Made by a program: the position numbers and the translations under genes. A DNA stretch of 64,000 nt, taken from NCBI GenBank assembly GCA_036872755.1, contig JAVHNS010000009.1, forward strand, positions 310,001-374,000, given 5' to 3'. Shown one piece after another: positions 1-64,000 of this stretch. The first letter of the stretch is position 1, and every line of letters begins with the position of its first letter. The notes under the pieces are model-generated. The model was not told the origin of the DNA, made no database searches, and was given only the letters and a program-made list of their open reading frames with translations. This stretch comes from Orbilia blumenaviensis. Its lineage: Eukaryota > Ascomycota > Orbiliomycetes > Orbiliales > Orbiliaceae.

Positions 1-2277
1 GATCTTACGTGGATCATTGCCTCTGGTACCCTGACCGCTGGCTCTTTCCTCCTTTTGTGCGGGTCCTTATCGGTAGGTTGCATTTTTTTCGATGCTTCGG
101 CGATTCCCCTTTGCTTAAAAACTTGATATCTGGGGAAATGTGTGCTGCAATCTGCATACCGCATTCTCGAGGAATTCTCCATGTTGAATTACCCGCCTGA
201 CTTACTTTCGCTAACTTTGGCTCGATGCAATGGGAAAACAGGACATCGTCGGTCGAAAACGTATGCTATTCCTTAGCTACGGATGGTTCGCTCTCTGGAA
301 TCTTGCTGCTGGCTTTGCGAAAAGCCATATCCTATTTGATATATTTCGTGGCCTGGCCGGAATCGGTTAGTACTCTTGTCTCGGCCTTCTTCTTTTTGTT
401 GCTCTCCTTCAATGCGAAGCTATGATATATCTTCCAGCTAAAGTTGGAAAATGTATCGGATGAAGATGCAGGTTCCGGGGCTAACATGCGACTTTACTTG
501 ATTGGCTTGTAGGAACTGTGAGTTGAAGAAAATGCGACCCTTATTTAGGACATGGTCCAGGGCATGTTCCGCGAAAAAAACTAACAGGGATGCCCTCAAG
601 GCCGGAGCGATTCCAGCTTGCGTTGGGATTATAGGTTCGACATATCAACGAGGAACAAGGAAGAATAAGGCTTTCGCTGTCCTCGGAGGCTTCCAGCCTC
701 TTGGCTATGTTTTCGGTAGGTTTATGCCCACTTTCTCATACTAGGTAGCAGTAGCGGTGGGAAGCAAGACTTCCGTACCAATGAAGCTGTTGACATTGAC
801 ATTGTTATTTCGCTGGCAGGCATTGTTACTGGTGGTATCGCCACTGAGTTTCTTTCATGGCAAGCCAATGTCTGGTTCCTGACGATCGTGTACACCGCCA
901 TCACCGTCCTCACCTGGTTCTTTGTCCCATCGGACCGGGAGCTTCTTGAACATGTCCGGATGCAAGAGCTCCGCGGCAACAGGATGAGCGGAATTCAACA
1001 GTCTCAAACCGTCGTGGTCGAACAACCCATCATGACCCTTCTCAAGCAGGTTGATTTCATTGGGGCTTTCCTCGTCACCGCTGGATTCGCCCTCTTCGTC
1101 TTCTCGCTCACATCGGCGTCTAAGGCCGCTAGTGGTTGGACTTCTCCCGAAATTCTGTCCTGTCTTATCATTGGTATCGCTCTAGTTTTATCGTTCTTGG
1201 GGTGGCAGTGGTATGTCGGTCGCAAAGACAATAAGTCTGGCATCCAACCACTTATGCCGTTGTCTATCTGGACATACCCAAATCTTGGATTGGTAGGTTT
1301 ATTTTCCATGATATGATTCCCCCCCTAATTACTATTTTCTGATCCACCCGCTAATGATGTAACGTTCATGTTTATATAGGTCATGGCTATTGTTACGCTT
1401 GGTTTTATCAACTTTTCCGGTATTCTTATGTTCTGGAGCACGCTCTGGTTCCAGGAAATCAACAAAGTAACTCCCCTGATAACGACTGCTCGTTACCTGC
1501 CTCAAGTCATTGGGGGTTTCATCGTCAATGCCTTCGCAGCTTATACCCTTCACCTTATGTAAGCATCTTTCTCCGCCGTTCCAGATAGTCGTTTCTTTAT
1601 ACGGGCTCTCTGACGAAGGAAATAGTCCCGGAAAACTGCTTCTGATCGTCGGCATGATCGCATTTACCGGTTCCACGTTGCTATTTGCTCTCCAGCCCGC
1701 GAATGTTTCTTATTGGGCCATGGCGTTCCCTTCCCTGTGTCTGTCGGTGGTCGGCGCCGACCTAGTCTATATGGTCTCCAACCTCTTCGTTTCAGAATCC
1801 GTGCCCAACAATCTCAAGTCAACCGCTGGTGCTGTGTTCAATACTGTGATCGCCCTCGCCAACACTATTGGTCTTGGTGCTGGAGCTGCGGTCGCTAATT
1901 CAGTCGCCAATCGAGGCGCACACACCGGCGAGAGCGACGAGGCATTCATGGTTAGAACCTTCCAATCGGCTTTCTGGTTCGGGACAGCTGCATCAGCCAT
2001 CGGCACAATCCTCTGTTTGTTCGTTAAAGTTGGACGACAGGGACACGAGAAGCCTGGCGATATCGAGGATTCAGCGTCCGAACAAGGCATTGAAGGCGGT
2101 GTATCCACGAGTGGTATTGTTCAATCAGAAAAGGACAAGGCCGATAGTAGCAACAACGAAAGCGGGTCCACAGTGATTTCGATCGAAGGACGGGGTACGG
2201 ACGGAAACCGCCAAACACCAATGCAGTCGCATTCCATCCTGGAACTGGACGAGAAGGACGCGAAGGCTACTACCTGA
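1..2277 (+). CDS. MFS transporter, DHA2 (14-TMS) family, ATR1/AMF1-like; 5' end outside window
   Basis: Plasma-membrane proton antiporter of the drug/small-ion export type. The visible part gives 539 residues. My exons are 1-72, 242-365, 513-517, 601-715, about 820-1292, 1380-1558 and 1626-2277; the joined length keeps one open frame to TGA at 2275-2277. The exon 1/2 junction rebuilds the MFS loop signature GSLSDIVGRKR, followed by FDIFRGLAGIGT, GIIGSTYQRGTRKN and LGGFQPLGYVFG, typical of DHA2 transporters. Later exons carry hydrophobic helices (MAIVTLGFINFSGILMFW, LLLIVGMIAFTGSTLLFAL) and the ESVPNNLKSTAGAVFNTV loop. The roughly 90-residue C-tail is acidic, Ser-rich and cytoplasmic. A 5-nt microexon (513-517) is needed to keep the frame. 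All introns carry GTNNGT-like donors, and several have CTAAC branch sites. Substrate is unknown; the ATR1/AMF1 likeness (azole, boron or ammonium export) is inferred from the loop motifs only. Confidence 0.85.
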
Positions 2278-3212
2278 GTCCTATGCCACATAGTCTAATA
2301 ATACCTTAGACTAGGACTGAGCGGGTTAGGCTTTTTTTTTTTTTTTATGGAAAAAGTAGAAGAAAGGCTTAAAAAAAAGTCGCAGCTGGTTTGCCTTCAC
2401 GCGAAGGCATTTATAAATATAAGCCTCCGTTTATATACATACACGGCTGTTTTTCTCTCCCATCACTATTATTAGGTGGTGTTACTCTGAGCCGGCATGT
2501 TGCATGCACCCAGTTTTTAATGGTGCCCATTTTCGATAAATTCCTCCCTTTGTTTCTTTTCCTTTTTTCTTCTTCATATACGGCATACGATTGCACGGAG
2601 CATTAGAAACGGCGTCTTTCCTCCTTTTCTTTTTTCTTTCGCATATATAATACGGTGGTGACGGCCGTGATAGGTTAATGTGTACCTAGAACAGAGAAGT
2701 GAAGATAATGAGCATAGAAGCGAAGTAGAAGCAAATAAAATAAACAAAATAATGAATCAATAGTAAATGGTTCAAAGGGGTCTACCTATATCTACCGTAC
2801 GGGGTTTTGGTTAGTTCTCAAGACGGTTTATGGAAAAAAGGAAACTTAAAATAATATAAATAATGACTTAAGGGGAATAAGACAGCTTGTTTTCCTTTTA
2901 AAATGTTTTAATATTCGGAAGCAGTCCCATAAAAGTATCCAAACCCCTGCGGTATATAGAAAGGCGGCTCAGCTAAGATGTGCATCTTGGACACCTACAT
3001 ACAGCTTTTTCCAAAAGTAAAATAGGCCTAACTGCTAATACTCTAGCGCAAGATAAACTTGTGTAACTCTGATAGAAAATACCACTACAACAACACCAAC
3101 TATTACTATTATACCACCACAACATTTAAAAACCGTGTGTTATATCGTTCGGTCAGCTTCAAGCTAGTGATCGATTTCAGGTACTTGGTAGCGTAATGCC
3201 ATCAACCCGAGC
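2278..3212. other. Intergenic region between convergent genes
   Basis: This 935-base gap lies between the 3' ends of the transporter and the PNP_UDP gene. It is AT-rich, with T/A homopolymers just after the transporter stop (about 2332-2346), as expected for 3'UTR and polyadenylation signals. The short open frames here have no recognisable product. Confidence 0.6.
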
Positions 3213-4337
3213 TTATCTGCCATGAAAGTTCGCAGACCCTCCGATTGAAATTGTTCCCGAGCCAGTGTTTTGGAATCCTGTTCCTTGGAAAAAAGCCTGA
3301 TGACCAGATCCATAGTTGGTGGCAGATATAGTCGGACCTTGGCCCGGTGTCAATGAGGTGTCGGCTGAAGCTGAAGGCTTCGACACCTTTGAGGCGAGAA
3401 TGATGATCATCTCCTTGGCACACGCAGCAGCCGTTGCGGCAGCATAAAAATGCCAGTCATCATTCTTATGAGTGTCCGCATAATCGGAAATGCCGCGGAT
3501 GACAAGGTAACTTAACCCAGTCGCAATGCCAGCCGCTTCCATCTCGAAGCAAAGTACATCGCCCACTGCTTTGACGATCTCATCCCTCTTTGTGGCGCTC
3601 TTTATGACCCGATCTCCTGACGCAATAAGCCCGTAGTGGATCTTAGGCCCTTTGAAGGCACGCCGCTCCCTAAGCAGAGTGTTAGCCGCACCTCCACCGC
3701 ACATCCGACATGTAGTCTCGCCGGGTTTGTGCAAGTAGTCTGCTTTATATGCGATATCAGGTCTATTTGATGGGCGGCTGTATTCGCCAAGCGTCTCGTC
3801 CTTTTCCACCATTGCGGTGATGAATTCTTCCACTCCTTTTGACTTAACCCGATGATCCGACACCATCTTCTCCGCGATATTTATTAGTAGAGGTGGAGGT
3901 GGCTGCAAGTACCCTTTAGGGGTAAACCCGTCCTCAGTATCTTTTCCCAGATCATATTGGATTATACCAGCATGATTTCCTTGGGGTTTGCTGACGACGA
4001 CATCGCCCAGGCGTACATCATTTTGGGTTCCCGGCACACCTCCTCCAATTCCGATAAGAAAGCGGTACTTGATATTTTGAAAGGTACGCTCTAAGTTCTG
4101 AGCAGCGGTAGCAGCGGCGGCTTTCCCTTGGGAGCCCGGGAGGTATGTGAGGACGACATTCAGGCCGCCAAGCTCGCCAAGGATATATACGTTTGGATCG
4201 CCCTGCTGTTCGTCGGAATCAGCCAGAGTGGTGTGCTCATGGTCAAGCATGTAGCGAAGGGCGCTCATTTCGAATTCCATTGCGGCTATAACCGCGACGG
4301 TATAATCTTTATGGGAATATTTTTTTTCGTTCGACAT
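3213..4337 (-). CDS. PNP_UDP (purine nucleoside phosphorylase-fold) protein with C-terminal NLR-matching motif
   Basis: A single-exon gene of 374 residues. Residues ~13-325 form a PNP_UDP_1 (MTA/SAH nucleosidase and nucleoside phosphorylase) domain: start strand VAVIAAMEFEMSALRYML, the fungal-type DPNVYILGELGGLNVV, the glycine loop FLIGIGGGVPG, LGDVVVSKP, LIASGDRVIKS, the substrate-binding FEMEAAGI and the catalytic RGISDYAD followed by AAATAAACAKE. This fold cleaves or phosphorolyses N-glycosidic bonds of nucleosides; the substrate here is unknown. In fungi the domain is common as the N-terminal effector of NACHT/NB-ARC receptors, but here it stands alone. A low-complexity linker (~326-348) leads to a final 26-residue Gly/Asn/Ser-rich tail with FQGTGFQNTGSG, which matches the N-terminus of the divergent NACHT-WD40 neighbour. 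I infer an amyloid-type signalling tail. The ATG start fixes the full N-terminal strand of the fold. Confidence 0.88.
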   Translation of the reverse strand: MSNEKKYSHKDYTVAVIAAMEFEMSALRYMLDHEHTTLADSDEQQGDPNVYILGELGGLNVVLTYLPGSQGKAAAATAAQNLERTFQNIKYRFLIGIGGGVPGTQNDVRLGDVVVSKPQGNHAGIIQYDLGKDTEDGFTPKGYLQPPPPLLINIAEKMVSDHRVKSKGVEEFITAMVEKDETLGEYSRPSNRPDIAYKADYLHKPGETTCRMCGGGAANTLLRERRAFKGPKIHYGLIASGDRVIKSATKRDEIVKAVGDVLCFEMEAAGIATGLSYLVIRGISDYADTHKNDDWHFYAAATAAACAKEMIIILASKVSKPSASADTSLTPGQGPTISATNYGSGHQAFFQGTGFQNTGSGTISIGGSANFHGR

Positions 4338-4722
4338 GGCGGATACCGTGGATCGATCAAGGGTAGTTAGATTCCTAAAAACGTGGGATGAAGCTCTGAG
4401 TGTTCTCGTTGGGTAAAGGTGAACACTTGCTGTAAACCTGGGTAAGACTTCGACTTCGTAGAATTCAACAGCCAGGTATTACTGGGATGAAACAAAATTA
4501 TAATTTATTCTCCGGGCTTGGATAATCGTAAGGATCCATACTTAATATTTTCAGCCTTGTAGGCGCTCAAGTCAAATGCTGATTGGTCAGTATTTATATA
4601 CCCTAGGCCCGCGCAGTCAAACTGAAGCGGGGTAGGATATATATTTATGATGCATACAGTAAACATGATATTACACCCACGATATCCACACTATTAAAAT
4701 TCAGCTCCTTCTAACCAGCACC
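4338..4722. promoter_or_regulatory. Shared divergent promoter of the PNP_UDP / NACHT-WD40 pair
   Basis: Only 385 bases separate the two divergent start codons, so the two genes probably share control elements. Visible elements are an inverted CCAAT box (ATTGG, 4583-4587), a TATA-like tatttatata at 4592-4601 and a second AT-rich atatatattta at about 4636-4646. Both TATA-like elements lie on the receptor side. Assignment of individual elements is a guess; the shared position is what the sequence shows. Confidence 0.5.
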
Positions 4723-7700
4723 ATGACGGATTTTCATTCCGAGCACCGTACAAGTGAGCAGCAATATTACAGGTCTGACCTTCGCGGGCAGGGATTGCAG
4801 AACACCGGTACTGGATCAATCCAAGTGTCAGGAGATGTGAATATCAACAGCGATCCCGATTACGACCAGAATGCTCACTGCCTGCGGGACCTAAAAACAA
4901 CCGATCCCCGTGATGACAAGAGGCGCATCGAGAGTAAAAAGGGTGGCCTACTAGCCGACTTGTATGTCTGGGTTCGCGATAACCCCGAGTTCAAGCAGTG
5001 GCGCGATGGCACGGATAGCCGACTACTCTGGATCAAAGGTGATCCTGGCAAAGGCAAGACCATGCTCATCTGTGGTCTTATCAACGATCTGAGAGATATG
5101 AAGACCAGTATCGACAATCTGGGAAATCCGAATACTGAAGCAAATGCCAAAAACCTCATATACTTCTTTTGCGAAGCTACCGACCCGCGCATTAACAGTG
5201 CCACGGCCGTCATACGCGGACTAATGTTCATGCTAGTAGAGCAGCAGTCCAAACTTCTCCCACACTTACGCAAGAAGTATGATAATACTGGCGATAAGTT
5301 GTTTCAGGACGCTAATGCCTGGACGGCTTTGTCAACAATCTTAATCGATATGCTGCAGGACCCTGGATTAAATTTCACGTACTTGGTTGTTGATGCACTC
5401 GACGAATGCAGGACAGATCTATCAAGTCTCCTTGACTTTATCGTTTTAACGTCGTCTAAAAGTCTACGTGTCAAGTGGATCGTCTCTAGCCGCAACTGGC
5501 CAACCATTCAGAAGTACCTTGACAAAGCCATGGGGAAAGTCAAGTTGTGTCTTGAGCTAAACGAAGAATCTATTTCCATGGCCGTCGAAAAATTTATCGA
5601 GATCAAAGTAGATGATCTGGCAGAGCAAAATGAGTATGACGAAGCCTGCAAAGAAGAGGTACAGGACTACTTGTCATCAAACGCGGAGAACACCTTCCTT
5701 TGGGTAGCATTGGTCTGCGAAGAACTCCGTAATATCGATCCATGGGACGTTCAAGAGAAGTTGAAGAATTTTCCCCCGAAGCTTGATGAACTCTACGCCT
5801 GGATGATGAACCAAATCCACAACTCAAACTATGCTGAACGTTGCAGAGGTATATTAGCCACTGTTGCTGTTGCACGTCGGCCTATTGTGTTGAAAGAACT
5901 ACTGTTTTTTATTGATATTAAAGGGATTCGCCCCAATAATTACAATGGCCTAAGGACTATCATAAGGCAATGTGGCTCTTTTCTGAATTCACCCGATGTT
6001 GAGGGCGGCGCACATGGTGGAGAAACCATTTCGTTCGTTCACCAGTCGGCGAAAGACTATGTTATGAAAAACGCAGCGACGATATTTCCCGACAATGAAA
6101 ATGCGATACATCAACAGATAGTGCTACGGTCAATCGATACTATGCACAAAGTACTACGAAGAGATATATATAATTTACAGCACCCTGGTCGCTCAATTGA
6201 TGAGATTGAAGCACCGCATCCGGACCCACTGGATCCAGTCCGTTACGCCTGTACCTACTGGCTTGATCACCTTTGCGCGATCGAAAGCGGTTGGGATGAA
6301 GAAATCCTGCGCGATGGTGGCAAGGTCGACGGGTTCCTAAGAAAACACTTTCTTCACTGGCTTGAGGCTTCGAGCCTTATCAAAGACGAATTTGATATCG
6401 TAATTAAGCTCGGAGGCTTACTTTGGGTTAGTTACTGCCCAGCAAAATAGAATGTTCGCACATTAACTCAGATTGGCCTAGAAACTTTCACTCGGATCCG
6501 TACTTTTTCAACTATCATCTGATGCACATAGATTTATCCTGTCCCACCAATATACTATCAAATCTACCCCTCTACAAGTTTATTCGTCGGCCCTTTTATT
6601 CAGCCCTACTAACAGCTTGATACGAACGATTTTTAGGAGCGAAGAACCGGAGTGGGTTACTGGGAAACAGGTTATGGGAACAGGCTGGGGAGCCTATGTG
6701 CAAACATTTGGCTATTTTACTGACAAAAAGAGCGAATTTGACACCAGTGTGGTTGCTTTTTCGAACGACAGCACGCGGATAGCGGCATTGTCGAGAGGAA
6801 CCATCAAGGTCTGGGATCTCAATCGGGGTGCTTGCATACAAACACTAGAATATCGTAAAAATTATGGATTTGAGACTAACGATACTCGGGTCAAGTGTAT
6901 TGCATTCTCAAATAATAACCATGATTTAAGAATTTTAACTGAGCTGGATGATAAAACATTTCAGATTCGAAATTTCACAAACAGTGGGGCACGCTCGCAT
7001 ATGCATGACACCATGCGCGTGCCAGGAGAGACTTCAGGTTGCTTTCAAATTCCCTTCAGCTATGGGGAGCGCACCCGAGTAACTTTTTCGCATGATGGTA
7101 CACAGCTAGCGTTGTGGCGGGATGGGACTGTCAGGATTTGGGGCGTCGATGATCTCCTTGTTGGAATTAGTTCGCGGGGAATCGAGATGAGGTACCAGCA
7201 TACCAGGTATCCTGAGCGCTTTAGTCCGCACGTTATCGTGGTTTTCTCGAAGGATAACAACCGAATAGCAGTTAGCATGGAACACAGAATTATAATTTGG
7301 GATACCACCGACGGCATCTGTGAAAAAGTGCTTCCTCTCTACAATAACGTCAACTCGATTCCATCGATTGCATCGATTGCATTCTCAACTGATAACAAAC
7401 AGCTAGCATTCGCACTCGGCGGCAAATTCGAAATCTGGGATATCGGTACTATTCACAGCACTTACAAACTTAGAAAAGTGATCACGCGCTCCAGGGAGTT
7501 CATCGACCCGCACTGGAATAGCGCACTCGCTTTTTCGAATGATGGCAGTCGAATAGCATTGGGGTCGCGGCACGATATTCAAGTCTGGGATATTGAGAGC
7601 GGTGCCCATCTACAGACCCTTTCCGGCCACGATGGCTCGATTAGATTGATCCGTTTTTCTGATGATGGTAGATGGATGGTCTCGATATCTTTGGGTCCAG

Positions 7701-8752
7701 TCGCAGAAATTAAGATCTGGGATAATAACAATATTTATACGCCAGTGGTCGACCCTGTCGATTCTCATGACTATAGAGTCTGTGGGATCGTAATCTCAGT
7801 TGATGGTGTACGGATCGCATCAACAAGTGCTGATGGAATAGTTAAACTCTGGGATAGTAGTGGCGCCTGCACACAAACGCTCAACGCTCAATGTCTCCGC
7901 CGTTACGGAGAGGCTAACGTCGCGGCCTTCTCGAATGACGGTAAAAGGATTGCAACGAACACGGATAATAAAATCAATGTTTGGGATATTGATGACCGTG
8001 GTATCTGCGGAAAAGCACCCGTCGAACTTTCCAGGGGCCCTTTTCGCATTAAGTCGATAGCATTTTCGCATAATGATAAACTAATAGCATCATCGACGGG
8101 GAACCGAATCGATATCTGGAACGCCAGCGGTTCCCACATAAAAACAATGATATACAAGTCCGCTATAGCTAAGAAAATCTGGATGCCTGAAAGAACCGCG
8201 ATCGCATTTTCAAATAACAGTAAACTAATCGCATTAGCATCGGATAATGGCCGCAGGGATGGCTTCATGGAGTTTAACATCTTGAACACTAAGAGCATTC
8301 CCGATACGTCCGTCGATGAGTATCGAGGCTGTTTCCCTGAAGTAACTGGAGTAACTATAACAATTCAAGACGACGGCAGCCTTAAAGTCCCCACACTCGA
8401 AAAAATCATGGTCGATAACGCAGATTTAAAAGTGCGTGTTTTAGGTGCTGGGGGTGTTGTAGTTCTGCAGATCACCGATGCCGACCTGTACCAAGTATAT
8501 TTTGCCTCCGACTCCGACTCTGAATTCGGATCCGACGTTATGATATCGATGGATATGCTGGAAGTCCAACATGACGGCTATGGGATAAGTGCTGATAGGG
8601 CTTGGGTCACTTGGAACGGTCAAAATGTTCTTCGATTGCCGTTGGAGTACCAGCCAGAGCATTTCGACATTGTGAATAATACTCTCGCCATCGGCTGCTC
8701 CTCAGGTCGGGTCTTGATATTTACTTTCTCATCTGAGTCTCCTCTGAAGTAG
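4723..8752 (+). CDS. NACHT-WD40 STAND receptor (fungal NLR) with N-terminal amyloid-like motif
   Basis: Exons 4723-6426 and 6482-8752 join in phase 0 to give 1324 residues. The 55-nt intron has donor gttagt, a ttaac branch and a cctag acceptor. Splicing removes the apparent stop at 6448 and restores the conserved linker (DAHRFIL, then PLQVYSSALLFSPTNSLIRTIF) found between NACHT and WD40 parts of fungal NLRs. Residues 20-41 hold a Gly/Gln/Asn motif (RGQGLQNTGTGSI) like the tail of the neighbouring PNP_UDP protein. The NACHT ATPase has Walker A GDPGKGKT (106-113) and Walker B YLVVDALDEC (~217-226), so both nucleotide-binding motifs are intact. From ~655 to the end lie about ten divergent WD40 repeats (IKVWD, VRIWG, IIIWD, FEIWD, IQVWD, IKIWD, VKLWD, INVWD, IDIWN), likely a ligand-sensing beta-propeller. 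The family acts in non-self recognition and programmed cell death in the cytosol. The WD repeats are too divergent for recent repeat homogenisation. Confidence 0.92.
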
Positions 8753-9983
8753 CGCCGCTATACGAATAATCACCATTACAGCTTTTACTAAATTCTAGAA
8801 CACCTTTGTCGTGAACGCATGTATATATTGTGCAATTTGTGGCCTCAAATTTTCAACTGATAAGTAAATTTAATTAATTGGCCACGGCGGAAATTTAGCG
8901 GGCTAAAGAATGTTGTCTTTGTCACTTAACTACCTAGATATATCTATCGTTGATACGCGACTTAATATTCATGCCAGTAGTTGGGCAGGGAGGCAGGCAA
9001 GCAAGTTAACAAACAAGCGAGCGGGTAAGTGGGCAAGCAGGTAATATATATGTTAAATTAACGTATTTATGCCAGATTTCTGTAGCGCCAAGATCTGCTT
9101 AAAAGTTCAGTGTGTTCTGACCCCTTTTGTATGGTATAAGTTATAGGCATATCGTTTAACTGATAGCACGTATATATTGACGCAGTAATGATAATCTAAT
9201 TCTACGATAACCGGAACTAAGTTATGCTTGCTTGGGGTCTATTAGAGGCGTCTATGTTACACGTGATTACATAAGCGATACCACGTGCTCGACTCTTGAA
9301 GGTCAACAGTTTTAATCCCTACTTGGCTAATGGAAAGTCTTGGCAGTCGGAACTCGGCAGCTAAGGTTCGCATTCGATAGACGCGAAATAATTATGACAC
9401 GACATCGACACGTCCTCAGATGATCAGGGTATATAATAATTATACGATATCATAGTATCATCTAATATAATATACACATATAGCGGGTGAAGGGCAATGC
9501 AATGGATGACTCCTTTCCCCTCTGTGCCACAGTCAAACAGTGTTAGACCATGCATGTGTATGTATTTGTAGTAGGCAGGGATGGAGAGAAACTCCCCACC
9601 ATTGACATCGAATCCTGTCGCAGTTTGGCCTGATTTGGCCTGATTCGGAGTTGGTTCCTTCTCACTCTCCCTCTCCTTCTCCTTCTCCTTCTCGCCGTCA
9701 TGTATCAGTATCAGCATCAGTATTAGCATCGCTGCTAATTTATATATAGAGAGAAGGCAGCTAGTCCCATTCTCTTTCCCCTCCCTCCTCCCCTCATTCT
9801 CTTCCTTCACCTCTCATTAATGTTACTTAATTGACATCGTCACCAGCATCAGTATATACCTAACTACCTAGGTACTTACCTCTTAGGTTACCTAAATAAT
9901 TATATAATCAAACCACCGAGGCACTCAAGTACTTCGGTGTATACTATACTATACTATATATAGGTAGGTAGTAGTAAGCCACG
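8753..9983. other. Gene-free upstream region with two CACGTG palindromes
   Basis: No convincing coding frame is present in these 1.2 kb. Two exact CACGTG (bHLH-type) palindromes lie at 9260-9265 and 9282-9287, 22 bases apart. About 8990-9045 is a degenerate GGCAAGCA-type repeat. Pyrimidine-rich stretches (9655-9690, 9765-9815) precede the transglutaminase-like gene and probably belong to its promoter or leader. Confidence 0.5.
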
Positions 9984-12300
9984 ATGGATCCACTCTCGTC
10001 GTCATCGTCATCAGCATCGCCGCAGCCGCAGCGATCGTCGGTTGCCACGCTCAAGAGCCGCCTCGAGCTGGGCCACATCCGCGTTGGGCCTCCCTCCCCC
10101 TCCTCCTCCGCCCCCCAGACCGTCCGCCGATCCTCTGCTGCTTTCGATGCTGTTGCTGCTTCTCCAGTCGGCACGCAAGCCGAGGCCGAGCTTCCTGCCG
10201 AGAACCACTATAACAATAACAATAACAATAATGACAAACCTCGAAAGAAGGCTCCTCCCCCACCACCTCCCTCAGCTCCCCCGCGCAAGCCATCGGCCAC
10301 TACTACCACCAACAACACCACAGTTATTACCCCGTCTCGTCTTTACTCACCAGTAGACACCCCCGTCTCGCCTTCTTCGAAACTTCAGGAGAGGAACTAC
10401 GACCGAATGGACGACCATCTCCAGAACACCCCATCGTCTCCTCCACCATATGCTCCTCCTCTGCCTTCGAGACAGAACAACAACATCATCAACCAATCCT
10501 CCAATCATATTCCTACTGCTGCTACTGCTGCTGCACCTCCTCAGCTGCCTCCCCGTCTACCATCGGGAACGACAACGACGGCAACAGCAAGGCCAACGCC
10601 TCCACCTAGACCGAAGCAGGAAACCTTTGCTTACAGTCTGCTCAAGAAGAAACCTGCTGCCCCGCCCCCAAAACCAGGCCAAGGTCGAAGCCTACCTCCT
10701 CCTGTCATCCCTCCTCCCGTTCCTAAGAACTCATGGGGCACTCAGAAAGAAGAACCACAAATTCAAGGGAGACGTCCCAGCCGGCCAACAATACCCGCTC
10801 GGCCTGAAACTACTACCGACACCGCTCCTCCTCCAATCCTGCCACCTCCAAATGCTCGTCCGTCTCTTCCTCCCCGAAAGTCCTTGCCCAGCCTGCGACC
10901 ACTCCCAACTACTACTTTGCCCGTCCCACCATTACCAAAACGGACACCCTCCCAGCCACTGATCCATCCAGTGCACCAGCAGGAACAAGAGCAGCAGCAA
11001 CAACAACAACAGGCAGAAGAACCCCCACTGCCACGGAGAAACATCCTCTCTATGGGATTTGGCGGCAAACAGGGTAAACTTCCCTCTCCGCCTCGGACAC
11101 CCCAACCCGAGACCAGGCCTCCACCAATTCCAATTGGTAGCCGTCCACCAGTCAGCACCCCCACCCTCAACACGGGCACAAAACCAACTTCCAATGGCCC
11201 TCCTCCACTCCCTGCCGCGAGGCCCGGCTCCTCTATGCCGTCGGGCCATCAGAACATTAACACGGCCTGTCTGAAATGCCGAGAATTCTCGCATGTTGAT
11301 GCCCATGCTGCCAAATTTCCAAGACACGCCTACGACGACGTTCAGCGTCTCGCTCTCGACCTGACTAGAAGTTTTGGCTCCGATACAGATAAAGCTCGAG
11401 GTAAGAATAATATCAAAATACCACCATTATTTATATATAGTGCTAATCGGATGAACAGTGATATTTACGTGGCTGCATCACAACGTCAGATACGACGTCG
11501 AGGCCTTCTTTAACAACAATGTCCAGCGATCAACTCCAGCAAGCACCCTGCGCACCGGCCTCGCCGTGTGCGAAGGATTTGCCGGCCTTTTCGCTGCGAT
11601 GGCCATGTACTCTGGCCTAGAAGCCATTGTCATTGGTGGTCACGGCAAAGGCTACGGTTGGAACGGCCCGAACGCACAGTCGATGCCTGCATCTCCTGGC
11701 GGCCACGCCTGGAACGCGGTTAGGATCGATAACGGCGTCTGGCAGACGATCGACCCCTGCTGGGGGGCTGGATACCTCTGCGGAGGAGAGTACAAGCAAG
11801 TCTTCTCGCCGCATCACTTCACCGGGACCAATGAGGAGTTCAGAAAGTCCCACTTTCCTGAGAACCCAGACCAGCAGTTCTGCGCGCAACCGATCACTTG
11901 GCGAGATTATTGGTACATGGAGGAAGGCCCAAGGCTGTACTCAACGATCTCTGAGCCGGAGTACGACTACGGCCGGAATACGGTTGAACCTGGTGTTCAC
12001 ACTCTGCAGCCGCATACGCGGTATAGGTTTAGAATCGCCAGCCCGTGTGAGCACCGGCCGGCGAACAATAACTGGGTCCTAATGATTAATAACGGACAGG
12101 ACGAGGAGGTTATGATGCCAGACGGAAGGGGTGGGTTTATAGCGGATATGACAACGGGTGCAAAGGGCTCGAAGGTTGATATGAGAGTGTTAACGGTGTT
12201 TAATAAGCAAAGTGCGAAGGGGATGACGATTGATAGATGGAAGAATAAGAGGGGTGCGAATAGCTGGTCTTATTCGGGACTTTGTACGTGGGAGGTTTAA
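9984..12300 (+). CDS. Proline-rich transglutaminase-like protein
   Basis: Exons 9984-11400 and 11459-12300 join in frame (58-nt intron, gtaaga donor, ctaat branch) to give 752 residues. Residues 1 to ~420 are disordered and dominated by Pro, Ser and polar runs with many PPxPP/PPRP SH3-ligand motifs, a short poly-Asn run and a poly-Gln run. The C-terminal ~330 residues begin HAYDDVQRLALDLT and form a transglutaminase-core domain: TWLHHNVRYDVEAF, nucleophile Cys ~510 in GLAVCEGFAG, His ~555 in GGHAWNAV and Asp ~571 in TIDPCWGAG. The C-H-D triad is complete, so catalysis (amide crosslinking or hydrolysis) is possible. The layout recalls fungal cytokinesis proteins of the Cyk3 group, which bind SH3 partners at the septum, but no SH3 domain is seen here. 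A role at the division site is inference. Confidence 0.85.
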
Positions 12301-12855
12301 ATCGGGGTGGAAAAGTTATTCTTTTTGTTTTTTGTTTGGGCATCTTTTATTCTTCTATTCTCTATTCTTTCGTATTATTTAGGAGGGGTTTATATATATG
12401 ATATATCTGGGCATGTGGAGGCATATTCGTGCGTGGCGTCATATTCGGCGGTTGGAGGGGTTGTAATGGGTTCAATGGGCATATTATCGTTTTTCATCCC
12501 AGAGTTATATAGGAGGCATTTGCGAGTTATCATTTTTTTTTTAGCATTTATCATTAGCTTTGGCGATATTACTCTTGCTGCTACAGCTCTTTACCTTACG
12601 GCTTGCTTTATGATGCTCCTGGTGATTCGGACAAGAGAGAAAAGGGAAAGAAAAACGGCTATGCCGTTATCATTGCCCCTCATAATGGGCCTACCAAGGA
12701 ACCCCGCCTTGGTGTATTTTGATCCAACCCCGCCCCACCCAAATAAAACAAAAAAAACAAAAGAAAAAAAGAACGAAAGAAAGAACAAAGGAAAGTAAAA
12801 AAAAAAGTAAAAAAACAAAGGAAAAATAAAAAAGAGAGTAATAGTGACCTCGTCA
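12301..12855. other. Intergenic region between convergent genes
   Basis: The 3' ends of the transglutaminase-like gene and the acidic minus-strand gene face each other here. The interval is T-rich on the left and A-rich on the right (about 12740-12840). A 163-residue hydrophobic frame (12307-12798, plus) starts with GTG inside the expected 3'UTR and is probably not a gene. Confidence 0.5.
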
Positions 12856-13704
12856 CTAACAACAACAGCACAGAATCCGTTGCAGGAGGCAACCCCGCTG
12901 GAGATTCCTAATCTCCGCTTCCCTCTCCTGCTCCGCGAGGAGCTTGTTCCAATACTCAGCGTCCTTTATCTTGACAGCCGACATAGTCGGCTGGACCTGA
13001 GGTTCGGCATCTATTATGCCGTCGAGTTGGGGGAGAGGGGGGAGTGGATTCTCCCCCACTCTCTTGTCGGCCACTTCTTCCCCCTCCTCTTCTCCCCCCT
13101 CCTCTTCTCCCCCCTTCTCGTCTTCGTCTTCCTCCTCTTCGCCCCCAGTCTCGAGTGACTGGTTGGCGAACATGTTGACACTGTCATCATCATCGGACTC
13201 TACCCCAAAGTCCGACGATGATGACAGGTACAACGAGGCGGCGGCTGGCGAGGAGATGCTGGAGGATGATGAGAAGTAGATCGATGACGAGGAGTCATCG
13301 TCTAGTGGGATATCGTATAGGTTCTCGATACCCGTGTGGAAGGTCGATGAGAGGTAAAGTGGTGGTGGTGGCAGCGGTAGGGAGACGGTGCCGTCCGTTC
13401 CCTGTTGGGTGGTGGTGGTGGTGGCTTCTGGCTCGGAGATGGCCATTGTCGGGTCTTGGAGATTTCCTTCTCCTCTTTCATCACCATTGGTGACTTGGGA
13501 GGTCTCGACTGGATTGACGGGCAACTCAGTGGTTTGGCCATCGTCGTTCTCATCATCGTCATCGTCGACTGTCTCGGCGGAGATAACTGGTGGGTCACAC
13601 TGTAGCCCTGGCAGGTCCTTTGGAGGAAGAGGTGGTGGTTGCTTGGTGGCACCGACGACCTTGACGGACAACTCGCGGAGGAAGGAGGTAATGTAGTCGA
13701 GCAT
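12856..13704 (-). CDS. Acidic low-complexity protein with C-terminal CCCC
   Basis: Not recognised. I start it at the first ATG (13702-13704), giving 282 residues beginning MLDYITSFLRELSVKVV; the longer open frame upstream has only a GTG. After a short amphipathic N-terminus the protein has proline motifs (PPPLPPKDLPG), several Asp/Glu runs, a central Ser-rich block and a long Glu/Gly-rich segment. The last ~45 residues are ordered-looking: a charged helix (YWNKLLAEQEREAEIRNLQ), then RGCLLQRILCCCC at the very end. A terminal run of four cysteines next to basic and hydrophobic residues suggests multiple S-acylation and membrane attachment. This is inference. It is not a CaaX box. Several Asp/Glu runs are encoded by repetitive GAN codons. 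Expression is unproven. Confidence 0.6.
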   Translation of the reverse strand: MLDYITSFLRELSVKVVGATKQPPPLPPKDLPGLQCDPPVISAETVDDDDDENDDGQTTELPVNPVETSQVTNGDERGEGNLQDPTMAISEPEATTTTTQQGTDGTVSLPLPPPPLYLSSTFHTGIENLYDIPLDDDSSSSIYFSSSSSISSPAAASLYLSSSSDFGVESDDDDSVNMFANQSLETGGEEEEDEDEKGGEEEGGEEEGEEVADKRVGENPLPPLPQLDGIIDAEPQVQPTMSAVKIKDAEYWNKLLAEQEREAEIRNLQRGCLLQRILCCCC

Positions 13705-14472
13705 TTTTTTTTGGTTGTCTTGGGGAGGGGTAATAGAGATATTCACCCTTTTTTAATTATTATTATGAGGAGAGCAGAGATGAGGAGAGGGGGTATAGCA
13801 GTTTGTTTTTGGCTTGGATATTGAGGATGAGGAGGGTTGGTTTGGTTTTTTTTGGTTTGGTTTGGAGTAGACGCTTTTGAGGATGATGAGGAGAAGAGGT
13901 GATGGGGAGAGGGATCTTGGTAGTGGGGGTAAATTTATACCTTGGGGGATTGGGGAGGGTCTTCATGTCGGTGTATACAGTTGTTTATTCCTTAATAACG
14001 AGTGATTGATGTCTGTGTCAACCTCTTCGTCGATGCTTTTACAATAAATCAAAATATATAAATATCTAGTGCGTTGAGTTATGTTGTATTTTTTCTGGTG
14101 CGACATCCGAAATAGGAAATTTGGACGTCTTTGGCGAGATCTGATTGGATGATGTACAGGGGTTCAAGGTTTCCTAATAAAGACAGCAGTAATCAACGTC
14201 TATGAAAACCCACACCCGCTCCAGTCCCGGCAGTGGGCTATACTTGTTCATTGTCCAGACTCATAATTATATTTGTATAATTGTGTATGTTCGCAGAATA
14301 TCTCAACATGCACCAGCTCCCCTACCCACCCGCCAGTCTAACTTTGACATCTATAAGCTGTATATGCCTATGAAAAAGAAACGCCGGCCAAATGCTTAAG
14401 CACCTACAAACCAATAAATCAAGCTAGAAACGCAAAACAAGAAAGAGAAAAAAACAAATATAAAAAAAAATT
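13705..14472. other. Gene-free interval
   Basis: This lies upstream of the CCCC-tail gene and downstream of the Ufd1-like gene, both on the minus strand. It contains ggttt repeats (about 13838-13864) and A/T-rich stretches, and no recognisable coding frame. Confidence 0.5.
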
Positions 14473-16728
14473 CTACTCATCCCGCTTCACTCCGAATTTC
14501 TCCAACCACTCCCTCGCTTTATTCACGGTATCCAATTCATCAGTAGCTTCAAGGGCTACTGATTCCACCGCTTTCGTACACCATTCAATCGCCCATCCAC
14601 CTGAACCCCGTGAGTCCTCCGTCAGACTCAGCATCTCCGCCAGATGTTTCCGCTTTGAGATCGTTTCGTCAACGCAGAAGTGGAGTGGGTGGGAGGTATA
14701 CCCTCCTAACAAGCCTTCCTTCGTCACCAGAGACTTCACTAGCACTGTCGCTTCCTTGGACGGTATTACCGGCAAAGACGGCTTTCTATTGACCCGACCC
14801 GTTTTGCACATTTCGTTCAAGCACCATGGTTTTCCGCAACCCTTCAGTAATTGGGTTAGGTATCTCAACTCCGCCCGTCTAGCGAGCGCCTGATTGGTAG
14901 GATCGTATTGCGAAGAGTAGAGTGGTCCGAAACACACACTGCATAACCCTATCTGCTGGTTGTCATTCGTCCTCGTTCTTGTGCAGTTCACGTTCCTACA
15001 AATCTTTGGTAGCAATTGGGATTTACGTTGCAGGTCGTGGTTTTTAAGATGCACCTCCATGTTTTTGAGCTGCACTATCCGCTCGCAGATGTGGCAGTTT
15101 GTGGTTCTGCCGCCACAGCTAGTTTCATGTGGTGATAGGCCGGTTATCGCAGCCGTGAAGTTGGTATCTTCCTCCTGGGGCACTACAAGATGGCAGAAGC
15201 GGCAGAGGATGAGCTTGTGGGCGCAGGTGGTGGTCTTATGGGCCGCCAGCTCGGAGAGTGAGCCGGCACTGTAGTCGCAGGATGCACACCTGCGAGCTGT
15301 GTGGGCGATGTCCATGTGTTTGTTGTAGGTGTCATGTTCTGGAGTGTTCAGGCCAAAGGCCTTGCACTCGGTGCAATGCCAATGGTCTAATTCAGTACCC
15401 CGCTTGAAGACCTGCCCACAGCCATGTCGGCATAGGATGTTGTTTCGGAAACAGAAGTTTTGGTGGAGCATCATAGAACGTTTGGGAATCGAGCGTTTAC
15501 AATTGGAGCAGGTCTCGCTGTCGGCAGTAGCCGCCGCGTCCGCCATTTCCTCGTCCTCGTCGGAATCCTGGTCGGTTTTCTGGGTTATTGACAATAGAAA
15601 CTTCGTCGGATGCGGCATTGGCTTCTTGGAGTTCGAGTCGATGAGGGTTTGTTCGTATACTTGGAGTGATATCCTGACTTCCTTTGCAGTTTTTATAGAA
15701 AGGTCGTCTGGAGGGATGACGATGGGGTTCGAGCCGTCAAATCTGGCCCATGTCCACTCCTCAAGCTTTGGGTATCCCTGCATTGTGTCTGTTGAGACTA
15801 AAATATCGACGGGTTCCTCGGGTACGCTAATCGAAATTGGCTTCGAACGATCCCACGACCTCAGGTTGAACCGCACGATATTGCCATCCGAGATTGTGCC
15901 TTCTTTAGGCCCGTCAAGGTTTATCTGGCCGCCGGAACTCGACTCTGCATGCCTACGGAGCTCGCGCTGGCGTAGTGATTCCTTTGCCTGTTCTTCGTTG
16001 AGAGGTTCAATGTCGACTTCAAGGTCAGTGTCGACGATGCAGATGGCTTCGGCGCCTTCAGGCTTCACCTGGTCTATTAAGAACTTGAAATCCTTCCCGG
16101 GTTGGTGGGACAGCCGCGGAATAGCCAAAATGTTGTTTACAGCGAGGGTTGTGAAGTTCTTCTGGAGGTGGTTCTCGAGGATGGGTTTCCAGTCTTCTTC
16201 GTAGCCTGCGTCGAGCGGGCGCAGTCTGGCGAATGTACCCTTAGGGATGGCCACGGCTTCGACTTTTAGTCTGGTGCCGTTTGGCCCTTCTACTACATCA
16301 TCTTCATCTTGATCACCCTCTTGTGGTTTCGGGCTACTGCCATTACTACTACTGGTACTGGTGCCGATAGGTAGCGCGAGGCTCTCTCGTAGGAAGTTGC
16401 TAAGGACGACCTGTCCTTCATCTGCTGAGAATTCTCGAATGCCAGCATACGCAGCACGTCCGGTTACTAAACTTGTGACACGGAAGGTGAGCGGGTGGGG
16501 CAGCTGTTGCTGTTGTTGGTGCGAGTCATTGCGTCTCGGTGGTGCATCCCACGAAGCTGGGTCGTAGGCTGGCGTTTGCTGATTAGCTGCAGCCTGTGAA
16601 GCTGCCGTCGCTGCTGCTGAAAGAAGGGACTCAAGGGCGGTTTGTGGCAGCAGGAGCTTGTCGCCGGTGAGGGTCTGTGGTGGGGTGGAGGGGCTGAGGT
16701 GGAGGGCCGAGGACCAGACGAGGGCCAT
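14473..16728 (-). CDS. Ufd1-domain protein with C-terminal zinc fingers
   Basis: Intronless, 751 residues. The N-terminal third has the Ufd1 double-psi barrel pattern: LTGDKLLLPQTALESLL, LTFRVTS, VLSNFLRESLALP, then VEAVAIPKGTFARLRPLDAGYEEDWKPILENHLQKNFTTL and FLIDQVKPEGAEAICIVDTDLEVDIEPL. Ufd1 domains bind ubiquitin chains and Cdc48/p97 in protein degradation. A central acidic stretch (DQDSDEDEEMADAA) is followed by a Cys/His-rich region with at least four C2H2/TRAF-type fingers (CSNCKRSIPKRSMMLHQNFC, CRHGCGQVF, HWHCTEC, CASCDYSAGSLSELAAHKTTTC). A later segment, YLTQLLKGCGKPWCLNEMC, resembles the AZUL zinc finger of UBE3A; this last likeness is my inference. It is longer than canonical Ufd1 (~350 residues) and belongs to a separate filamentous-fungal group. 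The run of Gln at ~70 is polymorphism-prone. Confidence 0.85.
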   Translation of the reverse strand: MALVWSSALHLSPSTPPQTLTGDKLLLPQTALESLLSAAATAASQAAANQQTPAYDPASWDAPPRRNDSHQQQQQLPHPLTFRVTSLVTGRAAYAGIREFSADEGQVVLSNFLRESLALPIGTSTSSSNGSSPKPQEGDQDEDDVVEGPNGTRLKVEAVAIPKGTFARLRPLDAGYEEDWKPILENHLQKNFTTLAVNNILAIPRLSHQPGKDFKFLIDQVKPEGAEAICIVDTDLEVDIEPLNEEQAKESLRQRELRRHAESSSGGQINLDGPKEGTISDGNIVRFNLRSWDRSKPISISVPEEPVDILVSTDTMQGYPKLEEWTWARFDGSNPIVIPPDDLSIKTAKEVRISLQVYEQTLIDSNSKKPMPHPTKFLLSITQKTDQDSDEDEEMADAAATADSETCSNCKRSIPKRSMMLHQNFCFRNNILCRHGCGQVFKRGTELDHWHCTECKAFGLNTPEHDTYNKHMDIAHTARRCASCDYSAGSLSELAAHKTTTCAHKLILCRFCHLVVPQEEDTNFTAAITGLSPHETSCGGRTTNCHICERIVQLKNMEVHLKNHDLQRKSQLLPKICRNVNCTRTRTNDNQQIGLCSVCFGPLYSSQYDPTNQALARRAELRYLTQLLKGCGKPWCLNEMCKTGRVNRKPSLPVIPSKEATVLVKSLVTKEGLLGGYTSHPLHFCVDETISKRKHLAEMLSLTEDSRGSGGWAIEWCTKAVESVALEATDELDTVNKAREWLEKFGVKRDE

Positions 16729-19700
16729 GGTTTTGACTGTTGAGCTAGCTTGTTTGCTTTCTGCCTGTTTTCTGCAGCTCTGTCACTCTGCAGCTGTGCC
16801 GGTCAGTACGTCACCAAGGACTCAGTATTCGATCTCTCGTTCGTCGGTGTGAGGTTGGTTAATGTTTGCTATAGAGCGTAGTGAAGTGGGTAGTGCTGGA
16901 TTGCGGGAAGCACATCAGCTCAGGCGCGTGGTTTATACGAGATCCTGCAGAGAACGCCGTTGAAAGGGTGTTTCTGCGTGATTGCCTGCAGCTGGCTAAC
17001 TACTAAGCTACTACGCATAAGCTACTGCTTGCTAAGCTTTGCGTTTCCAGCACGTTCGATCATCCGCCACTCCAACACAAGTTTCTGTCGGTCTCCAACA
17101 CAGTCATAGTGCATTTGAATGGTAGCGAATTACTTGGCGTTTTACACAGACAATCGTCTACTAGGTATGTTACATGATACTATACTTGGGATATTCAGAG
17201 CACGTGAACACATGGAGATGATGAGGAGAGCGGTATGTGACGACAATAATGATGCTGCAGGTCGCTGAAGCAAACAACTGCAGAACAAACATTCAAACCT
17301 ACGCTGCTGAAACGCTTGGACACCAGCACTAGTCCTGTCTGTGGTAGCGGGAATGCACGCTTCCAGAAGGCCCAATCGAAGGCTGCCCCTGGCACGTGGC
17401 ATCATCATCCTCTCTCTTGAGTCCGATCACCCTCTCGTTTTTTTCCCCTTCTTGATTCTTAGGGAGAGACAAGACGAGAAGTCACAGCGAGAGAGGCCCC
17501 ACGATAAGGTTCCTGGGGCGGCTTGGGGTTTAATTTCCACATCCACGGAAATTGGCGTGATATCACGGTCCTCCCCTGCTCTTAACACGACCACGCCGGA
17601 CGTGAACCTCAGTTGATGAATTCACCGACAACGACGACCTCTTCAATTTTTTTTTTATGAAGATTGTTTTTGTGGGCATTTCATTATGTGTGGGTTGGCT
17701 ATATTGTGTACCAAGCCTCCCCCCGACTCGCGACCTAACGGCCCTCTCCTTTAACTTTTGGTGCATGCATGGCAGATGCACTTGTAAACGGATGCGTCGA
17801 TTACCAGGTATATCATTCCTAGCTTCTGTAGGGTATGCAGGAAGGTAAAGGGAAGGGATATGGCAAAGAAACAGGGACCCTTACATGAATGTAACCAACA
17901 GGAAAGAGAAAAAAACAAAAACTACTATATTTATTAACTCTTCTGCCTGTTTGGTAGAAATAAATAAAAAAAAACAGAAACTGTTTGCAGCGCTTGTTCC
18001 TCCAACGGACGGGATCCGAAATCTAAGAGGTTTCCTCCTCTCTACGGTCTCTGCAACATCCGTCTTGGAGCTGAGCGCTGAGACTTAGCAATCATAACCC
18101 TGGCGCTAAACTACAGGGCAGCATCAAGCCAACAGTCCCAAGCTTGCAGGTTATGGGTGCATGGTAATTGGGGTATATGGATCCGTGGGTGGGCTTGTTG
18201 CAAACTTGAAATATGCAAAATGAAAATCCAACGGGTAGGATAGGAAACCCAAGGAACTTCGAAAATCGAATTCCGGGTTCGGATTCAATTCAGGTACGAG
18301 TCCTTTTCCTCAAGTGTGTGATATGATTGAAGGTCACTCTCTCTTGTCTCACAGTATACAAAGAGAGGGACAAAAAAAACAGGGCATTTTCCGTTTCGTC
18401 AGGGCGGATTGACATGAGCCGTCAATTAACCTATTAGCCTCTCCTCTCCTCGACAGGTACGTGCATGCAATGTGCGTCTGTAAATATGTATGCACCCCGT
18501 CGACGGGCTCTGCTCTGTGTTTTCTGTCAAGCTCAATTAGGCACGTCACGTTTCAGACCGCATTGTGCCTGAGCACTGACCAAATAAAAAAGTTAATACT
18601 GGAGTGATCATCTGCTCTTCTGCTTCCGCGCATAGCCCGTCTCTCTATATTACTTGAGTTGTTATATTATGCAGTTTGACGTTTCGTTATTAATCAGTCA
18701 AAGCTTACCACCAACAGAGAGGCAGCAATTCACAATATTATATATCATGCGACTTATATTGTATCTATCAATGGCATTTCTTACCTCCCCCACACTCTCA
18801 GAGAAGGGGTATGCGTTTGCCTGCCTGTATTTACTTCTATTATGATGGTGATAGTCTGCAAGTCAAGTCCATTGGTTCACCATTTGCAGCAGAAAAACCA
18901 CTTCAAAAGGTTACAGACGGGCTTGTTAGGGAGAACGCCCCTCGTTGAGTGGAGCCAATGGCCTTACAGTGGCACCATGGAACCGAGGGTTCTATTTTCA
19001 AACTCATCTCACACTTGAAAAAAGCTCTTCCAAACGGGGGCACTTGATAGAGAATTGGAGAAGGGAAAAAAAAGACACACATAAACTGGTGATATGTGAG
19101 CTGGGATTGGTGCATTCATCCAGATGCTAACATACGGCACTGCAATGCCGCATATCTTTATCAATAATTGAGCTTTCCATTTGACGCCAAATGCTCATAC
19201 CTAGGCAGAAAACGACCACCCACGTCAGATGACGCCTTTTTTTCTTCTCCTGTTCTGCTCCTTCTCATCCTTCTACGGAATAGGGCCATCGATTGTACGT
19301 ACCATACATGGATACCTCATGTTTGTGTGCGTGTGTGTTCCCTTGCCGTGATTCTCGCCATCGATCTCCTTCCCGCCCTCTTTTTTCTAAAGCAAGGAGA
19401 GGAGAAGGGCCATGTTTCGGATCCCCGATACGTATCTCTTGAGATACCGGCAAGATCTCTGATTTGCCCATGGCTCTGAGGGGGAGCGGGATGGTCTAAT
19501 ACGTCCGCATTCTTCTTCACTCTTTGGGAAGGGGCCAGGGCCTATCCTCTCCCGTGCGAGGGGTTCCTGTTGGCAAGGGTCCGGGTGGGTGGGAACTCTG
19601 TTTTTGTTCACACATTTTTTTTTTCTCGTTCTCGTCCCCAGTTTCCCCTTTTCGATGTCCAATGGGCGACGGTGCCCCTGAACTAAGACTAAATGAGGCA

Positions 19701-21133
19701 AGCCGAGTTTCTCTGGTCTGCTGGTTGGAGGTCTCCCGCGAGCGGACGCATGGGGAGCACACACACCGCAGGAAGGGGATTCAACGCGAAAGAGAAAGAG
19801 AGAACGAGGTGGGAGGAGAAAAGAAAGTCTGGTCTGGGCCTGGCTGGGTCGGATCGAAAAAGATCATGCCATGAGATGAGATGAGCGGCGCCTTTCTCTC
19901 TTCTCTCTTTTCACATCTGCTGTTCACTGCACTGTTCTGGTCTCTCTATTCTTCTCTTATAAAGAGAGGCTCTTGCTTGTTTCAAACCGTTTTCTCTCTG
20001 GGTTTTTTATTTTTATATCTTTTTTTATCACACAGGTGACGTTCACACTGTCATTTTAAGAGGACAATCGTTATTTTTATCTTCTGATACTGGATCTCTG
20101 CTTTTGGAGGGGGGGCGCGGATGTCAAAAGATGGTTTCGTCTCCTGCAGGTTTGCCCCAGGGAGATTTCTAACCGAAAGGCCTTTTGGTCCACGCAGACT
20201 TGTGTGTGTCTGTTTGGTGGATTATAACGTCCACAATTTTTGAGCCTACACAATACTACTAATTACTACTGGACTAACAATATTCACACGCCCCCTGGGG
20301 AAAAACAAAATACAGAAAAGAAAAAAAAAAGAAAAGTCAAAGCAAAAGAACTACTGTGCGGTGCCTTACTCAGGTACAGAAAGACTAGTAGCCTGCTTGC
20401 TTGGTTTACATACTTAAGTGTCTACTCTCGATATTTCTTCTTTTCTTTCTTTTTTCTTCTTTTCTTTCTCTCTTTTTGTTTTCCTTCGTTCTTTTTTTCA
20501 CTCGTTCACTTTCACTCTTTTTCATTTTTTTATATTTCTTTTTAGATATACGGTTATATACACGGCATATTTTCTTTTAGTATCCCAACGATAGTAGTTA
20601 TTTTATCTACCAGACCTCCTCGGGAAACGAGAAAACCTTTCCTTCAAACACTCTTTTCCTCATCTTCGAAACGTATCTAAAATACAATACCTACGACTTG
20701 GAAGGGAAATCAAATCTATTTCGAAATCATAAGAATTACTCAATACGGGTTTATATTTGCATCATCTATATCTACTACTACTACCTATTTGCCTCATCTA
20801 TTCATGACACTTTCGACAGTCCTTTAAGACATTTTATCAACGAGCCGAGAGGAATATATTACACACATCCACGTTTTTTGGCGCCCGACAGACTACTATA
20901 ATCAAATACAGGCACATCCTTGCGATATCTGCAATTACGAAAGACAACCAATCCTGCCTACCTGATCACTGTACTAAAGGATAGAAAGAAAGATAACGGG
21001 AAATAGGGCAGTTGATCAAGAGGGTGTGGTTTTTATAAGGGAGGAAAAGGGTTTATAAAAACACCCTTTTAATACTTTTTCCTTTTCCTCTTTCCTTCCC
21101 TCTTCCTTTTTTTTAAAAAAGACATATTCTATA
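16729..21133. other. 4.4-kb gene-free region between divergent genes
   Basis: This holds the promoters of the Ufd1-like gene (left) and the 21134 gene (right). No open frame of convincing length or composition is present. A strong pyrimidine tract (20430-20540) and further T/C-rich stretches (21070-21115) lie near the right-hand gene, as in leaders of regulated fungal genes. Long 5'UTRs or a non-coding transcript are possible but not shown. Confidence 0.5.
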
Positions 21134-24100
21134 ATGCCGTCGGCGACGATGGCGGCGAACCGTATGAGCATGAAACCGGCGTCGGTAGCATCGATATCAG
21201 GCCCTCAGGACGAACTCAACACACACCTAGGCATGCTCCCCTCGTCACCCAACATCCTTGTGTTGCCAGCGGTCAGCATACCCTCCAAATTCTCCCCAAA
21301 CAGCCCGATATCCCCCTCTGGAGAATATCCGGCCATCGATGTTCGAGATTTGGTATCATCGGCCTACGCAGCCTATAGTGAACGACAGGAATTGGCTGAA
21401 GGGTTTGTAGTGAATCATCCTTCCAGAGGGGTTATTCTACAAAAGGGTTGGATTACACTATTAGCGGAATGTGCGCAGTTACTGTTGGATACAAGGACTT
21501 GTGAGACAGTGGATGATGCTGTTGCGGCGGTTAAGGCTGTCTGTGATGGTGGGATTGAGGAAATCGAGACTGAGGAGGATGTGGAGGTTGAGATCGATAT
21601 TAGCGACACCGACACCGACAGGACACCGGTGATCGAGGAGGAACCGGAGTTGGAGGAGGAATACGATGAATTGAATCCACTGAGGCTACCGCATGTTACC
21701 AGATTATCGCGGTCTTCGTCAATGACCTCGAATTCGTCGAGTTCTGGAAGAAGCAGGTTTAGGACGTCGGATCGGTCGTTGAGTTCGGCGACAACAAAGG
21801 TTGAAGACTCGATTGATGAAATTGAGGAGAATGATAAGACATCTATGGTGCCGCTGAGGATGAGTAGGTCAACTATTGACCTGCATCTTCCACGGTCACA
21901 TTCCCAGGCTTCAATGAGGGACCGAGATGGCATGGTTACTCCGCCACCTGGCGCTCTTATCTTGATGACAGGCGGTATCAATGGTGCCGGTGGGAAGAGG
22001 AGGAGTGGTGGGAATGGGAAGGAAGGCAAGAGGTTCCCCGTCCGAGCCGCCAGCATGGATAACCTGTCCGAGCTTGCACTCGCGGCTGCAGCTGAGGAAA
22101 AGAGGTCGTCGGCTCCAAGCAATTCTATTCCGAGATTAAGCCTGGTGGAGAAGAAGCGGATCGGAGAGAAATTGTCTGATGAGAGGCTTAATCTGATGTT
22201 GAAGAGGTCTTCGGAGCCTTCAGAACCACTATTTCTCAGGGATAAGTCTATCGAGAAATGGAAGCCGCAGTTCCAGCATTCGAGGAGCTCGAGCGCTAGT
22301 CACAAACTCTCTAGAGACTCTCTTCTTAGTTCTGGAAATTCGCCACGGATCTCGGCACAGTCATTCGAGAGCAGAAGCTCGACGCCGACAAGGTGGAGTG
22401 ATGAGATCCCGAAGAAGACCAAGAAGGTCATTGAGCGACGAAAGGTGAAGACTGTCAAGACCCATCCGCCTCTTAAGTTTCAGGAGGACGTAATGTTATT
22501 CCTACACGATACGGAGACGTCCCCGACATTTATGAGACTGGTTGATGCTATCTCTGTCTCAATCAATAGCATTCCCTCTACACCATTCACACCCTCTTTC
22601 CCTTCACCTTCTATGGCTTATCCCTCACCACCCATCTCACCAACTACTCCAACTATCATAGTAGAACAGGCTGCCGACAGGAGGGTGTCGATTTCATCTG
22701 TATCGGGAACACCGAGACTCAGCCTGTTCCCGCGCCCAAGAACAAGGGACTCCGACAGGGAGCCGGAAAACTTCGCTGAGCTCCTGAAGACGAGGTCCAG
22801 ACCGCCGACTAAAGAGCTTCCTCCAATTCCGACAACCAGGCTGATAACACCAGTGAAGAAGATCGATGTTGCCGATGAGACGCCTTTGGTTATTCAAAAC
22901 GAAATCCGTGGAATTTTGGGAGACAGGATGACTGCAGTGCGCAAGTTCCCTACCGTCGTCCAGGGGTTGGCTCTAGGTATGGGATTGGGATTGGGACTTT
23001 TGAACTATGGAGGCGGCGAATCTATGGGTAACCGGTTCTGGTCACCCGTGCTAGGCGGGTATGGCGCAGGAGCATCTGTGGATATGATCTACGCTGTTGG
23101 GTATGAGCGTGGCTGTGAGAAATGGGGACAGAGATTGGTGCAGCGAATTACCAGTGGGGTTGGAAGATGTGGACCAGCCCACTGCGTCTCCTTGAGGTGA
23201 GTTTATTTATTCAAGTGGCATATTGCATTCTCGATTGATATTAACTTCGTAACCCTTTTAGCTACCTCCTTTCGTTGTCTCTGCGCCAGCTCAATCCATC
23301 TGCGCCTAATTATACGTCGCAAGTTCACGCCGCGCTTTCTGGAAAGTATCTTGTTCCTCAGCTCGAGGACTACTTGTCTGTCAACTCGAACACCAGATGT
23401 TTGGTCATCACATTCGACGCTGCCACTGTTCCAAATACCAATCTTGAGCCCCTCCGTGAGCTTCGAAGAGTTCTCGATGGAGCTCGTCCGGATTCGTCTT
23501 TCAAGATTATCTCCGTCATTGGTGGACCAGTCAACGGAAAGGAAGAGGGTTCAACATCGCCAAAGATGGACCCCAAGAACTCGTCTAAGCACTCGCCAGC
23601 CTGCGCAGCTTACAGGACCAGCCCTGTTTCAAGGAAACCACCCCGAGATGCTTTCCAACAAGCGGCGAAGCCAGGCCCCCGTGCCACTTCACCAGTTGAT
23701 AGGTCACCACCCAGGAGGCAGAAGTCGAGTGCGGCGTTGAGGGCAGACGAGAAAACGCTCATGCGCCGCCGTGAACTGGAGGCGCTATCCAACATGCTTA
23801 TTATCCAAAAGGCCGACGACCACGATGCCTTCGAAGGGCATGTGCACAAGATTTCTGAGCAGTTGCGCGAGCGCGAAGATAAGACGGGATCATACAAGGC
23901 ATTCGAATACACATTTGAGGAACCAGCGCCAATCGAAGAATCTGAGGAACCAGTTCCAGAGTATACCCTGCAGCCAGATGATGAATTCGATCGAGCAAGG
24001 GGGGAAGAGGAGGAAGAGGAAGAGGAAGATCTCGAAACCAGCTACGGCAACGCTTTGATGACTGTCGATGTTCCACGACAGCAGGCACACAAGACCCGCT

Positions 24101-24243
24101 CGAGCACCTGGAGTAAGATGTGGAGCCGCGAGGGGAAGAAGAGCAAACCGAAGCCTAATGGCCAAGTCCACTATGCATCTCAAGAGCAAGTGCAAGGCAG
24201 TGCCAAAGCATTCAAGCTCCTTGGGCTTGACAACACCAACTGA
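21134..24243 (+). CDS. Conserved fungal protein of unknown function, Ser/Arg-rich
   Basis: Exons 21134-23196 and 23262-24243 join in frame (65-nt intron, gtgagt donor, tttag acceptor; phase 2) to give 1014 residues. The N-terminal ~120 residues look folded (DVRDLVSSAYAAYSERQELAEGF, LLAECAQLLLDTRTCETVDDAVAAV). Then come an acidic patch and long Ser/Arg/Pro-rich disorder with many SRSS, SPPISP and TPR kinase-type sites. Around 600-690 is a Gly-rich hydrophobic segment (GLALGMGLGLGLLNYGGG). Exon 2 begins with a small conserved-looking block, LNPSAPNYTSQVHAALSGKYLVP, then RCLVITFDAATVP. The rest is charged, with an 11-residue Glu/Asp run. I recall similar fungal proteins labelled 'gastric mucin-like', a name without functional content; that is unchecked. 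No catalytic motif is visible. Confidence 0.72.
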
Positions 24244-25377
24244 CTATTGTTTTTCATATATCTTATCACATTTACTGAGCGATGCCATTTTCAAGTATTA
24301 CTGTTATCATTTTGGTTTTTTCTTTTCGCAGCACAAAAAATTGGAGGATACCTCAGCAAGTCTAAACAGGAAGCGCAGGCGGGTCATGATCGGTTTTTTC
24401 GTTATCAGATTCCCATTTCATTTTTTCCGACGTTATATTATATCATTGTCATCACGATGAGTATTTCTGTTTACAAGAAGTCAAATTCTTGGGAGTAACT
24501 GCTACCGGCGTTTTTTTACATTTTCTTTTTTTCTTTTACTTTTTGGCTTACGTCTTTCATCGATAAGACGCGAGAACTGTTGATATCATCAACACTACCT
24601 ACTGGTCACATCTTACGAAGCTCATGATTCGGGGCCAAAAAAACGAGGTTTCTTTTGGAGTATACCCAGTTTCACATCAATACCTGCTGCCTTTTACTAC
24701 CTAACTATATACCTATACATAGCCGATTTCCCTCTATATTTTTTTAACATACTTTTTATATCTCTAGGATATTAATGTATATGTAATTAGAAACTAGTCA
24801 TCTACTTTTAACCTGTTATACTTGTTAGCGGCGATGTTATTACTGCTGTTCTTGTTAGGCTGTTGAGCCAAAGTAGATGATTTATGAAGGAGACAATACA
24901 ATAGAAGTTGCTGAACTATCAAATTAAAAATTATTAGTTACTGATTAGTAAAGAGTCCAATCCGTAATAGATTTGTAGATCGATAGTACAAATGTGACAC
25001 GATATGATTCTATTCGATCGATACTCGGTGTACAAGTGCGACAGTGAATTTTGTAGATTGGAGCCCCAGGAGCCCTATCGCTCTGTACTGTAACAGACTG
25101 TCCCTGAACATCCGACACGCCAAGCCGGCCCGGTTGGTGATTCCAAAACAGGCGCAGAGCTGCTTCGGGTCATCTTAGGTACTAGTTAATCCTCCTAGCA
25201 GAGTAAATTAACCACGCTATCTTGAACATACGTATTCCGAAAATTACAGAATTCCAAGGCATGTCGATTTCACGGTAGAAACCCAAAAGTACACTACCGT
25301 TTAGGGGGGCTTTTTACTTCTTTTAATTTAAGTACTGTTAAGCATTCCACCACGACCGTTACATTTTTCTTGCAGCT
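24244..25377. other. Gene-free interval, promoter of the phosphodiesterase gene
   Basis: AT-rich, with T homopolymers and no coding frame of note. A 3' splice-site-like tttttcttgcag ends two bases before the next gene's ATG (25378), so a 5'UTR intron may end here. Confidence 0.45.
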
Positions 25378-27773
25378 ATGGCACCACCACAACGGGGAAG
25401 TAAGGGGTCCGGCAACTACCTGTCCTCCGAGTCCTACGACGACGATGCATCCACCCTCCGAAACTCCTCGGAGGAAGACGAAAGAAGACCGCTGGCGGCC
25501 CAGAACTTGGAGGCCATAAATAGGGGCGTGTCACAGGAATACGAAGAGGAGCATAGACGAATATTCGACGATCTCGACGACGACGAGCTTGTAGTTCACC
25601 ATACAGAAGTTAATATGGACGACCGCGACGTTTTAGATTCGGAGGATGAGAGGGAGAAGCTTTTGAGTGTGGCTAAGGACGATGCTTCGATCTTTGGGAG
25701 CTTGGGCAGGAAGAAGGGAAGGAGGGTGCTGGTTGGTAGCATGAGGGATAGCTATCGGATGGAGGAAGGGTCGGCGAAGAAAGTGAAGGTTTATGATGTC
25801 GACAGGGAGACTGTATGGTTCTTTCCCCCCCCCTTCCCTTTGCTCTCGTACTGAAAGAACTTCTCTTTTCTTCCGTCTTTTCGTTTTTTTCTTGATGTTT
25901 TTTCGCTGTGCTATTAAGAGGGGCTTTCCATGCTGATGTCTCGATGTGCTGCTGACAGGCTCGACGACCAACTGTTATTAAGCTGGCGGTGTTTACGTTA
26001 GCTCTGACGGCTTTCCTGGTTGCCCTGATCGGAGGGGCCATGCAATATTCCTCGTCGAGTTCCGGATTTTCGAAATCGATCTTGAGTAACGGAACGCACG
26101 ATTACCACCCCACTACTATCCTTATCTCCCTCGACGGGTTCCGTGCCGACTTCCTAAAACGAGGGTTCTCGCCCACTCTCCAGAGGTTTATAAAGGAGGG
26201 TGTAGCTCCTGCGTACATGTACCCGAGCTTCCCTAGCGTTACCTTTCCGAACCATTGGACTATCGTTACCGGCCTTTATCCGGAATCGCATGGCATTGTT
26301 GGGAACTCCTTCTGGGACCCCGAGATTGAGAAGGAGTTCTTTTACACGGATCCGGATAGGTCGCTGCAGCCACACTGGTGGGGCGGTGAGCCGCTATGGT
26401 CGACAGCTGAGAGGCAAGGCGTTAAGGCCGCTGTACACATGTGGCCTGGTTCGGAGATGAAACCTGCACCTTATGAGATCTCCTACCTCGACCGCTTCAA
26501 CAAGTCGGAACCTCTCACCATGAAGGTTGATCGCATCATGGAATGCCTTGATAAGCCTATTGACATGCGGCCTCAGTTTATTGCTTCGTACTTCCACCAT
26601 GTCGATACCGCGGGCCATAAGTACGGGCCCAACTCGACGGAAGTTAACAACAGCATTAAGCTGATTGATGGCATGCTTGCTCATCTTCTATCTGATATCG
26701 AAGAAAGGAACTTGACTAAGGTTGTCAACATCGTCGTTGTATCCGACCATGGCATGGCTACTACCAGCAATGACCGGCTTATCTTCCTCGACGATATCAT
26801 TGACATGAAGCAGATCGAGTTCAGCGACGGTTGGCCGCTTTATGGTCTTCGTCCCAAGTCCGGGGTCAACCTAACGGCGCTGCATGAGACTCTAGCCAAC
26901 GAAGCCGCTAAGAGTCCTAACTGGGATGTGTTCCTCAGGGATGTCGACATGCCTGAACGGTGGCACTTCTCGAAGAGCCCTAGAATCGCGCCATTGTGGA
27001 TCGTTCCCAAAACCGGATGGGCGATTGTTACTAGGCCAGAACACGATCCTTCCAAGACAAATAAGCCGTACAGCCCGCGCGGACTCCACGGATATGATAA
27101 CATGCACCCGCTTATGCGCTCCATCTTCGTCGCTCGCGGACCAGCATTCCCACACCCTCCAGGATCTAGAGTCGAGCCCTTCGGAAACTGGGAGGTGTAT
27201 TCCATCATCTGCCACAGTTTAGGATTGCAGCAGTCACCGATCGGAAACAATGGTACCATGTCATGGGGTACGCCGAACGGGGGGTTCAAATTTACGGCGC
27301 TAACCGATGACGAAGACGTTAACGACTTCCCAGCTGGGGCTAGCGGGACAACTGCGGTGCCACCATCAGCATCAGGGTCGGGAGCATCTTCTATCCCGTC
27401 GGACAGTTTTAGTCCGGTGATAACATCGTCGACATCCTTGGGTGATAATGAAAAGGCAATTTTGAGCCATATCTCGGAGGCTAAGTCTGTTCAGGCGGAT
27501 GAGCCGGTGACCGAGACTGCGGTGACTTCCACACACCCCAGACCTACTGTCGATGAACCGGCTACGGCACCGTCGTCGGTTGTGGCACCCACTGATCCGG
27601 CGGTGAGTAGACCGGCGGTTGTGGATGATTCAACGGGGAATAAAACAGAGGCGGAGAAGCAGCAGGAGGCGGAGAAGCATGGGTTTAAGAGTTGGCTTGA
27701 GTATATGAAGAATAAAGCGAAGTCAATTACGCAGTCGATATCGGATTGGTGGAAGAATTTCTGGGGGTCTTAG
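25378..27773 (+). CDS. Type II membrane nucleotide pyrophosphatase/phosphodiesterase (NPP family)
   Basis: Exons 25378-25812 and 25959-27773 (phase 0; 146-nt intron) give 749 residues. The first ~145 residues are an acidic cytosolic tail, followed by one transmembrane anchor (~153-172, TLALTAFLVALIGGA) and a lumenal or extracellular alkaline-phosphatase-fold domain. Diagnostic motifs are ILISLDGFRADFL (metal Asp), PSVTFPNHWT with nucleophile Thr ~240, YFHHVDTAGHKYGP (metal ligands), VVSDHGMA and GLHGYDN. Enzymes of this family hydrolyse nucleoside triphosphates, dinucleotides or phosphodiesters at two metal ions, and yeast Npp1/Npp2 act in phosphate scavenging. The last ~170 residues are an added Ser/Thr/Pro-rich stalk ending in a basic, Trp-rich amphipathic helix (ITQSISDWWKNFW), unusual for the family and possibly membrane-associating (inference). 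Several N-glycosylation sequons are visible (NGT, NKS, NST, NLT). Confidence 0.92.
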
Positions 27774-28285
27774 ATCATAAGTCTCTTCCCCTTTTTTTGC
27801 TTCGCTTTAATCGATTTGTACAGTACGGCGTTTCTCTTTTATTTAATTTTTGAGTATGGCTTTTTTGGTTTTACTATAACTACTACTACATGGGCATGGC
27901 GATGGATGGAATTGATATGCATAGTTTTAATGGGGGGGCTTCTTCGCTAGTTGTACATGAACTCTTTTTTCTCTTTTCATTTTCACCGACAATAGACCGA
28001 TTCGTTACACAAGGTATACGAATCCGGAACTTCGAAGAGCCGTTAATACCATTGGTTTTTATTTGGTTTTTTTTAGAAGGGTTTTATACATTAACCCACG
28101 AATTTTGCTATTCCTGATACACGTATACACGAAGGCCTGCCCGTAGACGAAAAACAAAACTCCCAAATATCCGTGTCATGTCACATACGCACCTAGGTAT
28201 CCTAATACAATTTGTAAAACCCTGCCAAAGTGAGAATAAAGAAAGAAACCCCCAGAATTGATAGCTAAGCTCGGTCATGAAATTC
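27774..28285. other. Intergenic region between convergent genes
   Basis: The 3' ends of the phosphodiesterase and P450 genes face each other. The interval is T-rich, with no further gene seen. Confidence 0.5.
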
Positions 28286-30328
28286 TCAATCTTGGTAACA
28301 CTTAACCAGCACTCCCTTCCCACCAACACACATAGTCAAGGTAGCATTAAGCTTAACGAAAGGATTCAGCTCCGCGATTTCAAACCTCTTAAAATTCTGG
28401 AACATCCTGACGATGGCGTATGAGGCCTCTATTAATGCGAATTGCTGGCCGAGACAGATTCTGGGACCGCCGTTGAAGGGGAGGAATTCGAAGTTTCCGA
28501 AGCCTTCTTTGTTGCGGGGTTCACCCCAGCGTTCGGGTCGGAACCTGTGTAGCTCGTATTAGTTTCTTGCTACTGCTTTATGTATATGTGGTATAAGATG
28601 GAGTTGGAGGGTTTCTTACCAGTTGGCGTCAGCGCCCCAGATGTCCTCGCGACGGTGCATGGAGTAGACGGAGTATTCAACGGATGTTCCCTTCGGCACA
28701 AAGATTGGGCTCTTTCCATCAGGCCCACCTCCCAGTGGCAAAGTGGTATCCTCAAAAGCAGCACGGACGTTAAACGGCACAACCGGGTACAATCTCAAAG
28801 TCTCATCGATAACCCATCGCAGGTACTTGCAGTTCTTCAAGTCGTGGAATGTCAGGATCTCGGCGTCAGATGCATCACCAAAGTCTTGTCTAATAATGCC
28901 ACGCAGTTTCTGCTCAACCTCTGGGTGACGGACGAGGAGGTAAAACACGAAGGATAGAAGACTGGCAGTGGTATCCCTCCCAGCAAGAAGAATATTTGTA
29001 AGAGCGTCACGCAAAACAATAGGATCCTGAATTTCCTTCGCAATCTCATCCAAGAATACATAGCGCTTCCTTCCATCTTTTTCAGAAGCAGTATATACTC
29101 CTCGTTTATTCATTTCAATAGCACGGTAAACATACTTATCGATGAAGTCGTGGCAGGTTTTGTTGGCATCTTTGAATTCTTGCGGGTTGTGCATGTAGTA
29201 GTAATTTTTGAGACGATATCTGTTGACTATGTGCCGTTGAGAGAGGTCGAAGGCCGTGGCGAATTTGTTGCCGGCGGGGATTTCGTTGACGGTGCCGCGG
29301 AGGACGTTGAGGCGGTGTTTGAGGACCCGGCAGCTCCTTTATATTCATTTATATAAGTATATACAACAGCTAAAACTCGTGGATAGTGTTTCAATTTGTA
29401 AAAGAGAAAAAGGGGGGTCTCACTCTCCGAAAAGGAAGTGTGTGGCGGAATCAATAGTCAATTCGAAGAATAGTTCCTGAAGGTCAATTGTAGTGCCGTC
29501 TTTTCGAGCCTGGATGCATTGGATCATGGTCTGGATATGCTCTTCCATATTCTCTAGCTGGGTAATCTGATCTTTGGCGAACTGAGGACGGAGAAGAGCT
29601 CTAGAGTGTTCCCAGCCGCGGCCATCGATGCTAAAGATTCCCTGTCCGAGGAGAGGGGCGAAAGAGCCAATACGTGGTGGACCGATACCAAAGTCCTTGA
29701 ACTGAGAAGTCAATACGGCTTGGATATTGCGAGGTTCTCTGGTTGCAATAGAAGTAGAGCCTATTTTATATACCCCGTCAGTGTTTTCTGGGTAGCATCC
29801 AGGAATACAAAAGCAACAGGTCGTACCGAGCATGTCAACAGTATAAGTATTTCCATATCTATAGTTACAACGTTAGATTTGTTAATCTAGATCTTTTGTT
29901 TTCGTAACAGCCAGCTTTTGGGGAGCATACTTTTCATATTCTATCCTATATACACACATTGTATTAGCTTTCATTCAGTAATACATGAAAATGGTAGAGT
30001 TTATACTCACCGAGCCCATTCTGGAAGTGTTTGGTTCTCAAAATGCTATGTCCCATATATCACCAAGTTAGGGACACTCTAATTTCATAGAATAGAATCT
30101 GCCAGGGGTAATATTGTATATAAACCAGGTTTATAAGTCCGCGCTCGTACTCACCCACACGATGACACTGAATATGTCGAGTCCAAGTGGTAAAGAACCT
30201 CTCTTTCGTGGAGCCCTTTCAACCCCGACAAGTTTCTTAAACTTCCGCTCCCTAAGCCAGAAGTCTATCTTGGACCAGACATAGTATCCGACCAGAGAGG
30301 CTCCGGCCAGTCCCAACCAGCGCAGCAT
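28286..30328 (-). CDS. Cytochrome P450, CYP52-like (alkane/fatty-acid omega-hydroxylase type)
   Basis: Seven exons, in gene order: 30328-30155, 30046-30012, 29945-29931, 29858-29827, 29760-29424, 29336-28620 and 28544-28286. Joined length is 1569 nt, giving 522 residues with a continuous frame. Exon 1 holds a single ER-membrane anchor ([14 protein letters not shown]). Exons 2-4 are very small (35, 15 and 32 nt) and together rebuild the family segment [16 protein letters not shown]. Next come [35 protein letters not shown] and HFLFGES. The I-helix is [10 protein letters not shown], the ExxR motif is DETLRLYP, the PERF-type motif is FRPERWGE and the heme-Cys loop is [15 protein letters not shown]. 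All essential P450 signatures are intact. CYP52-type enzymes hydroxylate n-alkanes or fatty acids at the terminal carbon with CPR as electron donor. Exon 2 could start at 30037 instead (26 nt), also in frame; I chose 30046 because it is the first AG after the ctaac branch site. Confidence 0.9.
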
Positions 30329-33300
30329 GGTGGGCGGTGCGCAAAGTTATAGAGTATACTATAAAATGCAGTGTCGTCAAGTGAACGAGCCGGCTGGTGT
30401 GTTGTGTGCGATTTTCCGAAGGTCGTGTGAGGTTCTCGATTGTTAGTTCGAAAAGAAGCTAACAATAAAAATGTCGTCACAAGGAAACTATTATATGATG
30501 AATATAATAGTTTTTCAAGTAGGGTCCTTGGAAACTGCCCTAAAGATTCTATACTAAGGGAAAGCTTGCTCAAGAAGAGGACGAGAGTCGAAATCTTTCC
30601 GGAAGCTCGTCTTCTATTTAACCTACTCTGCGAAGGCGGGAAGAGCGAATATTATAGAACCAATCCAAAGTACTACAAATAAGAATGATTACGACTCAAA
30701 AAGTAATCGGACCCACCATAATATGCCGGAAACAAATTGTGGGAACCAGGTCTGGCTCAAAAAAATCCGCCCCGCTCGCATGCCTTTACAACTGACGACG
30801 GCATCTGGGGAACAGGAACGGCCGGGCCCCATATCAAAAGGAAAAAGAAGAAAAAAGTCGCCCAGAACTAGCTAGCAAGACAGTTGAGTTAATCGAAGGG
30901 CCCTTGTACTGCGCTAGATGAGACACACCTTCCTGTCTTCAGTTCTCCAGATTTTGGGGTGCAATTGGCACGAGGTCCCTTGTTAACGTTAATGGATATG
31001 CAAGGAGTCTATGTCATGTCGTATTCAGGCCACTAAACTGGGTGATGGAAACGAGGACAAGACTTCGGCAAACATTCAAGAGCCGCGACAAGATCCCATT
31101 TTTTCTGCTCTTGTGGTACCAATTGATGCAATCCCAGGCTCGGCGTCAGAGGAGCTACCGGAACATCGGTTGAATTTTGCCTCCGGTGAGGGTGAATTAT
31201 TGGCAGTTGGGTGTAACTATTATGCCTTTGGTCCTACAATTGGGCCGAAAGGTGAGAGGCTTGGACGGGCAAGAAGCGTTGGACATCGAGCTTCACATGG
31301 AATTAAACCCCGGCTATATGCACCTGTTTTAGTGCCCTTGTTCAGGAGCTTGTGACTGCAAATTTTAGGGAGTAAATCGTTAATCCAACAACGTTGTTTG
31401 GCTCGAGCGTCGAGTCAGGCCCAAGGTTATGATACATTGTTGCATACTTACGTTGATGCTATCCCATGGTGTTCTCCATGATCCAGATGCAATTAATGCA
31501 ATGCAGGCAGTGTTAAATTTTTTGATACACGAAAAATAATATGCCTTTCAGCTGAGTAGTCGGTGCTTCTTCGCTCTCTTTTCCTGGTGCCATAGATCTG
31601 TGGGGCCCGATAGTTCGTCCTTACAATTTAAAACTGCCGATGATCCATCAAATTGCGCGACTTTGCAGCGATCAGGTCCGTAGAAGGTTGTATTGCCCGA
31701 GCCATGGCCATGTGTGTGGGGAAGATCAGACGTACGTATACTTGCTGGACCTAAGGCTTGTGGGGAATCTGGGGCAGCTATGGTACCGACAGGATTTCCG
31801 AATTCTGGAACCCTTTGAACTTTGGGCTAACGTTAACGTTACCAGGGCACGATATCGTATTCGGGGCTTAATCCTAGACCACATCTTGAATTCGAAGGAG
31901 CCTTTTTATATAAATTTATGAATTCGGAATCGATCGAGTATTTTTTTACAACACAAAAAAAGGCTAGATCTGGAATGAACTATCTCGTCCAATCGAATTT
32001 GACTGATGTCGTCCGAATCGCGCGCCAGTCGGTGGCGCTTCGTGGCCTTGCGTCCAGCTAACAGCCGCCAGCTGAGCCTGGCCTGGCCACTATTCTAATC
32101 AGCCGCTGTCAGATTTGCATACTCCTCTAGGAACCTTATTATAATATTACGATATACTCCAGGATATTGCATACTTATTGGTACAAACGGAACGTTTATC
32201 CATAGTCACGGCTAATATTCGAAATGCGAATAATATCGGTAGATGCTTAACGTTCGTCTGACCATAACTACCTCAGCCGCTGCAATTGACGCATTTTCAC
32301 GACAAGGTATTCAAGGTCTCTTTACCAACTGAACGGTACATTATGCTATTGTACACATATTTTGGATACACGGTTTTACCGGAAGTGTGGAATACTACAT
32401 TGGTATCCGTATAGAGTATACTAGAATATCACGCAACACCGCAGGCCACGGCCCAACCTTTCGGTCATATATTGGTACCAAGTTCTTTAAACTTATAAGT
32501 TTTGTGAAAGCTCAACACCGTCCTAATGCTAAACAAATTTAAAATTTTTATTTGCATACAGAAACTTTAACCGGGGACAATTGCAGTGAGCCTTGATTAG
32601 CTTAAGGCTTCAATACTGTAATTGACATTTCGATTCTTTGCCAATATAGTCATAAAACCATGTATTTGCAGAAACAGCTCGACATCCGCCGCCTTCCTCG
32701 CTTTCTCCCAACAGTAACAATAATTAGGTAAATAGTTATCCAAGTGTGCCTGACAGCATGAGAATACTCGGAAGCAAACCAGCCATCCTCATTCACTTGG
32801 GTGAGATATTTGACATATATGCCTACCTGGGGACAGAAAGGTGGCCTGGCTGCTAAGCAGGGCCTAGAGGATCTCGCACTCTGACGCCTACATGCGCATG
32901 CATGCACATGATATATTCGGCAAACCGATTGTCTTAAACATACATGATCAGACCTCGCCTTTAAAATGAAAACAGTAGCAAGTGGGAACAGCCAGTTTTA
33001 CAATCCCACTACAACCAATTGATTACGACAAATATTAAATATGCAAAGGGTTAGAGGCTTTCCCGCCTAACCATCCTGCAGAATCCTGCGACGTTAAACG
33101 CTCATGGCTGTTACGTTACCTCGTGGTATCAACCTACCTCCATGCCTCACAGCAATGCCCCAAACCAGATATAATCGACAGCAACGTGCATGCATCGACT
33201 CACACACAACACTCAACTACGACGCCACATCTTTGGAAAACTTGATATGAACTGCATTTGCAGCAATCCTCTCCCTTTTAAGGCCTTCCAGGCTAAGGTC

Positions 33301-35494
33301 CGAAGTGCGAAGAAGGAAAGACGGAAGAGAATATCGGCCTCGTTGTAAGTCGGTTTAAGCATCAGGTAGGCCGGCCATGGTCATTCCACCCTATTATTAG
33401 GCTAGACATCTACCCGCTACTCGCTCGGGTAAATTATAAGCCCAAGCTGGATCGATACCCTGATTCGTGGTTCAAGATCACGATACTTTCCCCTAGAAAG
33501 TCATGTTTTATGCACTCTCTGCCGCAGATTGCCCCAATGTATTGCCTCCTTGCAATTGGTGTTTAGGTAAGAGTTTCCAAAAGTCTGGGAGGGCCAAAAC
33601 TTGCTTTTATGTCCCGATTCCCTTCTGTCAAGCCGAGACATTCTCGGCTGTTTGACAAGTCGTCTTTGATCTGGGCCAGATAATTTAGATATGCGAAATC
33701 TATATCTCCTATCGCCAGGCAACTACGCCAACCGACCGTGTGGGAGCCGGCAAGCTCACGGGCCAGGGTTCGAGGCTGATCATGATCCAACCAAATGGAA
33801 CCGCAATTGATTCGAATGCTCTCTCGCTTCCAAAACGATGAGTCCCTGACAACTTTAATGTTCAAATCGTTTTCAGGTAAAACGGGCGTGGGATAGTGTT
33901 TTTATTCCAACCCTGTGAGAATCCGACAGCTTGGAATTAGGTAATGTTGGTGGTGGTTTGGGCAACGTAAAAAAAAAAAAAGATTGCTGGGTCTGCACTG
34001 AAGCTGTGAAGCATGGGCCGTTACATCATAAGGCAGCTGGGTGTTTATCTACCAATTGTTGACCGCACGTGTTTGCACCCTCTGGCCGGGGTGGCACCAC
34101 CAATGGCACGCAATGCTGCCTAAGGAAGGTAAACTCCACGTGCATCGCTGGGTACAAGCGACCCAGACCCTTTTTCTCTGGTATCGACAAGTACTGATCA
34201 GAAATGAAAATTTTCGATTTCATAGAATTAATCCGGTTCGTTTGGTGGCGCCGAGGCAGTGGGAGCCTGCATTCTCGTCTACCATCGGACGTCATGGACT
34301 CGAAGTTTTTCTCTCTTGCGCAGCAGTTGGTAATCCGGATATTCTCAAGACGCCCCATTATCCAAGACCTACCGAGGTGCTTGACTCGATAGCTTCATGC
34401 ATCGACCGAGAAGCTTGACAGGCCAGTCTCGCATGAATTTAACCTTTTCGGCGGTAGGGCCGTTTTTGTGCTATCCTCGTCCGACATCGCCAGGCGCTGA
34501 AATGTGAAGATGCCCACAGCTTCAAGGTCTCACAGGTCAGCTTGGTCATTTAGATAGGCTGGTGGAACCGAGATGAAGACCCACAAGCCGCTGCCTCTTG
34601 CGAATCTCCAACGACAACGACACTTGAGCACTCTCCGTAATCAACCCCCCAAATCTGGGCAACGCAAGCATGCACTCAATACCAAGACATGCTGCCAGAC
34701 CAGCATTCATATGGTCTTTGCTCGTCTCAGGGTTCCGGCCGCTTTTTAGGCAGGCAGTCCGAGGTTGTCAGAAATTTGGATGGGACCCCCCGCGCAGTGA
34801 GACAGATGGCGAAGAGTTAATTCCGCTGGGGTGTTTCCTATGGGATCAATGAAAGGAAAGGTTAACCAGTGTGGGGTGTCATGCACCGTCGAAAAGCATC
34901 AAGGATGGCAACGACTCACAATCGGCGAATGAGAGTGCTGGACGCCCAGCCTCCCAGCCTAGCATACTGCTGATTGTGGTACAGAAGAAGCTTTGGAAAA
35001 GCGGAACCCTGGTTACAGATGCACCCGCTAGTTTGAACGGCGTGTCGCTGGGAGCGACGCAGATAGGCTCGCTCCGAGTAGGGATTTCGACTTCCTGTTT
35101 TAATGAAAGAGGCACACACATCGTCCTTGGATGTGCTGATACCTTGGTCCGGATTTCGTCGTCAAAGACTCTGGTTTTTTCTTTTTATACACATTCCCAC
35201 ATTTCTGGGTCCAGATGGGTTGTCGATATATAAAGACCCACCCGCATTTCTTCACCTACCTCGCCTGGCGAGGTCCCGATTTTGATCTTGATCGCATGAC
35301 TTCAAACATATAATTGGACATTTTCCCTACCATTTGCAGATCATTGTATCCTTTGGTTTTATATTATATCAGCAGCCCCGCCATCAAACATTTTAAAGCA
35401 TAAAACTTATACGTTTAGGAAGACTTCAACTCAACCAGCGAATACCATATCCGTCGACGCCGATCCGGTGACGCCATATCGGATTCCTCACTAC
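30329..35494. other. 5.2-kb gene-free, AT-rich region
   Basis: This lies between the P450 start and the kinase-like gene. Open frames are short and without recognisable domains. The longest (31011-31355 plus, 33563-33865 minus, 34041-34418 plus, 34871-35233 plus) show no start context, family motif or splicing partner that I trust. Composition is AT-rich with TpA-rich stretches (32090-32600). Decayed transposon sequence is possible, but no terminal repeats or polymerase motifs were found. Confidence 0.5.
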
Positions 35495-37601
35495 ATGCCG
35501 GAAGATAGGGCGCTCTTCAGCATGCCCATGTACTTTGAAGGCAAGAAGACATTACAACCACAGCCATCCGTCGAAGCTCTTCAAAGGGGGCCCAAAAGCC
35601 TCACGATATCCACAACAATGTCGTCCCGCGATTCCGTTTCCTCCAAATCGATTGGGTCATCGTACTCTTCAAGAAGTAGCAATGCACCCCACAGTGCATC
35701 CGATGCTACAAAGTCGACAGCTCCTAGCCCAGCTATCGAATTCAGAGACACAACGAATACCGCCAACTTTACACCTATCAGCACACAAGATGTTATGATA
35801 TTTACATATGGCTATCGAGGGTATAGCGATCCCCTCTCGATACCTGGAGGATTTGAAACTATCAGTTGGGACGTGGAAAAGATTGAGGAGACGGTTACGC
35901 CTCAGTTCTTAAAAGAGAGAATCCCGACAACGAAGGGCAAAGAACGGCTAAACGTGCCCCTCGGATTCGGTGATGGACTAACTGATGAAACATACGCTGA
36001 ATGGGTTGTTCAGAAGGCCAAAAGGTATGCACCCCTCTTATTCACGATTAGCCAATAAGGGCCGCAACTAATATAACTCTAGACTCTTTCTCCTTCTATT
36101 GGAATTCGGCATGCCAGAAAAGATCTTCGACGTTGTCGATTTATCTTGGGATGACGACGATCTACCCCTCGAACCCGTAACTATTCGTCGGTTGAAACTC
36201 CGAGAACACTATGACAAGGCTTTGGAAAACAAGTTCTATAAGCGCCAGTTCTCATACATCCTGAAAGAATTCAGATACAAAAGCCACATCGAATTCCAGG
36301 AAGAAGACGAGGTCCCACTTGTTGTTTCATATCGTCAGAAAACCCCTGGATTTTCGTTTCCTCAAGACGATCGGGTGCATCGCCCTAGGCACAAGGACCT
36401 CCTCATGTACCGTCGGAAAGTTATCCTCGGACCAGGGCCCGACAATATTATGGAACATGATTTCCTTGCGGAAGTCGATATCCTGCGAAACCTTCGTCAC
36501 TCGCACATCGTCGATGTTCAGGCTACTTACACACACCTCGACGAAGGTTATCTTCTTACCACTCCTGTGTGTGACTGGTCTCTCAAGACTTTCATCCAAA
36601 GTCCATCGAGTAGTTTCAAGTCCCTTAACAAGGAGCAAAAGCGAAGGAAGATTTTGGGCTGGATCCACTGTCTTGCCGACGCTCTTGCATACCTTCACGA
36701 GCAGGACATCAAGAAACTCGACATCCGACCACGCACCATTCTGGTTAATGGTGACAATGTATATTTCTCTGATGTTGCTGTTGTCACTGGCCTCGATGCG
36801 AACTCTGGAAAAATCGACCACATTGAGGCTGAGCGGTACGAATACGGTGCACCTGAGAACTGGACCCGAGTCCAGCAAGCCCAGAGTGTTCCTTCCACGC
36901 CTGTTACATCCACTCGTACTCGCTCTTTCTTTAAGTCGATCTCTATGATTTCTGGCAATAGCAACAATAGCAACTCCCATGATGGGAATGTTTCCGATGC
37001 ATCTGAGCAATCAGCCTCCAGCGAGACTGTCGACCGAGTTCCAGCAACATCAACTATTCAAGTCGGCGAATGGGTCAGCGACACTTCGAAACCATTCAAA
37101 GCATCAACATTCTCTCTCGCTTGTATCATGATGGACCTCCTAACATTCAACGCTAAGAAAAAGACATCTTCATTCCAGTCCCACCGCTCAACAAAGAAGA
37201 GTTCATCCCGTGGTGGTGGCAAGCCGGATGTCTCCTTCCACGCAAACCTTGGACAAGTCGCATCATGGATCGATGTGCTTGATAAGGAGGCCACCTCTAA
37301 AAAACATGGCGACGATCGGGCGATCAAAGGCATTTTACAAATCTGCTCCAATATGTTTTATCGTGAACCGGATCTACGGCCTACACAACGCGATATCGCC
37401 GACATGATTTGGAACATCCTCCGTGTTGATGGTGGGACACCCCACTGTGGGTCCGATCCTAAGGCCCTTCCAAAGGAAGAGGTTGAGACTGAGGTAGCAT
37501 TCTTTGAGCGCGGAGACCCTGAATGGGAATGGCCTTGGGATCAGCGACGTCCCAGCCGGACGAGGCCTATGACAGGAGCCAGTGGTATGGACTATATCTA
37601 A
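35495..37601 (+). CDS. Divergent protein kinase-like protein
   Basis: Exons 35495-36024 and 36083-37601 (58-nt intron, gtatgc donor, ctaat branch; phase 2) give 682 residues. I use the first ATG of the frame (MPEDRALF); upstream the frame is open to a stop with no ATG, so a short 5' exon could exist. The first ~105 residues are Ser-rich disorder. The second region has a kinase fold: helix-C Glu in DFLAEVDILRNLRHSHIV, hinge DWSLKTFIQ, then DALAYLHEQDIKKLDIRPRTILV for the catalytic loop, FSDVAVV in place of the DFG segment and YGAPENW for APE. The catalytic Asp and metal Asp are kept, but HRD is KLD, the loop Lys is Arg, the loop Asn is Thr and DFG is DVA. Activity is therefore doubtful. A long Ser-rich insert separates the APE motif from the C-lobe (TFSLACIMMDLLTF), which ends in EPDLRPTQRDIADM. 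Confidence 0.8.
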
Positions 37602-40548
37602 GTATTTAAAAGGGGGGAAGCTCCGAGCGGGCGGTCCCGATAGACATTTCAAAGTGCCGAACATGACATTTTCCCAGACACTTATCCTTCCTAATTCTTA
37701 TCTGAAAGCTTATCTTGCTTTTAACTTGCATATATATTTTCCTTTGTTCTAGATAAGCAACCAATCCGTATTTTTCTTCACCATCACATCTTGTTCCATA
37801 TTTCTCCTTTTTCTTGTACCTTTTTCGTCATCATCTGGGAAGGCGTTTTATCATGTGTCGGCGTTGGTGGATCATTGTGGGTACACTTTTTGCACCAGCT
37901 TAACTTTTCATTTGTTGGCTGTTTCATCCTCTACAGATTGTATATATTCTATCATTACCTACTACCAAGAAAAAGAATAGTGCCAAAGCAGCATTTTCCA
38001 ATTCGGACTCCAAAGTTCACTTGTAGTTTCACAATTATTGCTGGGTCTGGCAGAGTCTGGGACCCCCACAACAATGCTCCTATTTACATGGGTGTTAGGT
38101 GACTTGAGGTTGATGGGTGGTATTAGCCGGGATTTTCCGCGACAACACACTAATCTGTGGCATTTTAATGGACGAATGAAGGTTTCGAACAACGGTGAAA
38201 GCGCGTGTGTACCTGATATTGACTTGGTGGGATCTCACGTACACGTATGTGGGCCCGTAGACATGGTAGCATCCAGGGCTGCCATTAACAACTATGTCCA
38301 TGGGCATGTCCGCCTATGTGTGACATTGCATTGGTGTCTACAGGATACTATGGCTTCCAGGGCATGGAGTCCAGGCGACAGCACAGTATAATTCCGATGA
38401 GCCATCAGGTCATCAAACGACTGGCAATTTGCCGTTATTTCAGCCAATAAGAAGCGTTGTAAGCCAGACTTATATATTACATAATTTGGCCTGCACCTCG
38501 TTCTATGTCGAAAGGAATTAAAACGAGGGTGCCTTCAGTTCATATACCGCGTCACCGACTACGTGTAGAATTGAATACCCATTGATGTAGTTGCCCCACT
38601 TCTTCAAGGCATCGGTATCCTCAAGTCCACCATAGCGTCTCCGCTGTGCAGCCTTATTTGCGCCGGTGTCGCCCGCATGCCTCTCAAGCTTTGTGGCGAC
38701 CCCACGTCTGGCTAGCCATGGTCTGTGGTACCACAATGCTAGATCTATATAAGTGTGGGTCTCAGAGTTCCGGTAGATATATATACAGAGAAGTTTTAGG
38801 CCATTGGCCTGTCAGGCAGATGTACCCAATCGAGCTTGTTCGGCCGCCTGCTGTGAGAATGAAGGAGAATATTCGGATAGAAGACTAAGTGAGAATATTG
38901 GTGTTGGGGTTGAGGTGGGACAGTGCGGACAAAGGCATTGTATGATTATCATCATATGAGGGCATCTAGGTAGATGTTCTTGGTAGAAATATGTACGTGG
39001 AGCAAGAAAACTTCTGTGGAAGCCTGATGTAGAAAAAGCGGGCCCCCGAACTAGTGACTTCATGGCGCCGAGACCTCACGTTCACGATTTACTTTTTTGG
39101 TGGTGAAAAATACAACGTGATTTTGTGTTGTTTAGGAAGTTTAAAGAGATGTCAACCAACGATGTTTCCTCGTGGTACTTAGGTTCATCAGGGGTGTATT
39201 CGAAAAACTTTCTTTTCTTTACCCGTGCTGCCGCTTTGTTTTTTTTTCTTTCTGCATGTATTAGGTTGGTTACATAGCAATCGGTTGATATCGAACCGAT
39301 ATCGAGATGCGGAATAATTCAAGTTCGGGATTCCCTCAACAGCCTTCTCGGCTCGCTTGGTAGGCAGACATACACCTTTTTTTTCTTGTTCCCACGGATA
39401 TTGCACCGAGAAAAAAGTGGGAGCCTAGAACACCCCACTGCATACATGGCCGCGGCACAGTAAACATATACTCTTTCTGTATTTCGTACCTATCTCAGAC
39501 ATTGGATCTCCTATCCATATCATATATCAGGGACGCTGTGGTGCCGTCGATTTGGGATATATAATTCTCACTCTCTCTCCCACCATCCTTTCTTTTCTGT
39601 TTGGGTGATGAAACATTCTAACAATAAGTGACGGCGTATAGTAGCTTTGAAGTATCCTACTTACAATATTTGCGTGAGTATGTACTAATGCAAAACTATG
39701 GTTGGTGAAGTGGCAGACCTCAAAACCTTACGGTTTCCTCTATAGATGATGAATGGGTGGGAGGGGTGTCTAAGGGCACAACTGATCCAGATTTCTAGTT
39801 CCATATACCCGTGAAACGGCATATTAAGAACTCACGGCGGTTCAAGTGTCTGAATCATGTTTCTTCAAGGGTTAATGAAAAAACTAGGGATGCCAGTTGT
39901 CGAAAGAGATTATCAAGAGACAACAGGATATAGAAACAAGGGAAGGGTCAGATAGCAAAATTATTAAGCAGAGTCTTGGGATCAAGGCGATTGGTGATAA
40001 ACAGTGTTTGGAGGGGTTGGTTTATGTGTTACACTAGTATATTGCTACGAGGGCCTAGAACAAAAGCGGCGTGGACGGCATGTGCCGTTGGAGTTGAGTC
40101 CGATGCCGGGTTGGTGATTGAGAAGACAGAGTGTTAAGGAAAGGTGTTTATTGACCAATTGAGCCATATAACAGATTGGTGATATATTTGTGGTATATAA
40201 GCGCTGCAGCTAAACGTTGCGTCAAGTTTCAGTCTCACGGTCTTACGATATGCGAATTATATAAAAGATTATTATAATCGAGTATTTGTGACCACAATAG
40301 GGGGTGGTATCCCCGTGGGGTGTCATTAATCGTCGGACGGATAATGTAGATATGGTACAACCAAGAGTATGCATTAACCTCGGATGCGTTCTTCGTGTAA
40401 TAAGGGTTTTTGAGGGTTTGGGTAGGAGGATGAGGAGGAGGAACAAGCGGATATGTATAAAACTCCCTAGGTGAAAAAGATGCCGACAAAAAAGGAACTG
40501 GAAAAGGAAAAAGAAAATTGCTGAAACAAGGAAATATATACAATGCGA
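37602..40548. other. 2.9-kb gene-free region between convergent genes
   Basis: No convincing gene. T-rich 3' flank of the kinase-like gene on the left; the right edge is the 3' flank of the uL23 gene. Small frames at 38038-38391 (plus) and 38518-38736 (minus) lack any family motif. Confidence 0.5.
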
Positions 40549-41455
40549 TTATACAATTCCGAGTTTCGATGCGGCTAGAAAGTCATCACAGTTAGCAATG
40601 GAGCAATTCTTTGATTTTGATTGATTTTTTGAACTTACCAATATCCAGAGCATCAGTCTCGGTTCCGAGCTTAACGAAAGCCTTCTTCCTTCCATCGGGT
40701 CTTATTAAGGTGTTAACCTTAACTGGCTTGATGTCGTAGAGCTTGTTGACAGCGGCCTTGATCTGCCTCTTGTTGGCCTTGACGTCGACAATGAAGACAA
40801 GGGTGTTGTGCTCTTCGATCTTCTTCATGGCGCTCTCAGTGTTGAGTGGGTGCGAGATGACCTTGTAGGCATCCAGGCGAGGAGCATGTGGGATCGACTT
40901 GCGGGGGTATTTTGGAGATCTCGAGAGGGAGAGAGTCTTTGGTCGGTGGAAGGAGGCCGATAGTCTGACCTTTCGGACCTTGTGTGGGTTGACGCCCTTG
41001 AGAGCAGCCTTCTGGGCGGCTTTGGCCTTAGGGGCGGCGGCTGTAGATTAGATAATATGTCAGCCCTCTGATCCCCAGATATTGATACTGGCCCAATCGC
41101 AATCGAATTCTGTAGATGTAGATGTCTGGCAGATCTGATATCCGTGTCCAAGCCTCCCACATGTCGTTTTCTCTTGTCTCCAAATCTGCTACCTTTCCCT
41201 TCAATCACTCGAGTCGATTCGATCAACTTTTGTAGATCAATAGGTCGCATAATCTAGAATCCAGTTCCTTCTCTATTTTATCAATTCGTCCTCCCGTTCG
41301 CTCATTCCGATATTCATGCAGCCCTCCTCAACTTCCTTCAACAGCTCTCTACCAGACATCTTCCATCCAGAATTGCGAAAGCGATATCAACCAAAAAGAT
41401 TCCGAAGCGATTAAAAAAACCCACCCTTGCCCTTTGATGCAGCCTTTGGTGGCAT
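40549..41455 (-). CDS. rpl25: Large-subunit ribosomal protein uL23 (L25 in yeast, L23a in animals)
   Basis: Exons in gene order: 41455-41425 (31 nt), 41040-40639 (402 nt) and 40574-40549 (26 nt), giving 152 residues, close to the yeast length (142). Exon 1 encodes [10 protein letters not shown]; exon 2 carries the basic eukaryote-specific extension ([20 protein letters not shown], then [19 protein letters not shown]) and the uL23 core ([45 protein letters not shown]). The tiny last exon completes [13 protein letters not shown] and the stop, matching the yeast ending DALDIANRIGYI. uL23 binds 25S/26S rRNA near the polypeptide exit tunnel and docks SRP and nascent-chain factors. Intron 1 is long for this genome (384 nt), and intron 2 is 64 nt. 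A 142-codon open frame overlapping exon 2 and intron 1 (40825-41250) is a shadow. Confidence 0.95.
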
Positions 41456-41876
41456 TATGTCGATTGGTATCCGGTAGTTAGGGGGGGTTTGTCGACGGTA
41501 TAGGGTTGGCGATGTCGTGGATGTGGTTGCTGGAGATTTTTGTTGCTTTGGAAGTCTCTAAACGCAAAAGGTTCCCACTGAAATTTTAGCGAAAAAGCAA
41601 AATATTAGGGCTTTCTGGTGCCCTAATCCTTTGTCCAAGAATGGAAGTTTATCTCAAGAGCAAACACAACGCATCACATCCTATAAACAACACCTTTTCG
41701 AGGCAGCATAACCTTAGGTATGCATATGCGACGATACGAGAGGATTTTGGTATATATTAACGCATCATAGGCAGTCCCATTGGTACGGATCTGAGTACTA
41801 CCGAATGGTAGGGTTCCATGCTTCTCTTCATTGTAAAATATTAAGTATCTACAAAGCCAACCCTATATAACCCTCA
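41456..41876. other. Divergent promoter between uL23 and the putative secreted protein
   Basis: 421 bases between divergent ATGs. No coding content. Individual promoter elements cannot be assigned with confidence; a tatataa at 41864-41870 sits too close to the downstream ATG to act as its TATA box. Confidence 0.45.
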
Positions 41877-42449
41877 ATGGCGAAGCTCAAGCCGGTGTCA
41901 TTCCTTCCACATGCGAATACCAGGCCGCGAGGACCCTGGCGTCATTCTCTCATTCCTATTATCATAAGTTTGCTCTGTATACGTTTCTCCAAAGCTGCTC
42001 CGATACTTCCTCTAGCGGAAGACATCTCGAGATCAACGGCCCTGTTTAAACGTGGGGGTGCATTCTCGAGCTGTGCACAATGCATACCCGCCAACGGGGA
42101 CACCGCAACTTTATATTCTCCATCCTATTCAATACCAGAAAATTCCGCTAGCCCTGGCTTGCCAAATTCTTCGAACTACTTGCAGGTCAATGGTGGAATT
42201 GCAGATCTCATAGACCCTTCAGGAGGCTCCCAGAGTGTACCGTTGCAAGCCACGGCTTCTTTGCCTCACGCTGGAGAGGGTGCAGGGAGCGTTATATCAG
42301 AACTATACCCAAGTACGGCACAGCATACAATCGAGAACTTGAACACAGGAATTACAGGGATCTCTGGTGGCTTCGGTGGGATCCAAGTTGCTTCCCGGCC
42401 TTCGCAAAGCCGTTATAGTGTCCTCAGCCGGTATGCCAGTGTAACATAG
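41877..42449 (+). CDS. Putative secreted protein with signal sequence and Kex2-type site
   Basis: Not recognised; single exon, 190 residues. A basic N-terminus (~24 residues) precedes a hydrophobic core SLIPIIISLLCIRF (~24-37) and a likely signal-peptidase site after FSKAAP. A dibasic KR at ~58-59 (ALFKRGG) would be a Kex2-type processing site, leaving a ~130-residue chain rich in Ser, Gly, Pro and Asn with just two cysteines (SSCAQC) and one N-glycosylation sequon (NSS). No known domain. Composition suggests a disordered or wall-associated peptide. There is no other Met in the frame, so the ATG at 41877 is the only start. The N-terminal extension ahead of the hydrophobic core is longer than usual for a signal peptide, so a signal-anchored membrane protein is the alternative. 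Confidence 0.55.
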   Translation: MAKLKPVSFLPHANTRPRGPWRHSLIPIIISLLCIRFSKAAPILPLAEDISRSTALFKRGGAFSSCAQCIPANGDTATLYSPSYSIPENSASPGLPNSSNYLQVNGGIADLIDPSGGSQSVPLQATASLPHAGEGAGSVISELYPSTAQHTIENLNTGITGISGGFGGIQVASRPSQSRYSVLSRYASVT

Positions 42450-43004
42450 AGCATACCATTTGCGATATATTGATATAGTAGGAGTAATAGCCAATAATAT
42501 TCGGAATCGGTTTCATTTACCAGCATAACTATCTGAAAATAGTATATCAAGTATGATATTATGTTGAGAAATTGAGATTGAACCCCAATGGTTTTTGCCA
42601 GCCTTGTAAACAGTCGCTTGATACCAGCGCATTAAAGCACGAAGGCGGGTCAGCCGCAGCTGTGATGAGTTATGCATAGCACATACATATGGTATTGTGA
42701 TTTTGCGATAAGGGCAGAATGGAATGGGCATACCTATCGGACCCCCATCTCAACGGGTGGGCGGGTAACCTAAGCTAAAGGCAATCTAAGGGCGTCAACT
42801 TCTAGCCAACGAGAGACTTGATAGAGATTCAGCTCAAATGCAACAGTGTCTTGCGTTGCATGGCTAAGCTCCAACATTTTGTTTCGGTCGTTGACTTCAG
42901 ATGCAACCAACATCAAGCAGCTCTCTGCTCGACGCGAACCGGACAAAATATGTTGACGACATCCTGAAAGCTGCACGAAAAAGGGCCAAAATCTGAAATT
43001 CCAG
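42450..43004. other. Intergenic region, promoter of PIG-H gene
   Basis: 555 bases with no recognisable gene. Small frames on the minus strand (42513-42731, 42770-42976) have no supporting features. Confidence 0.45.
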
Positions 43005-43817
43005 ATGGAACAAGAAAAGGAGACGACTCAGAAGCCAGCAGTCCTTTCCGGTCTGCGCGTGAGGAATCCGACCCCGTCAACAATTGAGTACACAGTCACA
43101 ACACGGCCGGAAAGGTGGTCTCGCCGGTTCACCACAACCCTGGTATTGAAGGCTATCGTGTTGGGGATAATATTGTTTTTCATCTTACTCAAGCAAGATT
43201 ATTGCGACAGCGGGCTGCAGGACGGCTTGAGGAATTTCGTCCTTAATCTCAAGCCGGATATTCCACCTAAACATCTCGACTTGCTGCGCGGTAAGGTGCA
43301 TTGGTACTATCTCGCACTTCTTGGCTTCTCTGGCGTTTGGATTGCGAGCTTGAGAGGGTACACAGGTTAGTCTTTCCCTGCACCTGCGAGGCCCGAGTTA
43401 TCTTTTTTCTTTATCAGGGTTTTTCTTTTCTTTTCTTTCCCTTGTTTTTCTTTAAGTTTCAACATATGAGACACGGCATTTTGAAGTCCAAGCCCTTTTT
43501 TAACTTTCTTGCCTATGTTTCTTGGTATAGAGGAAAGCTTGCTTGTACTTCGAGGGCTTGGAGTCCAGGTTACAACATTGTCATCATCCTATTTCGTCAA
43601 AGCCAACACTAGGTTCATTCCCACATCTACGATTCAAGACATCTTTATCCATGAAGGCTTCGTTGGATTCGAAGTCCGGTTCTATTTGGCGATTGTTATC
43701 GAGGACGAAAGTGAGGTAGTGGTAGTTTTCCCGAAGTTATTGCCGAGGAGGGAGATATTGGAGAATGTGTGGCGGGGCAGCCGTAGTTTGTACGAACCTG
43801 AAGTGAAGGCTCAGTGA
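43005..43817 (+). CDS. gpi15: PIG-H/Gpi15 subunit of GPI-GlcNAc transferase
   Basis: Exons 43005-43365 and 43531-43817 (165-nt intron, gttagt donor, tatag acceptor, phase 1) give 215 residues. Exon 2 is almost entirely the PIG-H domain: EESLLVLRGLGVQVTTLSS, then FIPTSTIQDIFIHEGFVGFEVRFYL and VVVVFPKLLPRREILENVWRGSR. Exon 1 has a polar cytosolic N-terminus and two hydrophobic segments (~44-64 LVLKAIVLGIILFFILL; ~99-116 YYLALLGFSGVWIASL), the usual hairpin anchor. The protein is part of the ER complex (PIG-A, PIG-C, PIG-H, PIG-P and others) that adds GlcNAc to phosphatidylinositol, the first step of GPI-anchor synthesis, on the cytosolic face. Length fits the family (~190-220). Functionally unrelated to its neighbours. 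Confidence 0.93.
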
Positions 43818-46381
43818 ATCCTATCAAATTTAGTCTTAATGTCGGTTCTGTTAGTTATTCAATGTCACAAAAAAACATATTGGAGATCGGCTAAGGAAAG
43901 TAGCACCTGGACAACGGATTGTGGAATGCTGCCAGGTCACAGGAATATACAAATCCGTCTGGTAGAAACCAAAGAAGTACCCTTCTATCCTTGTAGTATA
44001 TCCTTATGTCATAATTATCGGCATGGGATCACATGGAAGTCATTAGCTTCGCTTTCCTCGCCCCCAGTATCTTCCATGGGTCGTCCCAAAAATGGCTCCA
44101 GGCCATGGCCAAAGAGCTAGTTTCGACGGGTTTAGCTCATACCTGTCAACGAGACCAGTATCGCCTACTCCGATTTTATTTTATTTTTTTTTGACCTCTT
44201 TTCTTATTTTTTTTATCCCCTATTTCTATTTTATTTTCTTATTATTTTATTATTTTTTTAGGGGTGGGCTTCCGGACTTCTTATCAGTTGGGGAAAATGC
44301 CTCTCGTAAGCTGTCATATCGAACTGTTGAGCGTGCAATCATGATGCAATGTTCGGAACATCCCACCGCAACATTTTTCCCGATAAACCATGCAAGGTCT
44401 ACGATCTTAACACCGGCCTGCAGGGAGTGGGTAATAGACGCAAAAGTAGTTGTACTTGTTGCCGATGTGAGTCTAGACGCATGGATTAAGTTGCAAGGAC
44501 GAATTGGATGGTGCAAAATATTCAAGATACAGGGAAGGGAGGTACAGCATAAGCGGAGCGGAGGGACCTGCATTATCATGACTTCATGAGAATCATAGGC
44601 TAGAAAGTACGCACGTACATGTACAGAGTACATACTTAGCACCCCCGTTCTCGCTGGCTTTGCAGGAGGTTAAGGTATAACCAACGCAGCTCGCACCGGT
44701 AGATGGGGAGCTCATGGATGGACATATCCACGTCTGTGTGAAGTATACCTACATACAATACATGTAGGCTCATACGTATGTTATTTTCCCAGCCAGGTAA
44801 GGCGGATGCCCATACTGCGCTGCACTGCACTGATGACCGAGACAGCGAAGTCTGCCTTCGTGGAGCCAGATGTGCACACACAGATCGGATGGGAAAGGTT
44901 TCAGGATACTAATACCCACGGCGGAAGATCCGTTAACTGTATCTTATTATACATCCTTAAGCATGTATTAGACTTGTCAAACCTGTTAAACCGTTTCCAA
45001 TTCGCTCGCCGAAAATATTCGATTGTCTGGGAATCCCCAATCCAGCGAAATTGCACAATCTCCCAAACAGCCACCAGCATTCCATACCGGAGAGAACCCC
45101 TAAACCACAGCGGGTCCCCTCTGCCACCTGCACGATCCGAGTGCTCCTGGTGGGGGGTAGCGGTCCTGTCACATTGGGAAGAGCAGGAGGAGCGAGTGGC
45201 AAGCAGGCAAGCAAGCTAGAAGGCCGGTCGGTCGAATGTCCATTAGTCGGGTCGGGTCAAGTCGACATAAGCTAGTGAGCTATCGTCATGAACGACGCCC
45301 CAGACATAAGCACCTCCCTCCCCCAAGTCGGATGTGCTGTCTGCTAGCCGCATTATCGCTGGTCGTCGGTTGGACAAGATGCAAGATGGATGTCAAAAAA
45401 CCAAAAAAAGCTGGCCTGGGGGCTGGCAATAAAAACCCGCACCTTCTGACCCAAACCCGGGCTGGGCCATGGCATAGCCAGCGATAACACCCTGAATCGA
45501 ACAAGCAAAATCCGAAGCTATAATTACCATACTAGTAATTTGTCCTGGGCTTTGTTTCTTGCTTGTTCTTTTAAATTTTCTGTTTCTTGCACATGCCCAA
45601 TTCTTACCTTGCAAGCTTGACTTAAGGGCGTCGGAATCCGCCTCTCTCGCTCGCGCTTTGAGATAATATAAAAAAAACAATAGAAGATTACTTCATATAG
45701 ACCAGTCCTCCTGCCACTTTAATCTTGCAATCCTCTCACTCCTAACCCCAAACTTCCAAACTTCCATACTCCCTATTTCCTTTTGGACTCTTCTCCCCAG
45801 CCCTCTATCAAAAATCACTTTACTTTTTTCGATATATAAATACCAAAGTGCTTAGTATTAAATTATCTGCATAATCCCAAACACCCGTCAAAAAATATCC
45901 TCGTTTCTTCTTTGCAAAACGCTTTAACTTCAGCCGAACCTGCATTCGAATTCGTCTAGAATCAACCGACATACAGCTAAATGACACCAACTCTTAGAGG
46001 CACACCCGGTCCAACATTTGCAACACCGCCTCCTTAACCTGTCTGGCGTCTAAGACCGTCTGGTTTCATTCCTCAGTTAATTCTGCCACCTACTCGTTAG
46101 CCACGTTAGCCAGGGCTGTTTATTTATCCCTCGAACGTTCCTTTAAAAAAACGAATAAAGACCTCTCCATTTCTCTCCCTTCCATACCCCCTTTCGTATA
46201 TCGAAATCGGGAAGTATAAACAAATCTATTTCGGCAACGTTCAAATCAGTCGCATTCGCATTTCAAACTCTGGGAGTTGGGGAGAACTATTCTGTAGGAG
46301 GACGACGCCACAAACAACACAATTAACCAATATTATTACCTATACACCTTGATATAACCTATTTTAAACCGAACTCTGGAA
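43818..46381. other. 2.6-kb gene-free region
   Basis: No supported gene. A T-rich tract runs 44166-44262. A 165-codon frame across it (44092-44589, plus) is half poly-Phe/Tyr encoded by this tract and is not believed. The right part (45700-46380) is pyrimidine-rich and probably the leader/promoter of the next gene. Confidence 0.45.
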
Positions 46382-47685
46382 ATGGCTGCCCAAATGTGTG
46401 CTTTAATGCCAGCCTGCCCTTTGCCTTTGGATCCAGCATCCGCCGAAGGTGCATACGAATTGATCAAAGAAAACTCTCTACCTGCTGCCGTGAAGGAGCT
46501 ACTTGATTCGGTGGACTCATTTGTCGGTCGTCAGTTGGCAGATAAGCAATCAACATGGTACGCATATGCGTTGGCCCCTTCACCTTTTTTTTGGATATTG
46601 ATATAGATGTATAACTACGTCTATGTTATATATATTTGTTGTGAACTTTGCCACTAACCATATATCTTTCATGCAAACAGTTTCTGCTCATACCATTCGG
46701 ACCTTGTCAAGTCGTCGGAAAATCCTAAGCAGTTGGAGGATATGTGGATTCTTCAACGGGATATCAGCGTACAGCTTTTCAAGACTATGATGGCAGTCAT
46801 GCGTTCTGCTGGTGATCTTGCTCGCCGGTATAGAAGTGCCCAAGGAAATGCTTCCGCGAGAGGTGTCAGCACACTAGATGACTCCGATTTAGAACTAGCA
46901 TTCGTTGGTGATGCTAGGGGAGGTTATCAATGGTTGAACTGCTTAGCCAGGGATGAATGTGATTGGGTTTGGGAGGCTGTCAACGGTGATAGCCAGTCTC
47001 TTGAAGGTAAGCTCTTCTGAAACTAGTTACATATGTCATATCCCCAGGAATTATCTAACATGATTTGTTCTTTTTCGCTATAGGACATTGCCCTGCATGC
47101 CTTCTCGGCCGTGCCATCGATTCGGAATCTACAATTAGGCTCCTTATAGCTGCTGCCAGACTTCTCAAATGGGATTTCTTCGTCGTTTCAATCCAAGAAC
47201 ATCTTGCCTCCGACCCATGGTGGGGCCCGGGATACTGGGAGACCATCGAACCAAAGGCCAACCTTCTCGGAACACAGATACGGGATCTCCTTGAACAGTG
47301 TACAGATATCCGCCGAAAACTTCGAGATATAAATGCCCGAGAGTGCGGGAAACTAGTCCGCTCGACACCCTCCCGAAGAGCTGCAAGTCACGGCCCACTG
47401 GGTTCGTCCGTTCACCAATACTCATCAAGTATCCCTATGAAAGTAGATTTGAGGCAGCTCCACGAGCTGGTTGATATCCTTACCCGTCAAGATAGTCGGG
47501 ACGAGCAATATATCTCTGATGCTATTCGACCATACAACCATGCACGGATGGCGAACAATCACAGATTGGCAGCGTACTGTTGGTTCGTGCTGATGTATAA
47601 CATGTCATTGGCCTCTTCAAACAATCTCACGCCGCCGCATGATCCGCGGATAAGCAGGGTGAGAATGAGGACCCGAACCATCTAA
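46382..47685 (+). CDS. Uncharacterised Cys/His-containing fungal protein
   Basis: Exons 46382-46557, 46681-47006 and 47084-47685 join in frame (introns of 123 and 77 nt; gtacgc and gtaagc donors, cactaac and tctaac branches) to give 367 residues. No family recognised. The N-terminal part is helical (AYELIKENSLPAAVKELLDSVDSFVGRQL). Two Cys/His clusters lie across the exon junctions: STCFCSYHSDL (~57-67) and GHCPACLLGRAID (~168-180). Together they could bind one zinc ion (inference). Between them is WILQRDISVQLFKTMMAVMRSAGDLARRY and a Cys-containing WLNCLARDECDWVW. The C-terminal half has a Trp-rich segment (SDPWWGPGYWETIEPKANLLG) and predicted helices. No signal peptide or transmembrane helix. 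The restoration of motifs by splicing supports a real gene; function unknown. Confidence 0.72.
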
Positions 47686-48794
47686 GAATTTAGCAGCGAG
47701 TTTTGTATTGTTTATTTCATTCGCTTTAGCTCTTTGGGGTTCTTTATATACTCTCTCATAATTCTGGTTTTCTTTCTTTTCTCTTCTTATTTCTTGCTTT
47801 ACTTTTCTTTCATTGTTATCTCTGGGCTACATGGGCTATATTGGTTATCAGAATCAGGCGCATTTGGGACATTGGAGTATCAATCGTATCGGGGTCTGGG
47901 ATATAGGTTACGTTAGTAATCGGCCGCTATATTTAGGCCAAAACGGCTGGACAGACATATACTTTACATCACTTATACTTTTTTTTTAGTATACAGCCGT
48001 ATTGTATTTTAAACTTGCTTTTCATTCAACATCAAATTGTCTGTCTATAGCTACAAGTATCGGGAAATACTGCTACTCACCATTACCATTTCTATTACTA
48101 TTACCAATCATATAGAATTTTTTAATAGTTGATAATAATACAATCCAAGGCCAGGTGCTTTATAATAGAGGTCACACAATAAAAAAAACCCTAGACCAAT
48201 ACCTATATCGATACGCGATTGCTGGGGCCCTGATATCTACTCTTAATTAACTATGTTCATGTACGACATGACCAGTGCTGCTGATATCAGATGACGAGTG
48301 TTGGGCTGGGCGTGTTGTCGGCTGCAGCCGCCGTTGTCTGGTTTGGTTTCTGGTCTGGTCTGCTTTGCTTCCAAAAAAGGCTCCACGCAAAGAAAACATC
48401 CTCGCTCTCATCTCCTTCACCCTCTCCGTCATCCAATCTTCGGTATCACCAAACTTCACAGCCGACTCGGCTTCTCTCCAGCATTCACCTCTATCGGCTG
48501 GTGGTATACCGGATATTGTATATTCTAATTTTCATTTCACAAAATTCTCAACGAGATCGTGAACTTCTCACCGGGTTTAGTGGCCTCTCCGCTGTTTGCC
48601 AGCCACAATTTTCCACCCAGACGTCCCCCGCGACGTCTTTGTCTCCTTTCCACACGGCCTTCATCTACTTATCCATAGTTGAAGTAATACGATTCTGGGG
48701 ACGATAAAGATCCCGTGGACGTTTCTGTCCACAAATTTCATTTATTCCTAGGTCGATAATAACATCCACGATACACCTCCCCTGGCCCGACACA
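47686..48794. other. Gene-free interval, promoter of Sds3-like gene
   Basis: AT-rich left half (3' flank of the preceding gene) and C/T-rich right half (48400-48790). Overlapping short frames around 48275-48707 are low-complexity and lack motifs. Confidence 0.45.
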
Positions 48795-50606
48795 ATGGCT
48801 TCACCGTCGCCCATCGCATCACCACACCTTCACCACATGCAGATCGACTCCCCTCCCGCGCTGCTTCATCATGGCCATCCTCAAGCCGGCCAGCAGGGAA
48901 CATCGTCCCTCTCAAAACGAGACAAGCGCCGTACCGCCATTGCCAACGCTCTAGGGGAACTAAACAACAATTTCACCTTGAGCAAGGATGACCGGTACCG
49001 AACACAGCTATCGATACTTAACGCGGAAATGCGAGCAATTGCAGAAACTAATTGTCATCCGGATACCAATGGCATACTGCCGGACTTTGGGGGTGAGGTT
49101 GATGCAGCGATCGATGAAGTGTTGAAGAGCTCTGGTGTCATTTTGCCTTCAACGGCCGAGAAGGCTGGTAGATTTTACAGCAGGTTCATCGACAAGGTCA
49201 ATGATAGTGTAGAACAGAGGGATGTCGAGATGACGGAATTGAATGTACGCTGGTTGCCCTTTATTCTCCCTGTCTACGATTTTCGGCTGTCACCCGAGCA
49301 AAGACTGACCGAGACCCACTCTTTGTTTGAAAAAATATAGATGTTTCACGAACGTCGAGAGAAGACAATTAAAATGCACCACGAACTTGCATTATATCAT
49401 GCGGAACAGGAATATCAGCACTTGGTTGGGAACATCCGCCAGAGACTACTGACCAGGCTCCAGCAAAATCGCAAAAAATTAATTTCTGACAAAGACAACC
49501 TTGATTCAACGGAACCATCGTTCGCATTTCTACATCCCGCCCATTATACAAACCTACAGCACGAAAAGCCGCCTGCAGGGCGTCTTACCGATATATATAC
49601 CTCGTTGGATGGCGCTCCGACCCGCAAGTTGCGCGGTAGACGTGGCGAGGATCACAACGGCGATTCCAAAAGCGGTGATTTATTGACAATCCTGCAGACT
49701 TTGGAAAGCTCCGGTGGCCTGCCCTCAAACGGCGGCGTGCACGGGGCGCAAAGCCCAGGTGGACTCGGAAAGCGTAAGCGACAGAACCACCGAAAGGGCG
49801 CCGCTGCCCGCGAGCGCGAAACCGACGACATCCTCTTTGGTAGCTTTAACGATATATCTCGTCCCTCCACGCCAAGATCCTCGGATGCGACGAGGCCATC
49901 GCGGTCAGGTGTTCACGCGGGCGACTTTGTGAAACCCTTGTATACCCTAGAAAAGCTATTTAGTGACAAAGAGCTTGCAGCTGCAACCCAGGCTGCCCAG
50001 CTCGCGACTGTCAAGCATTATATGGTAAAGTTTGCGTCCGATAACGGCAACGAAGGTCAGGATACACAGGCAAATGGACAAGGATCCGACACGCCAGCGA
50101 ATGGTGAAAATGGTGCGATGGAAGAGGATGGTCCGAACGCACACTCGGTAGGACCCACAACGAGGAACGTAACGAGTGCCGCGGCCGCTTCTCAAGGTCA
50201 CAATATGACGCCGGTTATCCCCCCGTCTTTTCTGACCAAGAGCATGACGGCGCCTCCACCGGCATCGCTGAAACCTGAGGATTCTGCAGGTGATCTTGCT
50301 GAAATCAGGCGGTTAGCGAACGGAGGTGCCCCTTCGTCCTACATTGCCGTTAACGGGACTGTTGGGCGCTCAGGCACTCCTAATGTGAGGTCTTTGTCTG
50401 GACTGGGAGGGGCTGCTATGAGCCGAACCGAGAATTTGAGTACCATGAGCAGTCGACGAGGTGGGTTGGGGAAAGAGAAAGATGATGACGATTCCGCCAG
50501 TGCCAGTGGGAAAAAAAGTAACCTGGGACTCGGTATCACGAGTGCAGGATTGGAGAGAAAGGCAAGCGGAGATGGCAGTGAGAGGAAGAAACAGCGGAGG
50601 AATTAG
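48795..50606 (+). CDS. Sds3-like histone deacetylase complex subunit
   Basis: Exons 48795-49244 and 49341-50606 (96-nt intron, gtacgc donor, phase 0) give 571 residues. The N-terminal half is charged and mostly helical/coiled-coil: LSKRDKRRTAIANALGELNN, DRYRTQLSILNAEMRAIAET, AGRFYSRFIDKVNDSVEQRD, then YHAEQEYQHLVGNIRQRLL and NRKKLISDKDNLD. This pattern (KRDKRR start, YR-QL helix, FI-VND-E-RD, long helix ending in a KK--L--DK--LD segment) is what I recall of filamentous-fungal Sds3 proteins, which bridge the Sin3-Rpd3 corepressor and repress transcription in the nucleus. A later short block, LEKLFSDKELAAATQAAQLATVKHY, looks conserved. The C-terminal third is Ser/Gly/Asn-rich disorder with a basic end (ERKKQRRN), a possible nuclear signal. 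Family assignment is by pattern memory, not alignment. Confidence 0.6.
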
Positions 50607-51614
50607 GTCTCTCCCCCGGTGTTCCGTTCATTTTGCTCCGGTTCGTGCCCTCCAATTCAGCAATTGCATTTGGAGGGGTTTATTGCAAATGTAAAGGCAT
50701 ATATGCAAGGTTTTTGGCTGGGGAGTACGTTTTAGTGCCCTTATTTGACTGGATGGACTCGTGTATAGTATAGTACGGTTTTCCTTTCGTTTTCTTTCTT
50801 CTCTTAATACTTCGTTCGCGGGAGATGTTTGACCTGCATAAGGGCGTTAATGGGTGTCCTTTTTGTGTGTGTGTTTGTTTCTTTCCTGTGGGTGTACTCT
50901 ATCCTCTCTTCGTTGGTGAGCGTCTCCGAACCCTTCTTGCTTTCTTAGTCGCATAGTATTTTCAGGATAGAATGAAGAATATAAAAGAAACGTTTCGATC
51001 GATTCAGAGCATGGGTGTCCGGATCGCAAGGGCCAAGTGCGTACCATGCCATGCAGTGCGATCGTATTTGGCCATGCGAGCGCATATGATTTCCTGATTC
51101 AGTGAGCGGGAGGGCTCCCAGAAGAGTGGGCGATCGCCAACCAACGACTGGTTTGTTGGATGTTTGGACATGACATCCTTTTTTTTTGTGATCGGGATTA
51201 CAAAAGGCCAACCACAGTTGGTGGGGTTTTTGTCAAGCCTTACATATCATAGAGGAAGCGATTATGAAGCATTTGGGGATATTGGTATATACCGGTAACA
51301 CCGCCATGATTTATAAGAAAAACGGTCTAGATTTTTCTAAACAGAGCTCTTATGTATCATCTGTATCTTTTTCTCGATATGGTACACTTAGACGCATCGA
51401 TTCTACTATATATGTATTTGTCCACCTTTTGTCACGTTTTTTGGGGGGGTTATCAAGGTGGCCGATATAGGCGACATGCGGTTAACGGAAGAACCCTTTT
51501 TCCCTTTCCCTTTCGCGAACGTGGTTGACAGTAGTAGTATTTATTTCTTGGGAGATAAAAAAAAAGAACATATATTTAAAAAATGTGACCGTGTATGCAG
51601 AGGGTGATATGCAA

Positions 51615-51672
51615 GGTGTGTACGTATGTGTGTCTTGTGTGTGTGCGTGTGTGTGAGTGTGTGTGTGTGTGG
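51615..51672. repeat. (GT)n microsatellite, imperfect
   Basis: Imperfect GT repeat with occasional A or C interruptions. It accounts for the short His/Thr-rich frame read on the opposite strand. Confidence 0.9.
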
Positions 51673-52389
51673 ACGACATACCGTTAACGTATACTAGGTA
51701 AGACCTAGAACCCTTTTTTCTTCTTCTTCTTCCTTTTTTTTCTGACTCAGGACAGAGTGCATGAGTTAGCTTTGATGCTACTGGTCGGTTGTAGACAGAG
51801 TGATAGGGTCTCGACTTGCCTTAATCGCATTTCGCACTCGCTCGCTGTGGAGAGAGAAGGAGAGACAGGAGGATATACATCCAATTGGACGGTTTATGTA
51901 ATCGCCCGACCTTGTGCAGTTAAACTCGCGGAGGTTGATATCGACTGGTTGGGTTGAGATAAACTTTTTTTTTTTAACGCTTCCTTTCTACATCTATTTC
52001 TTTTCTATTCCTTTGGCTCGACTCTCCTGCTGCTTGCGAGGGTAGATTGAGTATGTGAGTATGTACGGACATGGCCGGCTGGCTGAAGAGGAATTTGGGC
52101 ATATATAGGCATGTATGTGTATGTGTTATGTATTATGTATCATGTAGGTTCCAGTGCAGACCCGTATACATGTGTATGTATATGTGTGTGTATGTGCATG
52201 AGGGTCGAGTATGGTGTATTGTGGCTTGCTTTTGGAGGCAGGGAAGGTGTGATTCGATTCGTATGGACTATGGCCAGATGCTTAGCCTTGGACGGCTGAA
52301 TGGATTGGATAATGGTATATTGATCATGATTGGTCTCTGGTGTATGAGGTGATACTAGTATACTGTGCTACTTCAGTATCTGGATATGC

Positions 52390-52424
52390 CAGCGGGTATA
52401 CTATGATACTCTGTATACCCGCTG
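52390..52424. repeat. Perfect inverted repeat (hairpin)
   Basis: Arms CAGCGGGTATAC (52390-52401) and GTATACCCGCTG (52413-52424) are exact reverse complements around an 11-base loop. A related CATACCCGCC lies just downstream (about 52441-52451). No coding gene is near. Confidence 0.85.
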
Positions 52425-52599
52425 CGCACTACTGAACACTGCATACCCGCCCTCTTTTTTTTTACTTTATTTCCTTCGAGGCAAGGGGGGGTGGTCTTTT
52501 GGAGAATCCTTTGGGGCGATTGCTTTGATTGTCCTTGGAATGATATTGTGAATTCCTGTGGTAGGTAGGTTCATGAATACGTAGTACTATGTAGGTGGT

Positions 52600-52637
52600 T
52601 TATGTTATGTTATGGTATGATATGGCATGGTATGGTG
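52600..52637. repeat. TTATG/GTATG-type short tandem repeat
   Basis: Degenerate 5-base units of the form (T/G)(T/G)ATG in a row. Confidence 0.7.
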
Positions 52638-54259
52638 AGGAGGAAGTTTGGTGGTCCGATTGAATGCAATTGGCCGGAGTAAAAACACCAGAGCCAGATC
52701 TAGGAATCGGTGAGTAGGGTAGATGCATGTGAATACGGAATACACGGCATGGACATGAATGAGTGAGTAGGCAACGTTAACTGGTGATACATCCGTTAGA
52801 GATAGAGTAAAGCGTCAACTCCATATGCAGATTTGACATGGCATGACAAAGGAATTGGTTAGGATCGGGGTCCAGGGATTTGTATTGTAGCAAATAGTTG
52901 AGTTTCTAGCTAGCTAAGGGGATCCAGGCTACCACTGCATCGAACTTACGGTAATTATTCGCGATCTTCCTTTTTTGTTTTTGCGAAAAGGAAAGGAGAG
53001 GAAAGGATGGGGGGGTAGGTTTGAGGATGCCGGATGTTAGTTAGCCAGGAAAAAAACGTGGAGCTTCACCACTGGCAGGTTCCGAAGAATGTTGGATTTT
53101 GGGGGTTTCCTTTTTTGAATATTGTACTTTAGAATTTTTTTTCAATTTAATTTATTTTTTGTTTTTTGGCTCTTATTCTTTCCTCTTTTTTGTTTTTTGC
53201 TTTGGTGCCTGTGCGGGCGGGAAGCTGGGAATATCCCGGGTTCGTGGTGTAACGAATAGACTAGATATTACGGCTCGATATTGGACCTTTGCATGGTATT
53301 ATTTGGATTTCCTTTGGCATTACCGTTATTTATAAACTAAGGCTTGCCTTTCCTATTAGCGTGCTGGTATTGATTGGATGTATATAAATATTATGTGTGT
53401 GACTTTGCCAGAGATAGATTAAAAAATTGCCGTACTTGTGTATTATCTAGGACCGAAGCCTAACGTAGCGCACATATCATATAATATAACTTTACTTGGT
53501 GCTAACGTTTTTCGTAGATGTCATGGATAGATGTGTATTTTCCTCTCTCTCTTCCTGCTGTTGTATCACAAGGTTTTACGAGACAGGTTAGAATCCTCTT
53601 CTATCTTCGATATTTTCTTCTTCCTATTGAATTGATCATTGACTGATTCATTGATCGTATATACGAGCAAGTGATTGGTTGGCTATGTGTACTCTTTGTA
53701 CTTCCGGGTTCGATTCCATCTAAGAATGGAGACTTTGTGGCTTTTTTTTTTCTAAAGATGGGTATACACATTTTCGCGGATTTTCTTGGAGTGGGTCGTC
53801 GTTGAGGGGTTTTAGATACCAAGCATTGAGGCTGTAGGTTACGCGGCGGTTCGACTAATGCCTACTAGCATTTGTCTCAGTGTTCTTTTAACTAAACGGT
53901 GAGATTTGGCTTTTTGACTTTCCCTTATTTTTGATGGGGGGGTGGGGGAGAAGGTCGGGTATCTAGCTTTCGTATCTGTGTATGTATGTACATATATGTA
54001 TGCATGGGAAGTCAGGAGATTGGAGGCTAGCTGTTTACGGTGTTTTGGGTTTTGGTTGCATTATGGAGTAACGTCGGGGACGGTCTCTTGGGACGGTACT
54101 TGCAGTTAGGTATGTCCCATATGTATCAGAGCTAGTTAGTTAGAGGCTTCGCGGAGGGAGGACCTAGAAGGGCTATGAAAGTGGATCGTGGCTTTTTAGT
54201 ATTCTTCGCTAAATGCCGGGTCTAGCTTCGAAATGGGCGGTAATGTAGATGCATGTTCG

Positions 54260-54280
54260 TTTAAAAAAAAAAAAAAAAAA
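54260..54280. repeat. Poly-A run
   Basis: Eighteen adenines or more in a row; a likely polymorphic length site. Confidence 0.8.
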
Positions 54281-56135
54281 CTTTCATTACTTTATTCAAT
54301 TTTTCCCGCTATTTTTAAGTCTGTGGACACTAGGCTATTGATACATGCAAGTATATTGGTGCTATGGAATGCGAAAAAAAAAGGTTCCAGCCTCTGTTTA
54401 GTATAGTCCCGCGCTATCTTGCATAGAACGCGGGCCCGGATCCGTGCTTGTGCGCTTGGGAAACCAGGAACCTTGTGGCCGGTATCAGTGGAATGTCTAT
54501 CGAAGGCAAATAAGACCTCGAGGCCTTTTTTTTCGGTAAATGCCTTGGGGTGGCTGTAAATAAGTAGCTAGTGGACAGCCCCCAAAGGAGGGGTCGGGAA
54601 GGATGTCAATGTAACTTTGAAAAGGTAAGATGTTGAATCTTTTGTTGCCCTTTCCTCGTGCCCTAGACTTCCTTCCCTTCCCTTCCATTTCCCCCTGTGG
54701 TATTTTGTACCCTGCTATGTAAGTACCTATGTGAGGGTGTGTGTATGGATCTGTCTTTGAATTAGTATGCAAGCAGGTAGCCTGTGATTGCATCGTATCT
54801 GTGTAAATATAACTTATGCTAAAAGGTCCAGGTTGAGGATGTTGAGATCGAACAGGCATTGATAAGGTTGGAGGTGTGTACCTGGTGGCGCCATTCGCAA
54901 TTGCTCCAGTAAGCATCGGGCTCCCTCAACTGTTGGTCCCACCGATGAACTTGCGCCCCCTCCCCTCTTTCTGGCAATCCCTGGAGGCAAAAGATGAGGA
55001 TATAACCTTTTTTCGTAGACTATAGAGGCACTTGGGCTTGGACTTCGGGGGCCAAAAGATGTAGCTTAATTGTTTCACCGCCCAAATGCAAGCGGCGAGC
55101 TCTTTTTCGTGCAAGCGTGCGAAGGGTGATAGTGTGTGGGTGTGTTGCTTTTTGATAACGTCGACGGGTACGAGCAAGGGCCTTTAAGGCCTTTTTGGCT
55201 GGGGGAGGTCCGCTTCAGCCGCAGATATATTAGTCTTAGTTGTCTGGGCAGTCGGGAGATGCAGGCCTTGTTAGTTTTTTTCTCCCTTGGTTGTGGTTTT
55301 TTTTTTTTGGTTTTCGCCTGTTTTTTTTCTGTCTTCGAGATAATATCATATCACATTTAAGTTTCGTTTCGCTTTTAATTCGGATTCCCATTAATAGAAA
55401 CGAGAAAAAAGGGTAACAGGTACTTAGCATAAGCAAAGCTCTCCACTCTCTCTCCACCTCGTTTCCACCACCACAACAACCATCCCTTTGCCTTTCCCTT
55501 TCCCTTAGCTCCGGGAAACTGTTGCTTCTACAGCCGAGGGGAGCGAATTTTATTACCAATTGCATGGTAGATATTGGGGGAATTACTCCAGATGGTGGCT
55601 TGCCGAGCTGGAAAAGCAGAGGCCGCATCGGGGGCTTGATCTTAATGGGTGGGGTGGGTATGCGATTTTCGCGAATTGTGGCTTGCTGGCCCTGCTTGGT
55701 TATGAGTTTTTTTTTTTTGTTATTGCTTTCGCTATTTTGTTCATTCATGTTATCCTATTTGAGAAGGTAGATATGTAAGTTACTAAACTCCGAGGCATGG
55801 TTGAAGGGGGAAAAAAATAATAAGAAAACTCTTACCCTGATGAATGTATGAGTATGGATGTATGTACCGTTTCTTTCATGTTAACATGTTGCATGTTGAA
55901 TGTTGGGGACGGTAGCATTGTGAAAAAAGGGTAACCCAAGTGGCTTGTGCACGCGGATTCCTTTCTTTCTTTCTTTTTTTTCCTTCCCTATCCCTCCCCA
56001 GGACCCATGCCTCTGTAATGGCCCTTGGAAAAAAAGGTACCCCGTATTCGCAATATAGGGAGTGACAAGGCCGCGACCGAATCTCATGCATCTGGGATCC
56101 ATCTTCCGAACGTGGTAAACACAGGACGGATATTG

Positions 56136-56161
56136 AAAAAAAAAAAAAAAAAAAAAAAAAA
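56136..56161. repeat. Poly-A run of 26
   Basis: Uninterrupted adenines in gene-free DNA. There is no adjacent retroelement coding sequence or clear target-site duplication. Confidence 0.9.
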
Positions 56162-57705
56162 GAGGCGTTATGTACGTTTCTGGCGATGGAGGCTAGTTTC
56201 GAAATGGAGCTGGGGTATTTTCATTTGCACGTATGTATGCAGTTGGCTGGCTTTTCTCTCTCTTGTTCCGTTCTCTCACATGGCCAGCTCAAGTGCCCTT
56301 CCCTCTGGACTGGATTTTATCCGCCAAGAGTAGAAGTGTGTGGACCGTGATGCAGACGATTTGGCGAGGGAGGGAGATACGGTTAGATATGGGGTTATGC
56401 TATGTATGCTCGGAAGCCACAGTGGATACTTTTTTACCCAAAGGTAAAAGCGCCTAAAGGGGGGGGGTGTGTATGGGTGCGCGAAAGAGGTCCAGTCAAA
56501 AGTTGTCTGTAGAAGGTTTATATGCAACTCAGAATCGAACTGTTGCATTCTCCGCAGGACAGAAAGCCTCAGGCTGTTTTTGGCATGCAGGAAAACTAAA
56601 ACCTTCCCCAAAGGCGGCACTGCGGCCGGGAAAAACGAGGGCCGGGCAGGCTCTTGACATTCCAGAGGCCACGTTTTAAAACCGGACCGTGAATGAAAAT
56701 TATGAGAGAGTATTCGGAAACAGTTGGGAAGGTATTTGATGCGAGGGAATTCCTCAAGGATAAGGGACGAGAGAAAAATAATATGATATTGAGAAATGAA
56801 GAAAAAAGAAAAAGGTTAAAACGGTGGCCTGCCGAGGACCCTGTCTTGGCCGCTGTCTGGAAAAGACAGCAGCTAGCCGAACGGGATTGATTGAGGGGAG
56901 GGGATGCCCCTGTAAACAGGTCTTTTGAAAAAGCAAAGGCCGAAGCAAGAGTCAAGAGGACAGACCAAAAGACTCCGGGTCTAGATTGTCTTTCCATCCG
57001 CTTCTAGGTGGCTGGTCACCTCGCATTCGAAGACACAGTCTGAAAACCTTCCATGCACCTGAGGATCGAAATCAATCCTAATCTCGGGACTTTAGGATAC
57101 TCCCTGGCTTTAGTCTATGTAGCCACGGAAGCCCGTCGGTGCGCTGTGTAACAGTGCCGGTTTGCTTCTCTCTCTCTTCTCTGAATGGTGTTTAACGTTA
57201 TGCGGTGTCCGGCGGTACACCCTTCTTTCTATATATCTCCCTCCGGGGCCACGCAGCAGAAGCACCTACCTAGTCTTTAGCTCGGAAGCCCGAAGATGCG
57301 AATGGTATGCCGCTGTTTAAGGATCTAACATTAACGCTGAGATCCCCAACCATGAGCAGTCTAAAAGTGTGCAACAAGCGCGCTTTAAAAGGGCAGCTCT
57401 GCAGAAAATACAGGGAAGGGAGCCCATTGGATATGCAAGTGACTTCTGACCTGTCCCGTCGATGCTTCTGCAGCATGTCAAAATGTCCGTTCATGCAGCA
57501 GTTCGTTCGAGCGAGTGGGGGGAGTTGCTTTTTGGCAGCAGTATGTTAATGTAATGTACCGTGCAGTTGTGTATGTGTGTGTGGGTGTATGTATGTGTGT
57601 GTGTATTGGGCTGTCACTTGGGATCATGATTCCTTACCCACTTGGTGTCTAGCTTTTGTTCTCGTGTTCAATATCCACATGGGCAGGACCTGCAACCCGC
57701 CTACC

Positions 57706-57779
<74 letters not shown>

Positions 57780-57789
57780 GGGGGGGGGG
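57706..57789. repeat. Compound (TC)n-(T)40-(G)11 microsatellite
   Basis: A TC repeat (57706-57739) runs directly into about 40 thymines (to 57778) and then 11 guanines (57779-57789). Highly slippage-prone; the true length in the genome may differ from the assembly. Confidence 0.95.
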
Positions 57790-59802
57790 TCTTTATTCGT
57801 TTTCTTGGGAGCAAGATCTCAGCGAAGTTTTATGATCTGGAGGTGTGGCCCGAGGATGGGGTTTTTGGCTGAATGCCATGTGCGGAAGAAGATACTGATC
57901 GAATAATCAGCTTACATGAAGGAGGTCATGGCTTGGACCGTCTTTTCGTTCGTGCTAATGTAGCTGCCATGTTTGAAAGCAGCAGTAGTTACTTTTGCAG
58001 CAAAAAAGCAGCAAGCAGGCAAAAGTCTGTCTGTCTGTGACCTGGGTTGGGAGGACCAAGGCCGGGCTAGTGCTCACGCAGACGAGGGATATTGAAGCCC
58101 ATGCCCAACCGTGCCGATCACGTTCCTAGCAGCCCGAAGAATTAAAGGTTCCGGAGAAGAAGAAAGAAGAGCAGAAGAGAAGGAGGAATAGGATGCGAAA
58201 GGGAAGGGAAAGAGGTCCTGGGAATAATCACATTTTTCGGTTGCAGCGGTGGCAGTTTGGGGTTTCATGTGCTGTCCGTGTCAAAGGGAAATTATATTCT
58301 TTTGATTGATTGATCAGAGTCGTGAGAATAAGAAATAAGGGAATGAGGAATGAGGAATAAGACGACCGGCTGCATCCAAGATTGATTATTAAAAAAGAAA
58401 TCTCCATCCCAAACTCCCTTCCCAGGTACCTACCTACAGCCTCATATTCTCACAAGCAGCCAGTTAGGCAAGCCTGAGACAACAGTAGTATCTAAACTAT
58501 ATTCCCAAAGGGGGATCCAGAGTAATAGAGTGGAAATTCGAAAGTGCAGGGACACCGGCACCTCGATTCTTTCCATCGTGGAGAGAACGAAAAAAGTACT
58601 TGAAGGTGAAGGGGGGAGGAAATATATCTGACCAAGACCCGCCCAAGAAAAAACAAAAAGCAACCTTGGCAGGTCTTAAAAAGCTCCACCACAGCCGGAA
58701 CGGTTCTCCACTATCATAGTCTGATATCAAGAAAGATCGAGATCAGGATCCTATAGAATCCCATACTGAGGTCGTGCCATGGCTTTTTTGCCACGCATAT
58801 GGGCTGTCCACATTCAACCGACATAACGAAAGCCGCACTCTCGAGCCGACAAACGACGGAGAAACCGAGATAGCTGAGAGACGGACAAGAAATACAACTT
58901 CATCTTATACCGGAGGAGTTGACTTTTTCGAGCAATAGCAGGGAGAAGAGGGAGCAACAGAAGAAGAAGAAGAAGAAAGAGAAAAAAAAGGGAAGATATT
59001 GGTATATCTCAGAATAAGGTATTAAAGAGGATACCAAGAGATAAAGGGGAAAGAAATAAAAACAAAAAATAAAAGTAATAAAAAAGAAGAACGGCCAGGT
59101 TTAAAGCATAGCAGGAGGTGGTGGAAGAAGAAGGGTTCAATAGAACATTACCAGGAGTGAAGAGGAGGTACAGACAGGCAGAGAGACAGATATTGCATAG
59201 GGTACACTTACATACAATACATACATCCTCCTCCAGACAGGAAGACAGACGGATAGTCAGTCATTCGGACAGTCAGTCAGGACATCAAAGAGGGACCATT
59301 CGTGCATACCTACATCTAGGTACAGACATCCCCATCTGACAGCACTGCCAGTTACCCGTAGGCCACTTCCCCTCCTTTGCTCTGCCTCGATCTCAACTCT
59401 CCTTTCCTCCTTCCTTCTTTCCTTTTCTTTTTTTCTTCTTCTTCTTTGTCGATATCTGTGCTGCTGCTACTTCTTATTCCGCCGCCGCCGCTGCTGCTGC
59501 TGCTGCTGGGCCATCAACCGTTGTCCACACACACACACGCGCGCACACCCAGTACCCCTTGCAGAGCTTACAGATGCTTACAGGACACGCTCGCACAACG
59601 ACATATTAAGACTTATACAGACGAGATCGAAGTATAACAATATGTGACTAGGCTTGCAAGGGCATTTTTCTTCTTCCTACACACTCTGTTGATCAATAGT
59701 ATAGTATTCATACTTATACTTATACTTGTACCCGTCTTTATACTCACACCGCTATACGCAGGTGTCTGTGGGTGCATCCGTGGATACAGAGTATATTTAT
59801 AC

Positions 59803-59842
59803 TTGCCTGCCTTACCTGCCTTGCCTGCCTGTCTGCCTGCTG
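59803..59842. repeat. TGCC/CTGC tetranucleotide repeat
   Basis: Imperfect tandem (TGCC) units broken by TTA and TGTC variants, in gene-free DNA. Confidence 0.8.
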
Positions 59843-60072
59843 GCTCTCCTGATCGAAAGCTCTTTCCCTCCCCCAGGCCTTTGAATCTTTTGCTTGCATG
59901 CGAGCAAGGAAACAAAAACAAGCAAAAGGAATATATAATAATAACGGCTGTTGACCTGACCAGGAGACCAGTAGTGTATACACCGTTGTTATTATTGTTA
60001 TTATACTACTAGCCGTTTTATTCCTTTTTTATTCCGCTTGTTATCGAAAAAATCAGTCGACACTTACATACC

Positions 60073-60120
60073 TATATACCACTATACCACTATACCGCTA
60101 TACCACTGGCTATACCGCTG
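60073..60120. repeat. 8-bp tandem repeat, unit ACTATACC
   Basis: Five or six units of A/GCTATACC in a row, the later ones degenerate. Confidence 0.8.
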
Positions 60121-60552
60121 CTGCTACTGCTGCTACTCCATACTTATCCTTCCAGACCAACATCCTTCCAGACACAGACATCTGGACATCCACACTTTAA
60201 ATACCTGCTCGCTCATAAACCGACCGACTGGCTTACACACATACCCGGGACCCCATCGGACGGTCTAGGCGAGTCTTTTTTATTTTTTTTATTTTTTCTA
60301 TTTTCATTCTATCCCATCGAAGGTAGCCTCGCCGTCTCCCATTTTCCCGTTTTCCCTTCAAACCCGCTTTTCTGTACCACCCGCCGCCGTGCCGGCATCA
60401 GGATACTGCTACTACTACTACCAAGAAAGTAAGTACTTCTTAGCATCGGGTATCGGATATCAAAACCCAGATTGATATCAACAACATCGATATCCAGCAA
60501 GCATCCAAGACCCAGCATATAGCATATAGCATCTGGCATCGATCATCACGTA

Positions 60553-60575
60553 TATAGCATAGCATAGCATAGCAT
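60553..60575. repeat. AGCAT pentanucleotide repeat
   Basis: Four AGCAT units in tandem. Related tagcatatagcat copies lie about 30 bases upstream. Confidence 0.8.
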
Positions 60576-60929
60576 TCTCATCGGCATTTGTCATTTTTTG
60601 GCATTTCACATTGCCGTCTTGTAGCCGTGTGGGAGATCGGCTGCAATTGGCTGGGGGCCCTGAGATCCCCTACCCCCCTCCAAATCCAGACCGGCCGTTC
60701 TTCTATCCAAGTCTGGAACCTCCCTTTCCCTTCCCTTCCCTTTCCCTCGCAAAGGGAAAGATACCAAGACTCAGACCACATCCACATCCAGCAAAACATC
60801 CATCAAAACCCGAATGGCCTAGCTAACGAACGAACGAACTTATCGCTCACACAGGCTAAGAGGTAAAAAAAGTCAAGCCAAATAAAAAGTAAGCTATCAC
60901 TACTGCACCACCCCTCCCAAAACAAAAAG

Positions 60930-60953
60930 GAAAAAAAAAAAAAAAAAAAAAAA
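60930..60953. repeat. Poly-A run of about 24
   Basis: Uninterrupted adenines upstream of the last gene. Confidence 0.9.
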
Positions 60954-61709
60954 GACTAAAAAAACTAAAACCATCCTGGATGGCCCCATTGGCTCTGTTA
61001 CTCTCTCCTTCTTCCCTCTGCTTCTGGCTGCCTGGGTCCCCGTCTGTCTAAGTTCGAACTTGATCGTTCGGTCTGGTCTGGAAGTCTCCTTCGCAGCCGT
61101 CGGCTTTTGGAAGGGGGCAACAAGCAATCGAATCTCTCTACCCCCCAACACACACATGCACCTCCACTTCAATCAAGTTTATACCCTCAATTGCTTCCCA
61201 AAACTGACTGGCAGATGGACAGGGAGTAGGAACCGACCCAGAAAATCTGCACTAAGAACGGGAGGGAAATTTTTCGCCATTTTGACGGGAGCATCTTTCT
61301 CTTTTTCTCTTCCTCTCCAAGAAGAAAAAAGAAAAAGGAAGAAGGCAAGAGAATTTAAAGAAAAAAAAGAAAATTCATTCTCACGGAATCAAAAAAAAAA
61401 AATCACGAAACCAAAAAAAAACAGTATATACTATTGAAGACAAGAATCTAAAATTCAAAAAAATAGTATTATTGAAGGAGAGATAGAGAGAGATAGAGAG
61501 ACGGAGAGAGAGGAAGAGAGAAACCCCCCCAAACAAAAATAAAAAAAAAATAAAAAAAATTGAAATAAAAAAAAAATACTAATTAGAATTAGGGTTGGAG
61601 GAGGAGGAGAAGAAGAAGAAAAAGCGGTGAACTTTCCTCTCTCTCTCTCTCCCTCCCTCCCCCAAAAGGCCTGCGGCGGGCGAGACAACATTCTTCGCTG
61701 GCCCGAACA

Positions 61710-64000
61710 ATGTCTCGAGGCGGAGGTGTTCAAGTGCAAGTTAGACGACCTTCTGTTTCTTCGCCATCCCAAATGGACAATAATCCTAATATACCTGCCG
61801 CTTCCCCCTCGGCCTCTTCCCCCCTCCCCTCTTCATCTCCATCTCCATCTCCATCTCCTGCTCTCGCTCTTGCTCTTACTTCCTCTCCCACTCCCGCTCT
61901 TGTCTCTAATTCTTCAAACATTCCACCGACTGCCTCTCAATCATCTTCACAACCACAACCACTACCACCACCACCACCGCCGCCGCCATTCACGTCTCAA
62001 AGCAACAACAATATTACCACTAATCAATCAACAAACCCCTTGGCATCGAATGATCACCCTCAAACCCACACCCACCCTCACAATCACACTAACGGACAAG
62101 CCTGGCATCCCAACACCGCTCTATTAACTACAAGTTCCATTGGTGAAGAAGAAGGTACTGAATATCCCTTCAATCATCCTCCTCATCATTCGCCTTCCGA
62201 ACCGAGCACTCCCTTACACAGACGCCCTGCAGAATATACAGCTTCCACCGTATCAGCCAATAGTGCGCCTCCCCGCTCGCCTGCCATCTCCCAAGCCTTC
62301 AAATCAAAGATATCGACATCTTCAACATCCCAACATAGCCGACGATCCAGCCACGGCCGATCTTCGTTCGGGAAGGTCAAGGCTATTCTGAAATTACCGT
62401 TCACACGGAGGGCTTCGTCTCCGACTACAACTCCAACAGCACCAAAGCATCCGGAAACACCTGAAGATACACAACCGCCTGCTGAGAAACCCTCTCAGAC
62501 TGGGCCTCCGGCAGGTGAATCTACGGAAGACACCATGAGAAATACGCCTGGTAGCCCGAGTAGCCGTACGTCTCTCCTCAACAGGAGAATACAGAGGAAT
62601 GGTGGGAGTGTTAGTGGGGACATGCAACCTGAGAATATGTGGCCTCAACCGTCAGCTTTGAATCCGTCAGATATACATTCGAGCGTATCTTCAATACCAC
62701 CAGTCATGCTTACACCGCCAGAGGATGCAAAGCATGTCATCTGGCAGCCTCTCCCGTCGACAAACCAACCGACACCCCACCAGATTACGACTAAACCGAG
62801 TTCATTATCACAGCAACCGTTCTCTTCACCTTCTCAATCTGGAACGGACAGTACCGATAGCAAAGATGAAGCTGCACAGAAATCAGCTAGTTCGACAGAG
62901 AGCCATACTGCCGATATCATGGCATCGGTTCTATCCAACGGCCTAGAATCTGGCGAGGAGTGGCTTAAGGATGCCCTGAAGGTTATGCGTAAGTTATTCA
63001 AAACAAAAAATTGGGTTTTTTTTTATTTTTTTTATTTTATATTTTTTGTATGGGCTTGAATTAATGCAGGGGATTTTTTTTTATGCATTTAGTCTTATCA
63101 CAGCCACCGGATTTCAGGCCGACCGTAGAAGCCGTCAGGCTAATCTCGCATGCTTTGCCATGTCCATTGCCACCAACCAGAACACCCGGCGAACACAACT
63201 TTTCGAGCCAATCGGACGGCGGTGCTCTACCCGAATCGGCATCCGCTGCCCAAGGTGTTGCCGCAGCTGCCGGTTATTTCATGCTCCCGTTCACACAGGC
63301 GAGAGTACCGAACGGTCTACATTGTGCAGAAGATGAAGGGACGACCAGTGCATTGAATGCAATAACTACAGCGATACAGAAGGTGCATGGTAACGACACC
63401 AAAAGAGTTTATATTCATGTCTCTCATGCTATATCATCTCATCCTGCAGCACCCAAAATGCAGTCTACGAATTTGACGGGATCCAGTGTTAACAGTGCTG
63501 CTACTAGCGCGGGGAGTTTTGTTCCATCGGCTTTTCTAACATCTCCACCTCATGAAAGGGATTTCTTCTCATCTTCAGTTTTCAACAGTATTGTCATGGC
63601 TCAGGACCCACTATTTTATGCTGTACCACCCGGGTTCCCTGCCCAAATTCTTCACAGACCATGTCCTAACCCGGCTTTGCCGCCATGTTCACTACATTTT
63701 TCTATACTTGAGCGATATATTCCACCTGCAACGCCTACATCTGATTCTGCGATGTTTTCGCCATTTTCTTCTGTTCTCTTGGACCGTGTTGTTGAGTTAT
63801 CACCTTGCGGGGGGAGCCTCCTATTCGTCTACCCGACAAAGACTGGCGGCCGACAATTTCTCGAAAAGTATCTTGGGAAGGTTTTGGATCCGTTGTTGCG
63901 ACGATTGATGGTTCTACACCGACTTCGTGCCGATCTGCTTTGGGAAATCAGCCGGATGGTAGCCGTCGAAACTATGCAGGAATTTGACGACTTGAAGGAA
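61710..64000 (+). CDS. Ser/Pro-rich conserved fungal protein, 3' end outside window
   Basis: Exons 61710-62988, 63093-63389 and 63450 to the window end stay in frame (introns of 104 and 60 nt; gtaagt and gtaacg donors, tttag and tgcag acceptors) and give about 708 residues so far. The first ~430 residues are Ser/Pro/Thr-rich disorder with poly-Pro, His/Asn runs and a basic patch (SSFGKVKAILKLPFTRRASS). From the end of exon 1 a folded region begins: NGLESGEEWLKDALKVM, then AAGYFMLPFTQARV, SILERYIPPATP, and SSVLLDRVVELSPCGGSLLFVYPTKTGGRQFLEKYLGKVLDPLLRRLM with MQEFDDLKE at the edge. The SLLFVYPTKTG segment followed by a helix looks like an alpha/beta domain strand and loop. No named family recognised. 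An alternative acceptor at 63069 in intron 1 shifts the frame and is rejected. Confidence 0.75.

Follow-up and report, generated by a model that had tools for sequence, protein, structure and literature searches.

Two divergent genes in a 64,000-nucleotide stretch of the Orbilia blumenaviensis genome (hereafter the window; the source assembly is 42.5 Mb) encode a PNP_UDP enzyme and a NACHT-WD40 receptor, and very probably constitute an NLR/effector pair of the PUASM type. PUASM, the Pnp_Udp-associated amyloid signalling motif, was described in a 2022 survey of fungal NLRs, with the pattern FxGxGxQxxGxGxF (PMC9815663). In the text of that survey, the motif is tied to PNP_UDP effectors only, its receptors are NACHT or NACHT-WD40 proteins, and its instances come from Pezizomycotina, with the genes often adjacent. 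The reference pair, PUASM/NLR32 (EQB50682.1 / EQB50683.1 of Colletotrichum gloeosporioides; Wojciechowski et al. 2022, PMC9815663), has its motif at the C-terminus of a PNP_UDP protein and at the N-terminus of a neighbouring NACHT(-WD40) protein, with the core GxGxQxxGxG. The same sequence-level features are found in the Orbilia pair, also from Pezizomycotina but, unlike the pair as published, from Orbiliomycetes. Motif, effector domain, receptor architecture, motif positions and adjacency all correspond to published PUASM, and amyloid signalling is the best reading of these genes. An earlier note on this DNA had proposed just such an amyloid-signalling pair, and the proposal holds, although the kind of system is already in the literature. 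What we add are the Orbiliaceae members, a split between cis and trans forms within one genome, and a possibly orphaned second receptor. Orbilia, Arthrobotrys, Drechslerella and Dactylellina are genera unnamed in the main text of the survey (PMC9815663), and PUASM 1 and 2 are named among fungal motif families in a 2025 paper (PMC12261475). The literature collection that we searched returned no published report of the O. blumenaviensis PNP_UDP/NACHT-WD40 pair, and no paper on the species.

The effector gene (window positions 3213..4337, minus strand) is a single ORF of 374 aa that matches PNP_UDP_1 in a Pfam search (E 4.1e-16) and aligns with 33 chosen homologues at 49–57% identity. The AlphaFold model (mean pLDDT 75.5; block means of 55–66 at residues 241–270) and its fold matches indicate a PNP/nucleosidase fold at about residues 12–318 (3384..4304, minus strand). 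The top matches among solved structures are MTA/SAH nucleosidases, and the matches include Glu12Gln and Asp197Asn mutant entries. We take the catalytic residues of MTA/SAH nucleosidases to be those numbered Glu12, Glu174 and Asp197. The fold of this type and equivalents of the catalytic Glu/Glu/Asp are present in the enzyme, and its residues E23, M266, E267, R281 and D285, of which E23, E267 and D285 are the nucleosidase residues, are invariant in alignments of 30 and 34 chosen proteins (29 and 33 homologues, hand-picked among 120 listed). It is by this predicted fold and these residues only that the earlier suggestion of a nucleoside-cleaving enzyme is backed; the MTA/SAH-nucleosidase catalytic residues are kept, and ATP would be the substrate by analogy only. 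Beyond the fold lies a linker (residues 319–349; 3291..3383, minus strand), mostly of low confidence, with pLDDT <50 at residues 324–347. It leads into the C-terminal PUASM motif (residues 350–371; 3225..3290, minus strand), located by ORF and motif comparison and reading FQGTGFQNTGSGTISIGGSANF, in which AlphaFold predicts two short strands (354–357 and 363–366) at a block mean pLDDT of 66–68. P0001, the enzyme's entry in the database, begins at Met20 and so loses the first strand of the fold; we prefer the 374-aa start because it fits the homologues better.

The receptor gene lies head to head with the effector gene. The two divergent start codons are separated by 385 bp (4338..4722), possibly a shared promoter. 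Exon 1 (4723..6426, plus strand; 568 codons), defined by its ORF and the deposited protein, encodes an N-terminal tail, the PUASM motif and the NACHT domain. Motif comparison places the PUASM motif at residues 20–41 (4780..4845, plus strand; LRGQGLQNTGTGSIQVSGDVNI), and Pfam the NPHP3_N/NACHT core at residues 83–257 (4969..5493, plus strand). The sequences GDPGKGKT at 106 and LVVDALDEC at 221 are the Walker A and Walker B motifs. A 55-nt GT...AG intron (6427..6481, plus strand) joins the NACHT and WD40 frames, and exon 2 (6482..8752, plus strand), assigned by ORF, Pfam and splicing, carries the WD40 repeats and the stop codon. Pfam matches for the receptor are NPHP3_N (E 1.1e-33), NACHT (E 2.8e-8) and WD40 (E 2.6e-25). 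The spliced product, 1324 aa without an internal stop, is identical over its full length to TWF730_010862 of O. blumenaviensis. A broken receptor gene is thereby ruled out, the gap being an intron and the product equal to the deposited protein. ORFs, Pfam and splicing bear out the coordinates, strands and residue ranges that the earlier note had assigned to the divergent pair.

Two other genes in the window deserve mention. A 751-aa ORF (14473–16728, minus strand) combines UFD1 N-terminal subdomains with an XAF1/TRAFD1-type zinc finger and an AZUL domain. A Type I phosphodiesterase/nucleotide pyrophosphatase (25989–27773, plus strand; E 3.3e-103) shares the window with the nucleosidase-like gene.

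Enzyme residues 350–371 and receptor residues 20–41 align without gaps, with a BLOSUM62 score of 61 and, on our recount as in the earlier note, 10 identities in 22 positions. None of 400 composition-preserving shuffles attains the real score. Between the two 70-residue ends, the best 22-residue segment scores 62, and the shuffles average 13.7 with a maximum of 30. A profile search, which the same note had put forward for the terminal segments, gave matches on both sides when run with effector tails. For this we used 119 listed enzyme homologues (of 7,754 matches) and 119 listed receptor homologues (of 3,303 matches), the window's own proteins being excluded from each set. The effector profile was built from the tails of the 90 listed enzyme homologues that have a loose motif core near the end; the core is absent from the last 60 residues in 29 of the 119. 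Searched against the 1669 stop-to-stop frames of the window, the profile found both motifs, each at E 1.8e-6, and no other frame at E <= 1.

The same profile matches eight of the 119 listed receptor homologues, all from Orbiliaceae, the family to which Arthrobotrys, Drechslerella and Orbilia belong. These are P0122 (Arthrobotrys megalospora), P0166 (Drechslerella dactyloides), P0238 (Orbilia brochopaga), P0131 and P0133 (O. oligospora), P0168 and P0200 (O. ellipsospora), and P0231, a second receptor of O. blumenaviensis; the next-best receptor in the set reaches E 0.54. When a 41-residue region was used to look for more receptor-side motifs, only P0122 itself and P0231 were returned, from four candidates. 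A PUASM-like stretch, GKGLQHNGSG, occurs inside P0237, an NLR of Amylocarpus encephaloides, at residues 185–194, and scores worse than E 1 against the effector profile. Within the O. blumenaviensis genome, the pattern GxGxQNTGxG has three matches, two of which are the window's own. Around the third (C12:39072, in locus L041) we saw by eye no PNP- or NACHT-like ORF among the listed ORFs of >=140 aa; a WD40-like ORF is present at a distance of about 4.7 kb, and in this locus the effector profile scores no better than E 4.7. Given the weak score and the lack of such an ORF, we take this match to be chance. A 25-residue peptide query of the genome returned only the two PUASM receptors; it missed the known effector motif of the window, so its sensitivity is limited.

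Pairs of this kind probably occur elsewhere too. Two further species have a receptor and an effector with consecutive locus tags, TWF281_003178/003179 in one and TWF694_002859/002860 in the other, from which we infer that the genes are adjacent. The earlier note had looked to recurrent adjacent pairs with co-varying motifs; the consecutive tags speak for the first part, and co-variation is not shown by the three to four pairs at hand. For the three adjacent pairs (window, TWF281, TWF694), 2 of 6 arrangements attain the score of the true pairing, and for four pairs, with O. oligospora added (its enzyme and receptor records come from different strains), 5 of 24 do, the pairs in both comparisons being few. 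The window's enzyme motif scores 71 against the O. oligospora receptor and 61 against its own, and own-pair motifs are not clearly closer than swapped ones, among pairs too few to settle the point.

Co-variation is expected under strict pairwise seeding. That it is not seen would suit a simpler role, in which the motif serves simply as a tag through which receptor and enzyme dimerise or dock, giving a finite assembly without amyloid templating; the glycine-rich stretch is also short, and the modest model confidence leaves its fold open. We nevertheless regard such a tag as improbable. Both PUASM peptides of one Colletotrichum pair assemble into fibrils that are positive for ThT, and in Podospora the motif from the effector side behaves as a prion (PMC9815663). 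In the same survey, co-aggregation of the two sides is deferred to a later study, so that templating from receptor to effector is presumed for the PUASM family as a whole.

If the motif acts as an amyloid seed, as we favour, the pair might work as follows. Ligand would bind the WD40 end of the receptor, upon which the NACHT module would oligomerise, as STAND proteins are expected to. The N-terminal PUASM peptides, thus clustered, could then nucleate a small cross-beta seed, akin to the published Colletotrichum fibrils, and the seed would template the PUASM at the C-terminus of the enzyme, which is encoded separately. The enzyme, once gathered, would split an adenine nucleoside or nucleotide at its N-glycosidic bond. 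The substrate, if bacterial immune PNP proteins are a guide, is probably ATP, which immune ATP nucleosidases convert to adenine and ribose-5'-triphosphate (PMC11249213, PMC10197012, PMC12881547). The hyphal compartment would die or stop growing as a result.

This scheme shares its logic with HET-S/NWD2 (HRAM), HELLP (PP) and sigma systems, in which a receptor N-terminus and an effector C-terminus share an amyloid motif and the genes are often adjacent, as in the Orbilia pair. The motif sequences differ, and a search of the enzyme and receptor exon 1 for the Pfam HET-s (HRAM), PP and sigma motifs, with filters that can drop short motifs, gave none at E <= 10. Effectors in those systems are mostly pore-forming or lipase-type, unlike the PNP_UDP enzyme here. 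One HRAM variant, NLR12, is linked to PNP_UDP in the survey (PMC9815663). Detocs and related bacterial PNP effectors likewise place a PNP-superfamily effector in an immune-type system, though Detocs, as described, is a three-gene defensive two-component system. Two PADLOC profiles match the enzyme, PN-superfamily Effector (E 1.5e-11) and PDC-M60C (E 2.6e-11), and suggest that it is remotely related to defence effectors of bacteria; the first match spans residues 236–311.

Closer to the Orbilia pair are PNP-NACHT(-WD40) fusion NLRs, which have the same enzyme superfamily and NACHT lineage but carry the enzyme in cis, whereas in the Orbilia pair the link is via the motif. One such fusion, P0164, shares 49% identity with the receptor across 98% of the queried region. 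Searching the genome with the enzyme and the receptor exon returned at least 139 PNP matches (97 merged loci) and at least 69 receptor matches. These lower bounds also indicate a large PNP expansion in the genome, of about 97 merged loci. All 139 PNP matches, so merged, were compared with 68 of the 69 receptor matches, C4:1064983-1065513 being excluded because it is another fragment of a gene in the set. A PNP locus lies upstream on the same strand in 31 of the 68 receptor matches listed, at gaps of -38 to 1741 bp; this is, as judged from sequence, the layout of a fusion. A divergent PNP locus within 1 kb accompanies only two of the 68, the window's receptor and C9:1420496, and 35 of the 68 have neither arrangement. 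In a third divergent case, at 4.8 kb, the PNP locus is also upstream of another receptor match.

PUASM was found in just two receptors of the genome, and these are the same two with a divergent PNP. When the effector profile was run on the nine closest receptor paralogues (L032–L040), only C9:1420496 matched (E 2.6e-11; next best, E 1.1); receptors beyond these were checked by the less sensitive 25-residue peptide query only. Because the motif was found only in receptors with a divergent PNP, and 31 receptor matches have, by their layout, PNP in cis, the simplest reading, drawn from two trans cases in one genome, is that PUASM may replace the covalent link between enzyme and receptor. We also considered the motif as a linker remnant of PNP-NACHT fusions and rejected this idea: P0164 falls short of E 1 with the effector profile, and no frame in the cis loci L034, L035 and L037 reaches it.

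The second PUASM receptor, TWF730_011148 (P0231, C9:1420496), carries an intact motif that comes close to the consensus of the family. Beside it lies a PNP gene (L032:3289-4218, minus strand; C9 ~1,418,800-1,419,700) that is frameshifted near the conserved region of the catalytic Asp, and no PUASM was detected in the surrounding frames besides the receptor's own. Adjacency, then, does not always imply a working pair. TWF730_011148 may be an orphan receptor or a user of the window's enzyme, the latter suggested by the frameshift in its own PNP neighbour and the motif undetected there. The two lie 1.1 Mb apart on one contig, and non-adjacent pairs are suspected for PUASM, among others, in the survey (PMC9815663). 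The motif of TWF730_011148 scores 49 against the window's enzyme motif, as compared with 61 for the window's own receptor, which weighs somewhat against sharing. That one trans enzyme serves both receptors thus seems to us possible but unlikely.

A frameshifted effector gene at the genome's other PUASM locus raises the question of whether the window's pair is itself a leftover of an ancestral functional pair, with a divergent motif that no longer signals. Indeed, the window's motifs score lowest of the copies scored, in both partners (24.4 bits each, as frames, versus 27.6–40.3 for the eight other receptors). Departing from the PUASM/NLR32 pattern, the final core position is I instead of F in both motifs, and the first is L instead of F in the receptor motif. 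A stricter expression, which permits F, I, V, L or W at the last position, fits 71 of the 119 effector tails; the residue there is F in 40 of them, I and L in 10 each, V in 8 and W in 3, so I is a common variant. L at the first core position occurs in one of the 71. Against loss of function, both frames are open (374 and 1324 aa), the catalytic residues are retained, and the five G and Q positions invariant across 16 aligned motifs are all present in both partners. We therefore think it quite improbable that the pair is a relic. Chance or low-complexity convergence, conceivable for two segments in which G, N, T and S abound, is rejected by the shuffles and by the profile from other records, which selects just these two of the window's frames, and we hold it to be extremely improbable.

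Our results add Orbiliomycetes pairs to PUASM. Because the effector is an enzyme, the death mechanism would be accessible to direct assay, and a genome in which one receptor lineage has its enzyme in cis in some members and, together with the shared motif, in trans in others is a natural experiment on the role of the motif. If the window's enzyme is indeed shared with TWF730_011148, then O. blumenaviensis would have a small receptor network converging on a single nucleosidase under amyloid control, which would kill by depleting adenine nucleotides, beside 31 receptors that have PNP in cis.
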